From Teretinema zuelzerae (GTDB taxonomy: Bacteria > Spirochaetota > Spirochaetia > Treponematales > Treponemataceae), in contig NZ_JAINWA010000003.1 in the NCBI RefSeq assembly GCF_021021555.1, forward strand, positions 124,001-188,000: DNA of 64,000 bases, read 5' to 3'. The position numbers and the translations under genes are program-made. The notes beneath the pieces were generated by a model, which was not told the DNA's origin, did no database searches, and saw only the letters and a list, made by a program, of their open reading frames with translations. Positions within the stretch are counted from its first letter, which is position 1. Every line of letters begins with the position of its first letter. Shown here piece after piece: positions 1 to 64,000 of the stretch.

Positions 1-95
1 AAGCGAAAAAGCACCTGCTCTCCGTGAAGGAAACCAACCCCGGCAAATACGGGGAACGAGCGGATAAGCTTCTTCAGTCGATTCCTTCGCCCTGA
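1..95 (+). CDS. 3' end of an unidentified protein (partial)
   Basis: Reading frame 3 is open from the window edge and ends in TGA at 93-95, giving about 30 residues rich in Lys, Glu and Leu (AKKHLLSVKETNPGKYGERA, then ADKLLQSIPSP in overlap). The sequence looks like the last amphipathic helix of a helical-repeat protein, but it is too short to assign. It is convergent with pcnB, 21 bases away. The other two forward frames are stopped within this stretch, which is the main support for coding. Confidence 0.5.
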   Translation, partial: AKKHLLSVKETNPGKYGERADKLLQSIPSP

Positions 96-116
96 TAGCG
101 ATTCGATCTTCTTAAT

Positions 117-1292
117 CTATACGCTTTCAGGTTTTCTTCTTCTCCGCCTGCGCGGAGCAGGTTTGCCTTCTCTGCCCTCGTCGGGACCGGCGTCCCCGCG
201 GGGCCTGTTTCTGTCGCCCTCGGGACCCTTTTTATCGCGCGGTTTCGGCATGCGCACATGCAAACCGCCTTCCTTCAGGCAAAATCTCACGGCGAATTCC
301 AATTCGATGCGCGGCGGATTCATCGGCATAATGTAGCGTCTGCATTCATGATAGACTTTGTTATACACCTCGGAAGGCGGTCCGTTCCAATCGGCAATGA
401 TTTGCACGAGATCTTTGATCAGGAACACGAGTTTTCTTCCGAGACGGCAATCCTCGCCTTTCGCGACCATAAGGTCGAGTTGTTCAAGGCTCGAGGCGTA
501 ATTCCGCGAAAATCCCGCACTTCCGTCGATCATGCTCGCGGCAGCAGGCTGAAGATACATAAAAAGTCCGTATCGTATCGCGTTTTCTACGATGCCGTGC
601 GCGTTTCCTGAATTGACTATCTTGATTATTTCTTCCGTCAGGCGGGAGGGCGATACCGGCTGCAACAACGGCGCGGATTTGTTAAGAGTGAAACGGAGTG
701 AAAAAGGAATCCTGCATCCGGTGCTCACCGAGTATTTTACTGCGCGGAGCATTCGCACCGGATCATCCTTGAAAATTATTTTTAAAGGAATGACCGGCTT
801 CAGTATCCTGTTTCGGATATCTTTCACTCCGCCGACATAGTCGATCAACTGTTCTTTCAGGGGATCGTAGTACAAGGCGTTCATGGTAAAATCTCTTCGC
901 TGAACGTCTTCATCCATCGTGCCGAAACTGTTTCCGGTCGTGCCGTCGGCCAACGAACGGAAAGTAGAAACCTCGAAGATTTTTTCGCCGAAGAAAATAT
1001 GCACCAGCCTGAAGCGTTTCCCGATGATGCGGGAATTCCTGAACAGGCGCTTGATTTTTGCCGGCTCGGCATTTGTTACGATATCGAAGTCTTTCGGGGT
1101 TTTGCCAATGAGCAAATCCCTGACGGCGCCGCCGACCAGGTACCCTTCGTATCCGTAATTACGCAGATGGCTGACGATCCGCACTGCTTCGGGATCGATC
1201 AGCTCGCGGCGTATTGCATGCTCGTTTTTTGTGTAGATCAGGGCTTTACGCACTGCCTTGCCCCGCGAATCGGGGCTATATCTGGTTAACAT
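117..1292 (-). CDS. pcnB: Poly(A) polymerase / CCA-adding-type nucleotidyltransferase
   Basis: Class II tRNA nucleotidyltransferase/poly(A) polymerase family, 391 residues. It adds nucleotides to RNA 3' ends without a template. The nucleotidyltransferase core is clear: GGAVRD at residues 54-59 and the metal-binding pair DFD at 68-70, then the RRDFTMNAL signature and the DPVRMLRAVK stretch of the neck/head domain. The last 45 residues are Arg/Lys/Pro-rich and probably disordered, as in PcnB tails that bind RNA. An ATG start at 1292 with no clear Shine-Dalgarno was used. It lies 36 bases downstream of the hydrolase gene on the same strand, so co-transcription is likely. PcnB rather than CCA-adding enzyme is favoured by the basic tail, but the two cannot be separated by eye. 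Confidence 0.85.
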   Translation of the reverse strand: MLTRYSPDSRGKAVRKALIYTKNEHAIRRELIDPEAVRIVSHLRNYGYEGYLVGGAVRDLLIGKTPKDFDIVTNAEPAKIKRLFRNSRIIGKRFRLVHIFFGEKIFEVSTFRSLADGTTGNSFGTMDEDVQRRDFTMNALYYDPLKEQLIDYVGGVKDIRNRILKPVIPLKIIFKDDPVRMLRAVKYSVSTGCRIPFSLRFTLNKSAPLLQPVSPSRLTEEIIKIVNSGNAHGIVENAIRYGLFMYLQPAAASMIDGSAGFSRNYASSLEQLDLMVAKGEDCRLGRKLVFLIKDLVQIIADWNGPPSEVYNKVYHECRRYIMPMNPPRIELEFAVRFCLKEGGLHVRMPKPRDKKGPEGDRNRPRGDAGPDEGREGKPAPRRRRRRKPESV

Positions 1293-1328
1293 GAGTGATA
1301 TCTATTTTCTACGGAAAGGAGCTTCCTG

Positions 1329-2279
1329 TCAACGGGAGCCGGCAGGTGCGGCTGTCGACGAAAGAATCTGATCTATCCATCCCCTGATATCGGATGAAAC
1401 CTCGTCCCTGCATGTTTCATTCAGCAATTCATGTCGGGCGCCGGGATAGAGCTTGATTTCCGCCGCGATTCCCCGGTTCCGGTACATGCTGCACAGTTTT
1501 TCTACTGTTTTACCGTAGCCTCCCACCGGGTCATGGTCTCCCGCAATGAGAAAAACAGGCAGATCTCGAGGAATACGGTCGAGATTAGCCTGTTTATGAA
1601 TTTTTAAAAGGCCTGAGGTGAGGTCCTGGAAAAACCCTGCCGTGCAGGTAAAGCCTGTCCAGGGAGACGCGTCGTATTTTTCCACTTCCTTTTCGTCGCG
1701 GGAAAGCCAGGCGTTCGGGCTGGACGGAGCATCGATTTTAGCATTGTAGGTTCCGAACGATAGCTGAGTCAGCAAGGGAGAAGGCTTTTTCCTGCCGTTC
1801 GCCGCGCAAACGCAATCGGCCGCGAACTTTCCTAAAATGGTCATTACCGGGTCGGGGCCGCGTGTTCCGCACAGAACGCATCCGGAAAGAAGGTTTCCAT
1901 GATTTTCTATATAATACTGTCCGATGAACGACCCGAAGGAATGAGCGAATAAAAACACAGGCATGCCGTGAAGCCGCCGGCGTATTTCATCTGTAAGCTC
2001 TTTTTGATCGAGCATTACGCGGTCGAAGCCGTTTTTGTCCGCAAGATATCCGAGGCGGTTCAGGGTTCCCGCCGTTTCACCGTGTCCGCGGTGGTCGGCG
2101 GCGAATACCTCGATGCCCTGGGCGGCGGCTTCGCGGGCGAATTGATCGTAGCGCATGGCGAATTCGGCCATGCCGTGGCTTATCTGAAGGACCGTGCGCA
2201 CCGGCTTGTCCGGAGCCCAGCGATGCACGGCGATTTTTTCTCCGTCCGATGCTGTAAGAAAAAAGGTTTCTGCGGTCAT
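1329..2279 (-). CDS. Alpha/beta hydrolase, lysophospholipase/monoacylglycerol lipase-like
   Basis: Serine hydrolase of the lysophospholipase (PldB/monoglyceride lipase) group, 316 residues, predicted cytoplasmic. The nucleophile elbow is AHSFGS with Ser114, preceded by the family-typical ADHRGHG at 61-67. The triad is completed by Asp250 (GDHDPVGG) and His283 (GARHEL). Likely substrates are lysophospholipids or monoacylglycerols, from family knowledge only. The ATG at 2279 was chosen because GGAGG lies 7 bases upstream; an upstream ATG at 2378 would run into the divergent methyltransferase gene. The intergenic region to that gene is only 37 bases. Confidence 0.8.
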   Translation of the reverse strand: MTAETFFLTASDGEKIAVHRWAPDKPVRTVLQISHGMAEFAMRYDQFAREAAAQGIEVFAADHRGHGETAGTLNRLGYLADKNGFDRVMLDQKELTDEIRRRLHGMPVFLFAHSFGSFIGQYYIENHGNLLSGCVLCGTRGPDPVMTILGKFAADCVCAANGRKKPSPLLTQLSFGTYNAKIDAPSSPNAWLSRDEKEVEKYDASPWTGFTCTAGFFQDLTSGLLKIHKQANLDRIPRDLPVFLIAGDHDPVGGYGKTVEKLCSMYRNRGIAAEIKLYPGARHELLNETCRDEVSSDIRGWIDQILSSTAAPAGSR

Positions 2280-2297
2280 GTATGCGCCTCCGAAATA

Positions 2298-2306
2298 TGA
2301 TATACT
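2298..2306 (+). promoter_or_regulatory. Extended -10 promoter for the RNA methyltransferase gene
   Basis: TGATATACT matches an extended -10 element (TGnTATAAT with one mismatch). A transcript would begin about 2313, four bases before the ATG at 2317, leaving no room for a Shine-Dalgarno. No good -35 box is visible, as expected for an extended -10 promoter. Confidence 0.4.
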
Positions 2307-2316
2307 CCTGTTTCTC

Positions 2317-3456
2317 ATGATTATTATAGCAGAAAAAATGGTCGCCGGGGGATCCTGCCTCGCAAAAATAGACGGCAAGGCTGTATTCGTACCCGGCCTT
2401 CTCCCCGGAGAACGAGCCGATATCGAAATAATCCGCGATAAAAAGGATTACGCCTTTGCCCGCGTGCTTGAGTTGATCGAAGCTTCAGAGCATAGAATTA
2501 CGGCGGAATGCCCCCTCTTCGGCCGATGCGGCGGATGCAGTCTTCAGATGGCCGATTACGGATACCAGCTTGAACTGAAAAAAAAGATGCTTGAAGACAT
2601 CTTTCAGCGTGCGGGAGTTACAACAGCCGAACCGATAGAAGTCGTATCCGGAGATCCGTTCGGATACCGTTCCCGCTTTCAGTTTCACCGAATGACTGCC
2701 GGAGTCGGGTTGAAGGAATCCGATTCGGATACGCCCGTCATGCTTGCCGACTGCCCGATCGCCGCAAGACCGATCCGAGAAGGGCTGAAAGACGGAACTA
2801 TCGCGAAAAGAGCCGCCGAACGGAACAGCGAAACGCGCTTTCACGTGTTTTCAGACGGAGACGCCCTTTGGCAGGAAGATGCAGACGAAGACTGCGAGGT
2901 AACGCTGTGCGGCCGGAAAATCGGCTTCGACGTCAGGGGATTTTTTCAATCCAATCTGCCTGTTTTCCAGAAGCTGGCCTGCCGGCTTAACGAGGATTTT
3001 TGCCGCTGGGGCACCCCCGAGGACGGATCGTTCCTGGATTTCTACGCGGGGGTGGGAACCTTTTCGGTTCTGTTATCGGATCATTTTTCATCCTGCACGC
3101 TGGTCGAACACAACAAACGCGCGCTGCATCAAGCGAAAAAAAACCTCGAGCCCTATAGCGGCAAATCTCGGTTCTGCTCCTGTTCGGACGATGCGTGGCC
3201 TTCGCGCGCGGAGTCCCGAAAACAATACGATTCTGCGCTTATCGATCCTCCGCGCCAGGGAATGTCGAAAACCGCGCTGCAGTGGTTCGCGTCTTCCAAA
3301 ATTCCGGTTCTCCGCTATGTTTCCTGCGATCCGGTCACCCTTGCCAGAGACGCCTCTCGTTTGCAGGAAGCCGGATATCGCCTTATCGAAACGACGCTCT
3401 ACGATTTTTATCCCCACACCGCCCATATGGAGGCATGCGGAATTTTCATCAGATGA
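2317..3456 (+). CDS. Class I SAM-dependent RNA m5U methyltransferase (RlmD/TrmA family)
   Basis: Methylates a uridine in rRNA or tRNA at C5 using S-adenosylmethionine. 380 residues, the usual size. An N-terminal TRAM-like domain is followed by iron-sulfur ligands Cys65, Cys71, Cys74 and Cys146 (ECPLFGRCGGC ... LADCP), typical of RlmD/RlmCD. The Rossmann motif FLDFYAGVGTFS, the motif DPPRQGMS and the catalytic nucleophile Cys337 in YVSCDP are all intact. Start at ATG 2317 rather than 2194, because the longer form overlaps the divergent hydrolase and adds residues unlike the family. The stop overlaps the next start (ATGA). Which uridine is modified cannot be told. Confidence 0.85.
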   Translation: MIIIAEKMVAGGSCLAKIDGKAVFVPGLLPGERADIEIIRDKKDYAFARVLELIEASEHRITAECPLFGRCGGCSLQMADYGYQLELKKKMLEDIFQRAGVTTAEPIEVVSGDPFGYRSRFQFHRMTAGVGLKESDSDTPVMLADCPIAARPIREGLKDGTIAKRAAERNSETRFHVFSDGDALWQEDADEDCEVTLCGRKIGFDVRGFFQSNLPVFQKLACRLNEDFCRWGTPEDGSFLDFYAGVGTFSVLLSDHFSSCTLVEHNKRALHQAKKNLEPYSGKSRFCSCSDDAWPSRAESRKQYDSALIDPPRQGMSKTALQWFASSKIPVLRYVSCDPVTLARDASRLQEAGYRLIETTLYDFYPHTAHMEACGIFIR

Positions 3457-5141
3457 GTAAAATCCCGTTCGTTTTCGGCATATGCCTTGTCGGAATGACC
3501 ACATCCCTCTTTTGCGTCGACGAGGCGCGCACCGATCCGTCTCCCCGCATCGATTCCTCCTGGACCCGGGTCCTGGCCGGCGACGCAGCGGCGGGGCCGG
3601 TTCCGTTCGGAGACCGGTGCTTCATCGTTACCGACGATCGCTCGGTCGCGGCGCTGGACGTCGACGGGCGGTTTCTGTGGAGCCGCGGAATATCTGGACG
3701 CCCTGCCCCATTTATAGGTGTGTCGCCTGAAGGTTTGATTCTGGCGTTTTCCGAGCCGGGAACGATCACTGCAGTGAGCCAGGACGGATATCTGTTATGG
3801 AGGATGAAACGGAGCAAGCTTCCCTCCGGCGCTCCGGTGTTCGCTCCAGACGGGCGAATCTATATCGTGTATGCCGATGAGATTCTCTGTCTTTCTTCCG
3901 TCGGGCGAATCAAATGGGCCGCGGATCTCCCTGAAGACGCGGCGGGCCATCGTTCAAGAATCCTGTCGCAGGACGGATCGGGCAATCTGTTGGTATGCGG
4001 GGACGCAAAGGATGTGATTCGCGTTTCGCCGTTCGGCGAAATAGTGGAACGCGTCGCAGCTTCAAGTTTGAGCGATTCTCCGCTTTCAATCGCAGGACTT
4101 CTTCCCAATCCGGGCGGATACTACGCATATTCAAGCGACGGCAGGATCGTCTGTTTCGACGTCCGGGATACTCGCGCACCGAACGCCCAGCCGACGGAAG
4201 CAATCTGGGAAATTCGGGAATCCGCTTCCGTTTCGGCGTGGAATGCCATAGAGTCCGCCCTCGTTCTTCTCTGCGAGGACGGCTCCCTGTCCGCAAGAAA
4301 CTCGACCGACGGCGCCCTTCTGTGGCGCGGCGGCACGGGAGGCCCTGTTCTGGAACCGGCAGTCGTCGATGTGAGCCGGGATCAAATAACGGTGATACAC
4401 AGCGGGACCGCAAGTTCATGGTCTTTTACAGGTTCTTCGGCATACCGGAAAAAAACCGTCGCGTCGATCCGCGAACCGGCCATGACGTCTTCGGGTTTTG
4501 CCTACCTGTCGAGAACGGACAGCATTATCGACGGAGTCCGTCTTGAAAACAGGATCGGAACTGAAAAAAAACACCGGAAAACCCAAAGATACGCTATACT
4601 GGTTTCTGAGGAAAATCCCTGGATCGGCCTTTTCCCGGCCCAGAACGGCGCGGAAACAACGCTTTTCTCCCGGATTACGGCGGATTTGTCGGAATACGGG
4701 CCGAGCACCAGAGAACCCAGATACGCGCGCGAACTGGTTCGGATTCTTGAGAACCCGGCAAGCCTGAGTTCAAACAGGCAGCGGGCTGCGGCTCTCCTCG
4801 GACAGCTCGGTTCCCTCGAATATCGGGCATTCCTTCTCGAATATGCCTATAAAAACAAGGATCCCTTCGTAATGGAAGGCATCCTTGCGGGGTTAACGGA
4901 GTGCGGGCCCGATTTCGACGGCTCGGTGCTGGAGGCTCTGCGCTATATGTCCGGCGAGGGGCATTCGGGAAATGAATCGCTCCAGCTCGCCTTGTGCGAC
5001 GCGTTGTACAGCGTTATCCGCTATACCGGCGGATCGGTAGCTTACAACGGCACTCAGATGCTCGCGTCTTTCGCAGTCGCTCCCTACAGCGATCGCATAT
5101 CGAATCGAGCGCGATTTTTGCTCGCGCGGTTATTGGATTAA
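3453..5141 (+). CDS. Secreted beta-propeller (PQQ-like repeat) protein with HEAT-like C-terminus
   Basis: 562 residues, exported or periplasmic. Residues 1-22 form a signal peptide (hydrophobic FGICLVGMTTSLFC), possibly a lipoprotein-type cleavage site before Cys21. Residues about 45-400 contain repeating blade-like segments (ALDVDGRFLWSRG, AVSQDGYLLWRMK, CLSSVGRIKWAAD, ARNSTDGALLWRG) of a PQQ/BamB-like propeller. The last 100 residues (RQRAAALLGQLGSLEYRAFL onward) look like helical HEAT repeats. Translationally coupled to the methyltransferase by ATGA, and 14 bases before the P83/100 gene. Probably a protein-interaction scaffold in the envelope; the exact role is unknown. Confidence 0.65.
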   Translation: MSKIPFVFGICLVGMTTSLFCVDEARTDPSPRIDSSWTRVLAGDAAAGPVPFGDRCFIVTDDRSVAALDVDGRFLWSRGISGRPAPFIGVSPEGLILAFSEPGTITAVSQDGYLLWRMKRSKLPSGAPVFAPDGRIYIVYADEILCLSSVGRIKWAADLPEDAAGHRSRILSQDGSGNLLVCGDAKDVIRVSPFGEIVERVAASSLSDSPLSIAGLLPNPGGYYAYSSDGRIVCFDVRDTRAPNAQPTEAIWEIRESASVSAWNAIESALVLLCEDGSLSARNSTDGALLWRGGTGGPVLEPAVVDVSRDQITVIHSGTASSWSFTGSSAYRKKTVASIREPAMTSSGFAYLSRTDSIIDGVRLENRIGTEKKHRKTQRYAILVSEENPWIGLFPAQNGAETTLFSRITADLSEYGPSTREPRYARELVRILENPASLSSNRQRAAALLGQLGSLEYRAFLLEYAYKNKDPFVMEGILAGLTECGPDFDGSVLEALRYMSGEGHSGNESLQLALCDALYSVIRYTGGSVAYNGTQMLASFAVAPYSDRISNRARFLLARLLD

Positions 5142-5155
5142 CTTGGAGGATGTAG

Positions 5156-6790
5156 ATGAAAAAAGCTGTATTGATTCCGCTGTTCTTTGGGCTGCTCGCC
5201 GCAGCCTTTTCCCTTGAAGTAAACCGGACCGAGATTTCTCCTACCTCCGGCGCGCCGGTTATCGAATTCATCAATTATACCGGGCCGCAAAGCGTCGTGA
5301 ATACCGCGGCGGAGATCCGCGCCATCGGAAGCGGCATGGGAAGCGTCATACGGCCAGCCGCCCTTTCCGGAACCCCGCGGGAAACCGGAGACGGCGAGAA
5401 GTATCGGATCATTCACGCGGTCGATCCCTCAGCCGCGTCCGGCTTCGACGCGGACATCCTTATCCTCGGGCCTCAGGCAGGGGTCGACCACATAGACAAT
5501 ATTCACCGGATTCTTTCGGCCTACCTTTCCTCCGCGTACGGATATTCAGAAAGCGATTCGTCCACTCTGGCAGTCTTCATCACCGCCTACAACGCGGTGA
5601 ACCGCGGAAAAATAGACTTTTTCCGTTCGCGCTACAAACAAGCGGTCCTCGGCTGGCTCGAGCCCGCCAAGGTCGGAATCGCGCTGAAATACGATGAATG
5701 GCCGGGGAATACCCAGCTTGTCGTTCCGCTTTCCGAGCCCCGCCTTGCCGGAACGCTTAGCAGCATAGACACCAGCGCGATCAGCAGCCCCGAGGTCGTT
5801 TCTAAAATGAGGGAAGACGACGGAGCCGGCATAGACGATAGAAAAAAACTAGCCGACATCAAGGAAAAGGAAGCGGATCAGGCAGCGTCCAGGGCGACGG
5901 AATCGCAGAAGGCCTCGGCGGATGCCAAAAAAGCCGAGTCAGATAAGAAAACGGAAGCAGCCGAAGCTAAAAAGGAAGCCGGCGCAGCGGTAAAAGAAGC
6001 CGAAAAGGCCCGCTCGGAAGCGGAAGCGAATCCCGGGGATGAAGCGGCCCGACAAAAGGCAGAGGATGCCGAGAAAAAAGCGCAGCAACAGACAGCCGAA
6101 GCTGAAAAAAAAGAAGAAGAGCTCGCTCAAATACAACAAGAAATAACGAAGAAAGAAGAAGAGTCCGCAAAGGATCAGACGCTTGCCGATAAAAAAGAAA
6201 GCGAGTCCCGCACTGATAAAAAAGAAGTTGCCGCCGACGAGCAAAAGGCAGAAGACGCGCGCAAGGAAGAGGAAAAACGACAGAACGAGGCGGCTCTCTC
6301 ATCGGCTGAACCCGCCTGGACGCTCAGATTGACCGACGACGCCGCTCTATTGTCGGAATTAGTGCAAATCAACCTGGTGGACGGCAAGATATTGAAAACG
6401 TCTCCGGTTAATTCCATTCGAGGAAGAACGATATACGACACCGGAACGCATTTGGTAGCTATAGCAGGTAAAAAAAGCGGTTCCGGAGCGATCCGCCTGG
6501 TTCTGATCGATCCCAAATCGCTTGAAATGGCGAAGCAGGGAGAAGATCCTATCGCGGAGCAGAGCGTATTGGTTAAGGGCGGAAACGATTGGTACGCGGT
6601 GATTGAAGGCGAATCGGGAAATTTCGTCGTCGGACGCTTCGATCAGGAATTGGCGGTAAAGGCGAAGTCCGCTGTTCAGGTCAACCCTGCTACGGCAATC
6701 GTGGTAACGCCCCGCGGACTCTTGGTGCAGAACAAGGAAGGCGGCATCCGCCTGCTGCGGGCCACCGACCTTGTCGATCAATCAAGATAA
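5156..6790 (+). CDS. P83/100-antigen family periplasmic coiled-coil protein
   Basis: 544 residues, related to the Borrelia P83/100 antigen family found across spirochaetes; cellular role unknown. A signal peptide covers residues 1-20 (ending AAAFSLEV). Residues 25-220 form the conserved N-domain (EFINYTGPQSVVNT). Residues 222-380 are an Ala/Glu/Lys-rich coiled coil. The C-terminal 160 residues appear beta-rich, with repeats of the WYAVIEG type. TTGGAGGAT stands 7 bases before the ATG. The 3' end overlaps the convergent glgA by 9 bases. This gene is one of the better pointers to a spirochaete host. Confidence 0.8.
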   Translation: MKKAVLIPLFFGLLAAAFSLEVNRTEISPTSGAPVIEFINYTGPQSVVNTAAEIRAIGSGMGSVIRPAALSGTPRETGDGEKYRIIHAVDPSAASGFDADILILGPQAGVDHIDNIHRILSAYLSSAYGYSESDSSTLAVFITAYNAVNRGKIDFFRSRYKQAVLGWLEPAKVGIALKYDEWPGNTQLVVPLSEPRLAGTLSSIDTSAISSPEVVSKMREDDGAGIDDRKKLADIKEKEADQAASRATESQKASADAKKAESDKKTEAAEAKKEAGAAVKEAEKARSEAEANPGDEAARQKAEDAEKKAQQQTAEAEKKEEELAQIQQEITKKEEESAKDQTLADKKESESRTDKKEVAADEQKAEDARKEEEKRQNEAALSSAEPAWTLRLTDDAALLSELVQINLVDGKILKTSPVNSIRGRTIYDTGTHLVAIAGKKSGSGAIRLVLIDPKSLEMAKQGEDPIAEQSVLVKGGNDWYAVIEGESGNFVVGRFDQELAVKAKSAVQVNPATAIVVTPRGLLVQNKEGGIRLLRATDLVDQSR

Positions 6791-8248
6791 CCGGGATAGT
6801 GCGCTTTTGTAGACATCTTCATAGCGTTTCGCGGAGGTGTCCCAGCCGAATTCGCTCGCCATGGCGCGCTTTTGCATGGCGAGTATGTGTTCCTTCTTGT
6901 TGAACCAGGCGTAGGCCGCCCAGCCGACGGTATCATAGATGCTTTGAGGGGTGAGGTTTTCAAGAATGAAGCCCGTCCCCTCGCCCGTCTGTTCATTATA
7001 ATTCTGCACCGTGTCCGCAAGCCCGCCGGTGTTCCTGACTATCGGCAAGGTGCCGTACAGCAGCGAATACATCTGGTTGAGTCCGCACGGTTCATACCTC
7101 GACGGCATCAGGAAGAAATCGGAGCCCGCTTCGATCAAATGGCTCAGCGATTCATCGTAGCCGACATAGGCCTTGAAATTCGGAAGATTCGCGCTGAGGG
7201 ATTTCAGTTCGGCCTCGCACCACGCCTCTCCCGCTCCGAGCACCGCCATCTGAAGCTTTATGTCCGAACACATTCTCCAAACCGAGCCGTACGCCGGACC
7301 GAAGAGTTCTGACACGCCCTTCTGATCGGCAAGACGGGTGATAATACCGATTATCGGAACATCGGGATCTACCGGCAGCCCCATCTTTTTCTGGAGAGCT
7401 TCCTTATTCGCCTTTTTCTTATCAAGCGTTTTCGCGGTGTATTGAACGGGAATCAGCTGATCCTTTCCCGGATTCCAGATATCGGTATCGACGCCGTTCA
7501 AAATTCCGACAAGATCCGTCGAACGGTAGCGGAGGATTCCGTCCATCCTGAATCCGTATTCGGGCCGCTGTATTTCTTTCGCGTAGGTCGGAGAAACGGT
7601 GGTGAGCTTGTCCGAAGAGACGAGGGCTGCTTTGAGGAAGTTCATTCTGTCCCAGTCTTCGAAGCCCGCGGCGTAGAAATTATCCCAGCTCAGTCCGGTG
7701 TACGGGAAAAGATGCTTCCCGTAAACGCCCTGATAGCCGATGTTGTGGATCGTGAATACGCTCGCGGTTTTCGCGAATTCGCCTTTTCGTTCGTTGAATT
7801 TCAACAGTATCGGCGCTAGTGCCGCCGCCCAGTCATGGGCATGGATGACGTCCGGATACCATTGAATTTTTCTGCACAACTGAAACGCCGCGTGTCCGAG
7901 AAGGGAAAAGCGTTGTGGATTGTCGTTGAAATCGGTTTCGCCGGGAACTCCGTACACGCCGTCTCTTCCGAAACTCTGTTCATGATCGATAAAATAGACG
8001 GGAACCGTCGAATCGGGCAAAGCCCCCTGATACACGCCTGTCCAAATCTCCTGGTAGCCCGGATGAACGCCCATAGGCCCGGGAATATGTTCCAGCTTGG
8101 AACGATCGATTTTATAGTACCTGGGCATGACGATGCGCACATCGTGGCCCTGCTTTGAAAGGGCGATCGAAAGGGCGGAAACAGCATCGGCAAGGCCTCC
8201 GGTTTTCGCGAATGGAACAGCCTCGCTCGTAACCATTAAAATCTTCAT
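6782..8248 (-). CDS. glgA: Glycogen synthase (ADP-glucose)
   Basis: GT5 enzyme adding glucose from ADP-glucose to glycogen in the cytoplasm. 488 residues, full length. The N-terminal KTGGLAD loop (residues 15-21) binds the nucleotide sugar. The HDW motif (IHAHDWAAAL), the NGVDTDIWNP segment and the C-terminal SRYEPCGL ... TGGLADTV signature are all present. Strong Shine-Dalgarno GGAGG upstream of the ATG. It lies 35 bases downstream of the aminotransferase, with a TATACT sequence (8269-8274, minus strand) that could give it its own promoter. No other glycogen genes are in the window. Confidence 0.93.
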   Translation of the reverse strand: MKILMVTSEAVPFAKTGGLADAVSALSIALSKQGHDVRIVMPRYYKIDRSKLEHIPGPMGVHPGYQEIWTGVYQGALPDSTVPVYFIDHEQSFGRDGVYGVPGETDFNDNPQRFSLLGHAAFQLCRKIQWYPDVIHAHDWAAALAPILLKFNERKGEFAKTASVFTIHNIGYQGVYGKHLFPYTGLSWDNFYAAGFEDWDRMNFLKAALVSSDKLTTVSPTYAKEIQRPEYGFRMDGILRYRSTDLVGILNGVDTDIWNPGKDQLIPVQYTAKTLDKKKANKEALQKKMGLPVDPDVPIIGIITRLADQKGVSELFGPAYGSVWRMCSDIKLQMAVLGAGEAWCEAELKSLSANLPNFKAYVGYDESLSHLIEAGSDFFLMPSRYEPCGLNQMYSLLYGTLPIVRNTGGLADTVQNYNEQTGEGTGFILENLTPQSIYDTVGWAAYAWFNKKEHILAMQKRAMASEFGWDTSAKRYEDVYKSALSRLS

Positions 8249-8283
8249 TCAGGATCCTCCACCTTTTCAGTATAATACAGCGG

Positions 8284-9486
8284 TTACCAGCTTGCCCGCG
8301 CCGCCTTGAAGGCTTCGGCGGAAAGTTCGATCGAACGCATCGGAGCGCAGAACGCGAGCCGGAACCACCCTTTTTTACCGAACCCGGTTCCGGGAACGCC
8401 GAGAATGCGGTGTTTTTTCATATGGTCGCAAAACTCTCCGTCCGAACCGGCCGTGTGAGCGGCTTCGCGCGGGGCGGGAACCTTGCAGAACAGATAAAAG
8501 GCGCCTTCCGGCAGAAAGTATTCGATTCCGGCTGCGTCCAGCACTGCGGCGAGTTTTTCGCGGCGCGCGGCGTAGAGGGAGTAATCGACCGGCTCGTTCC
8601 AGCATTTAGCGACTACGCGCTGAAAAATAGCCGGCGCGTTGACGAAGCCGAGAACGCGGGTAGAGAATATGATCGCGTCGAGCATGTCTTTTGCGTCCGG
8701 GCAGGCGGGATTCACCGCGGCGAAGCCGATCCGCTCCCCGGGAAGGCTCAAGTTTTTCGCGAAGGAGGTGACGACGACCGTCGCGGGCCAATGCGGAAAC
8801 ACGGGCGACACAGCGCGGTTGTCGTAGACGATGTCGCGGTACGGCTCGTCCGCTACGAGAACTACCGTCTTGCCCGTTTTTACGCGGTGGCTTTCAAGGA
8901 CGGCGGCGAGGCCTGCAATTTCTGCGGCGGTATAAATTTTTCCGGTCGGGTTGTTCGGCGAGTTGATGATGAATACCGAAGTTTTCTCCGTAAGTGCCGA
9001 CGCGATCGCGTCGAAATCGAGGGAGAAATCCTCTTTAGTCGGTATCTGCTTCAACGAAGCTCCGTGATTGCGCGCGTAATGGGTGTATTCGGCGAAAAAC
9101 GGGGCGGGAACGGCGACTTCGTCCCCGGGAGAAAGAACCGCCTTGAAAACGGAGTTCATAGCGCCGGCCGCGCCGACAGCCATTACGATATGGGAAAAAT
9201 CGACCGGAACGCCCTGCTCCGCGCTCGTTTTTTTCGCCATTGCTTCGCGGGTTTCCTTGTATCCGGGATTCGGCATGTACGCGTGAAGGCCTTTTTCCGG
9301 GGATGCCGCTATCTCCGCGAGAACCGCGTGAACTTTGGCGGGCGGCTCGAGATCGGGGTTTCCGATGCTGAAATCATATACATTATCGGCGCCGTACTGC
9401 GCTTTGAGCTGGATTCCTTCTTCGAACATTTTTCTGATAAAGGATGAAGAGGCCATGGACTCTTTAATGGATGGTGCGACAGGCAT
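8284..9486 (-). CDS. Class I/II PLP-dependent aminotransferase
   Basis: 400 residues, aspartate/alanine-aminotransferase fold type I, cytoplasmic. Visible landmarks: substrate loop YDFSIGNPDLEPP, NSPNNPTGKIY, the phosphate-binding aspartate region VADEPYRDIVYD, and the PLP lysine in SFAKNLSLPGERIG. ATG at 9486 was chosen because AAAGGAG precedes it; an upstream in-frame start at 9690 would overlap the divergent regulator and its promoter region. The amino donor cannot be fixed by eye; similar proteins are annotated as aspartate or alanine transaminases. Confidence 0.85.
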   Translation of the reverse strand: MPVAPSIKESMASSSFIRKMFEEGIQLKAQYGADNVYDFSIGNPDLEPPAKVHAVLAEIAASPEKGLHAYMPNPGYKETREAMAKKTSAEQGVPVDFSHIVMAVGAAGAMNSVFKAVLSPGDEVAVPAPFFAEYTHYARNHGASLKQIPTKEDFSLDFDAIASALTEKTSVFIINSPNNPTGKIYTAAEIAGLAAVLESHRVKTGKTVVLVADEPYRDIVYDNRAVSPVFPHWPATVVVTSFAKNLSLPGERIGFAAVNPACPDAKDMLDAIIFSTRVLGFVNAPAIFQRVVAKCWNEPVDYSLYAARREKLAAVLDAAGIEYFLPEGAFYLFCKVPAPREAAHTAGSDGEFCDHMKKHRILGVPGTGFGKKGWFRLAFCAPMRSIELSAEAFKAARASW

Positions 9487-9507
9487 AGTGTTAAGCTCCT
9501 TTCTCGA

Positions 9508-9516
9508 ATAATAGCA
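9508..9516 (-). promoter_or_regulatory. Extended -10 promoter of the aminotransferase gene
   Basis: On the minus strand the sequence reads TGCTATTAT, an extended -10 element, about 22 bases upstream of the start codon and just before the AAAGGAG ribosome binding site. No convincing -35 box. Confidence 0.45.
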
Positions 9517-9560
9517 TATCAAACACCCTTTTGTAACCATTTCTCTTGTCATTGATTGTC

Positions 9561-9587
9561 CACTATGATAGTGTTCAAAAGTTGAAC
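9561..9587. promoter_or_regulatory. Twin palindromes in the promoter region of the polysaccharide-locus regulator
   Basis: Two inverted repeats share one base: CACTATgATAGTG (9561-9573) and GTTCAAaagTTGAAC (9573-9587). A possible -10 box TATGAT (9564-9569) lies inside the first. Their place just ahead of a winged-helix gene suggests an autoregulatory operator; this is inference. Confidence 0.4.
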
Positions 9588-9622
9588 GCCCGAAAACCCT
9601 ATGGAGAATATGCTTTAAAACT

Positions 9623-10174
9623 ATGGAACAGGATTCTGAATATCTGCTGCTTGAAAGCATAAAAGATCTCGGCGAAAAACAGGAAAGCATCAGCCAGCGC
9701 GATCTTTCGCGCGAGGTTCAGCTATCTCTGGGGATGACCAACGTAATCCTCAAGCGCCTCGCGGAAAAGGGTCTTATCAGAGTTCGCAGGGTTTCTTCCC
9801 GCACGGTTACCTATGTATTGACTCCTGAAGGCTTGAACGAGCTGGCGCGCAGGACATGGCGCTCGCTGAAGCGCACCATCAAAAAGGTGTCCGACTGCAG
9901 GGACCAGGTTCAACAGCTCGTCGAAACGGCCGCAGCGACCGGACACTCACAGATCATTCTTCTCGGCGACAGCGATCTCGACTTCATCGTCGAATACGCG
10001 GCGTCGCGCGCTGGACTTCATTTTACGACCGTAATGCAAGAGACTCAAATACCCGCGGACGCGTTCGTGTTCGTGTCCGAAAACTGGAAGGGAAGCTGGA
10101 ACCAGGCCTGCCGCGATTCCACGACGGTCTATACCCTGCTTACAGGAGAAAAAATATGTGCACCGATGTGTTGA
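9623..10174 (+). CDS. Winged-helix (MarR-like) regulator with an extra C-terminal domain
   Basis: 183 residues. Residues 1-75 form a winged helix: SQRDLSREVQLSLGMTNVILKRLAEKGLI is the recognition-helix region and RRVSSRTVTYVLTPEG the wing. This part resembles the short MarR-type regulators found at the head of exopolysaccharide loci. Residues 95-183 form a second alpha/beta domain (IILLGDSDLDFIVEYAA) whose ligand is unknown. The gene overlaps manC by 19 bases, so it is in the same operon as the sugar-nucleotide genes, and it sits behind paired palindromes. It is a likely local regulator of the glycan locus. Confidence 0.65.
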   Translation: MEQDSEYLLLESIKDLGEKQESISQRDLSREVQLSLGMTNVILKRLAEKGLIRVRRVSSRTVTYVLTPEGLNELARRTWRSLKRTIKKVSDCRDQVQQLVETAAATGHSQIILLGDSDLDFIVEYAASRAGLHFTTVMQETQIPADAFVFVSENWKGSWNQACRDSTTVYTLLTGEKICAPMC

Positions 10175-11265
10175 TTCTTGCCGGCGGTTCCGGAGAACGA
10201 CTCTGGCCGGTTTCGGACGCGAAAAAACCGAAACAGTTCATGTCCCTCGGCGACGGAGACAGTTTTCTGCAATCCGCGATCCGCAAAGCTTTTTCCCTCG
10301 GAATCTCCGGGAATATCTGCATCGTGACGCGTAAGGACTGGACAGATCTGGTCGTTCAGGACGTGCTCGATCTATCGGAGAGAATGAAGGAGCCTTCGCT
10401 TCTCGCAAAGACCCTCGTCATGAGCGAGCCGCGCGGAAGAAACACCGCTCCGGCGATCGCGTGGACCGCCCGATACCTGCTGTCCCTGAAAAGAAGCGAA
10501 CCCGTCAATATCCTGATGATGGCGAGCGACCATATCATCAAGCCGGCCGACGCCTTTATATCCGACGCGGAACTCGCCTCGAGCCTCGCGAACGAGGGAA
10601 ATCTCGTCACCTTTTCGATTCCTCCCGCATCTCCCGCAACCGGCTATGGATACATCAAGGCAGGCGCGCAGATCTCCGTTGCGGACGGCAGCTCCGGCAG
10701 AGCGTTCAAGGTCGACTCGTTCAAGGAAAAACCAGACGCGGCGACCGCCCGAGCCTGGGTCGAAGACGGGCATTATTTCTGGAACTCGGGCCTCTACGCC
10801 TTCAGGGCCGACTTTTTCCTTTCCGAACTCGCCGAGTATTCCCCTGAAATCGCGAAGGCGTTCGAGAACACCGGAAACGGCAGCATCGTCGAGCATGCAT
10901 CGGGAGTCGGCGTAATGACCGTATCTCCCGGCATTGCCGAAGCCTACGAACAGACTCCCGCCGTCTCCATCGACTACGCGGTGAGCGAGAAATCGAAGAA
11001 AACCGTCTCCGTCAGGGCGTCGTTTCTGTGGGACGACGTGGGCACCTGGGATTCTCTCGCGGCGTATTTCGACGGCTACCCCGAAAACGCGGCCCCCGTC
11101 GATACGCGCAATTGCTTCGTCCAGTCGGACATACCGGTAGCGCTCTGCGGAGTCGACGATCTGGTCGTAGTCATTAAAAACGGAAAAGCGTTGGTCGCCC
11201 GCCGGGGAGAAACAAACCTGGTCAAGGACGCGCTTTCGATATTAAAGCAAAAGGGATTGGCGTGA
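10156..11265 (+). CDS. manC: Mannose-1-phosphate guanylyltransferase
   Basis: Makes GDP-mannose from GTP and mannose 1-phosphate for glycan synthesis. 369 residues, nucleotidyltransferase domain only, without the phosphomannose isomerase half found in longer ManC proteins. Signature LAGGSGERLWP at residues 8-18 with KKPKQF; catalytic-site segments EPRGRNTAPA, FKEKPD and WNSGLY are present, as is WDDVGTWDSL near the C-terminus. The start at 10156 is set by AGGAG 8 bases upstream and lies inside the regulator gene. It ends in a GTGA overlap with the next gene. Confidence 0.92.
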   Translation: MCTDVLILAGGSGERLWPVSDAKKPKQFMSLGDGDSFLQSAIRKAFSLGISGNICIVTRKDWTDLVVQDVLDLSERMKEPSLLAKTLVMSEPRGRNTAPAIAWTARYLLSLKRSEPVNILMMASDHIIKPADAFISDAELASSLANEGNLVTFSIPPASPATGYGYIKAGAQISVADGSSGRAFKVDSFKEKPDAATARAWVEDGHYFWNSGLYAFRADFFLSELAEYSPEIAKAFENTGNGSIVEHASGVGVMTVSPGIAEAYEQTPAVSIDYAVSEKSKKTVSVRASFLWDDVGTWDSLAAYFDGYPENAAPVDTRNCFVQSDIPVALCGVDDLVVVIKNGKALVARRGETNLVKDALSILKQKGLA

Positions 11266-12293
11266 AATATTTCGTGACCGGAGCCGCGGGTTTCATCGGC
11301 TCCTTCGTATGCAAAAAGCTTCTCGAGGAAGGACACTCGGTAGTCGGTTTCGATTCGATCAACGACTATTACCGGGTCGATTTAAAGCAGGACCGGCTGT
11401 CCATGCTCTCCTCCCTTCCCGAGTCCCAAATAGAAGGCCGGTGGACCTTCCATCACGCACGGCTCGAGGATCAGGCGTCTCTCGATGAAATTTTCTCCCG
11501 CAACGCATTCGACCGGGTGATTCATCTGGCCGCCCAGGCGGGAGTCCGCTATAGCATTGAAAATCCGGGAGCTTATTGCGACAGCAACTTGAGGGGCTTC
11601 CTTAATGTTCTGGAGGCGTGCAGGAACCACCGGATTCCGCACCTTGCATTCGCGTCGAGCTCCTCGGTGTACGGCATGAACCGCAAGGCGCCGTTTTCCG
11701 AGCAAGATCCTGTCGACCATCCCGTCAGTCTGTACGCCGCGACGAAACGCGCAAACGAACTGATGGCCCACACATACGCCCATCTCTACGGCCTCCCCGT
11801 CACCGGAATGCGATTTTTCACCGTCTACGGACCGATGGGACGCCCCGACATGGCGTATTTTAAATTCGCGGACGCCATTCTGAAAAACCAGACGATAGAT
11901 GTGTACAATAACGGAGACCTTCTTCGGGACTTTACCTATATCGACGATGTGGTGAAAGCCGTTTGCCTGATAGCGGACAGGCCCGCTCCTGCAGACAAAA
12001 GCTTCGATGCCGAACACCCAAGGCCCGACAGCTCGTCCGCCCCGTACAGGATTTACAACATCGGCAACAGCAATCCCGAGAAACTGGAAACCTTCATCGG
12101 CCTTTTGGAGAAAAGCCTCGGAAAAACCGCGCAAAAAAACTATCTGCCCATGCAGGCAGGAGACGTTTATATGACCTCGGCAGACACCACAGCCCTTTTG
12201 AACGATTTCGGCTGGGCGCCGTCGACGCCGCTTGAAACAGGACTAGTAAGATTCGCTCGCTGGTATAAGGAGAAGCAACCATGGCTACAATAG
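11262..12293 (+). CDS. NAD-dependent epimerase, probable UDP-glucuronate 4-epimerase
   Basis: Short-chain dehydrogenase-type sugar-nucleotide epimerase, 343 residues. Rossmann GAAGFIG at 8-13 region, SSSSVYG at 132-138, and catalytic Tyr158-x3-Lys162. The FDSINDYYRVDLKQDRL stretch and FFTVYGPMGRPDMAYFKFADAIL are typical of the UDP-glucuronate 4-epimerase (CapI/LspL) branch, which makes UDP-galacturonate. GTG start at 11262 overlaps the manC stop. The neighbouring ugd would supply its substrate. A related hexuronate epimerase activity is possible. Confidence 0.82.
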   Translation: MKYFVTGAAGFIGSFVCKKLLEEGHSVVGFDSINDYYRVDLKQDRLSMLSSLPESQIEGRWTFHHARLEDQASLDEIFSRNAFDRVIHLAAQAGVRYSIENPGAYCDSNLRGFLNVLEACRNHRIPHLAFASSSSVYGMNRKAPFSEQDPVDHPVSLYAATKRANELMAHTYAHLYGLPVTGMRFFTVYGPMGRPDMAYFKFADAILKNQTIDVYNNGDLLRDFTYIDDVVKAVCLIADRPAPADKSFDAEHPRPDSSSAPYRIYNIGNSNPEKLETFIGLLEKSLGKTAQKNYLPMQAGDVYMTSADTTALLNDFGWAPSTPLETGLVRFARWYKEKQPWLQ

Positions 12294-13621
12294 CAGTCGC
12301 AGGAACCGGATACGTCGGCTTGGTTTCCGGAGCATGTCTCGCGGATTTCGGAAACACCGTCGTGTGCGTGGACAACAATCCCGATAAGATCAAAACGCTG
12401 AAAGCCGGCGGAATTCCCATATACGAGCCCGGCCTCGAAGACGTAGTGCAGCGGAACGTCGCGTCCGGAAGGCTCTCCTTCACTACCGACATGGCGGCCG
12501 CCGTGCGCGCCTCGGACGTCGTCTTTATCGCCGTCGGCACTCCCCCCGCGGACGACGGCAGCGCGGATCTGAAATACGTCGAAGCGGTCGCGAGGGAAAT
12601 CGCGCGGGCCATGGACGGATACAAGGTTGTCGTGGATAAAAGCACCGTTCCCGTCGGAACCGGCAGAAAGGTGAAGGCCTGGATGGCGGAGGAGCTCGGA
12701 AAGCGCGGAGCCGAAGCGGCCGGATACGGCTTCGACGTCGTCTCAAATCCCGAATTCCTGCGCGAAGGATCGGCCGTCCAGGACTTCATGCACCCGGACC
12801 GGGTGGTCATCGGCGCGGAGAGCCTCAAGGCGCGCGCCCTCATGAAGGACGTATACCGCTCCCTCTACATCAACGAAACTCCGTACATCGAAACGAATAT
12901 CGAAACCGCGGAAATGATTAAATACGCGTCGAACTCCTTCCTTGCGGTTAAAATAACCTTCATCAACGAGGTCGCTAACCTCTGCGAAAAAGTCGGCGCG
13001 AATGTTCAGGACGTCGCGAAGGCGATGGGTCGCGACGGACGCATCGGCGGCAAGTTCCTGCATCCCGGTCCCGGATACGGCGGAAGCTGCTTCCCAAAGG
13101 ATACGCAGGCAATGGCCCGCATCGGTCGGGACAACGGCGAACCGCTGAGCATCGTCGAAACTACCATCGAAGCGAACGAGCGCCAGAAGAACCGAATGGT
13201 TCATAAAATCGAAGCCGGCATGGGCGGAAGCGGCAGCCTCAAGGGTAAAACGATCGCGGTTCTCGGACTCGCCTTCAAACCCAACACCGACGATATGCGC
13301 GAGGCCCCGGCCATCACCATCATCGAAGGACTGGTCGCCCTGGGAGCGAAAATCCGCGCCTGCGACCCCGCGGCCGTCGCCGAAGCGAAATGGCGCCTCG
13401 AATCCGTAAAGGATTCCGTCGCGTTCTGCGCTTCCGAATACGAGTCGATGGAAAAAGCCGACGCACTCGTTCTCATGACGGAATGGAATCAATACCGGAA
13501 TCTGGATCTCGACCGGGTTAAGACCCTTTTAAACCGCCCGCTCTTCTTCGACCTCAGGAACGTCTACAAACGGGAAGACGTCGAATCGAAGGGCTTCGTC
13601 TACCACGCGGTCGGCAAATGA
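12281..13621 (+). CDS. ugd: UDP-glucose 6-dehydrogenase
   Basis: Oxidises UDP-glucose to UDP-glucuronate with two NAD+. 446 residues. N-terminal Rossmann GTGYVGL; STVPVGT; NPEFLREGSAV; the catalytic cysteine is Cys270 in PGYGGSCFPKD; C-terminal GLAFKPNTDDMREAP binds UDP-sugar. It overlaps the epimerase gene by 13 bases and the wzi-like gene by ATGA. It feeds both the epimerase upstream and the UDP-xylose synthase at 21,642. Confidence 0.95.
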   Translation: MATIAVAGTGYVGLVSGACLADFGNTVVCVDNNPDKIKTLKAGGIPIYEPGLEDVVQRNVASGRLSFTTDMAAAVRASDVVFIAVGTPPADDGSADLKYVEAVAREIARAMDGYKVVVDKSTVPVGTGRKVKAWMAEELGKRGAEAAGYGFDVVSNPEFLREGSAVQDFMHPDRVVIGAESLKARALMKDVYRSLYINETPYIETNIETAEMIKYASNSFLAVKITFINEVANLCEKVGANVQDVAKAMGRDGRIGGKFLHPGPGYGGSCFPKDTQAMARIGRDNGEPLSIVETTIEANERQKNRMVHKIEAGMGGSGSLKGKTIAVLGLAFKPNTDDMREAPAITIIEGLVALGAKIRACDPAAVAEAKWRLESVKDSVAFCASEYESMEKADALVLMTEWNQYRNLDLDRVKTLLNRPLFFDLRNVYKREDVESKGFVYHAVGK

Positions 13622-15285
13622 GATTACCGAGGCTTTCGGCCGGATTTTTCAGTCTTCTCTGCATCGGCGCGGGCTTCGTTTCCGCACAGGAAGCGCTGTT
13701 GTCGGTCGAAGAAAACTATTACCAGTTTCTCTCACTCGACGGATCCGTCGATAAACCGTATTTGAATTACCGCACGCTTTCCGATTCGTCATGGGACGTC
13801 TCCGGAATCGAAGGCCCCTGGGCCGGCGAGCGGCTGGGAGGCATGAAGTCTCTGACAGAAGATATGTCCTTCCGCCTGTACGGCCCTTCACTCTATACAT
13901 CGTGGAACAGCGCCGCTCCCTACGGCCAGAACGACGGAGCCCTGTGGCAGGGAAAAGGCTTTAACTCGAGCTTTTCGGCCGGCGCGCGGCTCGAAGGATT
14001 CGGCTTCGAACTCACCTTGAAGCCGGAAGTCTCTTTTTCGCAAAACCTCTCCTTCGATTTGGTCGCGCCGAATACTGCGTATTCCGAGAACGACGCCTAT
14101 GCAGGGAAGGCCGGGGAATACGGCTACTACGGCATCGCCTCCATAGACGCGCCCCAGCGCTTCGGCGACGATTCCTTTTATACGCTGAGCTGGGGAGATT
14201 CGGAAATCCGCTATACATGGAAAACCCTCACCGCGGGCTTCGGCACGCAGCTGATCTGGCTCGGCCCGGCGAGAATCAATCCGATCCTTCACTCTAACAA
14301 CGCAGCCCCCTACCCCAAGGCAGACATCGGAATCCGCCCGACGCAAGTCGAGCTTCCCTACCTCGGCTGGAATCTGGGAAAGTTCGAAGCGCGAACCTGG
14401 GTCGGCCAGCTCTCCGAATCCGATTGGTTCGACAACAACCCCGAAAACGACCGCAACATGATCTCGGGCCTCACGGTCTCCTGGGCTCCGTCCTTTTTGG
14501 AAGGGCTGACCCTGTCCGCGAACAGGGTGTATCTCGCGCCCTGGAAAATCGAAAGCTACGCTACCATTCCATCTCTCTTTTTCTTTAAATGGAATAACAG
14601 CGGTGACCAGGACGTTTGGGATCAACGGGCGTCGGTGTCATTCTCCTGGCTTTCCGCGAAAGGCGGAATCGAAGTATACGGCGAAGCAGGAATCAACGAT
14701 TACTGCCCTAGTTTGGACGGTTATATCCGGTACCCCTTCCATTCGATGGTGTACACCGGAGGACTCGTTAAAAAGGCGACGCTTCCTTTGTTCGGCGGAA
14801 TTCCTGTAGAAATCCTTGCTGAGTGGTCCAATCTTGAGATGTCTCAGGATTTCCAATTCCAGTGGCCGTCCACATTCTATGCCCACCATCAGATTAAGCA
14901 AGGCTATACTTCCTCGGGCCAGTGGCTGGGAGCGGGAAACGGCACCGGCGGAAACAGCCAGTATCTCGGAATTACCGGATATTTCCCGAAAGGAAACGCG
15001 ACGATATTTGTTCACAGAACGAATCCTGATAACGATTTTATTTATGCAAAAGCAGTAGACGGTTATGATCCCGATGATAATACTGGGACTACACATATTG
15101 AAGACATAAAAGCTAATTTGGCTTTCGGTTGTGCGGGAACACTCAACATACTTGATAACTGGATATTATTTGGATCAGGTTCAGTGGTTATGTCTTTAAA
15201 TCCTATATATAAAACACAAAGCTGGAATATTGCAAATAAAAGAATTGGGTGCAATATTATATCAGGAATTACATATAAATTTTAG
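13618..15285 (+). CDS. Wzi-like capsule assembly outer-membrane protein
   Basis: 555 residues with a signal peptide (ending about residue 23, FVSAQ) and a beta-barrel pattern of alternating aromatic residues, ending in Phe as outer-membrane barrels do (TYKF). The segment LGPARINPILHSNNAAPYPKADIGI resembles the conserved core of the Wzi family, which anchors exported capsule at the cell surface in enteric bacteria. It starts in an ATGA overlap with ugd. Base composition changes inside the gene: G+C-rich up to about 15,000, clearly AT-rich in the last 280 bases, matching the genes that follow. Confidence 0.65.
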   Translation: MRLPRLSAGFFSLLCIGAGFVSAQEALLSVEENYYQFLSLDGSVDKPYLNYRTLSDSSWDVSGIEGPWAGERLGGMKSLTEDMSFRLYGPSLYTSWNSAAPYGQNDGALWQGKGFNSSFSAGARLEGFGFELTLKPEVSFSQNLSFDLVAPNTAYSENDAYAGKAGEYGYYGIASIDAPQRFGDDSFYTLSWGDSEIRYTWKTLTAGFGTQLIWLGPARINPILHSNNAAPYPKADIGIRPTQVELPYLGWNLGKFEARTWVGQLSESDWFDNNPENDRNMISGLTVSWAPSFLEGLTLSANRVYLAPWKIESYATIPSLFFFKWNNSGDQDVWDQRASVSFSWLSAKGGIEVYGEAGINDYCPSLDGYIRYPFHSMVYTGGLVKKATLPLFGGIPVEILAEWSNLEMSQDFQFQWPSTFYAHHQIKQGYTSSGQWLGAGNGTGGNSQYLGITGYFPKGNATIFVHRTNPDNDFIYAKAVDGYDPDDNTGTTHIEDIKANLAFGCAGTLNILDNWILFGSGSVVMSLNPIYKTQSWNIANKRIGCNIISGITYKF

Positions 15286-15293
15286 GATCTCAC

Positions 15294-16169
15294 ATGAAAT
15301 TAGATGAAATTGAAAATCAACAATCTCTTAAAAATCAATGGACCACTGTTTTAGTTCCAGAAGAGAATCTCTTGAATCTTAAGCTCCGTGAAGTAATCCG
15401 ATATCGGGATTTGATTTTTCTTTTTGTTAAAAGAGATTTCACTACCCAGTATAAGCAAACGATTCTCGGCCCTCTCTGGTATGTGATACAACCTCTCATA
15501 TCGACTGTATTATTTACTTTTATATTTGGAAATCTTGCTCGTCTTTCCACAAATGGAATTCCATATATCTTGTTTTATTATAGTGGAACAATGCTCTGGA
15601 CTTTTTTTGAGAAATGTTTCAAGGATTCAAGCGACACATTCACTTCAAACGCTGATGTTTTCAGCAAGGTTTATTTTCCAAGACTCACAGTTCCGATATC
15701 GAAAATTTTTATCAATGGTATTGGTCTTTTAGTCCAATTTATGTTGCTCCTTGTCTTCATTGTTTATTTCTTCGTCATTAGAGCACCGATCCATTTTTCA
15801 TTCAAGTCATTTTTATTTCCATTAATCATTATTTGGCTGGCATTGCTTGGAACCGGAATGGGCTTGATAGTTTCGGCAATAACTACAAAATATCGTGATT
15901 TAAAACAGCTGATTACATTCGGTATGAATTTATGGATGTATGCGACACCGATTGTATATCCGTTGTCACAAGTACCAGAATCTTATGCATGGATCTTTTA
16001 TTTGAATCCAGCTTCTGCGCCAATAGAATTGTTCCGTATTTGGTTCTACGGAGCAGGAAATGTCAGTGCTCAAATGATTGTATCCAGTCTTCTTATGACC
16101 GCAATATTTTTCTTCATGGGACTGATCGCTTTCAATAAAGGCGAACGCACTTTTATCGATGTCGTATAA
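15294..16169 (+). CDS. wzm: ABC-2 type polysaccharide exporter, membrane subunit
   Basis: Permease of an O-antigen/teichoic-acid type ABC exporter, 291 residues. After an N-terminal cytoplasmic helix (LREVIRYRDLIFLFVKRDFTTQYKQTILGPLW, given here in part) there are about six membrane spans. The motif FVKRDFTTQYKQT followed by LGPLWYVIQP is highly typical of Wzm/TagG. It flips undecaprenyl-linked glycan across the inner membrane together with the ATPase encoded 12 bases downstream. The coding sequence is AT-rich, unlike the sugar-nucleotide genes before it. Confidence 0.92.
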   Translation: MKLDEIENQQSLKNQWTTVLVPEENLLNLKLREVIRYRDLIFLFVKRDFTTQYKQTILGPLWYVIQPLISTVLFTFIFGNLARLSTNGIPYILFYYSGTMLWTFFEKCFKDSSDTFTSNADVFSKVYFPRLTVPISKIFINGIGLLVQFMLLLVFIVYFFVIRAPIHFSFKSFLFPLIIIWLALLGTGMGLIVSAITTKYRDLKQLITFGMNLWMYATPIVYPLSQVPESYAWIFYLNPASAPIELFRIWFYGAGNVSAQMIVSSLLMTAIFFFMGLIAFNKGERTFIDVV

Positions 16170-16181
16170 GGAACAATAAAA

Positions 16182-17417
16182 ATGAATGACTTAGCTGTTC
16201 AGATAGAACATATATCGAAGAAATATGATTTGGGTGTTATTAATACAGGAACTTTTTTCCGCGATATGCAGACGCTCATCGCAAGAAAACAAGGTAAGCC
16301 CGATCCCCATGCTAAAATTGGTGATGAATATCATGACGGGCAGGATAGTTTCTGGGCGCTGAAAGACGTCTCGCTGGATATCAGACAGGGAGACAGAGTT
16401 GGAATTATCGGGAGAAATGGTGCCGGAAAAAGTACCTTGTTAAAATTAATATCAAGAATATCTGCCCCTACGGAAGGATGTATTCGAATTAACGGCAGAG
16501 TTGCGAGCCTTCTTGAAGTTGGAACCGGCTTTCATAAAGAATTAACAGGCAGAGAAAATATATATCTGAACGGATCCATTCTTGGCATGAAAAAAAAGAT
16601 AATCGATAAAAAAATCGACGAGATTATCGACTTCAGTGGAATAGAAAGACATATAGATACTCCAGTCAAACGTTATTCAAGTGGTATGTATGTTCGTTTG
16701 GGATTTGCCGTCGCCGCGCATCTTGACAGTGAAATACTTATTGCTGATGAAGTACTAGCTGTCGGAGATATCAAGTTTCAACAAAAAGCAATTGGTAAAA
16801 TGAACAGCATCAGTTCTGAACAAGGCAGAACAGTTTTATTCGTGAGCCACAATATGCAATCAGTTCAAGCCTTGTGTAACAAGGGCGTCATACTTGAGAA
16901 GGGAAGATTAACTGCATCCGGAGACATTGAAGATTGTGTAAGAAAATATCATTCAGTCGAGGATGAGAGTAATAGAAGCAGCTGGTCTGGTGTAGAAGGA
17001 GATCATAATCTTTCATTATTAAAGGCTGAGCTAATACAGAACACCAATATACTTGAATTAGTTATTACATATGAAATACATAATCCCGGATTGGATTATG
17101 TATTTTCCATTTTATTTTATAATAAAAATAATCATCGTATTTGTTTTAGTTCAATATCTGACGTATCAACCGATGAGCAATATGAAAAACTTAAATCAAA
17201 AGGACTCCATTCAATTAAATTATTAATTGATTCTACACTGTTCGCTACAGGTGAATATCATATCGAATTTGACTTTGCAATACATGGATACAAGAGAATC
17301 GTTAGTCCAGAGCTGAAACTTTTTTTTGAGGTTTTTAACACTAGCAATCATAGGCATTCCTCAGAAAATAGACTTGATGCGATAGAACCATCATGGAAGT
17401 GGAAGATTATTCAATAA
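16182..17417 (+). CDS. wzt: ABC polysaccharide exporter ATPase with Wzt-type C-terminal domain
   Basis: 411 residues. ATPase domain about 1-250: Walker A GRNGAGKST, the Q-loop region, signature VKRYSSGMYVRLGFAVA, Walker B EILIADEVLAVGD, and the switch VSHN. Residues 270-405 form a beta-rich extension like the Wzt carbohydrate-binding domain, which in O-antigen systems reads the chain end before export. That domain implies that chain length or termination is sensed. Partner of the permease just upstream. No terminating methyltransferase or kinase was recognised next to it. Confidence 0.92.
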   Translation: MNDLAVQIEHISKKYDLGVINTGTFFRDMQTLIARKQGKPDPHAKIGDEYHDGQDSFWALKDVSLDIRQGDRVGIIGRNGAGKSTLLKLISRISAPTEGCIRINGRVASLLEVGTGFHKELTGRENIYLNGSILGMKKKIIDKKIDEIIDFSGIERHIDTPVKRYSSGMYVRLGFAVAAHLDSEILIADEVLAVGDIKFQQKAIGKMNSISSEQGRTVLFVSHNMQSVQALCNKGVILEKGRLTASGDIEDCVRKYHSVEDESNRSSWSGVEGDHNLSLLKAELIQNTNILELVITYEIHNPGLDYVFSILFYNKNNHRICFSSISDVSTDEQYEKLKSKGLHSIKLLIDSTLFATGEYHIEFDFAIHGYKRIVSPELKLFFEVFNTSNHRHSSENRLDAIEPSWKWKIIQ

Positions 17418-17501
17418 ATAATTAATAATACATATGAAAGAAAACTACTTGCATCATTTCAGTTCATTTAGTTGTCAGTAACAAAACGAAAGGAGTAATA
17501 G

Positions 17502-18794
17502 ATGAAATTAAAAAATCAATTCCTACGAAAACTACTTCGTATAACTAAACTTTATATTATTGATATTAGGACAGAACTATCATTATATAGATGGTTGGGG
17601 GGAAAAAAATATATAGATTATTATAAATTTGATGTAGCTATTTTCAATGAGAATAAAAAGCCAAAAAGCCCAAAAGTTCTTATATATAACAAAAACCTAC
17701 CTGCTCTTGGTGGTGGTGAAAAACATATGGCTTTATTCTGTAAGTATTTTGAACTCTACAATTCTGAAGCAATTATTCATATTCTTGTTGAAGATTCTAG
17801 AAGTATTTGTGTTTTTGATCCTAAATATCCGACAATTCAGGATATCAATAAACAATTTAATATTGACTTATCAAAGACTTCAATTATAAAAAGGAAAGCA
17901 ATTAATCAAGATTTTCTTACTAAGTTTTCTTTTAATTATGATATTTTTATTAATTCTACAATTGATAGTAGACTGATAGGCTTTGCAAAAAGAAATTTTT
18001 ATAACTGCATGTTCCCACCAAAAAAAGAAGATAATGACGACTTATTGAATCAATTATTTAAGAAATCTTACTTATGTTTTATAAGCAATTCTGATTTCAC
18101 TAATCAATGGTTACATAGATACTGGGGTTATGAAATTCAATCACAGTGTATTTATCCCCCTGTGTTTACAGAACATGAAATTTTTTCACGAATAAAGAAA
18201 CCCAAAAAAAATATTATATTATCAGTCGGTAGATTTTTTTTCGGAGCACATTCAAAAAGACAAGATATCATGATTGATTTTTGGAATAACAATCATAATG
18301 AATTCATCGGATGGGAATTACATCTTGTAGGAAATAGACAGATAAACAAAGAGGATAAGAAATATATAGAGGATATTATACTAAAGGCTTCAAAAGGTTG
18401 TAATATTTTTTTACATTTTGATATGCCAATAGGAGACTTACATAAGCTTTATGAATCAGCTAAAATTTATTGGCATGCAACAGGTTTCGGAGTTGATGTT
18501 GATGTAAACCCTGAGAAAATGGAACATTTCGGAATAACAACTGTAGAAGCTATGTCCTATGGTATTATTCCAATTGTGATAAACAAAGGTGGACAATGTG
18601 AAATTGTTGACCATGGAATAAATGGTTATAAGTGGGATACGCTTAATGAATGGATAGAATATAATAGAATTGTAATTGATAATTATGAACTACAACAAAA
18701 AATATCTAATGAAGCAATAAATAAATCATACAATTATTCAGTAGAGAATTTTTATACTAATTGTGACAGAATCTTTTCGGAAAAAATATTATGA
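17502..18794 (+). CDS. Glycosyltransferase, GT4/GT1-like (GT-B fold)
   Basis: 430 residues, strongly AT-rich codons. The N-terminal nucleotide-free domain starts at KVLIYNKNLPALGGGEKHM (in part), where GGGEK matches the acceptor loop of GT4 enzymes. The C-terminal donor-binding domain has ILSVGRFF, LHLVGNRQ and the E-x7-E-like segment MEHFGITTVEAMSYGIIPIV. Similar organisation to ALG11-like mannosyltransferases. AAAGGAG lies before the ATG, after an 84-base AT-rich gap with no other visible feature. Donor and linkage are unknown. A G6A7 run at 17597-17609 lies inside the gene. Confidence 0.8.
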   Translation: MKLKNQFLRKLLRITKLYIIDIRTELSLYRWLGGKKYIDYYKFDVAIFNENKKPKSPKVLIYNKNLPALGGGEKHMALFCKYFELYNSEAIIHILVEDSRSICVFDPKYPTIQDINKQFNIDLSKTSIIKRKAINQDFLTKFSFNYDIFINSTIDSRLIGFAKRNFYNCMFPPKKEDNDDLLNQLFKKSYLCFISNSDFTNQWLHRYWGYEIQSQCIYPPVFTEHEIFSRIKKPKKNIILSVGRFFFGAHSKRQDIMIDFWNNNHNEFIGWELHLVGNRQINKEDKKYIEDIILKASKGCNIFLHFDMPIGDLHKLYESAKIYWHATGFGVDVDVNPEKMEHFGITTVEAMSYGIIPIVINKGGQCEIVDHGINGYKWDTLNEWIEYNRIVIDNYELQQKISNEAINKSYNYSVENFYTNCDRIFSEKIL

Positions 18795-19963
18795 TTGATT
18801 ATTCTATTATAATTGTAAACTATAACGGCTCAAAATATTTTGAGACTTTGTTTGCATCGCTCAGTAAATTACTCACAGCATCTATCATCTATGAGATTAT
18901 AGTTATTGATAATAACTCAGACGATAAATCTATTGAATTACTAACAAATTCGTTTAGTAAAAGGTTTGAAAATCTTAAAGTAATACAAAATGATGTGAAT
19001 ATGGGTTTCGCTAAAGCAAACAATATAGCGGCAACCTATGCGAAAGGGAAAAATTTAATATTTCTTAACAATGATACATCTGTTGATCAAAATTTTCTAA
19101 TTGAAATTGATAAATGCATGAACAAAAAAGACTGCGTTATAACTTGTAAGCTACTTTTTTTTTATGACTTTATTAAATTACCAATAAAAGAAAATCAGAA
19201 AATAGACTTAGAAGTCAAAATTAATGGGTCAGATTATATTATAGATAATAGATTTGTTAAACAAGCAACAATCAGTTCGGATTCAATTACTTGTATCGAG
19301 AATTCAGAGATATATATTCCCCTAATATATGGAAACTCTTCTTCTTATGAAATACAATTTGTTTGTAATGATTCAATCAAACAATTATATTTATCTGTTA
19401 ACGATGTTCAATTAGAAGCTGTTCAGTTGATTCAAAATGCTGGCTCTTTTCTAAATGAACAAAATGAAGGACAGGATATAGGATTTGCTCAACCAGATGG
19501 TTTATTATTTAACACAGAAAAAGAAGTTCAGTTCGCATGTGGAGCAGCTTTCTGTATCAATAAAGAATTATTTCATAAAATTAAAGGTTTCGATGAATTA
19601 TTCTTCATGTATTATGAAGATACTGATTTATCTGCAAGAGTGAAAAAAAAAGGTTTCCCTATTATTTTTTGTCCATCAGCAATTGTTAGACATATACATT
19701 CAGGATCTAGTAAGAATAACCCACGCATAAGGTTTTATATTTTTAGAAATCAGCTGTTGTATATAATCAAAAACGAATCTTATCACACAATTCATCAAGA
19801 ACTTTCTAGACGCTTTGTTAACTGTGTAAAATATTGTATTTCCATTTTTTTTGGAAAATGGAACATAAGAAAGAGTCTCTATATCAATTCATATTTATCT
19901 GCATTGGTTTTATTGCCCTATTATTTGTTTAATCGTTTAATAAATGGAGGAGGAGCGAAATGA
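18791..19963 (+). CDS. Glycosyltransferase family 2 with a central insertion
   Basis: 390 residues. The GT-A domain begins [16 protein letters not shown] and includes VIDNNSDDKS and the DxD-type FLNNDTS. The acceptor half (GAAFCINKELFHKIKGFDELFFMYYEDTDLS, shown here as separate motifs GAAFCINKELF and YYEDTDLS) is typical of the rhamnosyltransferase-like GT2 group. Between them is an insertion of about 120 residues (roughly 120-240) predicted to be beta-rich; relatives usually have a short link there. It overlaps its neighbours by 4 bases on both sides. T9 (19155-19163) and A9 (19643-19651 region) runs are present. Confidence 0.8.
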   Translation: MIDYSIIIVNYNGSKYFETLFASLSKLLTASIIYEIIVIDNNSDDKSIELLTNSFSKRFENLKVIQNDVNMGFAKANNIAATYAKGKNLIFLNNDTSVDQNFLIEIDKCMNKKDCVITCKLLFFYDFIKLPIKENQKIDLEVKINGSDYIIDNRFVKQATISSDSITCIENSEIYIPLIYGNSSSYEIQFVCNDSIKQLYLSVNDVQLEAVQLIQNAGSFLNEQNEGQDIGFAQPDGLLFNTEKEVQFACGAAFCINKELFHKIKGFDELFFMYYEDTDLSARVKKKGFPIIFCPSAIVRHIHSGSSKNNPRIRFYIFRNQLLYIIKNESYHTIHQELSRRFVNCVKYCISIFFGKWNIRKSLYINSYLSALVLLPYYLFNRLINGGGAK

Positions 19964-20730
19964 TTAAGGTTTATTATAGAATCTCTGATAAAGGTAATCC
20001 AAAAGAGAAAATTCTGAACGCAGGAAAGATGGATTGTTTATGTAATGCCATCCGCGAATTTGGCAAAGAACAAATATACGTCATTGCTGATAATTGCGAA
20101 CTTGCAACAATCGACAATATTCGCAATATGCAGCTTTCTTATGAAGAAACATCTCTGGGAAATTCTGCTTCTTTCATATACATGATTAAAAAGATTATTG
20201 CTTCACATAATCCGTTTGATTATGTTTATCTTCTTGAAGATGACTATATCCACTTACCAGGAAGTAAAATAAGCCTTGAAGAAGGATTAGCAATATCAGA
20301 TTATGTGACACTATATGATCATCCTGACAAATATATTATTGAATCTACAGGCGGAAGTCCGTTCAACTTCAATAAATTTCACAAGACCCGTTTATATGTC
20401 ACGCCAAGTTCGCATTGGAGAGAAACTGATTCCACAACCATGTCGTTTGCATGCAAAGTTGCAACATTAATAGAGGACCTTCAAATATGGGAAAAATATA
20501 CGAACGGCAGAATTCCCGATGATTTTCATGGCTTCATGTCGATTACACAAGGTGAGCCGTCAGACTTTTTTTCTTACTTCTTAAGAAGAATGAAAAAAGA
20601 AACTTTTATACTCGGTAAAAACATATTATTTCGAAAAAAGCTGAAAAAACTGATATCGGCAGTTCCCGCAAAAGCTACACATGCAGAAGTGAAATACCTA
20701 GCGCCTGTAATCGATTGGAACAACACCTGA
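19960..20730 (+). CDS. Unrecognised glycosyltransferase-like protein
   Basis: 256 residues, no family recognised with certainty. The N-terminus (MIKVYYRISDKGN) and an acidic YLLEDDYIHLPG segment around residue 90 suggest a GT-A-like fold with a metal-binding EDD. The TPSSHWRETDSTTMSFACK segment could be the acceptor side. No signal peptide or membrane span. It lies between two GT2 genes, overlapping the first by 4 bases and ending one base before the next. A role in glycan assembly is inferred from context. Calling it a DNA- or protein-modifying enzyme has no support. Confidence 0.5.
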   Translation: MIKVYYRISDKGNPKEKILNAGKMDCLCNAIREFGKEQIYVIADNCELATIDNIRNMQLSYEETSLGNSASFIYMIKKIIASHNPFDYVYLLEDDYIHLPGSKISLEEGLAISDYVTLYDHPDKYIIESTGGSPFNFNKFHKTRLYVTPSSHWRETDSTTMSFACKVATLIEDLQIWEKYTNGRIPDDFHGFMSITQGEPSDFFSYFLRRMKKETFILGKNILFRKKLKKLISAVPAKATHAEVKYLAPVIDWNNT

Positions 20731-20731
20731 A

Positions 20732-21652
20732 ATGAACGTTTCTATTATTATCGTCAATTATAATACTGGAATGCTTCTCCAAAAATGCATCGAGTCTATT
20801 TATGAAAAGACCAATTCCATAGACTATGAAATACTAGTGGTAGATAATTCGTCCAGTGATGATTCTGTTAAAATGATTTCTACGCTTTTTCCGACAGTAA
20901 AAATCATTGCATCTCCGGAGAACATCGGATTCGGAAAAGCGAATAATCTCGGCGCCGCACAGGCGATGGGGGAATTGTTGTTCTTTCTAAATAGCGATAC
21001 CGAACTCATAAACGACGCAGTTCGGATTTTATCCGATTTTTACTTAGCAACGCCGGAATGCGGAATAGCCGGCGGAAATCTCTATAATACCGATCTAAGT
21101 CCGCAACACAGTTATGCAATGAAACTACCTTCAGCATGGACAGAGCTTGCCAGATTCATCCCTAGATTGACCGAAATCTTCGAGGGTCCGAATGCTTGGT
21201 TTAATCGAACGGAAGAACCAAGAGAAGTTGGTTATATCACTGGCGCCGATCTCATGATATCAAGAAAACTGTTTTTGGAAAGCGGAGGATTCGACTCGGA
21301 TTTCTTTATGTATTACGAAGAAACAGAGCTTACGCACAGAATCATTAATGCGGGATATAAAGTCTTTTCAGTTCCGCAGGCGAAGATACTGCATCTCAAG
21401 GGAGCGTCACTAGAAAAAATAGAGGGAGTAAAACGAATCGTATATGAAAGTAAATATTTGTATTTAAGGAAGACTTTTGGCAATCTTGAATGCGTAAAGG
21501 CTCATTTCATTTTTTCATACTACTGTCTATTTAAATCATATTTGCATACTCTTTTCAGGAATAGAACCATTGCGGACAAGTATAAGTCGATGAGAATCAT
21601 CGACTCAGAAGTATTTAAGGATAGGAAGGAGATTGATATCTATGGAGCATAA
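20732..21652 (+). CDS. Glycosyltransferase family 2
   Basis: 306 residues, rhamnosyltransferase-like GT2. Motifs in order: [47 protein letters not shown] (DxD-type), [12 protein letters not shown], and [12 protein letters not shown]. The C-terminal 60 residues are helical and basic, perhaps a membrane-facing helix. Composition is nearer to the genome average than that of the two preceding GT genes, suggesting a mosaic locus. The end overlaps the UDP-xylose synthase start by 11 bases. Confidence 0.85.
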
Positions 21653-22607
21653 TAAGAAGTATAATTACGCATTGAATCCGCGAGCGCTGGTGACAGGAGG
21701 TGCAGGTTTTCTGGGAAGCCATTTATGCGAGCGTCTGATCAAAGAAAAGCACGACGTCATTTGCCTCGATAATTTTTTCACCGGTCAAAAGCGGAATGTT
21801 GCGCATCTAGTCGGGAATCCCTACTTCGAGCTTGTCCGACACGACGTTACCTTCCCTTATTATGTGGAAGTCGACCGTATTTTCAATCTCGCCTGTCCTG
21901 CAAGTCCGCCTCACTATCAATATGATCCCGTTCAAACGACGAAAACAAGCGTTCACGGAGCCATCAATATGCTTGGACTAGCCAAGAGGACAAAGGCAAG
22001 AATCCTCCAGGCTTCTACAAGCGAAGTCTACGGAGACCCCTCTGTGCATCCGCAGGTCGAATCGTACTGGGGGAACGTGAACCCGATAGGAATTCGTTCT
22101 TGCTACGATGAAGGCAAAAGGTGCGCAGAGACGCTGTTTTTCGACTACTACCGTCAAAACAGCGTTGAAATCAAGGTCGTCCGCATATTCAATACTTACG
22201 GGCCTCGAATGCATCCGAACGACGGACGTGTCGTGAGCAACTTCATCATGCAGGCTCTGCGCGGCGAGAATATCACTATTTACGGAGACGGCCAGCAGAC
22301 CCGTTCCTTCTGCTATGTTGATGATTTGATAGACGCATTCATGCTCATGATGGAGTCTTCACCTGATTTCACCGGCCCCGTTAATATCGGCAATCCGGGC
22401 GAATTTACGATGCTTGAATTGGCGGAAAAAATCATTATGTTGACTGGTGGAAAATCAAAACTTGTTTTCATGCCGCTCCCTGCCGACGATCCAAAACAAC
22501 GTCAGCCCGATATCAGCTTAGCGAAATCAAAGCTTGGATGGAGCCCGAAGGTTTCGCTCGAAGACGGATTATCGAGGACGATAGAGTATTTCAAGGATTT
22601 CATATGA
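21642..22607 (+). CDS. UDP-glucuronate decarboxylase (UDP-xylose synthase)
   Basis: Short-chain dehydrogenase family enzyme converting UDP-glucuronate to UDP-xylose with bound NAD+. 321 residues. [12 protein letters not shown] Rossmann at 18-29, [24 protein letters not shown] (diagnostic of UXS), STSEVYG, catalytic YxxxK in SCYDEGKR, and [10 protein letters not shown]. An in-frame TTG occurs at 21633, but the AGGAAGGA motif at 21623-21630 is correctly spaced for the ATG at 21642. The substrate comes from ugd at 12,281. The stop overlaps the next gene by ATGA. Confidence 0.92.
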
Positions 22608-23545
22608 GCAGAATTCTTCATCGGATTTTTTTTAATTTCGATGACGGACCTGATCCTTTTCTTCCTTATCTAGAAACTTGGAAAAAAGAATTGCCCGATT
22701 TTGAAATAAAGTATTGGGATAAAAACAATTTGCCGATCAACCTAAACCAGTATACAGCAAATATGGCGGCGGAAAAGAATCATGCGTTTCTCAGTGATTA
22801 CTTCAGGTGTTGGCTTTTAGAAAAATACGGCGGAGTCTATCTCGATGCAGACATCGAAGTACTCGACGGGAATGTATTCAGACAAGTCTACGATGAAGCA
22901 CAAGCCGCTTCAGATTACTCTCTTTTCATCGGAATCGAGAGCGCAGGAAACGGTCGATTGACAGCCCATTCAATGGGCGTTAAAGATGGTTCTTCTAATC
23001 CCATTCTGCGTTTTATGATGAACCTATATGAAACATCATTTTCAGGACCATTGCGGCATATCATAAAACGTTTCGATATGCCATATCTGATGTCTTTATA
23101 CTTCATAGAAAATCCTGTCAATGATTCTGCACCAACAAATTTGGGTGTTTTTCCAAGTTTAAATTCGCCACTTACAACACATGGAATCAAAATTTATCCT
23201 GCTGAATGGTTTTCACCCGTTACGAAAAGAGCTGGTTTAATGACCATAACTTCATTTAATGAACATACGTGCCTATGCCACCACTTTTCTGCAACCTGGG
23301 TTAAATGTGATAGCGGGTTATCTGTTCCCAAGATATTAAAACAAGCCTTAACAGATAAAAACTATGCTGTCTACCCCAGCCTGATAAATAATATAAGGAA
23401 TAAGTACAACATTTCTGATTGTTTTTTAAAGCCAAGATGGTCAATACCGGAATCTGGAGTTGAATCATTGAATAAAATAGCAAATTTTCTTTTTCCATTC
23501 GGTTCACATAGATATTTGTGGTTAAAAAAGAATGATTCTGAATAG
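22604..23545 (+). CDS. DXD-type glycosyltransferase (OCH1/TcdA-like sugar-binding region)
   Basis: 313 residues. The N-terminus [20 protein letters not shown] and the core [20 protein letters not shown] match the Gly_transf_sug family, with YLDADIE as the DXD metal/nucleotide-sugar site. A later HHFSATW segment fits the active-site histidine region of these enzymes. Translationally coupled to the UDP-xylose synthase gene by ATGA; using UDP-xylose as donor would be a reasonable but untested guess. The last third is AT-rich. Confidence 0.82.
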
Positions 23546-23575
23546 TTCGGTATTATCAAGAGGTGGATTGTGAAT

Positions 23576-24424
23576 ATGAGTAAACTGCAAAGACGCATTC
23601 AGAAACTCTTTTATAGAGAACAATGGTCTCTGCTTATCCAAAATAAACTGAATAATATAACTTATCGCATCATCCCTCCCTCCTCAAACATCATTTGGGC
23701 AGATCCTTTTATTGTGAAGCACGAGAACAGAACCTATGTGTTCATCGAGCAACAAAGAAGAAATCAAAACGGCACTCTCGGCTATATTGAAATCTTCGAG
23801 GATGGATCACATAGCGGTTTTATTGAAATACTAAAAGCGGGATATCATCTTTCATATCCGTGCGTTTTCCAACCCGGTGTAAATGGAGATACGAACTATT
23901 TCATGATTCCTGAAACTCATGAGAATAATCAAATTACCTTATATCGAAGCACCGGTTTTCCCGATAAGTGGTCGCATTATAAAACTTTGATCAAAGGCAT
24001 TAGCGCTGTCGACGCAACGATTCTTAAGCATGGCGATTTATGGTGGCTCTTTACATCGGTGAACGGAACCGATACGAACTTCAATAACTCGTTAAATATC
24101 TATTTTTCGAACGCGTTCGACTCGGAGGAATGGACTCCTCATCCGTTAAATCCGGTTTCAAGGAAATATTCTGCAAGCAGAATGGCGGGTTCTTTTCTCC
24201 GCCAGGATGATGCTCTCATAAGGCCTGCGCAAAGTTGCAGGAAAGAATACGGAGAGCATTTGGTCTTTTATGAAGTCAACGAGCTGACTACAACTACATA
24301 TCGAGAAACGGAAAGATCGCGTCTTCTTCCGGAGAAGCATTTATCCGCCGTCTGCACGCACACGTTTTCCGAAAATACAGATTATATTGTCCGAGACATC
24401 AAGACAAGGAAATTCTTCATATGA
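23576..24424 (+). CDS. Five-bladed propeller protein like the GINT1 N-terminal domain
   Basis: 282 residues, without signal peptide. IIPPSSNIIWADPFIVKHEN and TYVFIEQ, followed by YPCVFQPG, ISAVDATILKHGDLWWLFTS and RMAGSFLRQDDALIRPAQ, match the glycoside-hydrolase-43-like propeller seen at the N-terminus of plant glucosamine inositolphosphorylceramide transferase and in bacterial polysaccharide loci. In bacteria it is often fused to or beside formyl- or glycosyltransferases. Whether it binds sugar or acts as an enzyme is unknown. A GTG at 23570 is possible, but AGGTGG is better spaced for the ATG at 23576. Overlaps the next gene by 4 bases. Confidence 0.65.
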   Translation: MSKLQRRIQKLFYREQWSLLIQNKLNNITYRIIPPSSNIIWADPFIVKHENRTYVFIEQQRRNQNGTLGYIEIFEDGSHSGFIEILKAGYHLSYPCVFQPGVNGDTNYFMIPETHENNQITLYRSTGFPDKWSHYKTLIKGISAVDATILKHGDLWWLFTSVNGTDTNFNNSLNIYFSNAFDSEEWTPHPLNPVSRKYSASRMAGSFLRQDDALIRPAQSCRKEYGEHLVFYEVNELTTTTYRETERSRLLPEKHLSAVCTHTFSENTDYIVRDIKTRKFFI

Positions 24425-25602
24425 CCATTCTGGGTTTATTCCTGAATAAAGAGATCAGAACCGGGGCAAACAGGCGGTATCTGGAATTGATGGAAGGCCT
24501 CGCCGAAAAAGGAAACAACGTCATTGTCGTGATGAATTCCCTGTTGCATTACGATGCCGCGTCATTTACGAAGATTTCTATTCCTGTGTCTTATATCAGA
24601 AAAGGCTTCCCCCCTGCTTCTTTTCTTTTCAAGCTAAAAGCTAATAACATTTCGCTTTTAGTGAAGGAAGCCATACGAAATAAGTCCGGACAACGCATTG
24701 ACTGGATCCTGATTCACGGCGACATGCATTTGAATCTTGCGGTCAAATTGAAAGATTTGCTTCATTCGCAGTTGTTTTTTGCATATCGCTGCAACGACAT
24801 ACTCCGATCGAAGTATTTACGGGAAAGCGGATGTCTGAATCCTGTTGAATACTCAAAAGCCCTCTTTTTTGAAACAATATATAAAGCGCGGGAAAAGAAA
24901 GTTGCGTTATACGCCGATATGGTGACGTTTCAAAGTACTTCCGACGAGCAAGACTGGATTTCCAGAAATAAAGAAACGACTACTAAAAGAATCGTCATTC
25001 CCGGTAATATCGGGTTGCCCCGCTGTTCTGAAGAATGGAAAAACGTTAATAAAAGCGAAACTTGCAAAGACCTTTTATATGTCGGCGTATTGAGCCTAAG
25101 CAAAGGTCTTTTCCAGGTATTCTCAATATTGAAAATGCTCAAGGAAAGAGGCCTGCACGACATTAAACTGACAGTGTTGGGAAAAAACGACTCTATCGAA
25201 TCCATTATCGCCATGATAAGAAAAATGGAAATAGAGAATAGTATTCATTTTGCAGGATATACCCTCCCTTTTCCATATTTAGCCGAATCATCTATCCTGG
25301 TTTTTCCGTCATATTACGATGCTTTTCCGGATACAGTTCTGGAAGCCTTGCATGCGGGTTGTCCTGTTATTGCGTCTAACCGGGGAGGGATTCCCGATAT
25401 ACTTAAAAATCCGGAACTAATGTTTCATCCGGAAGATGTGAGAGGCATGGCCGACTTGCTGGAGCGGTGCATCAGAAGCAAGGATGAATACCACAGAATC
25501 AGGGAAATTTGTTCGAACAGAGCTGATTATTTCCGGTTCGACTGGTGCGATCGTTGGAACTCGGCAATGATGGACAATCTACAGAGAAAGGAACCGCGAT
25601 GA
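24421..25602 (+). CDS. Glycosyltransferase family 4
   Basis: 393 residues, GT-B fold. The N-domain begins MTILGLFLNKEIRTGANRRY, an acceptor loop with the Arg-Tyr often seen after a Gly-rich stretch. The donor domain contains LLYVGVLSLSKGLFQVFSIL, HFAGYTLPFPYLAESSILVFPS, and the E-x7-E-like FPDTVLEALHAGCPVIASNRGG. Cytoplasmic face of the inner membrane. Joined by 4-base overlaps to both neighbours, so it belongs to the same transcriptional unit. Donor unknown. Confidence 0.87.
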   Translation: MTILGLFLNKEIRTGANRRYLELMEGLAEKGNNVIVVMNSLLHYDAASFTKISIPVSYIRKGFPPASFLFKLKANNISLLVKEAIRNKSGQRIDWILIHGDMHLNLAVKLKDLLHSQLFFAYRCNDILRSKYLRESGCLNPVEYSKALFFETIYKAREKKVALYADMVTFQSTSDEQDWISRNKETTTKRIVIPGNIGLPRCSEEWKNVNKSETCKDLLYVGVLSLSKGLFQVFSILKMLKERGLHDIKLTVLGKNDSIESIIAMIRKMEIENSIHFAGYTLPFPYLAESSILVFPSYYDAFPDTVLEALHAGCPVIASNRGGIPDILKNPELMFHPEDVRGMADLLERCIRSKDEYHRIREICSNRADYFRFDWCDRWNSAMMDNLQRKEPR

Positions 25603-26825
25603 AACTTAAAAAAACAGCTCAATTTTTCATCGTTCGGATTATTCGCATCGCAGACGCCTTGAGAATTTTCGCAATCAAGACTTTTGTTACATTGGGAGTA
25701 AAGCGCAAATTCCGCATTCTTTTTCTTGTAAACGACAACACAAAATGGAACGCTCAATCGGTTTTCGAGGTTTTCCGTAAGGACCCCAGATTCGACGCGC
25801 GAATATTTGTCTGTCGTCAGGAGCAAAGCGAATCCGAAAAAAAAACCAGAAATGGTTATGCCGAGGATTGCGCTTTTTTCAGGAAACGGAACATTCCTTT
25901 CATTCCTGGCTATGATGAGTCGATCAAAAAAGATATACCTGTATCATCATACTCGCCCGATCTTGTGTTTTATATCCAGCCGTGGGGTTGGACTAGAAAA
26001 TTATACGATTTAACAACTATCAGGAAAAAATCGCTCACTGCGTACATCCCCTACTCGCTGCCCATTTGCAACGATCCTAACGACAATCAATTAACGTTTC
26101 ATCAACTTATAACCTTTTTTTATGTACCGTCAGCCATATCATTGAAACTCAATCAAAAGGAGATGTTGAATAAAGGTAAAAACTGCGTCGTGAGCGGTTA
26201 TCCGAAACTGGACGATTATGCAAAGCCTGTGCAGAAAACAAAGAATCAACCGAAAATTTTATACGCTCCTCACCACAGCTTTTCAGGACGGCTTCGCTTC
26301 GCTACTTTCCGATGGAACGGAAGAGAAATGCTCGAGTATGCGCGTCGACATTCCGAAATATCATGGGTCTTCAAGCCACATCCGCGCTTAAAATACGAAT
26401 TGGTTGAGCAGAAGATCATGACTCTTGAAGAAGCGAACGATTACTATGATTCATGGGCATCGATGGACAACTCGGAGTTCTATAATTCGGGAGACTACAT
26501 AAGGCTTTTCCAGGAATCTGATTTATTGATTACCGATTGCATTTCGTTTCTCGGAGAATACCTGCCCTCGGGAAATCCCGTTATTTTGCTGGAAAATACC
26601 GAATCGGCAGGATACAACGAATTGGGAAAAGAAATCATTTCAAGTTATTATTCCTGTAAAGCATGGAACGAGGTAGAAATGGCTATCGAAAGAATCGTTA
26701 TAAAAAAACAAGACCCATTAAATGAAATTCGGAACAACACATTAGACCGTGTTTATCTTAAAAAATCATCTTCAAAAATGATATATGAACATATCGTTAA
26801 TACATTTTTTAACAGGATAGGTTAA
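25599..26825 (+). CDS. CDP-glycerol glycerophosphotransferase family protein (TagB/TagF-like)
   Basis: 408 residues. Family enzymes transfer glycerol phosphate or ribitol phosphate from a CDP-alcohol to a lipid-linked glycan. Motifs: KILYAPHHSF (normally YAPT[WH]R), WVFKPHPRLK with the His-Pro-His core, and DLLITDCISFLGEYL, where family members usually have TDYSS. The N-terminal amphipathic helix (FFIVRIIRIADALRIFAIK) fits membrane association. The start ATG overlaps the previous stop. No CDP-glycerol synthase was seen nearby, so the transferred group may be another phospho-alcohol, perhaps the product of the gene at 27,704. Confidence 0.75.
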   Translation: MKLKKTAQFFIVRIIRIADALRIFAIKTFVTLGVKRKFRILFLVNDNTKWNAQSVFEVFRKDPRFDARIFVCRQEQSESEKKTRNGYAEDCAFFRKRNIPFIPGYDESIKKDIPVSSYSPDLVFYIQPWGWTRKLYDLTTIRKKSLTAYIPYSLPICNDPNDNQLTFHQLITFFYVPSAISLKLNQKEMLNKGKNCVVSGYPKLDDYAKPVQKTKNQPKILYAPHHSFSGRLRFATFRWNGREMLEYARRHSEISWVFKPHPRLKYELVEQKIMTLEEANDYYDSWASMDNSEFYNSGDYIRLFQESDLLITDCISFLGEYLPSGNPVILLENTESAGYNELGKEIISSYYSCKAWNEVEMAIERIVIKKQDPLNEIRNNTLDRVYLKKSSSKMIYEHIVNTFFNRIG

Positions 26826-26827
26826 TA

Positions 26828-27679
26828 ATGAGATTTAGAACTTCAAATTTTCACGATTGTCGTGAATTGCATCAACAAATTAGAGGAAATCCTGTGTGGA
26901 TTGTGGGGTCCGATCCATCCCTTTCCAATTATCCGGATTCATTTTTAGATGACAAAATTGCGATAACGCTTCATCTTTCCCACATAAAATTTCCGAACGC
27001 AACATATCGGTACTCGAGCGAACCGGATAGGTCTAAATACTTACTTGATAAGACAACAGATTACAAAGAAAAACCTCTTTTGGCGGCATACCCATTATAC
27101 GGAGCGACAAAATCCGAGACAAAAAAGATATTATCTACATGCAAAGATGTATACTTTCATAGAATGGTATCTTACCCGCCCCACGGATTACGTGGCGATA
27201 TCAGTGAAAGTTTTACTAATTATAAAATACAACAGACAGTACGTAACAAAGCAAGATTCTGGGGTGGGCATGGCTCTTGCTTGCATACATGCATCTACAT
27301 GGCATTATTAATGGGTGCTTCGGAGATTCATCTTATTGGTTGCGGTCATAATTTATACGACGGCGGAGGCAAGGAGCATTTCTCGCAAGTGGAAAGCGAT
27401 CATCATTCAATGCGTCCGGGATACAGGTCTTTCAGCGATCCCGTGGAAAATGCTCCATTAATCGAACAAACGAGGCTATTTAAAAAATTATGCGAACAAT
27501 CGGGAATTCCTTTTATATGGCATCGATGCTACACTCCTGAAATGAATGAATTGATCGAGGTTACAGACGAATGGATGGCTATGCAGAAAGAAGCAGCCAT
27601 GAGAAAATTTCCTCTGATCAAAGTTTTTTACCGAAAAATCCTTAAGGGACCGATACATTCAATTATTTCGCGTTTTTAA
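26828..27679 (+). CDS. DUF115/MAF-like or sialyltransferase-like Rossmann protein
   Basis: 283 residues. NPVWIVGSDPSLSNYP resembles the nucleotide-binding start (VGNGPSL) of DUF115/motility-accessory-factor proteins and GT42 sialyltransferases. GGHGSCLHTCIYMALLMGAS followed by EIHLIGCGHNLYD matches the second conserved block, usually G-S-V-x6-A-x2-M-G. No signal peptide. In flagellar systems such proteins attach nonulosonic acids; here the context is a surface glycan. No nonulosonate synthesis genes are in the window, so the donor is unknown. AT-rich compared with the gene after it. Confidence 0.55.
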   Translation: MRFRTSNFHDCRELHQQIRGNPVWIVGSDPSLSNYPDSFLDDKIAITLHLSHIKFPNATYRYSSEPDRSKYLLDKTTDYKEKPLLAAYPLYGATKSETKKILSTCKDVYFHRMVSYPPHGLRGDISESFTNYKIQQTVRNKARFWGGHGSCLHTCIYMALLMGASEIHLIGCGHNLYDGGGKEHFSQVESDHHSMRPGYRSFSDPVENAPLIEQTRLFKKLCEQSGIPFIWHRCYTPEMNELIEVTDEWMAMQKEAAMRKFPLIKVFYRKILKGPIHSIISRF

Positions 27680-27703
27680 TTATTATTTTGGAGGAACAAC
27701 ATA

Positions 27704-29518
27704 ATGCAGGCTGTCATACTCGCTGCCGGAATGGGAAACAGGCTCGGCAAATATACGAAGAATAATACAAAGTGCATGCTGGAAATCAACGGTACAACCT
27801 TGATCGAGCGCGATCTCGACGCGCTCGCGGCGAACGGGATTCCTCGATGCGTCATAGTCGTGGGGTACCAGAAGCAGAATCTCATCGATTTTGTAGGAAC
27901 CAATTATAAAGGAATGGAAATCGTCTACGTTAGCAACGACGTCTACGATAAGACAAATAATATCTATTCCCTGTGGCTGGCGAAGGATTGGCTCTTAAAA
28001 GACGATACCATTCTGTTGGAAAGCGATTTAATATTCGAGAACCGCATTATCTCCGATCTTTTACATGATCCGGAACCGACGCTCGCCGTCGTCGATCTCT
28101 ATCAGTCATGGATGGACGGAACTGTGGTACAGGTGAACAATCAAAAGGTCATCACCAACTTCATTCCAAAAAAGTTTTTCGATTATCAGGAACGCCACAC
28201 CTACTATAAAACCGTCAATATATATAAATTTTCGCGCGAATTCCTTGTTGAGTCCTACGTCCCTTTTCTCGAAGCGTATTCGACGGCGATGGGAAAAAAC
28301 GAATACTACGAACAGGTATTGCGCGTCATTACTACTTTAGAAAAAAATGAACTAAAGGCGTTTTGCCTGTCCGGACAGAAATGGTATGAAATCGACGACG
28401 CTCAGGACCGGGATATCGCAGAAGTGATGTTTTGCGACGATTCCGATGAAAAGCTCTCGCGCATGTCGAAACGCTTCGGAGGTTATTGGCGATTCCCTGG
28501 AATGCTCGATTATTGTTATCTTGTGAATCCCTATTTCCCTACTCCGGTGATGCTCAATGAAATGAAATCCTCGTTTCACGACTTGATTTCCGAATACCCT
28601 TCAGGCCTCAATGTACAAAATCTTCTGGCCGGAAAAATGTTCTCTATAGATGAGGAGCAGATTCTTACCGGAAACGGAGCGGCAGAGCTGATACGCTCCC
28701 TCGACGCTTCGCTGAAAGGCTCGGTAGGAGTCGTCTATCCTTCATTCAACGAATACCCTGAAAGCCTTCCGTCGCATCAAATAGTTCCACTCTTTCCGGC
28801 CGACATGCAGTACGGCCTGTCCGAGCTGCTGAGATGGACTGAGCAATGCGACAACCTTTTATTGATCAATCCCGACAATCCTTCCGGCAATTTCATTCCA
28901 AAAAACGATGTAATTCGTCTGCTGGATAAAATGAAGGATACAGGCAAAACGCTCGTGCTCGACGAATCGTTTATTGACTTCTGTTCGCTGGGGGCTTCTG
29001 AAAGTCTCTTTTCTCAGGATGTAATTGATTCTTATCCGAATTTAGTTCTTATTAAAAGCATAAGCAAGAGCTATGGCGTTCCAGGGATCAGGCTCGGCGT
29101 TCTTGCCAGCTCGAATTCAACTCTTATTAAGAAGGCTCGCAAATCGCTCTCCATATGGAACATCAATTCCTTCGGAGAGTTCTTCCTCCAAATCATCGGA
29201 AAATATCGAAAGGATTATGCGCTGGCCTGTTCGCAGATCATTGGAGAGCGCGAGCGCTTTAAAATCCTGCTTGAGAAAACCGGATTATTTAAAGTATATC
29301 CCTCGCAGGCGAACTACTTCCTGTGTAAGTTGACCATGCCGATAACGGCCAGGGCTCTGGCTAAAACGCTTCTGGCGGATCACAATATCTTTATAAAAGA
29401 CTTGACCGGTAAAAAAGGAATCGATGGAACTTCATGGGTTCGCATAGCTGTGCGGAACGGAAGCGATAACGATCGATTCATTTCGACTATTAATACGATA
29501 AAAGGAACCATTGAATAA
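27704..29518 (+). CDS. Cytidylyltransferase-aminotransferase fusion (LicC-like + HisC/CobD-like)
   Basis: 604 residues in two enzymatic halves. Residues 1-235: LicC-like nucleotidyltransferase with LAAGMGNRLGKYTKNNTKCM, VVGYQKQN and the metal-site LLESDLIF. Residues 250-600: fold type I PLP enzyme with LTGNGAAELI, LLINPDNPSGNFIP, VLDESFIDF and the PLP lysine in IKSISKSYGVPGIRLG. The second half resembles histidinol-phosphate aminotransferase and CobD threonine-phosphate decarboxylase. One polypeptide could thus make an amino-alcohol phosphate and activate it with CTP (for example CDP-ethanolamine or a related CDP-amino-alcohol). That is inference; a phosphonate substrate is also possible, though no PEP mutase is in the window. 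GGAGG precedes the ATG. Confidence 0.75.
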   Translation: MQAVILAAGMGNRLGKYTKNNTKCMLEINGTTLIERDLDALAANGIPRCVIVVGYQKQNLIDFVGTNYKGMEIVYVSNDVYDKTNNIYSLWLAKDWLLKDDTILLESDLIFENRIISDLLHDPEPTLAVVDLYQSWMDGTVVQVNNQKVITNFIPKKFFDYQERHTYYKTVNIYKFSREFLVESYVPFLEAYSTAMGKNEYYEQVLRVITTLEKNELKAFCLSGQKWYEIDDAQDRDIAEVMFCDDSDEKLSRMSKRFGGYWRFPGMLDYCYLVNPYFPTPVMLNEMKSSFHDLISEYPSGLNVQNLLAGKMFSIDEEQILTGNGAAELIRSLDASLKGSVGVVYPSFNEYPESLPSHQIVPLFPADMQYGLSELLRWTEQCDNLLLINPDNPSGNFIPKNDVIRLLDKMKDTGKTLVLDESFIDFCSLGASESLFSQDVIDSYPNLVLIKSISKSYGVPGIRLGVLASSNSTLIKKARKSLSIWNINSFGEFFLQIIGKYRKDYALACSQIIGERERFKILLEKTGLFKVYPSQANYFLCKLTMPITARALAKTLLADHNIFIKDLTGKKGIDGTSWVRIAVRNGSDNDRFISTINTIKGTIE

Positions 29519-30742
29519 ATGCGAACTGCGATGATTGTCAATTCTTTTCCGGAAATATCGGAGAAATTCCTCCTTAACCAGGTTATATCATTGATCGACG
29601 CCGATGTTGATATTACAGTCGTCGCATCGCTCAAGCCTTCTTCAAGCATGCGCCACGATATCTTCGACAAGCATCATGTCGAAGACAAAGTTACTTATCT
29701 AAATATTCCGCGTTCGCTGAAGAAAAGAATACCCGGAACCATCTTTCGGTTTATAAAACTCTTGGTATCATCACCTGCAACGGCTTTTCGCTGCTTTGAT
29801 TCCAGTAAATACGGGACAGCTGCTAAAAACGGAAAACTGATCTGGTTTGCCGCTGATTTTCCGAAAAATACCTATGATATCGTGCATTGCCACTTCGGCC
29901 CGAACGGACTGATCGGGGCTTTCTTAAAAGATTCAGGATATGTTCGTTCTTTGATCGTTACCTTCCACGGTTCTGATATAAACAGCTATCCTGCCCGGTA
30001 TGGAGAAGGCGTCTATCGGTGGATGTACGAGAGAGCCGACATGATTACCGTGAACACAAGTTTCACAGGCGGAAAAGTGGCGGTAAACGGCTGCAGTCCG
30101 GATAAAATTCGGGTTCTTCCTGTAGGCCTTATAACGACCGAATACGATGGGATTCGCAAGAAAGACCCCGATGCCTTTGCACTGCTGACGGTCGGACGTT
30201 TGGTTGAAAAAAAAGGCCATGAATATATGCTGAAGGCGTTGCCAGCTATATGCAAACGTTTTCCTGATGTCCGCTGGTATGTCGCGGGGAGCGGCCATCT
30301 CGAAGGCGTGTTGATAAAGATGGCCGCCGAGCTCGGAGTAGCAGAGTCAGTCGTTTTTCTCGGCCAATGCGATAACGAGGCTGTGAAAGATTTGTATTCC
30401 CGAGCCGCAGTTTTTATTCTTCCCAGCGTTACTGCTCCGGACGGCGACATGGAGGGACAGGGGCTGGTTCTGCAGGAAGCGCAATACTGCGGAATACCTG
30501 TCGTCTCCACCCTTCACAACGGAATTCCGGACGGCGTGAAAGATGGAATAACAGGGTTTCTTGTGCCTGAAAAGGATTCAAGCGCCCTTGCGCAAGCGGT
30601 TTGCGATCTTCTCGAAAATCCTGAGAAAGCTCGGAATATGGGTGAAAAAGGAATAGCTTTCGTCGGTTCAGCATACGACACCCGGATTCTTGCCGCGACT
30701 TTGAAGAACTGGTATCATGAATTGGAAAGTATATCTAACTAA
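29519..30742 (+). CDS. Glycosyltransferase family 4 (WcaL-like)
   Basis: 407 residues, GT-B fold. NSFPEISEKFLLNQV at the N-terminus and HCHFGPNGLIGAFLK resemble WcaL of colanic acid synthesis. TFHGSDIN follows, and then the donor domain with LTVGRLVEKKGHEYM, VFLGQCDNEAVKDLY, and GQGLVLQEAQYCGIPVVST (E-x7-E-like). The start codon directly follows the stop of the fusion gene (TAAATG). It overlaps the gtrA-like gene by 26 bases. Confidence 0.88.
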   Translation: MRTAMIVNSFPEISEKFLLNQVISLIDADVDITVVASLKPSSSMRHDIFDKHHVEDKVTYLNIPRSLKKRIPGTIFRFIKLLVSSPATAFRCFDSSKYGTAAKNGKLIWFAADFPKNTYDIVHCHFGPNGLIGAFLKDSGYVRSLIVTFHGSDINSYPARYGEGVYRWMYERADMITVNTSFTGGKVAVNGCSPDKIRVLPVGLITTEYDGIRKKDPDAFALLTVGRLVEKKGHEYMLKALPAICKRFPDVRWYVAGSGHLEGVLIKMAAELGVAESVVFLGQCDNEAVKDLYSRAAVFILPSVTAPDGDMEGQGLVLQEAQYCGIPVVSTLHNGIPDGVKDGITGFLVPEKDSSALAQAVCDLLENPEKARNMGEKGIAFVGSAYDTRILAATLKNWYHELESISN

Positions 30743-31181
30743 CTCGATGCCTTCGATTATCCGTTTACGCACGGCATTTCTGAACAGGGAAGTAATTTCA
30801 TACGGCGTTTTCGGAGTTCTCACGACGCTCGTAAATTTCGGTATTTTCGAAGCTCTGTTTATAGCCGGAATGGATTATCGGCCCGCGAATCTGATCTCCC
30901 TTGTCGCGGCTGTTTTGTTCGCCTATGCCGTGAATAAAGTATTCGTCTTCAGGAGTAAAACAAGCAAACCGATAGAGCTTGCATCGGAGTTCGCCCGGTT
31001 CGCGCTAGCCCGCGGAGGAACAATGCTGATCGACTGGTTCGGTCTCGTCGTTTTGGTCAGTCTGATGGGAATGTCCGAACATATCGGAAAAATGATTACA
31101 ACCGTGATCGTAATCGTCCTCAACTATTTTCTCGGCAAGTTCATGGTTTTCAGGCGAGAGACTTCCAAAACGACAGAATAG
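30717..31181 (+). CDS. GtrA-like four-span membrane protein
   Basis: 154 residues. FLNREVISYGVFGVLTTLVN, followed by four hydrophobic segments, and the family motif YAVNKVFVF before the second pair match the GtrA/DPMS-associated family, often lipid-linked sugar flippases. Last helix ends NYFLGKFMVF, the second half of the internal repeat. It starts within the preceding glycosyltransferase gene. Its 3' end overlaps the convergent glycosyltransferase by 32 bases, marking the end of the first long forward operon. Confidence 0.85.
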   Translation: MNWKVYLTNSMPSIIRLRTAFLNREVISYGVFGVLTTLVNFGIFEALFIAGMDYRPANLISLVAAVLFAYAVNKVFVFRSKTSKPIELASEFARFALARGGTMLIDWFGLVVLVSLMGMSEHIGKMITTVIVIVLNYFLGKFMVFRRETSKTTE

Positions 31182-32256
31182 CGCGGGCGCTTTCGTCCCA
31201 ATCGAATTTCTTTGATTGCGTGAATCCTTTTTCTATCAACGACGAGCGAAGCGAGGGGTTCGTGCAGATATCTGCGAGCGCGCGGGCGATTTCCGAACGG
31301 GCATCCGGACGGGATACGAGGATTCCCGCTTCTCCGACAACTTCGGGGATTGCGAATATAGAGCTCGTTACAACCGGGCAGCCGCAGGCCATGGCTTCGA
31401 GATTAGGCATGCCGAAGCCTTCCGCCCATGAAGGAAAGAGAAATGCTTCAGCACCGTTTAATAGCCTGACGGCTTCCTCCGTTTCAATAAATCCCGGCGC
31501 ATGGTAGCGATCGAATATGCCGTAAAAACGGGCGAACTCAAGAGCTTCGTCTGAGTTCCATCCCTTGCCTGCGCAGACAAGATCGACATCCAGGCCGGAT
31601 AGCGCAATAAATTCCGCGAAACCGCCCATTATCCCTTGGGGATTTTTCCTTTCGGAAAATCGGCTGATATGCAGGATGTACGGCTTCCCGGTTTTTTGGG
31701 TTTCGGAGGCCGGAAGAACCCTGTACTGCGGCGAAACCGCGTTCGGGGTTACGATTATTCTGTCTTTTTTTATTCCGTAATGTTCAATAAACCAAGCTTT
31801 ACCGGTCTCTGAAACTGTCGCGATTCCGTCCATCATCCTCATATAGAGGGGCTGGAGATAGTATTCATGCAAGCGGTGATACAGGGGATATCCTTGAGGG
31901 AAAAGGTGCTCTTCTATGCCGTGTATGGTCGCAGTCTTTTTCGGGGAGTTAACCCAGATCGGGGCGAAAATAGATAAGGGCGTGTAATGTATAATGTCGA
32001 AGTTCTGACTGCCGAGCGCTCTGCTTGCCGATAATGGATTTCGGGGAATCAACAGCTCGTTGACGCGACTATACAGAGAATTTCCGCTTTTCGAATAGTG
32101 AACGAAGGTAAAGTCGAAACATCCTGAAAATTCCCGATTTGCAACATCAAGAACATGCGTTAACAGTTCATCAAGATGATGTCCGGAGCCGGATTTCCAG
32201 TTATCCAAAGGTTTTGTTGTCACCGCAACCTTGAGCGGTCTGCCTGTACGCGTCAT
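31150..32256 (-). CDS. Glycosyltransferase family 4, only minus-strand gene in the glycan locus
   Basis: 368 residues. SGSGHHLDELLTHVL is the acceptor loop; TIHGIEEHLFP and TVSETGKAWFIEHYGI lie in the middle; the donor domain has LHISRFSERKNPQGIMGGF, and FLFPSWAEGFGMPNLEAMACGCPVV (in parts) carries the E-x7-E motif. Start ATG at 32256 was preferred over a start at 32292, because the longer form overlaps the divergent gene and its promoter. No Shine-Dalgarno precedes it, and a TATAGT box lies 7 bases upstream, so the mRNA may be leaderless. It interrupts two forward gene runs. Confidence 0.85.
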   Translation of the reverse strand: MTRTGRPLKVAVTTKPLDNWKSGSGHHLDELLTHVLDVANREFSGCFDFTFVHYSKSGNSLYSRVNELLIPRNPLSASRALGSQNFDIIHYTPLSIFAPIWVNSPKKTATIHGIEEHLFPQGYPLYHRLHEYYLQPLYMRMMDGIATVSETGKAWFIEHYGIKKDRIIVTPNAVSPQYRVLPASETQKTGKPYILHISRFSERKNPQGIMGGFAEFIALSGLDVDLVCAGKGWNSDEALEFARFYGIFDRYHAPGFIETEEAVRLLNGAEAFLFPSWAEGFGMPNLEAMACGCPVVTSSIFAIPEVVGEAGILVSRPDARSEIARALADICTNPSLRSSLIEKGFTQSKKFDWDESARAILSFWKSLA

Positions 32257-32263
32257 TGAAAAT

Positions 32264-32292
32264 ACTATATAATTTAGAACCAGTATGATCAA
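32264..32292 (-). promoter_or_regulatory. Promoter of the minus-strand glycosyltransferase
   Basis: On the minus strand, TTGATC (32292-32287), a 17-base spacer and TATAGT (32269-32264) end 7 bases before the ATG. The -35 box lies within the first codons of the divergent gene. The forward strand has an overlapping TATAAT (32268-32273), which could drive the gene at 32285 with a leader of about five bases. Confidence 0.4.
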
Positions 32293-33358
32293 TATAACCG
32301 TCCTGACGCTTGTGGATCGGGTTTCAACTTTCTATTCGCTTACTCCCTTTTTTACTTCAAAAAACAAGGCGGCGAATTTTACCTATACAACCGATTCCGA
32401 GTGGTGCCTTAATAAAGACAAGAACACAATTCTCATTTTAATGAGGCAATTCATCAAACCCGACAGAGTCGATCTTTCCCTTCTAGAGAAGCTTCGGAAC
32501 AAGTATCGACGCATCGCTTTTTTCCACGACGACGCGGGAGGAGGAATCCCTCGTCTGGAAGTCCTCCCTTTCGTGGATCTCTTTTATTCAAAAGCCCTCT
32601 TCAAAGATCGAACTCTATATGAACGGCCTCTTTATGGAAAAGAGCTGTATTCGGACTATTATCACACGGTCTACGGCGTAGTCGATCCCGACTACCGCGA
32701 ACGCCCCGCTGTCAAGGATGCGGCTCAGTTGGACAAGCTCCGCCTTTCCTGGAATATAGGCATCGGGGACTACCCTCGCCATCAATTGAGGCAACGCGCG
32801 GGGGTTGCCGCAGCAAGGGTTTTCGGCCCCGCTACGGCCCGTTTTTTCGCGCTCAGAAAAGAGTTAGACCCCGAGGCGGCTGTACGCGACAACAAGGGAC
32901 TGTGGCCTGTTCATGCGAGAATCGGCTTGATTTCGCGCCCGTCCATATCGTATCAGCGGAGCCTCATTCTTGATAAAATCTCCGGGAACCCTTTGTTTCT
33001 CACCGGCTACGCGTCTCAGTCGCAATTCAACAAAGAAACGGCGCATTCGAAAATAGTGCTGAGTCCCTTCGGTTGGGGAGAATTATGTCTGCGCGACTTC
33101 GAGACGGTGCGCAGCGGCGCCCTCCTCCTGAAACCGGATATGTCGCATCTGGAAACCTGGCCGAATGTGTTCATACCCGGAGAAACCTACGTGCCCTTCG
33201 ACTGGGATGCGAAGACCCTTGTAGAAACGGCTGAAACAATGCTTGAGGCCGATCAGGAGAGACAGCGCATCGTCAGGAACGCCGCCGCCGCGTATAAAGA
33301 AGCGCTCGACGCGATGCCTGAGCGCTTCGATTCAACAATAAAGGAAATAATTCAATGA
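32285..33358 (+). CDS. Glycosyltransferase-like protein (GT-B C-terminal domain)
   Basis: 357 residues. The last third, KIVLSPFGWGELCLRDFETV, RSGALLLKPDMSHLETWPN and YVPFDWD, resembles the C-terminal domain of CgeB/Glyco_trans_1_2 glycosyltransferases, where the E-x-V-x2-G segment binds donor. The first two thirds (IAFFHDDAGGGIP, ARIGLISRPSISYQRSLIL) match nothing recognised. No signal peptide. It starts a new forward run (32,285-38,882) and overlaps the CDP-alcohol transferase-like gene by 4 bases. Confidence 0.6.
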   Translation: MINITVLTLVDRVSTFYSLTPFFTSKNKAANFTYTTDSEWCLNKDKNTILILMRQFIKPDRVDLSLLEKLRNKYRRIAFFHDDAGGGIPRLEVLPFVDLFYSKALFKDRTLYERPLYGKELYSDYYHTVYGVVDPDYRERPAVKDAAQLDKLRLSWNIGIGDYPRHQLRQRAGVAAARVFGPATARFFALRKELDPEAAVRDNKGLWPVHARIGLISRPSISYQRSLILDKISGNPLFLTGYASQSQFNKETAHSKIVLSPFGWGELCLRDFETVRSGALLLKPDMSHLETWPNVFIPGETYVPFDWDAKTLVETAETMLEADQERQRIVRNAAAAYKEALDAMPERFDSTIKEIIQ

Positions 33359-34092
33359 AATACCCGATGAAATCTATTCTCGCCTCATTGCCTCCTGAAA
33401 AACGCAAATCCGACGGAACGATAACGACCTTCATTCTGAGGCCCTTATCGTGGCCGGCCTCATGGTTTTTTCTGGCACTCGGGTTCACGCCGAACATGGT
33501 AACCGCTCTCAGCGGCCTGTGTTGTTTGGTAGCCCTGTTTTTTTCCTTCACTCCTTACATGACGCTTCATATAGCTGCCGTTGTTTTGTTTTTTGTTTTC
33601 GGTATCTTGGACTGCACGGACGGCAATATGGCCCGCACCATCGGAAAGAAAAACATCTACGGAGGCTGGGTTGACGCAGCAGGGGGATATTTCGCCTATT
33701 TCGCGCTTATCGCTTCAATGGCGGCATCAACGAATCTGCCCGGACAGGGAAAACTCGTAGTACCCTTTTTGAATACAGACCTCGCGGCTATATCCAAGAT
33801 TCCTGGAATCTGGATATGGATCGCCTTTCTCGCCGTCTCCGCGAATCTGATGATGAGGCTTTACCACCAGGCATTTAAAAACGCGGAACTGGCCGCCGGA
33901 ATCCAGCAGACACCCGGCAAGGAAAAGCGATTCAGCGAAGAAATCGGCATAACCGGATATATGCCGGTATTATATGCCGCAGGACTTTTTTTTAAGCAGC
34001 TCCCCTGGGTATTAATCTTATACTTTGCGATTTACGGGTTAGGATTTATAGCGACGTTCTATAAGATTGCAAAGAAAATTGCGCGGCGATAA
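33355..34092 (+). CDS. CDP-alcohol phosphotransferase-like membrane protein lacking the last motif Asp
   Basis: 245 residues with about five to six membrane spans. The family moves a phospho-alcohol from a CDP-alcohol to an acceptor, using the motif D-x2-DG-x2-AR-x8-G-x3-D-x3-D. Here Asp86, Asp89, Gly90, Ala93, Arg94, Gly103 and Asp107 are in place, but position 111 is Gly instead of the final Asp, which is thought to act as base. The DNA there is unambiguous (GCA GCA GGG GGA). Either the chemistry is altered or the protein is inactive. It could use or receive the CDP product of the 27,704 fusion. Confidence 0.7.
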   Translation: MKYPMKSILASLPPEKRKSDGTITTFILRPLSWPASWFFLALGFTPNMVTALSGLCCLVALFFSFTPYMTLHIAAVVLFFVFGILDCTDGNMARTIGKKNIYGGWVDAAGGYFAYFALIASMAASTNLPGQGKLVVPFLNTDLAAISKIPGIWIWIAFLAVSANLMMRLYHQAFKNAELAAGIQQTPGKEKRFSEEIGITGYMPVLYAAGLFFKQLPWVLILYFAIYGLGFIATFYKIAKKIARR

Positions 34093-34220
34093 TCACGATA
34101 TAACGGACATTATTTGAAACCTTTCCAGACATTCAGACTTTATAAGAAGTGTTCGTCGGTTCGCACAGATGCTTTATTATATACGGGAGTTCATGCTACT
34201 GTACCCAGGTGAATATTGAG
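34093..34220. other. Intergenic gap of 128 bases inside the glycan locus
   Basis: The longest gap in the forward run 32,285-38,882. It is AT-rich and holds several TATA-like stretches (for example TTATTATATA near 34,175), possibly a promoter for the genes from 34,221 on. No clear -35 box, hairpin terminator or repeat was seen. Confidence 0.3.
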
Positions 34221-34868
34221 ATGAAGAAGATTTTTATACTGATATGCTGGCTCTGCGGATTGTCCGCCTTTTCTCTTGAACGCATCGGCGCCGATAGTGC
34301 CGTTCCTGAAATTTTCAATGTTTTATCCTCTTTCCGGATTCCGCACGGGTCCGAACATGTGTTGTCTTCCGCTGAAACGGAAAAACTCATCGGCAAGGCG
34401 TCCGAACTGGCGATCAACGTGTTCGAACTGATCGATTGCATGCATCGATATGCGATAGACGAACGGATACGCATGGTAATTACAGGAGATTCCCTGAGAG
34501 CAACAGAGAATATCTATAATCTGGGCGATGAGCGCGTACTGGCCATTCTTCCGGTTTCCGTCCTGCAACGAATCGAAACAGGAGCAATCCTTTCGAACAA
34601 TCAAAACGCCCTTGATATTTTTTTAAACAGCGAATACGAATCTTTCATCGAAATCGGCACTGCCCGGTATGAGAAAAAATTCGGATTCAAATCGCTTACG
34701 CCCCTTCTTTTTCAAAACTCGTACGGCGTTCAGGTGAGCAAACTCGTCTTTTCAGCCCCTCTTATCAAACTGGAGTTGTACGCACCCGCCAAAGGGGCGA
34801 TATATGTCAGAGGCGTTCCCAGGCCGAAAAGATGGAACCTTCCGGTTATAACGGAGAAAAAACGATGA
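34221..34868 (+). CDS. Small secreted protein of unknown function
   Basis: 215 residues; not recognised. Signal peptide at residues 1-17 (MKKIFILICWLCGLSAFS). The body has helical segments (SSAETEKLIGKASELAINVF) and a region beginning IRMVITGDSLRATENIYNLG, with no cysteine motif or catalytic signature. The last residues are coupled to the next glycosyltransferase by an ATGA overlap, which ties it to glycan assembly. It is preceded by a weak ribosome binding site (TTGAG), and the ATG is the first in frame that gives a signal peptide. A periplasmic helper of export is a guess only. Confidence 0.55.
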   Translation: MKKIFILICWLCGLSAFSLERIGADSAVPEIFNVLSSFRIPHGSEHVLSSAETEKLIGKASELAINVFELIDCMHRYAIDERIRMVITGDSLRATENIYNLGDERVLAILPVSVLQRIETGAILSNNQNALDIFLNSEYESFIEIGTARYEKKFGFKSLTPLLFQNSYGVQVSKLVFSAPLIKLELYAPAKGAIYVRGVPRPKRWNLPVITEKKR

Positions 34869-35983
34869 GGCTGATTGTAACCGCAAACCTATCGTCGAAT
34901 ATTCTCAGCAGAAAAAATCTCCTCTCAGCTTTGCAAAAGGAAGGGTGGACGATATCAGCCGCGGGCTGCATCGACGGAGGAACGGAAGAACTCGTAAAAA
35001 TGGGCATTGATTTCGTAGAACTGCCCATGGAAAACAAGGGCACCGGAATATTCTCGGATCTGAAAACCTTCGCATCTTTTTTTACTATGTATCGCAAGAT
35101 AAAACCCGACGCAGTGTTGCATTACAACAGCAAACCCGATATTTACGGAACGCTCGCGGCTTCGATGTTGGGAATCCGTTCGATCAGCAATATTACAGGC
35201 TTAGGCACCGTGTACGTCGGACCCGATAGATTGGTGAGAAAAATCGTCAATATGCTCTACCGTATCGCTTTTCTGGGAAAAAAAAGTTACGTCTTTTTCC
35301 AAAATTCAGAGGACAGAGATCTCTTCCTGCAGTTGAAAATTGTCCCGCAAAATAGATGCTCGGTTCTTCCCGGTTCTGGAGTGGATATTCAATCCTACGC
35401 TCCGGTCGATGCGACGAAGGGCGCTGAAGAGCCGACTCATTTTTTATTTGCGAGCCGCCTGGTAATCGCCAAGGGAATCAGAGAGTTCATCGAAGCGGCA
35501 GGCATCGTTAAGCAAACGCACGAAAACGCCGTGTTCGATATAATCGGAGAAATGCTCGATTACGAAAGTTTTATTACCCGCGAAGAACTGGAAGCAGCGG
35601 TATCGACGGGGCGTGTTGCATATCACGGCAACGCGCAGGGTTCGAGAAAGTGGCTTGAAACAGCGGATTGCGTGGTGCTTCCATCCTATTACCGGGAAGG
35701 AGTTCCCCGCATTCTTCTGGAAGGAGCGGCTATGGGGAAACCCTTGATCGCGGCCGACAGCATCGGAACCAGGGAACCGATCAGCGACGGCATCAACGGC
35801 TACCTGTGCGAGCCGGCGTCAGGAAAGGATTTGGCAAGATGCATGCTTGATTTCTTGAAGCTGACGCCGGATGAGCGGCGAAAAATGGGGACGGAATCGC
35901 GAAAAGTCGCGGTGAGTCGATTCTCCGACGAAATCGTTTCCAAGAAATACTTAGAAATTCTGGTACAAGGAAGGAACGCATGA
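34865..35983 (+). CDS. Glycosyltransferase family 4 (PglA/CapM-like)
   Basis: 372 residues. The N-domain has VLHYNSKPDIYGTLAASMLG, and SNITGLGTVYVG as in PglA/WbtD-type enzymes that add an early sugar to a lipid-linked chain. The donor domain has HFLFASRLVIAKGIREFIEA, LPSYYREGVPRILLEGAAMG (E-x7-E-like) and PLIAADSIGTREPI. It lies directly before the priming transferase (4-base overlap), a pairing common for the first two steps of chain synthesis. Confidence 0.88.
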   Translation: MRLIVTANLSSNILSRKNLLSALQKEGWTISAAGCIDGGTEELVKMGIDFVELPMENKGTGIFSDLKTFASFFTMYRKIKPDAVLHYNSKPDIYGTLAASMLGIRSISNITGLGTVYVGPDRLVRKIVNMLYRIAFLGKKSYVFFQNSEDRDLFLQLKIVPQNRCSVLPGSGVDIQSYAPVDATKGAEEPTHFLFASRLVIAKGIREFIEAAGIVKQTHENAVFDIIGEMLDYESFITREELEAAVSTGRVAYHGNAQGSRKWLETADCVVLPSYYREGVPRILLEGAAMGKPLIAADSIGTREPISDGINGYLCEPASGKDLARCMLDFLKLTPDERRKMGTESRKVAVSRFSDEIVSKKYLEILVQGRNA

Positions 35984-37353
35984 CCTCTCATATTTCAAGA
36001 AAGCGAAGACAGTTTTTAATATTCAGCGTTGATCTCCTTATTCTTGTCTCCGCTATTCCGCTTACCCTGTTCCTCAGAAAATTTCATATGCCCACTTTTC
36101 CGAATGTAGCGGAACATATTATTACATTCATTCCCATCATCGCATTCTGGGAAATACTCATGTACGGAGCGGCCCTTTATTCGCTTGAAAAGCCGTATCG
36201 CGGCTTAAACATAACCGTTAAGCTTTCGATGGCCGCGGCGGTATCCCTGTTATTCGGCTTTGCCCTGTTTTATCTGTTTCTCGGCGACGGCATAACACCT
36301 AAGACAGTGCTCGTCATTTACTGCATCCTCGGTTTCTTCTTATTGTTCGCCTGGCGGCTTCTCTATAATTTCTTTTTCGGCGTTCGAAAATCAAGACCGA
36401 AAATTGTATTCGTCGGGAACAACCAGACGGTATGCGATCTGATTTCCCAGTTTAAGGAGTTCTCCTACCTGAATTTTGAGCCGTTGGCCGTGTACGATCC
36501 GGATCCTGAAAGCGTCCATTGCAAGAACCTTCCTTTTTATTCAAACGATGCAGATTTTAATCAACTGCTCGATTCCAACACCGTAGATTACTGCATTTTA
36601 GCAGCGGAAAAGGAATATTCCCTCGAAATGCGCCAATTGTTGTTTTCGATGCTCGAACAGGGAGTTGTTTTTTTCAGCCTGCCGGATTTTTTCGAACTGG
36701 TTACGCGCAAAATCCCGATCGGATCAATCAACGACACGTGGCTGTTAAGCCATCTGGACGCGGCGCCCCGCTTCGGCTTCGATTTTTTCAAACGAATGTT
36801 CGACCTTGTTTTCTCTTCGTCGATACTGCTTCTCACCGCCCCGTTGTGGCCGTTCATAGCGTTGATAATCAAGCTCGAAAGTCCCGGTCCGGTGTTTTTC
36901 CAGCAAATACGCGAAGGCCGGAAAAGCAAGCCGTTCAATATCCTGAAATTCCGAACCATGCGCGTAGCGGGAAATTCGTTTGCTCCTACAGGAACGAACG
37001 ACAACCGCATCACTCCGCTGGGAAACTTTCTCAGGAAGAGCCGCATCGACGAGATACCACAGGTGATAAACGTATTCCGAGGCGATATGTCTCTGATCGG
37101 CCCCAGGCCCGAACGCCCAGAGCTCGCCGTAGAACTGGAGAAGGCAATTCCTTATTACCGCCAGCGTCTGATTGTAAAACCCGGAATCACCGGATGGGAT
37201 CAGGTTTCAGGGGAATACCACTCGCCTTCCGTTGAAGATACCTATAAAAAACTGCAAATGGATCTGTATTACATTAAGAACAGATCGACCATGCTCGATC
37301 TATCGATATTTTTTAAGACTATAGCGACTGTCCTTCGCCGTTCAGGCCGTTAA
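35980..37353 (+). CDS. Polyprenyl-phosphate sugar phosphotransferase (WcaJ-like priming enzyme)
   Basis: 457 residues. It transfers a sugar 1-phosphate to undecaprenyl phosphate, starting chain assembly at the inner membrane. Four N-terminal membrane spans (about 12-125) precede a Rossmann-like domain (KIVFVGNNQTVCDLI) and the C-terminal bacterial sugar transferase domain: KRMFDLVFSSSILLL, SPGPVFFQQIREG, LKFRTMR, LRKSRIDEIPQVINVFRGDM and SLIGPRPERPE. All catalytic landmarks are present. The likely first sugar is glucose or galactose, by family only. Confidence 0.92.
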   Translation: MTSHISRKRRQFLIFSVDLLILVSAIPLTLFLRKFHMPTFPNVAEHIITFIPIIAFWEILMYGAALYSLEKPYRGLNITVKLSMAAAVSLLFGFALFYLFLGDGITPKTVLVIYCILGFFLLFAWRLLYNFFFGVRKSRPKIVFVGNNQTVCDLISQFKEFSYLNFEPLAVYDPDPESVHCKNLPFYSNDADFNQLLDSNTVDYCILAAEKEYSLEMRQLLFSMLEQGVVFFSLPDFFELVTRKIPIGSINDTWLLSHLDAAPRFGFDFFKRMFDLVFSSSILLLTAPLWPFIALIIKLESPGPVFFQQIREGRKSKPFNILKFRTMRVAGNSFAPTGTNDNRITPLGNFLRKSRIDEIPQVINVFRGDMSLIGPRPERPELAVELEKAIPYYRQRLIVKPGITGWDQVSGEYHSPSVEDTYKKLQMDLYYIKNRSTMLDLSIFFKTIATVLRRSGR

Positions 37354-37379
37354 TCAAGGACGCAATTTTGGAGTGCTAC

Positions 37380-38882
37380 ATGAATCGTTTTATGATCCTT
37401 TTTTGTCTCGTATTCGGACTTGCTATCGCAGGAGCGGCGTCCGCTCAAACACCTGAAGCAGTTGAATATAAAATCGATGAAGTCGTCTATCATGTCGACG
37501 GAAGCACCCGAATTCACCCTTTGTCTCGGGCCGTAGACATCGATACAAAAAAGGTGTTTTCCGGGCGATCGGCTCTCGACGCGTACATCGACGATCTGAG
37601 GATTCTTTTTTCCAATCAGCGCGTTCTTGAATCGGTCGATATCCAAACCGTGTTCGGTCCGAAAAACGATAACGGCGTAATTCCGGTAGCGCTTCACGTC
37701 AACGTCGTAGACACCTGGAACATCATAGGAATGCCTTACCCCAAGTACGATTCGAATACCGGCTTTCAGTTCAAGCTTAAATTGAAGAACTATAATTTCT
37801 TCGGATCCATGCAGGAATTGAACAGCGATATCGTGTATGAACTGAGCGACGACGGCAAATCGTCATTGGGTACTAATGTCGAATTCGCCATCCCCTTCGC
37901 CTTCATGGATTATGATCTTGAATGGACCAATGATTTTTTCATGGAATTTCCGATGAACGAAGTGCCCGAATTTAAATACACGACAGGTCTTTCATTCGAA
38001 CGTTCGCTCGGAAGCTATTTGCTTCAATTCGCGCTCGATCACACCACCGCTATTAATCCCCGCAGCGACGACGAGCTTCTTAAGGACGACCCGCTCTATT
38101 TCACTGAAAAATTCAGCGTCGGCCTTCCGATCGTTCTCGCGAAGCTTGATTATTTCGGCGACGTATCGTGGACTCCTTCCATGGCCTTTACCACAAATTG
38201 GTCTCCGGACGGGGTTCATTTCGAAGACCTGAAAGGACCCGCATACAGCCTCTCCCATTCTCTTTCTGCGGGAAGAGTCGATTGGGTTGGTAATTTCAGG
38301 AAAGGAGCATCAGCTTCGATCTCCAACTCCTGGGGCTGGAATTTTCACTATAACGACGGGGTTCGTCCGGACATTCAACTCGAATTGAAGGGATATTCCA
38401 GCTTCATGGATCGGCTGGGCCTCACCTCGCGGATAGCTTTCTATCAGGCGTTTTACGACACGACAAACGATAAGATCGCCGAACAGCTTCGCGGCATAGC
38501 GAACGATAGAATCGACACGGATTCAGCGATCATGCTCAATATAGACATGCCTGTTCGCGTTATGCGCGTAAATTTCCACGAAATAACCGGAGTCTCATGG
38601 ACGAAGTATATAAGCTATGAGATGCACGCGTCGCCCTTTTTCGATATGGCATTGACGCGCGATTCCGAAACCGGAAGGCTGTACAATCCCGCGGACGGTT
38701 GGTATTCAGGCGGAATGGAGTTGATCGTGTATCCGATGAAGATGCGCAGCATTTACGGAAGGATCATGGCGGGATTCGATATTCCAGAAGTACTGAATAA
38801 CGGCGGGGATACCGGAGCGAGAGCCGAAAGAGACGACTCTGCCGTCAGGGAATTATTCATAGGAATCGGGCTCCACTACTAG
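37380..38882 (+). CDS. Omp85-like outer-membrane barrel protein with one POTRA-like domain
   Basis: 500 residues. The signal peptide ends about residue 24 (GAASAQ). Residues 30-115 (VEYKIDEVVYHVDGSTR, KVFSGRSALDAYIDDLRILF, VPVALHVNVVDTW region) resemble a POTRA domain. The rest has alternating strands (NYNFFGSMQELNSDIVYEL) and ends in LHY, like surface-antigen barrels. TTGGAG lies 8 bases before the ATG at 37380; an upstream TTG was rejected. As last gene of the glycan run it may help translocate or anchor the polymer; assembly of an outer-membrane protein is an alternative. Confidence 0.6.
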   Translation: MNRFMILFCLVFGLAIAGAASAQTPEAVEYKIDEVVYHVDGSTRIHPLSRAVDIDTKKVFSGRSALDAYIDDLRILFSNQRVLESVDIQTVFGPKNDNGVIPVALHVNVVDTWNIIGMPYPKYDSNTGFQFKLKLKNYNFFGSMQELNSDIVYELSDDGKSSLGTNVEFAIPFAFMDYDLEWTNDFFMEFPMNEVPEFKYTTGLSFERSLGSYLLQFALDHTTAINPRSDDELLKDDPLYFTEKFSVGLPIVLAKLDYFGDVSWTPSMAFTTNWSPDGVHFEDLKGPAYSLSHSLSAGRVDWVGNFRKGASASISNSWGWNFHYNDGVRPDIQLELKGYSSFMDRLGLTSRIAFYQAFYDTTNDKIAEQLRGIANDRIDTDSAIMLNIDMPVRVMRVNFHEITGVSWTKYISYEMHASPFFDMALTRDSETGRLYNPADGWYSGGMELIVYPMKMRSIYGRIMAGFDIPEVLNNGGDTGARAERDDSAVRELFIGIGLHY

Positions 38883-38909
38883 GAAAAGAAGCCTCGACCC
38901 TGTTGCGCG

Positions 38910-40415
38910 TTACTTGTACGTATACGCGATACCAGTGTGTTCGGCGATGATTTCAAACAGCCTTTCAGGAATGAAAGGCTTGGTCATAAAATCGTTCACG
39001 CCCGACTCCAGAGCCTGTTCCTTTACGCTGTCTACGATGCTCGCGGTCAACGCGACGACCGGGACGCTCGCGTTATAGCTTTTAATCTCTCTCGTCGCTT
39101 CGAAGCCGTCTTTTTCGGGCATAATAAGATCCATGAAAACGATATCCGGCTGAAATTCTTTATATTTCGCGACGGCTTCGAAACCGTTAGCCGCTATTTG
39201 AACCTCGAATCCTGCGGGAGAAAGAAAAATCTCGAGCATTGCGAGATTTATGTCCACATCGTCTACAAGCAGAATCTTGCACGGCTTCGATATGCCGGAT
39301 ATCTGCGTATAATCGGTAATTTGAGGAACTTCTGTCTTTGAAGAACGGACGATTTTCGCTTCCATTGCGAATCTGAAAGTAGATCCTACTCCGGGATTCG
39401 AGCGAAGCAGCACGACATCGCCTCCAAGCATTCTTGCGAAAATACGCGCTACAGGGAGCCCGATGCCCGCGCCGGTCATATGCTCTTTACCGCTTCCCGC
39501 CTGAGCGAACACATCGAAAAGATACGGCGAGTCGTCGGAACTGATACCGATTCCGGTATCTTCAACATCGATGATCAATTGGTTGGTATAGGATACGGTG
39601 ACGGTAACGCCGCCCTTGCGAGTAAACTTCAGCGAGTTGCCCAGAATGTTTGCAAGTATCTGGGTGAGTTTCTGGGGATCGGTAAGAATCGCGTCCGGAA
39701 TGTCGGTTTTGTAGTCGACGGTAAGCGACAGATACTTATCGGAAAACTGATCGATATAGCTTTTAGTGACTTCATGCACGAGCTTTTTAATGTTGGTCTC
39801 GACGAGAAGAGGAACCGTCTGTCCTGCCTCGTACTTTGAAAGTTCCAGGACATCGCTCAACAGATGAAGCAAATTGTTCTCGTTGTTTATAATCGTTCTA
39901 ACATACTCAAGGGCCACAGGAGGCATGCCTTCAAGCCCGTGGAGGAGCTGGGCGTAGCCGAGAACAGTATTAATGGGAGTTCTCAGCTCATGACCCATTC
40001 GGACGAGAAAGCTGCTTCTTTCAAGCGCTCGCTGTTCTGCTTCTCTGCGCGCATGAATCTCCGCGGTTATATCGATTCCGCAAATGTAAATTCCCGGTTG
40101 TCCGTCCGGACAGGTTACCCACGAAACGTCGAACTTGATCCAAACAGGCTTCTCTGAGTTTCTGTGTATGGGTTGAACAAGAACTTCATTATCGAGTTCC
40201 GCTTTATCCGTGACATTCAAAAAGAAAGAAGTAAGCTCCACTGAACCGATTACCGAATCAGAAGCCTTTTTTCCGACTAGAGTTTTTTTGTCCAAGGCGC
40301 CCATAATCCGGGCGAATCTATTATTGATCGATAAAATCGTTCCTGAAGAGCTTAAAAGACAAGCATATGAATTTGATTTTTCCAGTATTGATTCATTTAA
40401 TATGGAGTCTGACAT
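38910..40415 (-). CDS. Hybrid sensor histidine kinase/response regulator (PAS-HisKA-HATPase-REC)
   Basis: 501 residues, no membrane span, so it senses a cytoplasmic signal. PAS domain about 15-120; phosphoacceptor His142 in MGHELRTPIN; HATPase region with NILGNSLKFTRKGG (N box), DVEDTGIGIS (G1) and GAGIGLPVARIF (G2); C-terminal receiver with DDVD and phosphoacceptor Asp429 in FMDLIMP, followed by TAS and KPF. ATG at 40415 is preferred over an upstream GTG because GGTGG lies just ahead. It converges with the glycan locus 27 bases away. No cognate output domain nearby. Confidence 0.93.
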   Translation of the reverse strand: MSDSILNESILEKSNSYACLLSSSGTILSINNRFARIMGALDKKTLVGKKASDSVIGSVELTSFFLNVTDKAELDNEVLVQPIHRNSEKPVWIKFDVSWVTCPDGQPGIYICGIDITAEIHARREAEQRALERSSFLVRMGHELRTPINTVLGYAQLLHGLEGMPPVALEYVRTIINNENNLLHLLSDVLELSKYEAGQTVPLLVETNIKKLVHEVTKSYIDQFSDKYLSLTVDYKTDIPDAILTDPQKLTQILANILGNSLKFTRKGGVTVTVSYTNQLIIDVEDTGIGISSDDSPYLFDVFAQAGSGKEHMTGAGIGLPVARIFARMLGGDVVLLRSNPGVGSTFRFAMEAKIVRSSKTEVPQITDYTQISGISKPCKILLVDDVDINLAMLEIFLSPAGFEVQIAANGFEAVAKYKEFQPDIVFMDLIMPEKDGFEATREIKSYNASVPVVALTASIVDSVKEQALESGVNDFMTKPFIPERLFEIIAEHTGIAYTYK

Positions 40416-40513
40416 TATTACCACCGTGGTTTTATTATGAGGCGCACAGATTATATAGTATCACCCGAATTTGTGGTTGTCAACGAAAGCGCTCTGAAGG
40501 AAGATTTTAAAAT

Positions 40514-40530
40514 AAAAAAAGACTCGATAG
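40514..40530 (-). terminator. Probable terminator of the tRNA transcript, using the tRNA-wrapping stem
   Basis: On the minus strand the trailer CTATCGAGTC is followed by TTTTTTT. Its partner strand lies in the leader on the other side of the tRNA, so the terminator stem would enclose the tRNA. See the wrapping repeat 40,519-40,615. Confidence 0.5.
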
Positions 40531-40615
40531 AGCGGATGAAGGGAGTCGAACCCTCGTCTCCAGCTTGGAAGGCTGGGGTAATAGCCGTTATACGACATCC
40601 GCTCTATCGAGTCTT
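40519..40615. repeat. Perfect 20-bp inverted repeat enclosing the tRNA-Gly gene
   Basis: Arms 40,519-40,538 and 40,596-40,615 are exact reverse complements. Seven pairs of each arm are the tRNA acceptor stem; the other 13 lie in the leader and trailer. The outer end is followed on the minus strand by a T-tract. Confidence 0.85.
40531..40602 (-). tRNA. tRNA-Gly (anticodon TCC)
   Basis: 72-base cloverleaf on the minus strand: acceptor GCGGATG/CATCCGC, D-arm with GTATAACGGCTATTAC, anticodon arm CAGCC-TTCCAAG-CTG region with anticodon TCC, T-arm GAGGGTTCGACTCCC, discriminator T. CCA is not encoded. The base before the first G pairs with the discriminator in the longer stem. It has its own strong promoter (40,644-40,673). 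Confidence 0.93.
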
Positions 40616-40643
40616 GCACGCGCATTTCGTTCTGCGCATGATC

Positions 40644-40673
40644 TTTATACCAAAAAAACGATCTCCGTGTCAA
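40644..40673 (-). promoter_or_regulatory. Strong promoter of tRNA-Gly
   Basis: On the minus strand: TTGACA (40,673-40,668), 18-base spacer, TATAAA (40,649-40,644). Predicted start about 40,637. The leader opens with a short hairpin (GCGCA/TGCGC), then enters the wrapping stem. Confidence 0.75.
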
Positions 40674-40690
40674 TACATACAGAAAAAAAA

Positions 40691-41530
40691 CTATGGTATA
40701 TAATATCCGGATTCGTCTTCGGCAACCATGCCTTCAAGGCACAGAGCGGACAAAGCCTGCGACACTTTTTCTTCGGGAAGATTCTCCGCGGCGGCTATAG
40801 TCCTCGAATCCGAGCGTCCCAAATTACCCAGCTGCCTGATTACCGCGCCGCGCGCCTGGCGCAACGATCCTTCGAATGGAGACTGTTTCGAATAATGTTT
40901 GCTTCTGCGGTTCGGGTTGTGAACCTTTTTTTTGAGCTCCGCGCCGTAGTCCATCAAAGCATAATACCAGGATCTCGGATCGTCTTTCCAAACAGTCCGC
41001 TCGATTATCGAAAGAACTTCCGAGTCCGGAACATTTTCCTTCTCGGGGAAAAAGAAAAACAAATAGACGGCGCGTATATTCGTCTCTATGAACGCGTGGG
41101 GCAGGCCGTAGGAAAAGGTGGAAATGGCGCGGGCCGTATACGGCCCGATGCCCGGTAATGAATCGAGCGCCTCTGGATCTTCGGGCACCAGGCTGCCGTG
41201 CTTTTTCGTAATAAGCATCGCTGTTTCCCTAAGAAATCTGGCTCGCCTATTGTATCCGAGGCCGCTCCACTGCTCGAGAACTTCCGATAGAGTGGAAGAC
41301 GCCAAGGACTCCACTGTAGGGAAGCGGGACATCCACGCGAGATATTTCGGAACGACCCGATCCGTCTGAGTCTGCTGGAGCATGAACTCCGAAACCAGAA
41401 TCGCGTAGGGATCCCTCGTCTCCCGCCAGGGAAACGCTCTGCCAGAGTTCTGGTAATGATCAAGGATTGTGTGTTGAAACTCTGATACAGCCTTTTGAGG
41501 CGGGAGATTAGCGTCTGTTGATGAAGCCAC
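40691..41530 (-). CDS. mutY: MutY-like adenine glycosylase without Fe-S cluster cysteines
   Basis: 279 residues; MutY proteins usually have about 350. Removes adenine mispaired with 8-oxoguanine. Catalytic Glu48 is present in SEFMLQQTQT, and the helix-hairpin-helix LPGIGPYTA covers 125-133. Two departures: the usual catalytic Asp (LDGNV) is Glu149 in FIETNIRAV, and the four cysteines binding the [4Fe-4S] cluster are missing, as is the NUDIX-like C-domain. A winged-helix-like tail (QALSALCLEGMVAEDESGYY) ends the protein. Iron-free MutY relatives are known, so it is probably a functional subgroup. Overlaps the cytidylate-kinase-like gene by 23 bases. Confidence 0.8.
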   Translation of the reverse strand: MASSTDANLPPQKAVSEFQHTILDHYQNSGRAFPWRETRDPYAILVSEFMLQQTQTDRVVPKYLAWMSRFPTVESLASSTLSEVLEQWSGLGYNRRARFLRETAMLITKKHGSLVPEDPEALDSLPGIGPYTARAISTFSYGLPHAFIETNIRAVYLFFFFPEKENVPDSEVLSIIERTVWKDDPRSWYYALMDYGAELKKKVHNPNRRSKHYSKQSPFEGSLRQARGAVIRQLGNLGRSDSRTIAAAENLPEEKVSQALSALCLEGMVAEDESGYYIP

Positions 41531-42074
41531 GATCTGCTAAGGCCTGAAGAATCTCGCCGACGATCATCTCGGGAGTTTTCGATTCCGTATCGATTACCAA
41601 ATCTGCGAACGAATAATCGGTGTTGTCGATATCATAGAGTTCCTTATACCGCCGGGTGTCTTCGCTGTCGCGCATAGCGGTGAAGGCCTGGATGTCCTCC
41701 AAAGAGCCCCCTTCCCTGCTTTGAATGCGTTTTGAGCGTACTTCCGGCGAAGCGGTAAGATAGACCTTCAAATCAGCCTCGGGCAGCATCCACACCGCTA
41801 ATCGTGAGCCGAGAACGCAGGACGACCGGCGTGCGAGTTCGACCTGCCGGGTGTCGACCTGGCGATCGAAGGAATCGTCGGTTTTAGCCTTTTCGATTAT
41901 TTCAGACAGGGGAATTCTCAATTCGTCTGAAAGACTGCGGAATGTATAATTAACAAATGAAATATCCAAAACTTCTGCCAAAAGGCGGGAAACGGTCGTA
42001 TTTCCGCAGCCCGAACGGCCCGATATGGCGATTCTGACTTCTTTTCCGTCCGGAATCCAAAAAGCGTCTCTCAT
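41508..42074 (-). CDS. Cytidylate-kinase-like P-loop protein
   Basis: 188 residues, CMP-kinase-like fold (Cytidylate_kin2 type). The P-loop at 19-27 is GRSGCGNTT, with Asn in place of the Walker Lys. Further landmarks: VLGSRLAVWMLPEADLKVYL and the Arg-rich lid RSKRIQSREG. The family phosphorylates CMP/dCMP in the pyrimidine pathway, but without the lysine the activity is uncertain. A second, classical cmk may exist outside this window. Lies between yicC (16 bases upstream) and mutY. Confidence 0.65.
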   Translation of the reverse strand: MRDAFWIPDGKEVRIAISGRSGCGNTTVSRLLAEVLDISFVNYTFRSLSDELRIPLSEIIEKAKTDDSFDRQVDTRQVELARRSSCVLGSRLAVWMLPEADLKVYLTASPEVRSKRIQSREGGSLEDIQAFTAMRDSEDTRRYKELYDIDNTDYSFADLVIDTESKTPEMIVGEILQALADRGFINRR

Positions 42075-42090
42075 GAAAGCTCCTCGTTCG

Positions 42091-42957
42091 TTATTCGATG
42101 TTGCGCATCTGCTCGCGGATATTCTCGAGCGCGTCTTTTGCGTCTATGACGGCGGCTCCGACCTCTAGAATCTGATTCTTGGAACCGATGGTGTTCACTT
42201 CCCTGTTGATCTCCTGGCAGATGAAATCCGCTTTTCTTCCCGGAGCCGGATTGCTCTCCAGTTCGTTCCGCAAAGACACAAGATGGGCGCGCAACCGAAC
42301 TATTTCCTCGTTTATCGTATACTTCATCAACAGGGCCGCCGTTTCCTGCATAACACGCTGTTCGTCTACAGCGGAACCGAGGAGTTCTTCGAATCTGGAT
42401 CGAACGGAGTCCTTGAAGATTTTCTCCATCTCGGGCACCCAGGATTCGAATATTTCAGCGTCCTTATCAAGCCTCGATATCATGTTTAAAATATCGCGTT
42501 TGAGCGCAAGACCTTCGGTGATGCGCGAAGCTTCGAAATCGGCGAAGGCGGATTCCAAAACCGGTTCAAGCAACAGCCAATAACGTTCAGGATCGATGGT
42601 TCGTTCGGACTTGAGCACCCCTTCCTGAGCTACGATCAAAGACAGCGGTATCGCATCGGTGTGGGACAAGGCGTCTGCGATCTCAGTGATGGCTTCCATG
42701 TATGAACGGGCCGCACCAGGATCCGCTGTAACCTGAATATTGGCGTTCCGTTCCCGGACCCTCACCGTTACATCCATTTTGCCGCGCTGAACCTTCTTGG
42801 AGGCGAACTCCCTCAATTTTGTTTCTATTCTGCTGAGCCACCACGGCTGGTTGACAGTAAGGTCAAGGAAGCGTGAATTATAGCACTTTATTTCGATGGA
42901 AAGAGTTCCATCCTCTATCGAGCATTCTTTATACGCATAGCCGGTCATGCTTTTCAT
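42091..42957 (-). CDS. yicC: YicC family endoribonuclease-like protein
   Basis: 288 residues. The N-terminal MKSMTGYAY and EIKCYNSRFLDL motif and C-terminal ADFICQEINREVNTIGSK are diagnostic for YicC, linked to RNA cleavage and sRNA turnover in E. coli. The start ATG overlaps the murC stop (ATGA), which rules out the longer form starting at 42999. Acts in the cytoplasm; target RNAs here are unknown. Confidence 0.93.
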   Translation of the reverse strand: MKSMTGYAYKECSIEDGTLSIEIKCYNSRFLDLTVNQPWWLSRIETKLREFASKKVQRGKMDVTVRVRERNANIQVTADPGAARSYMEAITEIADALSHTDAIPLSLIVAQEGVLKSERTIDPERYWLLLEPVLESAFADFEASRITEGLALKRDILNMISRLDKDAEIFESWVPEMEKIFKDSVRSRFEELLGSAVDEQRVMQETAALLMKYTINEEIVRLRAHLVSLRNELESNPAPGRKADFICQEINREVNTIGSKNQILEVGAAVIDAKDALENIREQMRNIE

Positions 42958-44396
42958 ACGTTTCTCCGATCCTCCAAAACCGCTTTTCCGAGACGCCAAT
43001 TATCCCCCGCTCCCATCGTAACGAAAAGATCTCCGGGAAGGAGATGTTCCTTAAGCCAGGGTCGAGCCTCAAGCACTTCCTGAAAAAATTTGACGTTCTT
43101 ATGTTTCTTTTTAGCGGCTTCGAAAAGTTTCATTCCGGTTGCTCCCGTATCGGGACCCTCCCTGGCCGAAGCATACACCTTGTGCAGAATCACTTCATGA
43201 GCGGCGCCGAATGAAGCTGCGAAATCTTCGAGGAGGGCTTCGGTTCTCGAATTGGTATGGCTCATAAAATCCACGATGATTCTCCGTTCAGGATAAAATT
43301 CTTTAAGCCCTTCGAGGGTCGAACGGATAGCAGTCGGATGATGGCCGTAGTCGTCGATAATGAGCACTCCGCCGCTTTCGCCGATAATTTCGCATCTTCT
43401 GCGCGAACCTGAAAAAGACTCCAGGGCTTCCCGTGCTTTGCCGAGCAGAGAGAAGTCGATTTCCTTTCCGGCTTCCTTCGCGAGTGAGAACGTCAAGGCC
43501 AGGGCTCCGGCCGCGTTCTTCACGTTATGGCGCCCGGGAACTTTCAACTTGAAATCGCCGGGAAACCCCTTCACCGAAAAGACCTGGCGCTCGTTCCTGA
43601 TGCCCTTGAATTCTATCCGGTAATCTCCGGTGGCCTTTTCTCCATAGCCGGTGAAAACCATGTCAGGCCGGCTTGAAAAGATCATGCGCGCCGCTTCGCA
43701 GGCGCCCGGGTCGTCTGCGCAATAAATGAGCTCTCCGTATTGGGGAAGCTTGTTGATGTATTGCATAAAGGCGGAAAGAATCGATTCGTAGGTCGGAAAA
43801 CAGTCTTGATGATCGCTTTCTATGCTCGTAAGGAGTATTTTTCTGGGATGAAACGAAAGGAAATGATACTGATACTCGCAGGTTTCTGCGATGAAAAAGC
43901 GGTTCCCGTTGATCATGGTGCAATGGTCGTCGAAACTGGAAATAACGCTCCCCGCAAGAGCCGATCCGTCAAGATCCAAGCCCTTCAGGAGGGTTCCGGC
44001 CATGCCGGTCGTGGTGGTCTTTCCGTGAACGCCGGCGATTCCGCAGGAGTAGGAATGAGCGGAAAATTCTCCAAGCGCCTCGGAATATAAAAGCATCGGA
44101 ATGCTCAGCTTGGCGGCTTCGATCAGTTCGGGATTCGACTGTCTTGAGTAGGCCGACGAATGGATGACAAGCCGCGTATCGGGATGAATATTTTCCGGCG
44201 AAAAAGAGGCGAACACCTTGACGCCCAACGCATTTAAAATGGCGTCGGTATAAAAAATCTCCGGCACGTCGCTGCCGGTAACGACAGCTCCTTTCGCGCA
44301 CAACAATTCCGTCAAAGCCGCCATGCCTGTACCCTTAATTCCGACCAAATGAATCCTGAATCCATTCAGATCCTCGGGTAAAACGAAGTGCTTCAT
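42954..44396 (-). CDS. murC: UDP-N-acetylmuramate-L-alanine ligase
   Basis: Adds L-alanine to UDP-MurNAc in peptidoglycan synthesis, with ATP. 480 residues, normal length. The UDP-binding GIKGTGM lies at 19-25 and the ATP-binding GVHGKTTTT at 122-130; AETCEYQYHFL, SIESDHQDCF (central domain) and VPGRHNVKNAAGAL with DDYGHHPTAI (C-domain) are intact. No Shine-Dalgarno; a TATTAT box ends exactly six bases before the ATG, so a leaderless mRNA is likely. Divergent from folC. Confidence 0.95.
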   Translation of the reverse strand: MKHFVLPEDLNGFRIHLVGIKGTGMAALTELLCAKGAVVTGSDVPEIFYTDAILNALGVKVFASFSPENIHPDTRLVIHSSAYSRQSNPELIEAAKLSIPMLLYSEALGEFSAHSYSCGIAGVHGKTTTTGMAGTLLKGLDLDGSALAGSVISSFDDHCTMINGNRFFIAETCEYQYHFLSFHPRKILLTSIESDHQDCFPTYESILSAFMQYINKLPQYGELIYCADDPGACEAARMIFSSRPDMVFTGYGEKATGDYRIEFKGIRNERQVFSVKGFPGDFKLKVPGRHNVKNAAGALALTFSLAKEAGKEIDFSLLGKAREALESFSGSRRRCEIIGESGGVLIIDDYGHHPTAIRSTLEGLKEFYPERRIIVDFMSHTNSRTEALLEDFAASFGAAHEVILHKVYASAREGPDTGATGMKLFEAAKKKHKNVKFFQEVLEARPWLKEHLLPGDLFVTMGAGDNWRLGKAVLEDRRNV

Positions 44397-44402
44397 TCAA
44401 GA

Positions 44403-44431
44403 ATAATACCAATATGGGTACTTTACCGCAA
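44403..44431 (-). promoter_or_regulatory. murC promoter (predicted leaderless)
   Basis: On the minus strand: TTGCGG (44,431-44,426), 17-base spacer, TATTAT (44,408-44,403). The first base of the murC ATG (44,396) is where +1 is expected. Overlaps the folC promoter on the other strand. Confidence 0.45.
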
Positions 44432-44450
44432 GGTGTTTTTACAGCATAAT
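44422..44450 (+). promoter_or_regulatory. folC promoter (predicted leaderless)
   Basis: TTTACC (44,422-44,427), 17-base spacer, CATAAT (44,445-44,450). Six bases (AACGGG) separate it from the ATG at 44,457, which again falls at the expected +1. Confidence 0.4.
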
Positions 44451-44456
44451 AACGGG

Positions 44457-45830
44457 ATGCGTCCACGTCGACAGACAGAACTATTCTGTGAATGGCTCGA
44501 AAATTATCTCGATTATGAACGGATACGCAAAAAAGAGGATTTCTCTCTGGAGACGATCCGATTCCTTGTTCAGCGTTTTAAGAATCCGCAAGCTTCGTTT
44601 CGTTCGATTCATGTCGCAGGCTCGAAGGGCAAGGGTTCGGTTTCTGTAATGCTTTCCTCCATACTGGAAGCCTCCGGCAGGCAATCAGGCCTGTATACCT
44701 CGCCCCATCTGCTCGATTTCACCGAACGGGTAACCAGATCCGGACAGCCGTTTTCCGAAGAAATATACGGAAGAGCCTGCGATCGGGTTGTTCCGCTGGT
44801 GGATTCGATCATCCCGGGATCCATTCCCGGCCATGGGGAACCGAGCTGGTTCGAGCTGGTTACCCTCTTTTCCTTCGTCGTTTTTCAGGAAGCGAAACTG
44901 CCCTGGGCCGTCATTGAAACGGGGCTGGGCGGCCGACTGGACGCGACCAATGTAATTCTCCCCGAAGCATCGGTTATAACGCCGATCGAGCTGGAGCATA
45001 CCGAATATCTGGGTAATACGATCGAGGCCATCGCAGGAGAGAAGGCAGGCATTATAAAGCCGGGCGTGCCTGTTTTTACGGCTCCCCAGGACGCGAAGGC
45101 TCTATCGGTTCTCCGGGCCAAAGCCCAATCGATGCAAGCTCCGTTGATCGAGCTGACGGAAGTAATAGATTCCCTGCATGCCGAACCCGTCGATACAGGA
45201 TTGAAGGTAGAAATCTCATTTAAACATAACCGAGGGGCATTCAATCCTGAGTTTTCACGTCCGCTTTCATTTACTTTGTCCCTCCCTTCGATCATCCAAG
45301 CCGAAAACGCGGCGCTCGCGGCCTGCGCCGCAAAAGCGATCATCCCCGATCTTGAAGAATCGGTCATTGAAGAAGGCTTGTCGCGCGCCTGGCTGCCCGG
45401 CAGGTTCGAAATAGTCGGCAATAACCCGCCGCTTGTGCTTGACGGAGCCCATACGGTAAAAAGCCTTGCGCTGACCATGAAGACATTCCGCTCCCGTTAT
45501 TCAGGGCCGGCGAACCTGGTGTTCGCATGCGCGGCCGACAAAAACGTCGACGAAATGGCTCGGCTTTTCGATGCTGATTTTGCCCATATCACCGTCACCC
45601 GGCCCGGAGATAAAAAACAAAGCGACTTCGACCGCGTCCTCGCAGCCTTCGAGAGGGAACGCGGGAGTAAAGCTGATTCCCGGCTGGAAGGGATGCCTGA
45701 GTATCAAAATGCGATAACGACAGCCGTTCAGCGATCACGGGACGAGGGAAGACCTCTTTTGATCACCGGTTCCTTTTATCTGGTGGCTGAAGCGAAAAAA
45801 CTGCTTGCTTCATTGAATCCGGATCGATAA
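44457..45830 (+). CDS. folC: Folylpolyglutamate synthase / dihydrofolate synthase
   Basis: Adds glutamate to folates (and dihydropteroate) with ATP. 457 residues. ATP-binding HVAGSKGKGSVS at 52-63, YTSPHLLDFTERV (folate loop), VIETGLGGRLDATN, EHTEYLGNTIEAIAGEKAGIIKPG in parts, and DGAHTVKS in the C-domain. The first in-frame start at 44388 overlaps murC, so ATG 44457 is used. Its 3' end overlaps the convergent pseudouridine synthase by 68 bases. Worth reading with the decayed pabBC gene at 57,158: the cell may polyglutamylate imported folate. Confidence 0.92.
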   Translation: MRPRRQTELFCEWLENYLDYERIRKKEDFSLETIRFLVQRFKNPQASFRSIHVAGSKGKGSVSVMLSSILEASGRQSGLYTSPHLLDFTERVTRSGQPFSEEIYGRACDRVVPLVDSIIPGSIPGHGEPSWFELVTLFSFVVFQEAKLPWAVIETGLGGRLDATNVILPEASVITPIELEHTEYLGNTIEAIAGEKAGIIKPGVPVFTAPQDAKALSVLRAKAQSMQAPLIELTEVIDSLHAEPVDTGLKVEISFKHNRGAFNPEFSRPLSFTLSLPSIIQAENAALAACAAKAIIPDLEESVIEEGLSRAWLPGRFEIVGNNPPLVLDGAHTVKSLALTMKTFRSRYSGPANLVFACAADKNVDEMARLFDADFAHITVTRPGDKKQSDFDRVLAAFERERGSKADSRLEGMPEYQNAITTAVQRSRDEGRPLLITGSFYLVAEAKKLLASLNPDR

Positions 45831-46500
45831 ACCGGATTCCTGTCGCAAAGAGCTGGAGCGGAGGGTCTTCGGATTCAGGGACGCCCTTCCAGCCGGGATG
45901 ATAAAGACGGTCGCCGATTATCGGGTATCCGCGCATTGATAGATGCGACCGGATCTGATGCCTGAACCCTTTCGTAATGTTGCATTCGATCAAAACGGTT
46001 TTTCCCGAAGAGTTGTAATCATATGAAGGGAAATCAACCGGCTCGATAGCGCGTATTTCGGTACGATACTCTTTGCCGCCGTCGATCCAGCCCTTCATGC
46101 CTCTGTATACCGGCCTCACCTCTTTTCTTCCCGGACCCCACGAACGGAATTGAGAAATTTCTGTCCAGGGTGAGGCAAACGCATCGGATAATCGAGTCGA
46201 TAAAGCATGATAGGTTTTATTGATTTGATCGCGTTCCTGTTGCTGTTTGAAAAAGTCGAAGGCGCTTTGCGTTTTCGCAAAAAGCACCAGGCCCGTTGTC
46301 GCGGTGTCCAGCCGATGAACTAAACCGAATTCAATATCCTTATAGCCCTTCACGTTCCTGCCCTCCGGAAAGCGATCCAGAAACCAACTAGTCAGATTGA
46401 GCGTTTCATCGATTTTTAAAGGCGCGCTCGGCAATCCGTGGGGTTTTTCAAGCAAAGTCCAGCTGAGCGAATCGGCTATGACGCGGGGTTCCTGAATCAA
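45763..46500 (-). CDS. RluA-family pseudouridine synthase (no S4 domain)
   Basis: 245 residues. Catalytic Asp in the motif FGLVHRLDTATTGLVLFAK, followed by YHALSTRL and, near the end, GFRHQIRSHLSMRGYPIIGD. Converts uridine to pseudouridine in rRNA or tRNA. No S4 RNA-binding domain, unlike its neighbour. Overlaps that gene by 4 bases at its start. Target site unknown. Confidence 0.88.
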   Translation of the reverse strand: MIQEPRVIADSLSWTLLEKPHGLPSAPLKIDETLNLTSWFLDRFPEGRNVKGYKDIEFGLVHRLDTATTGLVLFAKTQSAFDFFKQQQERDQINKTYHALSTRLSDAFASPWTEISQFRSWGPGRKEVRPVYRGMKGWIDGGKEYRTEIRAIEPVDFPSYDYNSSGKTVLIECNITKGFRHQIRSHLSMRGYPIIGDRLYHPGWKGVPESEDPPLQLFATGIRFIDPDSMKQAVFSLQPPDKRNR

Positions 46501-47432
46501 AGCTCTTTCCTGCGGTCATAGGTATCCCTGAGCTTTCGAATTACCTTGGCGAATCTCCGGGGAAAGGGAGCGATGAACGTTTTTATTTCGGAGGAAAACG
46601 GCAGGGCTATAGTCAGCGAGCGCGCATGGAGCATGAGCGTAGCCGACGGGAACAGAGGGTCTTTTTTACCGTAAACAGGATCGCCGAGAATGGGGCAGCC
46701 CAAGAATTTGCTGTGAACCCGGAGTTGATGGGTTCGACCAGTATGCAGAGTGAACAGTACTAGCGAGTAGCTTCCGTACACGGCAACAACCTGATAGCTT
46801 GTCCACGAGGCCTTGCCCCTGCCCGATTCTTCAGACCAGGTAAAGCGTTTACGGTTTCTCGGATCGCGAAATAGATGCGTCTTGATTTCGCCGTCTTTTT
46901 TTTTCGGCACTCCGGACAAAATAGCGGCGTAGATTTTTTTCACCTTTCTCCCGCTGAATTGATCCTGCAGCCAGGTTTCGCTCTCTCGATTTTTCGCGGT
47001 TATGAGGACTCCCGAAGTGTCCTTGTCCAATCGATGGACGATTCCAGGGCGCATGCCTCCGCAGGAACATCTGCCGCCCCAATGCCATAACAGGGCGTGC
47101 ACAAGAGTCCCCGTCCAATTTCCGGCGGCCGGATGTGTCACCATTCCCTGCTTCTTGTTTACGACGGTGACGTTTTCGTCTTCGTAAAGGATGTCCAACG
47201 GGATGTTCTCTGGTTCGGGAGTTTCAGGCAAAGGATCTTCCCATTCGATTATTATAACGTCGCCGGCGCGCACCTGGCGGGACATCTTAGCGGGTGCGTC
47301 GTTTACGACTATCTGGAGAGCTCCGTTTTTAAGCCTCGAACGGCTCGGAGCGCCCTCGAGCGTTGCGCAGTACTTATCCAGCCGCATGCCGGACCCCGCC
47401 GAGGAATCTACCGTATATTTATTGCGGGGCAA
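46497..47432 (-). CDS. RluD-like pseudouridine synthase with S4 domain
   Basis: 311 residues. N-terminal S4 domain (MRLDKYCATLEGAPSRSRLK, NDAPAKMSRQVRAGDVI) followed by the catalytic domain with IVHRLDKDTSGVLITAK (catalytic Asp in HRLDKD) and GRTHQLRVHSKFLGCPILGD. Modifies 23S rRNA in the RluD/RluC pattern; position not determinable. Overlaps the upstream small secreted protein gene by 14 bases and the next gene by 4. Confidence 0.92.
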   Translation of the reverse strand: MPRNKYTVDSSAGSGMRLDKYCATLEGAPSRSRLKNGALQIVVNDAPAKMSRQVRAGDVIIIEWEDPLPETPEPENIPLDILYEDENVTVVNKKQGMVTHPAAGNWTGTLVHALLWHWGGRCSCGGMRPGIVHRLDKDTSGVLITAKNRESETWLQDQFSGRKVKKIYAAILSGVPKKKDGEIKTHLFRDPRNRKRFTWSEESGRGKASWTSYQVVAVYGSYSLVLFTLHTGRTHQLRVHSKFLGCPILGDPVYGKKDPLFPSATLMLHARSLTIALPFSSEIKTFIAPFPRRFAKVIRKLRDTYDRRKEL

Positions 47433-47880
47433 CGCTTTCCTCCGGATTAACTGGAGTCACGACGATGGGATCCTTGTAATCCCGTAATTGCCTGCGGATT
47501 TCCTTTTTTTTCCGGCTTCTCTGAATCGTCTGCCAGGCAAAGTCGACGACCGCGACTCCGATCGATATGCCGATCGAAGTAATGAACACTTTTTTCTGTT
47601 CATCCTCCGAGAGAGGCACCGCGGTATCCGAGTTCTTGAACGGCCAGGGAAGATAGCCTTCATCCTGATCATGGTCGTAATACCGCCACACATCGTAATA
47701 GATTGAAGAGAAAAAGGTCACGAACGGAAGAGCGCCGAAGGACAGTATTTCGGCCCGTCGCAGATCCTGCTGCCAGCCTGAAAACTCGTCCGGTCCGTAG
47801 GGTTCCGGCTTCTCTGCTTCGGCCGCGCCCGCGAACGAAAGAGAAAAAACGAGTAACACCAGCGCGAGCAGGGGCTTCAT
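47419..47880 (-). CDS. Small exported protein with one membrane span, unknown function
   Basis: 153 residues. Signal peptide at 1-20 (LLALVLLVFSLSFAGAAEA). One central hydrophobic stretch (LSFGALPFVTFFSSIYYDVW) and a second (VFITSIGISIGVAVVDFAW), then a basic segment (RSRKKKEIRRQLRD) and a Pro/Val tail. Not recognised beyond resemblance to conserved spirochaetal envelope proteins. Between YggS and RluD genes with overlaps on both sides, so co-expressed. Confidence 0.7.
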   Translation of the reverse strand: MKPLLALVLLVFSLSFAGAAEAEKPEPYGPDEFSGWQQDLRRAEILSFGALPFVTFFSSIYYDVWRYYDHDQDEGYLPWPFKNSDTAVPLSEDEQKKVFITSIGISIGVAVVDFAWQTIQRSRKKKEIRRQLRDYKDPIVVTPVNPEESVAPQ

Positions 47881-48569
47881 GCGCGCTCTCCGAAAATAGC
47901 GGTTCCGATTCTCAAAAGGGTTGATCCTTCTTCTATCGCTATTTCAAAATCGTTCGTCATTCCCATCGATATGCACGAAAAATCGAGCGAAGGATATCTT
48001 TTCACGCATTCATCCCTTACGGCTATCGCTTTTCTGAATGAATCGCGGATCGGCTTTTCTTCCCGGGTGAACGGAGCCATCGTCATCAAGCCCGAACAGC
48101 GGAGATAAGGATATTCTGATAACAGATCTATCGCCTCGAAAAGGCTTTGTTCGCCAGCGAATCCCGCTTTCGAATCCTCTCCCGTATGCAGCTCGAACAG
48201 AATCGGCATCGTTTTTTGAAGCGCAGCGGCTTCCTTGCCGATTTCCGCCAATATTTCGCGGCGATCTACGGATTGTATGCAGGACACGAGAGGGAGGATT
48301 TTCTTCACCTTATTCCGTTGAAGGGAACCGATGAAATGGACGGCCGCGCCGGCATGATGCGCCAGAATATCGGGAAATTTATCGACGATTTCCTGCGCGC
48401 GGTTTTCAGCGAACAATACGTGCCCGGCTTGCAGAGCTTCCAAGATTTCATCGCGGGAATGGAATTTGCTCACTGCCGCCAAGGCGACTGAATCGGGAGA
48501 ACGGCCGGAACGATGGCACGCTTTAGCTATCCGTTCGCGGATGTCGTCCAAATTCTCTTTCACGCCCAT
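47877..48569 (-). CDS. YggS/PLPBP family pyridoxal-phosphate homeostasis protein
   Basis: 230 residues. PLP-binding Lys in ALAAVSKFH; FAENRAQEIVDKF, HFIGSLQRNKVKKI and, near the end, SMGMTNDFEIAIEEGSTLLRIG and FGER are diagnostic. Buffers free PLP rather than acting as a racemase. Overlaps rsmA by 10 bases and the small exported protein by 4. Confidence 0.94.
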   Translation of the reverse strand: MGVKENLDDIRERIAKACHRSGRSPDSVALAAVSKFHSRDEILEALQAGHVLFAENRAQEIVDKFPDILAHHAGAAVHFIGSLQRNKVKKILPLVSCIQSVDRREILAEIGKEAAALQKTMPILFELHTGEDSKAGFAGEQSLFEAIDLLSEYPYLRCSGLMTMAPFTREEKPIRDSFRKAIAVRDECVKRYPSLDFSCISMGMTNDFEIAIEEGSTLLRIGTAIFGERA

Positions 48570-49441
48570 TTGGAAACCACCGTATCGGAAAGCCTGAGAA
48601 AATCATCGACCTTCAATGTCTCTGCCCTTGCTGACGGATCAATGCCTGCTTCTATAAGAATTTGCTCCGGGAACTCCTTCGAAAAACCGGTAAATTCCGA
48701 GCGGAGCGCCATCCATGCGGTGAAATTATTGCGAAGCGTTTTGCGGCGCGAGGAAAAAAGACCGCGCAATAGAGACATGAACACCTTAGGAGAGGAACAA
48801 CGAGGCCAGTCCGAACGCTTTGCAAGCACGACTGCCCGGCTTGTGACATTCGGCTGCGGCCAGAACGAACCTCCCGCAAGATCCATCAGCGGTTTTACAT
48901 CGTACCCCCACTGGCATAATACGGAAAACGAAGAGTAATCCTCTGAATCGGGTTTTGCCGCCATCCTGAGGGCGACTTCCTTTTGAACGGTAACAACGAT
49001 GCGTTCAAACCTGATTCCCGCCGAGATGAAATCTCCCAGGATAACAGCCGCGATGTTATACGGAAGGTTTCCGAACAGGCATTGGGGCGTTCCGGCCCGG
49101 GTAAATTCTTTTTCCCAGGTTTTTAAGACATCGCCTTCGATCAGGGAAAAATTGGGATATTCCGAAAAAATATCCCTGAGAACGGCCGCGAAACCGCGAT
49201 CTATTTCGAACGCGGTCAACTCGGCTCCGCGCTCCAGTATTTCATGCGTCATTGAACCCAATCCCGGTCCGACTTCCCATACCGTAGAGCCTTTCTCTAT
49301 TCCGAGGGCGTCGACCAGACGAGTGCGGCTGCTTCGGTTTACCAAAAAGTTCTGTCCGAATTTCTTCTGCATGCCCAGCCCTCTTTCCTCGAGGTAGAGT
49401 TTCAGCGCGGTGGGAGAATCATAATCCGGTAAAGTATTCAA
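48560..49441 (-). CDS. rsmA: 16S rRNA dimethyladenosine transferase (TTG start)
   Basis: 293 residues. Dimethylates two adjacent adenines near the 3' end of 16S rRNA. KKFGQNFLVN, WEVGPGLGSMTHEIL (SAM site), AFEIDRGF and the catalytic GNLPYNIAA are intact. The TTG at 49,441 is chosen: GAGGAGG lies 8 bases upstream, and the resulting N-terminus (LPDYDSPTALKLYLEERGLG) matches the family. An ATG at 49,483 would lie further inside comEC. Overlaps comEC by 23 bases. Confidence 0.93.
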   Translation of the reverse strand: MNTLPDYDSPTALKLYLEERGLGMQKKFGQNFLVNRSSRTRLVDALGIEKGSTVWEVGPGLGSMTHEILERGAELTAFEIDRGFAAVLRDIFSEYPNFSLIEGDVLKTWEKEFTRAGTPQCLFGNLPYNIAAVILGDFISAGIRFERIVVTVQKEVALRMAAKPDSEDYSSFSVLCQWGYDVKPLMDLAGGSFWPQPNVTSRAVVLAKRSDWPRCSSPKVFMSLLRGLFSSRRKTLRNNFTAWMALRSEFTGFSKEFPEQILIEAGIDPSARAETLKVDDFLRLSDTVVSKWA

Positions 49442-50993
49442 GCGAAGACCTCCTCTTGGAACTTCTGAAAGAGAGATATACAAAGCAAAGGCCTATGAGC
49501 AGCGGCATAAAGCCGGCGGTCATTTTACCCGCCGCAGATGATAATGACAATGGGGGAAACGCTCTGAAAAAATCGATAATTCGAAGGATGCATGCATACT
49601 GAATCTCGATCAAGGCGCCGGCAGCGTGGGCGAATGCTGGAACTAGCAGGGAAATAGTTACAACCGCCAGTCCGGAAACCAAAAAAAACGATGCGAACGG
49701 GCTGACGAATACGGATGCGAGAATGCCGCAGGGAGCGAGGCATCCGAAGACAAGAGAAACAAGAGGAGCCGTCATGCATTGGGCGCCGATGGACGCGGCG
49801 ATCGGAGAGGCAAGAGATACGGGAATAGACGGTTTTACGATAGCAGTAAGCGATTCGCCGATGACGATTATGCCGAGAAGAGCCCCGGTCGAGAGCATGA
49901 AGGCGATTGAAACCATGTCGGCCGGAGCGATCATCATATGAAGGATCACTGCCCCTGCCAAAAGAGCCCCCGCTTTAACCGGAATTCCCAGAAGAAGGCA
50001 TCCATGCGATAAAAGGGACATGAGGAGGGCCCTCAATAACGAGGGAGAAGATCCGGCGAACCAGACGAAAAAAAGCATTGCCGGCAGCGCAAGCCTGATT
50101 CCCAGCTTCCTGCCGCCTATTTTAGTTCCGGCTCCCAGGGCGACTCCGCCCAAAAGAGATAAATGCATTCCCGACAAGGCAAGAATATGCGAAAGCCCTG
50201 TCGATCTAAACGCTTCTGCCGTATCAGGCTCGAGATATTCTCTGCTTCCGGAAAGAAGCGCCAGAAGAAATCCTCCGGATGCTCCCAATTCGTAGAGCAA
50301 ACGTATAAGGCGAAGCCTCAGTGCAGAGCGCAGCCGCATCGGTATGCCGACGCCTTGATCCGAATCCGTTGGAACCGTTTGCCGCGCCACGATCGCATCG
50401 GCATAAAAGGCCGATCGTCCGTTTCTATCTTTCCGCGTTTCGCCTGAAAGAACGAGGGGGAATCCATCTGCAATATAGGATCTCGTTCCCCTACCGTCCG
50501 CGATTCCCCCCGGCAAACCGGATCGGACTAGTTCGGCCGGAAGGACGGCCTCCATAGTTCCGCTTGCGGAAAATACGGCGCCGGCAGCGTCTGTAACTTC
50601 GCGGACATCGCAGGTTAAAACACGGAATTTTTCGCCCCAGTTGCGGGGTTCTCCCCGGGCTGTGCAATACACCGTCCGCCACTGATCGCGTGGCAAAAGG
50701 CTTGCATACCTGCCGGCTGTCGTCGCATGAACGCTCCACGCAGTAAAAGCGAGCAGAATGCCGGCATATATAAAACGGATTGTTCTGCATCCGGTCTCAG
50801 GGCGGGAGCGGAGCGATATATAGAGCGAGGCTGCGATGCCGGCGGCCGTCACTGCGACGCCGAAATCAATTACGGCAGCAAGCCGGCGTTCAAGCGTCAG
50901 AAGAGACGACAATGCGGTGAACGCATAAAAAGCGCACGCCGCCGAAACAGCCACAGGAACTACAGGAGGAACGTGTGTCGACTCTCTTACCAT
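49419..50993 (-). CDS. ComEC/Rec2-type DNA-uptake channel, short form
   Basis: 524 residues, roughly ten membrane spans. ALLSGSREYLEPDTAEAFRSTGLSHILALSGMHLSL (shortened: SHILALSGMHLSL) is the ComEC signature; GSSPSLLRALLMSLL follows. The N-terminal OB-like region (residues 100-210) is present, but there is no C-terminal metallo-beta-lactamase domain, which full-length ComEC uses to degrade the non-transforming strand. Short ComEC proteins of this kind exist. Other competence genes are not in the window. Confidence 0.85.
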   Translation of the reverse strand: MVRESTHVPPVVPVAVSAACAFYAFTALSSLLTLERRLAAVIDFGVAVTAAGIAASLYISLRSRPETGCRTIRFIYAGILLAFTAWSVHATTAGRYASLLPRDQWRTVYCTARGEPRNWGEKFRVLTCDVREVTDAAGAVFSASGTMEAVLPAELVRSGLPGGIADGRGTRSYIADGFPLVLSGETRKDRNGRSAFYADAIVARQTVPTDSDQGVGIPMRLRSALRLRLIRLLYELGASGGFLLALLSGSREYLEPDTAEAFRSTGLSHILALSGMHLSLLGGVALGAGTKIGGRKLGIRLALPAMLFFVWFAGSSPSLLRALLMSLLSHGCLLLGIPVKAGALLAGAVILHMMIAPADMVSIAFMLSTGALLGIIVIGESLTAIVKPSIPVSLASPIAASIGAQCMTAPLVSLVFGCLAPCGILASVFVSPFASFFLVSGLAVVTISLLVPAFAHAAGALIEIQYACILRIIDFFRAFPPLSLSSAAGKMTAGFMPLLIGLCFVYLSFRSSKRRSSLEYFTGL

Positions 50994-52168
50994 TGAAGCC
51001 TCGCGAGCGCGTCGCGAGAGGCCTTTTTAACCGATTCGGGATATTCGAGATAACCTACATAGAGAAGATAGTCAAAAGCGGTTTTATCGCCAAGGTCTCC
51101 CAACGCTTGAATTAGTGCGAGCATTAATTGCTCGTTAAAGGTTTTCTTCTGCTCGGTTTCGGAATTGAGCAATCCAAGAAAGATCGACAGGGCTTGAGCC
51201 GCTTCGTTTGTGCCCATTGCGCCTAAACAGCCGACGACGGGAACGAGAGACTCGACGCTGGCTTTGCCTGTTTTGTATTCGCCTTGAACCGCGTAGAAAT
51301 ACTTTACAACCATCGGGGACGCGTTCGACCATTTAAGCCGCGTAAGCTGCTCCATTGAATCTGTCGTCATTTGAGAAACAAGCCGATTGGGTATGCTTCC
51401 GCTTTCAGACAGGACAGCGACGGAACGAGAAAAAACGGCTTCGGCAATGCGGCCCGAGTCCGCGGACGATAGATCGCTTTTTTTCCGGGAGAGCGAAAAC
51501 GCCTTATGTACGATAGATATGTCGCGATCAGCTATTTTGCCCAAAACGGCGTCGGCATACCCGTTTTGTATTTGATTGACCGCTGTTTCCGAGGCCTTAA
51601 CCAGCCCTGTATCGTACTGCCCCGAAGAACCGCGGAACAGGACCGGAAAGGAAACGACCGAGCCCATTTTTCCAAGTACGGCTGCGCAGGCGGTTGCCGA
51701 TCTCAAATCGACCGTTTTTCCCTGATCAAGAGCATCAAGGGAAGTGGACAGCCAGTCTGAAAGAAAACCGATGTATTCTTCGTTGTCCGAGGCGAGAACA
51801 GCGAAGGTCTCAAGACAGGCTATTCTCGGCCGGGGATCGGGAACGTTCTCGAAAAGGACTTTCAAAACCGGAAGCACCGATTGATCTGGCCATGCAGCGA
51901 CGCGCTGAGCCGCGGCGGCCGCTAAATCCATCAACTGCGAATCGGTTCCGAGAACCGGCAGCGTTTGGAGAACGAACTGCATCGCGTCGAGATACAACGG
52001 CGTCATGTTCACCGTGCTGATGCGCGAGGCATCGTTGAGAAGCTCGATTTTCGTGCTCATGCTCGCGCGAATGAAATTCCGCTGATACGATAGAACGACA
52101 GGATCCGCCGATTGGGCCGATACCAGAGTTCCGATCAAAAGAAACAGGAATAGAGCTCGTTTTTTCAA
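50987..52168 (-). CDS. Secreted HEAT-repeat-like protein
   Basis: 393 residues. Signal peptide at 1-18 (FLFLLIGTLVSAQS). The rest is a chain of amphipathic helices in HEAT-like pairs (LLALAAAAAQRVAAWPDQSV type, DPRPRIACLETFAVLAS, TAFDYLLYVGYLEYPESVKK). No catalytic motif. Overlaps comEC by 7 bases; 21 bases after the PilZ fragment. Similar helical-repeat ends occur in the 3,453 gene. Role unknown; likely periplasmic scaffold. Confidence 0.65.
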   Translation of the reverse strand: MKKRALFLFLLIGTLVSAQSADPVVLSYQRNFIRASMSTKIELLNDASRISTVNMTPLYLDAMQFVLQTLPVLGTDSQLMDLAAAAAQRVAAWPDQSVLPVLKVLFENVPDPRPRIACLETFAVLASDNEEYIGFLSDWLSTSLDALDQGKTVDLRSATACAAVLGKMGSVVSFPVLFRGSSGQYDTGLVKASETAVNQIQNGYADAVLGKIADRDISIVHKAFSLSRKKSDLSSADSGRIAEAVFSRSVAVLSESGSIPNRLVSQMTTDSMEQLTRLKWSNASPMVVKYFYAVQGEYKTGKASVESLVPVVGCLGAMGTNEAAQALSIFLGLLNSETEQKKTFNEQLMLALIQALGDLGDKTAFDYLLYVGYLEYPESVKKASRDALARLQW

Positions 52169-52189
52169 TTCATCACCTCCGTGAGGCAG

Positions 52190-52540
52190 TTATTTCGCTG
52201 CGAAATCCGGCAATTCCGGCAGTGCGTCCTCGTCAATATTGGACACAAGCGGAAGGATTTCTGCTTCATCGCCGACTGTTGCGGATGCTCCTGGCTTGCC
52301 GTCCAGACTGTCTTCCTCGCTGAGCCGGATAGCATCGAAACGCTCCCGTTCTTCTTCGGGGAGCACATTGTATACAAAGGTAAGTATGGCGTTTTTCATC
52401 CGTTGATTCAATTCCGTGCATTCGAGATGAAGGCGCGACTGATTGGTAGAAGCGTTGTATTCGACGGCGCGTATGACCCCCGGCATTACAATGACGACGT
52501 CGTGAACCGCGAACTGGATTTTTACTTGCATCCCCTTCAT
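52190..52540 (-). pseudogene. PilZ protein, 3' fragment after frameshift
   Basis: 116 residues from an ATG (52,540) that overlaps the stop of the 5' fragment. It begins KGMQVKIQFAVHDVVIV, followed by PGVIRAVEYNASTNQSRLHL, which is the second half of a PilZ barrel, and ends in an acidic tail. By itself it lacks the c-di-GMP binding motifs. Restoring one G in the run at 52,547-52,551 would fuse it in frame with the upstream part. It may still be made by translational coupling. Confidence 0.6.
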
Positions 52541-53355
52541 CGCCTTCCCCCGACGACGAACATAGCTCCGTCTTCGGAAAGATCCTCGAGAAGGCATTTC
52601 ATGCCGGGATCGCCTTCGAGAGAAGAGTTGAGGGTTTCGCCGGGCTTGACGAGATACAGCTGCGCGTAAATCGAGCATTTCGCCCTTACCGATTTTCGTT
52701 TCTGGGATCTCACCAGCTGGAACGAATGCGCGGCGTGCAGTATGGCCCGTCCCGCGGACAGAGGATCGGGAAGGACGACCGTATCGAATACATAGCCCGC
52801 GTCTTCATGACGCCAGAAATAGACGCTGATGTTTCTGTTCGCCCAATCGATCGATGTAGCCTGGATTTTCGGACTCGAGGGATAGTCGAACACGAGGTCT
52901 CGGGAATTGTTCTTTACAACCTTCGAGCTGAAAACGCCGACTCCCGGAAGCAGGATTCTCACTTTCTGACCGACCTGAATGTCGCGGGTCGATTCAAGGC
53001 CGCGCTTCTTTCTGGACTGTTCGAGCTCGACCTCCGTCCGGTACGAGTAGAGGCGAGCCATCAAGCTCTGGTGCTCCTCCGTATTTTCGGTTCCCCTCTG
53101 GTGCGCCCGGCGGACTATCTCGGCGATGCACCGGTCCAGAGCGGGAAGAGACCAGAAAAGGGATTGAAGGTTTTCGAGTTCCGCGTATTCTCCTACTTTT
53201 AACAATAGCAGTATCTGGCCGGGCTTAAAGCCCGAGTCCAGACCCGCGGAGAAGAAAAGTATTTTTTCGCGCAGATTCTTTCCCCTCTCGGTCAGCAAAA
53301 AAGCGATAACCGAGAGGAAAATCACCGCGATCAGGATCAGTAACGCGATATACAT
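52537..53355 (-). pseudogene. PilZ-domain protein, 5' fragment (frameshifted)
   Basis: 272 residues. One N-terminal membrane span (YIALLILIAVIFLSVIAFLL), a helical linker, a YcgR-N-like beta region (IQVGQKVRILLPGVGVFSSKV) and then the start of PilZ with R220-K-S-V-R224 and D258-L-S-E-D-G263, the c-di-GMP binding motifs. The frame stops after GGRR, where relatives continue with a further barrel half. The shift lies in a G5 run. Could be a real mutation, phase variation or a sequence error. Six bases before it is the hexokinase stop. Confidence 0.65.
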
Positions 53356-53361
53356 GGAAAA

Positions 53362-54696
53362 TTAAATGAGTCCCGCAACAGCAGAACCAAGAGTCACCGC
53401 GTTGTCCATCGTGACTATCTCGTACCAGATTCCCCGCTCTTCAGTGAGCGCCTGGTTGAGATATCCGGTTACCCGCTCTCTGAGATTGTGGGTGCGAAGG
53501 AATGTGGTTCCTTCGCAAAGCACGCTGACCGGGCGGACGGGACTCGTGCCCTTTCCGCTTTTTATTATCGCGGCTGCGATGTTCGCGGCTGCGAGCCGGG
53601 CTGAACGCTCGACGAAGGCGTCGAGAAGACGGAACGCTGTTTCGCGGTCCGCTTCGTTTCCTGCAGCGAGGATCGCGCCGAGCTTGGTGTCGGTCCGGTA
53701 TGGTCCGTAGAAGAACTGGTCCATGTCTTTGAGCTCAAGAGTATCTACAGCGGCGAGTTTCGCCGAAACGGCTGAAGAAAACAGGCCTTCCTTAGCCGCT
53801 TCTACGAGAGCGAGGCGGGAGACCGGGCCCAGATAGGCGCCGGAGCACATCTTTTCGTATCCGTAGAGGCCGGGAGAGTTGGTGGAGTTATCCAGAACAG
53901 CGTCGAAATCGCTGCGCGCGACCTTGTTGCACTTGCCTGATTCGCAGACGATTATCTGGCTTTCGGGAGCGGGCGCTCCCAGAGAAGCTATCTTCGGTAT
54001 CGCGCCGGATTCGATGTAGGCAGCGTTCATTCCGGTTCCAAGGATAAAGCCGACGTAGGAATCGTATTCTTTACCGTTCGTCGCGGCAGACGCTCCCGCA
54101 AGGAGAGCCGCGGTTGTATCATTAAGCAGAACGACTTTTTTCGGGCGATTCCAGCCGCGTTCCACAAGAGCGTCAGAGAGGCTTTCGCCGACGAGCGAAC
54201 CGATGACTTCCTTCGCTTTAATTTCCTTGGAGAACTGAATCACCTTGCCGTCGCCCTCAGGGGTGATCGACATCGCATAGGAGAAGCAGAAACCGATTAG
54301 GTCGGCCTTATTCTTCAGGTGATCGAGAAACGAAGCGATTGTTTCGAAAAATTCTTTTTTTGTATATTCGCGATCCGTCGCGGGCATCGCCTTTTTTTCC
54401 ATATCTGAAATAGTCGGGGTACCGTTCGCGTCGAAAGTTACCAGGCAGGAACGGAAATTGGTGCCGCCGGCGTCGATTACGATGACGGATTTATTTTTCG
54501 GAGAGCTTTTCGGAGGCACAGCCCAGGTGGGAATCATGTCCATCGAGGGTCCCTGAGCGGGAGGGTTCGAAGGATCTCGGACAAGGCCTTCTTCCATATC
54601 GTACATCATCGTCTGAATTATCGAATTAACGCTCGGGCCGCCGGCCTGGAAATTATGTCTGCCCAGGAAGGCATGAACTGCATATCGGGGATTCAT
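53362..54696 (-). CDS. hxk: Hexokinase
   Basis: 444 residues. Phosphorylates glucose/hexoses with ATP. Phosphate-binding VIDAGGTNFRSCLV, the small-domain NDTTAALLAGAS and GTGMNAAY are recognisable; eukaryote-like hexokinases of this size are characteristic of treponemes. AGAGGTG precedes the ATG and an extended -10 promoter lies 33 bases upstream. First of a run with PilZ and HEAT genes. Confidence 0.92.
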   Translation of the reverse strand: MNPRYAVHAFLGRHNFQAGGPSVNSIIQTMMYDMEEGLVRDPSNPPAQGPSMDMIPTWAVPPKSSPKNKSVIVIDAGGTNFRSCLVTFDANGTPTISDMEKKAMPATDREYTKKEFFETIASFLDHLKNKADLIGFCFSYAMSITPEGDGKVIQFSKEIKAKEVIGSLVGESLSDALVERGWNRPKKVVLLNDTTAALLAGASAATNGKEYDSYVGFILGTGMNAAYIESGAIPKIASLGAPAPESQIIVCESGKCNKVARSDFDAVLDNSTNSPGLYGYEKMCSGAYLGPVSRLALVEAAKEGLFSSAVSAKLAAVDTLELKDMDQFFYGPYRTDTKLGAILAAGNEADRETAFRLLDAFVERSARLAAANIAAAIIKSGKGTSPVRPVSVLCEGTTFLRTHNLRERVTGYLNQALTEERGIWYEIVTMDNAVTLGSAVAGLI

Positions 54697-54724
54697 TACG
54701 CACCTCTTTTCTGGAAAATATTGT

Positions 54725-54746
54725 CAATAGTATAGCATTGCTATTG
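54725..54746 (-). promoter_or_regulatory. Hexokinase promoter with overlapping palindrome
   Basis: On the minus strand TGCTATACT (54,737-54,729) is an extended -10. It sits within the dyad ATAGCAtTGCTAT (54,732-54,744), flanked by CAATA/TATTG. A regulator binding here would block the promoter; no candidate is named. Confidence 0.45.
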
Positions 54747-54771
54747 AAAATATGCCAGCTTTCCCTGCGTG

Positions 54772-55359
54772 TTACGAGCGTGTAAGCTGAAGATAGACCT
54801 GGTCGGCAAGGCCGAATCCGGCGGATTTTGTGACCGTTCTGGCGAGTTCGTCGTAAAACATGTCGTTGTACATTCCGGATGCGAAGCTTTCTTTTCCGTC
54901 GATGCCTGTTTTCTGTATGGTGTTTTTCATGGAGGAGAGCATTATTTTTACGAAATACGATTCGAGCTCCAACGCCTGTTCATAGATTTTTGATGATCGG
55001 TCGATCTTGCCTTTCTGTCCTGCATTGGCCGCCGCTCCCACAAGCGGGGAGTCCTTGTCTATTGACGTGATATCTTTTTTCGCAAGTGAACTGATGAAGT
55101 CTCCGGGAAGCCGGGGATCCTGGAGACCGTTCTGCGAGAGGTTTTTCGAAAGGGCGCCGCCTAAGGAGGTGCTGGACGAAGACGCGTCGTCTTCGTCTAT
55201 TCCGGAGCGGATTCCGTCGATGAGAGCGGAAAAACGGCGCTCGGTTTCCTGCGCCTTCGCGTTGTCGAGCAATCCGCCCATGCCGCCGATGCCCGATATG
55301 CCTGCCCCGAGTCCTGCCGAACCGGCGGCAAGAGTTGCGCTGGAAAGAAGTCCCGTCAT
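54772..55359 (-). CDS. flgJ: FlgJ-like rod assembly protein without muramidase domain
   Basis: 195 residues. The C-terminal part (KIYEQALELESYFVKIMLSSMKNTI, in parts, then MYNDMFYDELARTVTKSAG, GLADQVYLQL) is the FlgJ N-terminal rod-binding domain. The N-terminal 100 residues are Gly/Ser-rich and low-complexity. No glucosaminidase domain, as in most spirochaetes, where a separate enzyme opens the peptidoglycan. Directly follows flgG. Confidence 0.82.
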   Translation of the reverse strand: MTGLLSSATLAAGSAGLGAGISGIGGMGGLLDNAKAQETERRFSALIDGIRSGIDEDDASSSSTSLGGALSKNLSQNGLQDPRLPGDFISSLAKKDITSIDKDSPLVGAAANAGQKGKIDRSSKIYEQALELESYFVKIMLSSMKNTIQKTGIDGKESFASGMYNDMFYDELARTVTKSAGFGLADQVYLQLTRS

Positions 55360-55397
55360 CAGTGTGCCCTCCGCTTCAGATTATCGGCCGATCAGGT

Positions 55398-56192
55398 TCA
55401 GCGCTTGAGGCTTACCGCGGTCTGAAGCATATTGTCGCTCGTTTGAATGGCCTTCGAACTGAACTCGTACGCTCTCTGCGCGACGATCATGCCTACCATC
55501 TCGCCTACTGTCGATACGTTCGACATTTCAAGGAATTTATGGATCGCTTTGCCGAAGCCTTCGAATCCGGGCCTTCCCGCAATCGAATTTCCCGACGCGG
55601 GGGTCTGCTTATAGAGATTCTCGCCCACAGACGATAATCCCGCGGGATTCTGGAAACGATAGAGTTCTATCATACCGACATCCACAGGATCGTCGAGGTC
55701 GTCCACTTTAACGGAGACGCGGCCGTCCTGAGTCACGGTGAGGGTATCCTGGCGGAAACCGTCGGGAAAGGTGATTTCAGGAAGCACCTTCAAGCCGTTA
55801 GAGGTGACCAGTTGCCGCTCGGCGTCTATTTTGAACGAGCCGTCGCGGGTATAGGCATAGGAGCCGTCGTACTGGAGCACCCTAAAAAAGCCTTCTCCCT
55901 GTATCGCGATGTCGCTGATGTTCCCGGTGTTCTGAAGAGAACCCTGGTCGAACATTCTCAAGGTTGAGGCGACTTTCACGCCGTGGCCCATCTGCACGCC
56001 TACGGGAGTTATGGTGTCTTCGGTGGCCGGCGTTCCCGCGGTTTTAACCGTCTGATACAACAGGTCTTCGAATTCAACCCGCTGCTTCTTGAAGCCGGTG
56101 GTGTTCACGTTGGACAGATTGTTCGATATCGTATCAATATTTGCCTGCTGGCCGTTCATTCCGGTGGCGGCAGTCCATAAACTTCTTACCAT
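55398..56192 (-). CDS. flgG: Flagellar distal rod protein
   Basis: 264 residues. N-terminal MVRSLWTAATGMNGQQANIDTISNNLSNVNTTGFKKQ (split: LWTAATGMNGQQ and TISNNLSNVNTTGFKK) and C-terminal MSNVSTVGEMVGMIVAQRAY with IQTSDNMLQTAVSLKR are hallmark rod-protein helices. Forms the distal rod of the periplasmic flagellum. It follows flgF by 46 bases. Confidence 0.95.
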   Translation of the reverse strand: MVRSLWTAATGMNGQQANIDTISNNLSNVNTTGFKKQRVEFEDLLYQTVKTAGTPATEDTITPVGVQMGHGVKVASTLRMFDQGSLQNTGNISDIAIQGEGFFRVLQYDGSYAYTRDGSFKIDAERQLVTSNGLKVLPEITFPDGFRQDTLTVTQDGRVSVKVDDLDDPVDVGMIELYRFQNPAGLSSVGENLYKQTPASGNSIAGRPGFEGFGKAIHKFLEMSNVSTVGEMVGMIVAQRAYEFSSKAIQTSDNMLQTAVSLKR

Positions 56193-56238
56193 TTCACATC
56201 TCCTTCGAATGCAGCGTCGATCTTGTCAGTCAAAGCGT

Positions 56239-57054
56239 TTATCTCATCTTTACCGTCTCGCCCCAGAGTTTCGCCATCATCGTGTCTTCTGATTGTATCG
56301 ATTTCTGGTTCGCTTCGTAGGCGCGGTTCACTTCGATCATCTGCACCATTTCGTGCACGACGTTCACGTTGGACGCCTCGATGAAGCCCTGGGTCACCAG
56401 CGGCCGCTCCGGTCCTTCAGCCGGCAAGGCGGGCCCGGATACGGGCGTGTCGATATAGAGGCTCGAACCCTGTTTTTTCAGGTACCGGTCGTTTTCAAAG
56501 CCGACGAGCTTGAGCCTGTCGACGAGTTCAGAGTCGGCCTCGGGGTTTCCGATCGGCCGGGCCCATACTTCGCCGTTTTTGTTGACTGTATACACAGAAT
56601 CCTGCAGGAAGATCCGGCCTTTTTCGCCGAGCAGGGGAAAGCCTTCCTTCGTCATGAGATAGCCTTCCTGGCCGAGTGTGAAATTGCCGTTGCGCGTATA
56701 GCGTTCGCCGTGAGGGGTTTCCACGGCAAAGAATCCCCTGCCCTCCAGCGCCATGTCGGAAGGCGAGGAGGTCTGTTTGTAGGAACCTTGCGAGAAATCG
56801 GTGAACAGTTCGTTCAGTTCTACGCCGAGTCCGATTTTGCCGATTATGGGGGCCGCGTCGGCGGAGCCGAAGGGATTCTTATACACTCCGTCGTCCTGGA
56901 GCCTGCGCAAAAGAAGCTCGGGGAAATTCTTGCTGACGGTCACATCGCGCTTGTAGCTCGTCGTATCGACGTTCGCGAGATTGTTCGATATAGCGTCGAG
57001 CCGATGCTGCTGGGCAAGCATTCCGCTCGCGCCGGTATACCATCCACGTACCAT
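56239..57054 (-). CDS. flgF: Flagellar proximal rod protein (FlgF-like)
   Basis: 271 residues, rod-hook family. N-terminal MVRGWYTGASGMLAQQHRLD, AISNNLANVDTTSYKRD, and C-terminal ASNVNVVHEMVQMIEVNRAYEAN. FlgF is preferred to a second FlgG by the position before flgG and the more divergent centre. GGAGAAATC precedes the ATG. Only 103 bases separate it from the divergent pabBC remnant. Confidence 0.85.
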   Translation of the reverse strand: MVRGWYTGASGMLAQQHRLDAISNNLANVDTTSYKRDVTVSKNFPELLLRRLQDDGVYKNPFGSADAAPIIGKIGLGVELNELFTDFSQGSYKQTSSPSDMALEGRGFFAVETPHGERYTRNGNFTLGQEGYLMTKEGFPLLGEKGRIFLQDSVYTVNKNGEVWARPIGNPEADSELVDRLKLVGFENDRYLKKQGSSLYIDTPVSGPALPAEGPERPLVTQGFIEASNVNVVHEMVQMIEVNRAYEANQKSIQSEDTMMAKLWGETVKMR

Positions 57055-57157
57055 TGATTTCTCCTATTCTCATAATCGCGGGCATTGCCGATTCTTATAT
57101 GATTATCGGAATTTCGGCTCTGGAACTGAGATATTTATTCAGGGTATAGTCTTCCCC

Positions 57158-58230
57158 ATGAAAGTCGTGTTTTATGAACACTCCGATTCAAGCTGGAGAA
57201 TGCTTGAAGACGAGCTTGATATACTCGAAACGCATCGCGCGCAGGAGATTCCTTCTCTTTTGGAAACGGCAGACAAGCGATGCGAGGCAGGAGAATACGC
57301 CGCGCTCTGGATGGCCTACGAAGCCTCGCCCGCCTTCGATCCGCTGTACCGGGTAACGCAACCGGAAGAACCGAAGCCGATTACGTGTCGAACGTCGCGA
57401 ATGTACGCGTCGCGATCAGAACCGCCGTCTTCGACCATGCGGGCAAGAGCGCGCGCTACGGAACGGGGAGCGGAATCGTCTGGGGATCGGATGCGCTCGC
57501 CGAACGGCGCGAATGCCTTGATAAAACGGCGGTGCTCGACTCTGATGACGGCTTTTACGTATTCGACAGCATGCTGCTGGAAAACGGCGGGATTTCGGAT
57601 CTGGACGCGCATCTTGCGCGCTTGCGGAAGAGCTGCCGTTATTTCTTTCTGCCCGAATCGACGCACGACGGTTTGGAAAACGAGCTCTTAAGTCTGTGCC
57701 GAAATACTACGGACGGCAGTTGGAAGGTCAGAATACTCTGCAGCGCTAACGGTACGCGAAAAATCGAATGCGATCCGGTTCCCCCGCTTCCCGCTCCCTA
57801 TTGCGTTGCTCCTGCTCCCGGACGGCTCGCGGCGGACAATCCCTTCTTCGCGCACAAAACATCGCGCAGAGAGCATCTCGACGCTGCGCTTCGCGAAGCG
57901 CGGATCATGTACGGCGAAGCGTTGGCCGACGCTGTTCTGGTCAACTCCAGAGGCGAATTGATGGAAACGACGAGGGCGAACATCGTGCTGGAAATCGACG
58001 GAAAAAAATACACGCCGCCCCTCGATTCCGGAATTCTCCCGGGTGTATTCAGAGCAGGCATCCTTGAAAGGGGCCTCGTGCAGGAAAAGAAGCTCTACAT
58101 GGACGACTGGCATCGGGCGGACAGAATATGGGCGGTCAATTCGGTCCGCGGCTGGATCGAAGCGGAGCGGATTCCGCCGGATTTTCGGGCCAGTCGTGTC
58201 GGGGATAGCGGCCCTTCATGTCCTTTCTGA
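57158..58230 (+). pseudogene. Decayed pabB-pabC fusion (aminodeoxychorismate synthase/lyase) with core deletion
   Basis: The first 72 residues (from ATG 57,158) match the start of PabB (LWMAYEASPAFDPLYRV). From about 57,370, in another frame, comes the very end of PabB (VRVAIRTAVFDHAG, GTGSGIVWGSDA), followed by a complete-looking PabC: FDSMLLENGGISDLDAHLARL, PLP Lys in HKTSRREHLD, LVNSRGELMETTRANIV, PPLDSGILPGVFR. The chorismate-binding core of roughly 250-300 residues is gone. The PabC part (open from 57,280) may still be translated. Its 3' end overlaps hrpB by 95 bases. Suggests loss of own p-aminobenzoate synthesis. Confidence 0.7.
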
Positions 58231-60484
58231 CTTCTTTCCAGGAACCGGCCCAGAACCCCGCAAGGTCGCGGGTGATCTGCACGGGACGGCGAGCCGGCGA
58301 CAGAAGCTTGAGCACGATCGGCTCCCCCAGTATCTCGGGAGTCGAACAGCAGCCGTACAGATCCTGCACGCGGGTTTCCAGGACAGGGGTCGGCAGCTCC
58401 CCGGCGGCGGATTCTTCCCATGAGAGCGGACGCTCGATTCCGTTAGCCAGCTTTATTTTAAGCGGCACGAACGAGTCGACCTCCGCCCCGTCGAACTTCC
58501 ATCTGAGAGCCTCGAGAAAACGCTGCTCGGCGAGGTTTCCCGATCCGTCGAGAAAGGGAACGAGCCAGTTCTCCGGATCTTCGAGAAGCTCATTCGCGGA
58601 CGGAACGGCGCCGGATCTGCGATGACGCAAAAAACGGCATCGCGCGTAAAAAAGCCGCGAAGCCTGATTCCAGGGCAGAATATCGATTCCTTCATCGCGG
58701 AGAAGGCGGCAGAAAGCTTCCGGAATATCCTCAGGAGACGCCTGGGTCTGAATTTCCCTTAATATCAGTTTTCCGTAAAACGTACGGCGAACCTTTCTGA
58801 TTTTCCGGTTCGCGAGCGGGCCGGAACCCGAGAGTTCGATTGACGTTTCAGTCGAAGCCTTTGCCTCGATCCAGCGAAGAGCCTCCTCGGAAGGGAGGAT
58901 TTCGCAGGAATATATGCGGCCTTCCCGCTCGCCTGCGTCAACATCGGGCGCTACGATCCACTCGGGAAAGACCGCATACGAGGCGGCATCGCTTCCGGCA
59001 AGGCGAGCGACGCGCCCTGAGGGGAATTTATACAATCCGTCCTGTTGATGCCGGGCTATGCGGTCGGGGAAGCCTTCGAGAAGGCTCATGGAAGGAGACC
59101 CAGCCGCGGAAAAGAATCGCGCGGGGACCTGCGCAAGGCGGCGCTTCAAATCCTTAAGGGCCAATTCCTTTTCCCGCGGATTTCCCGAACGGTCCGCCAG
59201 CGAGGCAGCCTTTTCGAAGCCTCCCGCAAGCGCGACCGCTGCGAGCCGGGGATGCAGGCCGAGAGAGGAAAGAAACTTCCCCCGCTCGGTGATCGCGCCG
59301 GATTCGTCGATCGCCCCCATAGCGGCGAGAATTTCGCGCGAGGCAGCCCAGGCTCCGCTGTTCGGAGGGTCTATCCACTGAAGGTCTTCGGCCTTTCTCG
59401 CGCCCCAAACCGCGCATTCAAGCACGAGGGGAATCAGATCGGATCGCACGATTTCCGGGGGAGTTTCCGCCACGCGCAGATCCTGCTGCGCCCACAGCCT
59501 GACGCAGCGGCCGGGGCCGGTTCTGCCTGCGCGCCCGGCTCGCTGAGCGGCCGAAAATACGCTTTCCGGTTCGGTTTCAAGGCGAGTCATCCCGGTGCGC
59601 GGATCGAGACGGCTGATGCGGGCGAAACCACAATCGACGACGGTGGAAACGCCCGGAACGGTAAGGCTGGTCTCCGCGATGGAGGACGACAGTATAACCC
59701 GGCGTTTTCCGTCCGGGTTCCGCAGAGCCATCTTTTGTTCGGAAAAAGAGAGGGATCCGTGGAGAACGGCGACCTCGGCTCCGCAATTCTGCAGCCGCTG
59801 TTCTGCGAGACGGATGTCGGCTATTCCCGGCAGAAAACAGAGAATCCCGGTCGAATCGGTCTCCCGCAATTCTTCAAGAACCGCGTCCGCGACCGCATCC
59901 CCGATTCTCCGCGGCTGAGAGGATGCTTTGTGCACGATTTCCACCGGCCAGGTCCGTCCGGGAACGGAAACGACGGGAGAGTCGAGGATCGCGGCGATCT
60001 TTTCCGCGTTAATCGTGGCGGACATCACTAAAACCCTGAGGTCGCCGCGAAGCGTAACCACTTCCCTCAAGAGCGCGAGCGCAAGATCTCCGTGAAGCGA
60101 CCGCTCGTGGAATTCATCGAGAATAACGACCGAAACTCCCGTCAACGCAGGATCGTTTTGAATCATCCGGGTCAGAACCGCTTCGGTTATTATTTCGATG
60201 CGGGTGTTTCGCGAAATCCGGGATTCAAGCCGCATCCGGTAACCGACCGTTTCTCCGCACCGCTCGCCGAGCGTTTCCGCTATCCGTTCGGCGATGGCGA
60301 GAGCGGCCACGCGCCTGGGTTCGAGCATGAGTATGCGTCCCGGGAAGGCCGAAAGGAAAAACGGGGGAACCGCGGTAGATTTTCCGGCGGCGGTTTCGGC
60401 CGTCAATACGGCAATATTGGATGGGGATTTTTTGAGAGTCTCTGCGATCGATGAAAGATGCGCTGTTATGGGCAGTTCAGCCAT
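58136..60484 (-). CDS. hrpB: ATP-dependent RNA helicase HrpB
   Basis: 782 residues, DEAH-box superfamily 2. Walker A is ETAAGKST (usual GETGAGKTT), Walker B/motif II DEFHERS, motif III SATINAEKI, motif IV region CFLPGIADI, motif V SSSIAETSLTVPGV, motif VI QRAGRAGRTGPG. The long C-terminal region is typical of HrpB. The ATG at 60,484 is preferred over 60,508, because AGGGAG lies upstream of the former. It overlaps mrfB by 8 bases. Target RNA in bacteria is poorly known. Confidence 0.93.
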   Translation of the reverse strand: MAELPITAHLSSIAETLKKSPSNIAVLTAETAAGKSTAVPPFFLSAFPGRILMLEPRRVAALAIAERIAETLGERCGETVGYRMRLESRISRNTRIEIITEAVLTRMIQNDPALTGVSVVILDEFHERSLHGDLALALLREVVTLRGDLRVLVMSATINAEKIAAILDSPVVSVPGRTWPVEIVHKASSQPRRIGDAVADAVLEELRETDSTGILCFLPGIADIRLAEQRLQNCGAEVAVLHGSLSFSEQKMALRNPDGKRRVILSSSIAETSLTVPGVSTVVDCGFARISRLDPRTGMTRLETEPESVFSAAQRAGRAGRTGPGRCVRLWAQQDLRVAETPPEIVRSDLIPLVLECAVWGARKAEDLQWIDPPNSGAWAASREILAAMGAIDESGAITERGKFLSSLGLHPRLAAVALAGGFEKAASLADRSGNPREKELALKDLKRRLAQVPARFFSAAGSPSMSLLEGFPDRIARHQQDGLYKFPSGRVARLAGSDAASYAVFPEWIVAPDVDAGEREGRIYSCEILPSEEALRWIEAKASTETSIELSGSGPLANRKIRKVRRTFYGKLILREIQTQASPEDIPEAFCRLLRDEGIDILPWNQASRLFYARCRFLRHRRSGAVPSANELLEDPENWLVPFLDGSGNLAEQRFLEALRWKFDGAEVDSFVPLKIKLANGIERPLSWEESAAGELPTPVLETRVQDLYGCCSTPEILGEPIVLKLLSPARRPVQITRDLAGFWAGSWKEVRKDMKGRYPRHDWPENPAESAPLRSSRGPN

Positions 60485-61583
60485 GTTCGGGAAATTCTCC
60501 CTGTGCATTCAGTTTCGAGATTTTAGAAACGAGGCGAGCCGCCCGCTTTTCGTCGCCGAGCGCTTCGGCGCACCGGAGGGCTTCTTCCAGATCGCCCAGC
60601 CGATGCTCGTTGTCGACAGCCGAAAGGCGGAGCGCCAGGGGATCGCCTTCGAGAACGCAGTCCTTCAGAAAGGAAGCCGCTTCCATGTATTTTTTTTCGG
60701 ATCTGAGCGCGAGGGCACGGATCAGTGCCGCCCGTCCCTCCGCAGCTTCGATTGCGGAATCGAGGCGGAAAAGCAGCCGCGCAAGGCTCACGCAATCGAT
60801 CAGATTATGCTCGCCTATCCTGAGCAGATTTCCGCTGTCGCCGGTTTTAAGCCAGGAAAACCAGGCTTCCGGCGCCTCGCTTCCCGGAAGATCGTCCTCC
60901 CTGACGACGCCGAGCATCGCAGCTTCGATCGTCTGCAGCCGGCATGATTCAAGCTTTCTTTTCCATAAACGCCGGGAAGGATGCAATAGATCGAGATGGA
61001 GAATCGAACTCGAAAGATAGGAAGGCCGCAGTCCGTTCATGAGATTTCGGGTTACGAGTATCTGGCTGTCGAAGCACTTTCCGTTGAAAGACACGAGTAT
61101 CGGGTCTTTCCCGATCAAGGCTTCAAGCCGTTCAAGAAAATAGGGCTCTCCCGGATAATCGGCAAGGATGAGCTGATGCACGGTCAAAACCGCTCCTCCG
61201 TCTTCCAGTTTTCCGACAGCAGCCATGAACGCGACGGTACCGCTTCCGTGTGAAAGACCCGTCGTCTCCAGATCGAAAAAGACAAGCCGTTTTGACAATT
61301 CAAAATCATTACAATGCAACAACATATCTCTCTGCGAGGGAAACAACAGAGGAAGATGAGGCGAAAACGCTTTCACAGGTCCGAAATCGAGCGCGACTCG
61401 GGATTCCTTTTCATAATACTGGCCGTCATGCGCCGTCCATCCGGTTAACATCGAACCATCCGCTCCTGTCGCATCGAGACCGGTTTCTACTTCAGGAATC
61501 GCCTCGACCATGCCGGCCGGCGATGAGGTTTTCCCGGCGCGAATCCGCTCAAGCCGTCCGGATAATCCGCTGCGCTTCGCCAT
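60477..61583 (-). CDS. mrfB: MrfB-like 3'-5' exonuclease (YprB family)
   Basis: 368 residues. RNase H-like DEDD exonuclease: FFDLETTGLSHGSGTVAFMA (first acidic pair), LVSFNGKCFDSQIL (second), HNLIDCVSLARLL (third). The last 100 residues form TPR-like helices (ALRSEKKYMEAASFLKDCVL). In Bacillus the YprB/MrfB nuclease works with the MrfA helicase to repair mitomycin C crosslinks. Here it lies 4 bases downstream of mrfA, the same pairing. ATG at 61,583 is used; the upstream in-frame extension lies wholly within mrfA. Confidence 0.85.
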   Translation of the reverse strand: MAKRSGLSGRLERIRAGKTSSPAGMVEAIPEVETGLDATGADGSMLTGWTAHDGQYYEKESRVALDFGPVKAFSPHLPLLFPSQRDMLLHCNDFELSKRLVFFDLETTGLSHGSGTVAFMAAVGKLEDGGAVLTVHQLILADYPGEPYFLERLEALIGKDPILVSFNGKCFDSQILVTRNLMNGLRPSYLSSSILHLDLLHPSRRLWKRKLESCRLQTIEAAMLGVVREDDLPGSEAPEAWFSWLKTGDSGNLLRIGEHNLIDCVSLARLLFRLDSAIEAAEGRAALIRALALRSEKKYMEAASFLKDCVLEGDPLALRLSAVDNEHRLGDLEEALRCAEALGDEKRAARLVSKISKLNAQGEFPEHG

Positions 61584-61587
61584 CGGT

Positions 61588-63924
61588 TCAACTTCCCGAA
61601 AGCGCGGCAAGAAGGGAGACCGCGGCGGACTTAACCTCCGCTCCGGTCGCAAGTACTCCGATGCACGACGGACATCCGGAATCGCAGCCGCAGGTGCGAG
61701 CCCGCTCGGAAGCCGCGGCGAATACCTCGGGAAGGCGCAAGGACAGAGCCTCGGACAGCCCAGACCCCCCGGGAGCCGAGTCGAACACGTAGAGCGCGGG
61801 GCAGCCGAAATGAGGATCGCGCACACGGGGGGCAAAGCCTATGTCGCGGCGGTCGCACAGCAGAAAGAACGGGGCTACTGAACGCAGAATCGAGCCGATG
61901 CCGGACAAGGCCTCTGCCCTTGCGGCTTCGTCGAGTTCTGCGTATCCCGGAGGATATAAAGGGCTGTCCGGGGCTTCGGGCATCAAAATGATCATGCCGC
62001 GCGTTTCATGCTCTTCCGCATCGAGAGCGATTTCTCCGAAACCGATGTTCTCGTGCGTATGAAATCGAATTTTCTTGAACTTGGACACCTGGGTCCGTAC
62101 TAACAGATCTCCGAGAATCACCTCGGATCCTTGCGGCGCAGGTTCGATGCGCTCGTCTTCCGACAAAACCTTGATGTCCGTTTTCACCACCGCATCGGTA
62201 TAGTAATTAACCTCGGTTTCCTCGACTTCGGCGCGCCGGTTCGGAATGTCGAGAGAAGTTACGACGTATTGGCGTCCCAGGTGGATGTAGATCGCCCGCG
62301 GAAAAAGCAGCTCGCGCGCTGAAGGCCGGTCCATTTCGCCGATCACCGCATTGCGGCCCTTCGTCATGTCCACTACGACGACATTGTCGGCAGTAGCGGA
62401 ACGGAGGCTGACCGCTTCCGCCGGATAGGAGCGGTCCGACCAGTGCCACCTGCCTCCGGTATGGCGGAGAATGCCGTCCTCCTGCAGATATTCAAGAATT
62501 TCAGTTGCGGCGGTTTCAGGGAAGCCGCCGCGTTCAAGCTCCGCATCGGTAAACGGCAGTTCGAAGGCCGCGCATTTGATATGGTCCGAAATAACGTAGG
62601 GATTATCGGGATCGAGCCAGGCGGTCTCCTGGGGGCGCGCAAAGAAATAATCAGGATGGTTCATAATGTATTGATCGAGCGGAGAAGCCGAAGCGATGAA
62701 TACGGCGACAGAGGCCCCCCGTCTCCTGCCTGCGCGGCCCGCCTGCTGCCAAAAGGAGGAGAACGAACCGGGAAAGCCTGCGACGACGGCCGCGTCGAGG
62801 CCTCCTATATCGATGCCCAGCTCAAGCGCGTTCGTGGACACGACGCCCTGAATATCGCCTTCGCGCAGTCCTTTTTCGATTTTTCGCCGTTCCAGCGGCA
62901 AGAGTCCGCCCCGGTACGGAACGACGGTGATGCCATGGTTCTGATTGAACACGTTCGCGAGCGAATCGTTGATGTAGGAGGCGATCACCTCTGTTTTCAC
63001 CCGCGAATGGGCGAACAGTATCGTCTTAATCCCTGCCTTCAGAAAGGACAGGGCCCAGCGCTGGCTTTCGTTCATGACGCTGCGCCTGATGCCCTGCACC
63101 GCGTCCACGAGCGGCGGATTGTACAGAATAACCGTTTTCTCTCCCGAGGGCGCGCCGTTTTTATCAATGAGATTGACCGGCGCTCCGATCAGTTTTTCCG
63201 CAAGCTCGCCGGGATTGCCGATCGTGGCGGAACACAGGATGAATACAGGCTCGGAGCCGTAGAATCGCGCGACACGCAACAGGCGTCTCAGCAGATTCGC
63301 CATGTGGCTGCCGAAAATACCCCGGTACATGTGCATTTCATCGATCACGATGAATTTGAGGTTGGAAAAAAAGCGGATCCATCTGGTGTGATTGGGCAGA
63401 ACTCCCGAATGGAGCATATCAGGATTCGATATGATGATGCGTCCCTTGTCCCGGGCGTCGTTTCTCAGCGACTGAGGAGTGTCTCCGTCGTAGATGCACA
63501 CTCGCAAGGGAATGCGGCTCCCTTCCAGGCCGCCGCCCCGCTCTACATTGCCGACCATTCCGTTGATTTCGTTCTGCTGATCCTGGCTCAGCGCCTTAGT
63601 CGGAAAAAGATAGAGGGCCCGGGCGTCCGGATTCTCGAGAAGGGTTTGCATGACGGGCAGGTTGTAGCAAAGCGTTTTTCCGGATGCAGTCGGCGTTACG
63701 ATGACTGTGTGCGATCCTCCGCGTACCGAGGCCCAGGATTCCCTTTGATGAGAGTACAGCTGCTTCATTCCCCGGTCGCGGCAAGACTCTTCAAGCCGGG
63801 GATCCAGATTTTCCGGAAAGGGAACCAGTATTCCGTCCTTCGCGGGAATCTTTTGAATGTTCCCGATGTAGGGAGCGAACGCGGGATCGGAGAGAATGCG
63901 GGAAAGAGAGTCCTCGGTAGTCAT
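61588..63924 (-). CDS. mrfA: MrfA-like DNA-repair helicase (YprA family, DUF1998)
   Basis: 778 residues. SF2 helicase: Q-motif region SHQRESW, Walker A TPTASGKTL, motif II DEMHMYRG, SATIGNP (III), HSRVKTEV (IV), TNALELGIDIGG (V), QQAGRAGRR (VI). The C-terminal DUF1998 zinc site has CGCDSGCPSC. Mitomycin C repair helicase in Bacillus. ATG 63,924 has no Shine-Dalgarno; a TGCTATACT box lies six bases upstream, suggesting a leaderless mRNA. A TTG at 63,948 is the alternative. Confidence 0.9.
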   Translation of the reverse strand: MTTEDSLSRILSDPAFAPYIGNIQKIPAKDGILVPFPENLDPRLEESCRDRGMKQLYSHQRESWASVRGGSHTVIVTPTASGKTLCYNLPVMQTLLENPDARALYLFPTKALSQDQQNEINGMVGNVERGGGLEGSRIPLRVCIYDGDTPQSLRNDARDKGRIIISNPDMLHSGVLPNHTRWIRFFSNLKFIVIDEMHMYRGIFGSHMANLLRRLLRVARFYGSEPVFILCSATIGNPGELAEKLIGAPVNLIDKNGAPSGEKTVILYNPPLVDAVQGIRRSVMNESQRWALSFLKAGIKTILFAHSRVKTEVIASYINDSLANVFNQNHGITVVPYRGGLLPLERRKIEKGLREGDIQGVVSTNALELGIDIGGLDAAVVAGFPGSFSSFWQQAGRAGRRRGASVAVFIASASPLDQYIMNHPDYFFARPQETAWLDPDNPYVISDHIKCAAFELPFTDAELERGGFPETAATEILEYLQEDGILRHTGGRWHWSDRSYPAEAVSLRSATADNVVVVDMTKGRNAVIGEMDRPSARELLFPRAIYIHLGRQYVVTSLDIPNRRAEVEETEVNYYTDAVVKTDIKVLSEDERIEPAPQGSEVILGDLLVRTQVSKFKKIRFHTHENIGFGEIALDAEEHETRGMIILMPEAPDSPLYPPGYAELDEAARAEALSGIGSILRSVAPFFLLCDRRDIGFAPRVRDPHFGCPALYVFDSAPGGSGLSEALSLRLPEVFAAASERARTCGCDSGCPSCIGVLATGAEVKSAAVSLLAALSGS

Positions 63925-63930
63925 GAGGGG

Positions 63931-63939
63931 AGTATAGCA
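63931..63939 (-). promoter_or_regulatory. Extended -10 promoter of mrfA (predicted leaderless)
   Basis: On the minus strand TGCTATACT; six bases (CCCCTC) then the ATG at 63,924. A weak TTCACT lies about 16 bases upstream. The remaining bases to 64,000 hold no recognisable gene. Confidence 0.42.
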
Positions 63940-64000
63940 CAGCGACAAAAAAAGTGAATATCTAAACCGGTTAAGCCGCTTTTTAAAGTGGCAGACCGCC

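Follow-up and report, generated by a model that had tools for sequence, protein, structure and literature searches.

A cytidylyltransferase-PLP enzyme fusion from Teretinema zuelzerae as a probable FrbH-like bifunctional enzyme for CDP-ethanolamine synthesis

Layout of the locus

The window, i.e. the whole stretch of 64,000 nucleotides of Teretinema zuelzerae DNA that was analyzed, encodes the fusion protein within a surface-glycan operon as one open reading frame with an ATG start and no internal stop (Table 1), in which Pfam recognizes NTP_transf_3 at residues 3-122 (E 1e-10) and Aminotran_1_2 at residues 305-594 (E 7.6e-25). An AF2 model built from a 29-sequence alignment is confident in both domains (mean pLDDT 90). 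When the whole chain was submitted to Foldseek, the top match was the PntC-AEPT protein of Treponema denticola, similar in layout at an rmsd of about 21 A and without rigid superposition; the C-terminal domain by itself matched 6OUX best (TM 0.78 by target, 29% identity). The catalytic residues of both domains are retained in 29/29 aligned fusion members and, because the identical full-length architecture recurs across related genomes and further loci, the fusion is neither a chance join nor an assembly artefact. The preliminary description of this DNA, which had proposed a cytidylyltransferase with LicC-type motifs fused to a fold-type-I PLP enzyme bearing a DESFIDF motif, is thereby confirmed by the reading frame, the Pfam matches, the recurrence in other genomes and the aligned motif residues of both halves.

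Table 1. Features of the fusion gene and its operon (positions in the window)
Feature	Position	Strand	Basis or remark
TagF/TarL-like CDP-alcohol phosphotransferase, probable consumer of the CDP product	25545..26825	+	PF04464 weak, 23.5 bits; TarL profile match
Conserved upstream neighbour, 283 aa, weak MptE-like similarity	26828..27679	+	PF01973 below cut-off
Fusion protein, predicted cytidylyltransferase + Ser-P-decarboxylase-type PLP enzyme, 604 aa	27704..29518	+	ORF, Pfam, PDB, alignment, tree
N-domain, residues 1-243 (about), LicC/PntC-type MobA-like NTP transferase, predicted CTP-using	27704..28432	+	PF12804; PDB 1jyk, 6pd1
LLESDLIF motif, residues 104-111	28013..28036	+	E106 = TdPntC E104; invariant in family
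YYE, residues 201-203	28304..28312	+	E203 at position of LicC D192; invariant in family
WYEIDD, residues 227-232	28382..28399	+	E229 = LicC metal ligand E216
PLP domain, residues 259-600 (about), fold type I, Ser-P decarboxylase branch	28478..29503	+	6OUX top match; tree 100/99
DESFIDF, residues 420-426, PLP-binding Asp420	28961..28981	+	alignment
SISKSYG, residues 452-458, PLP Schiff-base lysine K455	29057..29077	+	alignment
RIAVR, residues 580-584	29441..29455	+	R584: Arg/Lys in CobD and Ser-P decarboxylases, Gly in HisC
GT4 glycosyltransferase directly after fusion, same operon	29519..30742	+	syntenic in three sister genomes
CDP-alcohol phosphatidyltransferase-like, possible second user	33355..34092	+	PF01066 29.3 bits; homologue in one sister genome, 43%

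The N-terminal domain

The N-domain possesses the LicC/PntC signature loop and metal ligands, and its family profile matches LicC (1jyk, 1.3e-23) and TdPntC (6pd1, 6.7e-20) far better than any sugar nucleotidyltransferase (7e-12 at best), which speaks against a sugar-phosphate transferase; the phmmer match of the fusion to 6pd1 covers residues 2-213 only. In TdPntC, E104 contacts the primary amine of 2-aminoethylphosphonate, AEP (PMC6697681). At the two amine-contact positions TdPntC has Glu, as does the fusion, whereas the choline-selective LicC has Asp at both; E203 of the fusion shares an alignment column with LicC D192 and lies one column off TdPntC E196. Because Glu106 and Glu203 are PntC-like and invariant in the family, the putative substrate of this domain is a small phosphate ester that bears a primary amine, rather than choline.

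The PLP domain

A PDB search with the C-terminal half returned 6OUX first (3e-40), followed by 3ftb, 3fkd and the Salmonella CobD 1lc5. The 6OUX entry, titled 'SMUL_1544, a decarboxylase from Sulfurospirillum multivorans', is ~29% identical to the fusion, and we take this protein to be an L-serine-O-phosphate decarboxylase. Its sequence is present in Campylobacterales genomes with what appears by eye to be a cobyric-acid-synthase-like gene downstream, in agreement with the published arrangement of SMUL_1543-1546 in norcobamide biosynthesis.

In a maximum-likelihood tree, a branch with 100/99 support separates the CobDs and HisCs from a group made up of 27 fusions, SMUL_1544 with its Campylobacterales relative, and two unfused rhizobial proteins; a homologue from a DXR-linked cluster of Priestia also falls in the clade of fusions and SMUL_1544. 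The fusion thus shares with SMUL_1544-type enzymes both the position in the tree and the PLP catalytic residues. K455, D420, R463, N392, R580 and R584 are kept across the aligned columns (R584 being Lys in one row), and S300 is common to the fusions and SMUL_1544, Asp standing there in CobD and HisC. Most fusions have K565, at which CobD (Arg323) and SMUL_1544 have Arg, so that phosphate recognition may differ between the fusions and SMUL_1544; it is a matter of speculation that K565 marks a PLP domain whose substrate is a diester (CDP-serine), as has been reported for FrbH, the bifunctional enzyme of FR-900098 biosynthesis.

Two other identities can be set aside. HisC, the second NCBIfam match, is ruled out by its score (122.4 bits, cut-off 276.55) and by the split in the tree, the PLP domain not clustering with HisC as the preliminary description had considered it might. 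The top NCBIfam model, TIGR01140 CobD, might be read as favoring decarboxylation of phosphothreonine to give CDP-1-amino-2-propanol; however, this reading is distinctly improbable and a true CobD is ruled out, as the match reaches 160.3 bits against a cut-off of 290.55 and the cobalamin-linked CobDs split off at the 100/99 branch.

The superfamily of fold-I enzymes contains transaminases as well as decarboxylases. A PLP domain that transaminated DHAP would supply serinol phosphate and lead to CDP-serinol, and the former compound is indeed made by Cj1437 in a capsule cluster (PMC12409886). Two order-wide Campylobacterales searches yielded no identifiable Cj1437 but a SMUL_1544-like protein beside a short downstream ORF that looks HAD-phosphatase-like by eye (L184). 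We regard CDP-serinol as an unlikely product and favor decarboxylation of phosphoserine, because the nearest characterized relative of the PLP domain, SMUL_1544, is a decarboxylase that groups with it at 100/99; the FrbH precedent is likewise a decarboxylase, and the acidic amine pocket of the N-domain resembles that of PntC, whose substrate carries an unbranched aminoethyl group.

The operon and candidate consumers of the product

Three genomes of the same genus show synteny with the fusion operon, and the MptE-like gene lies directly upstream of the fusion in 4/4 same-genus genomes that carry it. Between this gene and the same glycosyltransferase there is a slot that holds a TagF/TarL-like gene in the window and in genome G001 and a LicD-family gene in genomes G005 and G002; the window's genome itself gave no LicD match. 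The TagF-like family profile has a sole match in the PDB, the ribitol-phosphate polymerase TarL (8va1, 4.8e-7). Both LicD and TagF/TarL are well-established families whose members draw phospho-alcohols from CDP donors and, because the two swap one-for-one beside the fusion, there is good evidence that the slot consumes its CDP product; we infer the consumer from this exchange. Users of a CDP product had been announced downstream of the fusion. Such a position holds for the CDP-alcohol-transferase-like gene, which is weakly supported as a consumer, and not for the CDP-glycerol-type gene, which lies upstream and is the one well supported by the LicD swap.

Distribution and neighbours in other phyla

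Full-length fusions occur in 13/59 related genomes, at 49-72% identity. A species-level genome collection yielded 254 stretches that code for a relative, of which the best 80 span the query at 50-65% identity and include termite-gut Treponema, other spirochaetes, Bacteroidales, Prevotella, Fibrobacter, Lachnospiraceae, Ruminococcus, Coriobacteria, Varibaculum and one member of the Campylobacterales. Plasmid records add homologues from Fusobacterium (44%) and, at 32-35%, from Gloeothece, Priestia, Pseudonocardia, Erwinia and Rahnella, together with unfused versions of both halves beside aepX in Rhizobium and Mesorhizobium. The fusion is hence a widespread and unnamed family with carriers in Bacteroidota, Bacillota, Spirochaetota, Fusobacteriota, Actinomycetota and others, and our literature search found no description of it. 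Divergent fusions (41% over the alignment) are encoded in two Campylobacterales loci (L121, L122), near an ORF that by eye is CysQ/inositol-monophosphatase-like. At another locus (L017; G020:C21:167148-167879 and its neighbour), a stand-alone N-domain homologue (39%) without a PLP domain adjoins a TagF-like protein related to that of the window.

In 63 loci the fusion is followed, on the same strand and within 150 bp, by another gene. This gene is of the octopine/opine-dehydrogenase type in 30/63 and of the ornithine-cyclodeaminase/SbnB type in 10/63, never both, so that an imine-reductase-type gene follows in 40/63 loci at a median gap of 5 bp. Among solved structures, these reductases come nearest to octopine dehydrogenase and to 4m54, a putative ornithine cyclodeaminase that is presumably the SbnB of S. 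aureus; SbnB is also among the NCBIfam matches. LicD is present in 40/70 larger fusion loci, and in two Campylobacterales loci the fusion has a methyltransferase-like gene beside it, accompanied in one of them (L035) by a CDP-alcohol transferase and LicD. Since two non-homologous families of amine/keto-acid reductases occupy the same place, these arrangements suggest that the product of the fusion carries a primary amine that is afterwards N-carboxyalkylated in such loci. The window's operon contains neither an opine-dehydrogenase- nor an SbnB-type gene, which makes plain CDP-ethanolamine the simplest product here; in the octopine-dehydrogenase search of the window's genome, no control genome gave a match.

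These neighbours also bear on the notion that the two domains are merely joined and act on unrelated substrates, e.g. histidinol phosphate and a sugar phosphate. The Pfam models are general and HisC does appear as the second NCBIfam match, but we consider this extremely improbable given the separate HisC-like gene in the window's genome, the 100/99 tree, the distance of the N-domain from sugar enzymes and the company of LicD, TagF and imine-reductase genes.

The phosphonate question

A PEP mutase search gave no match in the window's 97%-complete genome, 11/14 control genomes being positive. Among 40 fusion genomes PEP mutase was found in 7, and 5 of these 7 also encode a separate class-V AEPT having a PntC domain or gene. 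The fusion might nonetheless represent another kind of PntC-AEPT, with CMP-2-aminoethylphosphonate as its product, given the phosphonate genes that follow it in three spirochaete loci and the aepX genes beside the unfused homologues of Rhizobium and Mesorhizobium. PEP mutase and phosphonopyruvate decarboxylase lie directly after the fusion in L029 (3418-5890) and L030 (8344-10800), phosphonopyruvate decarboxylase in L034 (9870-10832), in a gene order that we take to resemble the phosphonate genes of T. denticola; the PEP mutase of L029 and L030 bears a CTP_transf_like domain, and no class-V enzyme was found in L030. Because PEP mutase is scarce and a separate class-V AEPT is present in 5/7 genomes, the fusion should not be regarded as just another PntC-AEPT, and we hold the production of CMP-2-aminoethylphosphonate to be very improbable. 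A phosphonate route is unlikely for the window's genome, which has no PEP mutase match, and is rejected as the general role of the family (7/40 genomes, most with their own class-V AEPT), whereas a phosphonate role is possible in a few lineages, e.g. that of L030. The phosphonate genes of L029, L030 and L034 are not explained by CDP-ethanolamine synthesis.

Two further clusters deserve mention in this regard. A termite-gut spirochaete (L134:6393-11368) has a complete PEP mutase - Ppd - class-V PntC-AEPT cluster in a genome that also encodes a CobD-type fusion. A plasmid of Rhizobium sp. 007 (L128:456-11812) combines in one cluster the aepX PEP mutase, unfused cytidylyltransferases, a Ser-P-decarboxylase-type PLP protein, a CDP-alcohol transferase, octopine dehydrogenase and a methyltransferase; it may make a tailored CMP-aminophosphonate without Ppd.

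Proposed reaction and its meaning

Taken together, the fusion is probably an FrbH-like bifunctional enzyme that converts phosphoserine and CTP into CDP-ethanolamine or a closely related compound; we infer the substrate, the product and the order of the steps from the computed domain families, residues and gene neighbourhoods. The N-domain would use CTP to attach CMP to an amino-alkyl phosphate, and the PLP domain would remove CO2 from an O-phospho-amino acid, the net reaction being L-phosphoserine + CTP -> CDP-ethanolamine + CO2 + PPi. Phosphoethanolamine might be formed first or, as in FrbH, CDP-serine. The TagF/TarL-like protein encoded two genes upstream would then pass phosphoethanolamine to the polysaccharide that the glycosyltransferases around it build. 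The one-protein route to a CDP-amino-alcohol put forward in the preliminary description is therefore upheld as the best in silico reading, by the tree and by the LicC/PntC matches.

If this holds, a function can be assigned to an unannotated, multi-phylum protein family, bacteria gain a kinase-independent path from a central metabolite to CDP-ethanolamine, FrbH-type antibiotic chemistry extends to ordinary cell-surface biology, and specific unusual glycan decorations are predicted. We advance more tentatively, as a single and wider reading, that this de novo route to CDP-ethanolamine is widespread and unrecognized in gut and host-associated bacteria, and that exchangeable neighbours tailor the amine before LicD/TagF-type transfer, either by reductive N-carboxyalkylation (opine-dehydrogenase- or SbnB-type enzymes) or by N-methylation, which would give glycan decorations resembling N-(carboxyalkyl)ethanolamine phosphate. 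Such a compound, N-carboxyethyl-ethanolamine phosphate, presumably occurs in Proteus O-antigens, although our literature search returned no confirmation of its occurrence in O-antigens. These exchangeable amine-tailoring neighbours are the fresher part of the finding, FrbH-type chemistry being already known.

Comparison with known systems

The direct precedent for a one-protein cytidylyltransferase-PLP decarboxylase, absent from the preliminary description, is FrbH of the FR-900098 pathway of Streptomyces rubellomurinus, in which an N-terminal cytidylyltransferase and a C-terminal PLP decarboxylase convert 2-amino-4-phosphonobutyrate to CMP-3-aminopropylphosphonate (PMC8976061, PMC8007912). 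Compared by described architecture, FrbH has the same two-domain order as the fusion and its product is a CMP-activated primary amine; it differs in its phosphonate substrate and its role in antibiotic synthesis, whereas the fusion lies in a surface-glycan operon of a genome with no PEP mutase match. Because 2-amino-4-phosphonobutyrate differs from phosphoserine only in having carbon in place of the ester oxygen, the proposed reaction would be the phosphate version of that of FrbH. On plasmid pBM700 of Priestia megaterium (L129:4954-10638), the fusion homologue has as neighbours DXR, an AAC(3)-type N-acetyltransferase and an N-monooxygenase-like protein of the Lys/Orn type, and the annotation of this stretch lists no PEP mutase; these neighbours recall FR-900098-type clusters and thereby support the link to FrbH, and the product of the cluster may be a fosfoxacin/fosfocytocin-like phosphate analogue of FR-900098 (for fosfoxacin, see PMC9782300).

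The PntC-AEPT of T. denticola (Tde1415; 6PD1/6PD2) has the same layout, a LicC-type N-domain and the Glu/Glu amine contacts, but its C-domain is a class-V aminotransferase for AEP whereas that of the fusion is an Aminotran_1_2 member of the Ser-P-decarboxylase branch, as had been surmised in part when the T. denticola transaminase was judged to be of a different class; both types coexist in one genome. SMUL_1544 of S. multivorans, the nearest solved relative of the PLP domain, belongs to the same clade and shares S300, yet it is a stand-alone enzyme of norcobamide synthesis with Arg at position 565, where the fusions mostly have Lys. LicC of S. pneumoniae (1JYK) is alike in fold and motifs to the N-domain, and related fusion loci have LicD partners, but LicC is choline-selective (Asp/Asp) and lacks a PLP domain. 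Finally, Cj1436 and Cj1437 of the C. jejuni capsule, compared by description, perform related chemistry (Ser-P to ethanolamine-P and DHAP to serinol-P, respectively); they are nevertheless separate proteins, and their products are used as phosphates for amidation, without CDP activation.
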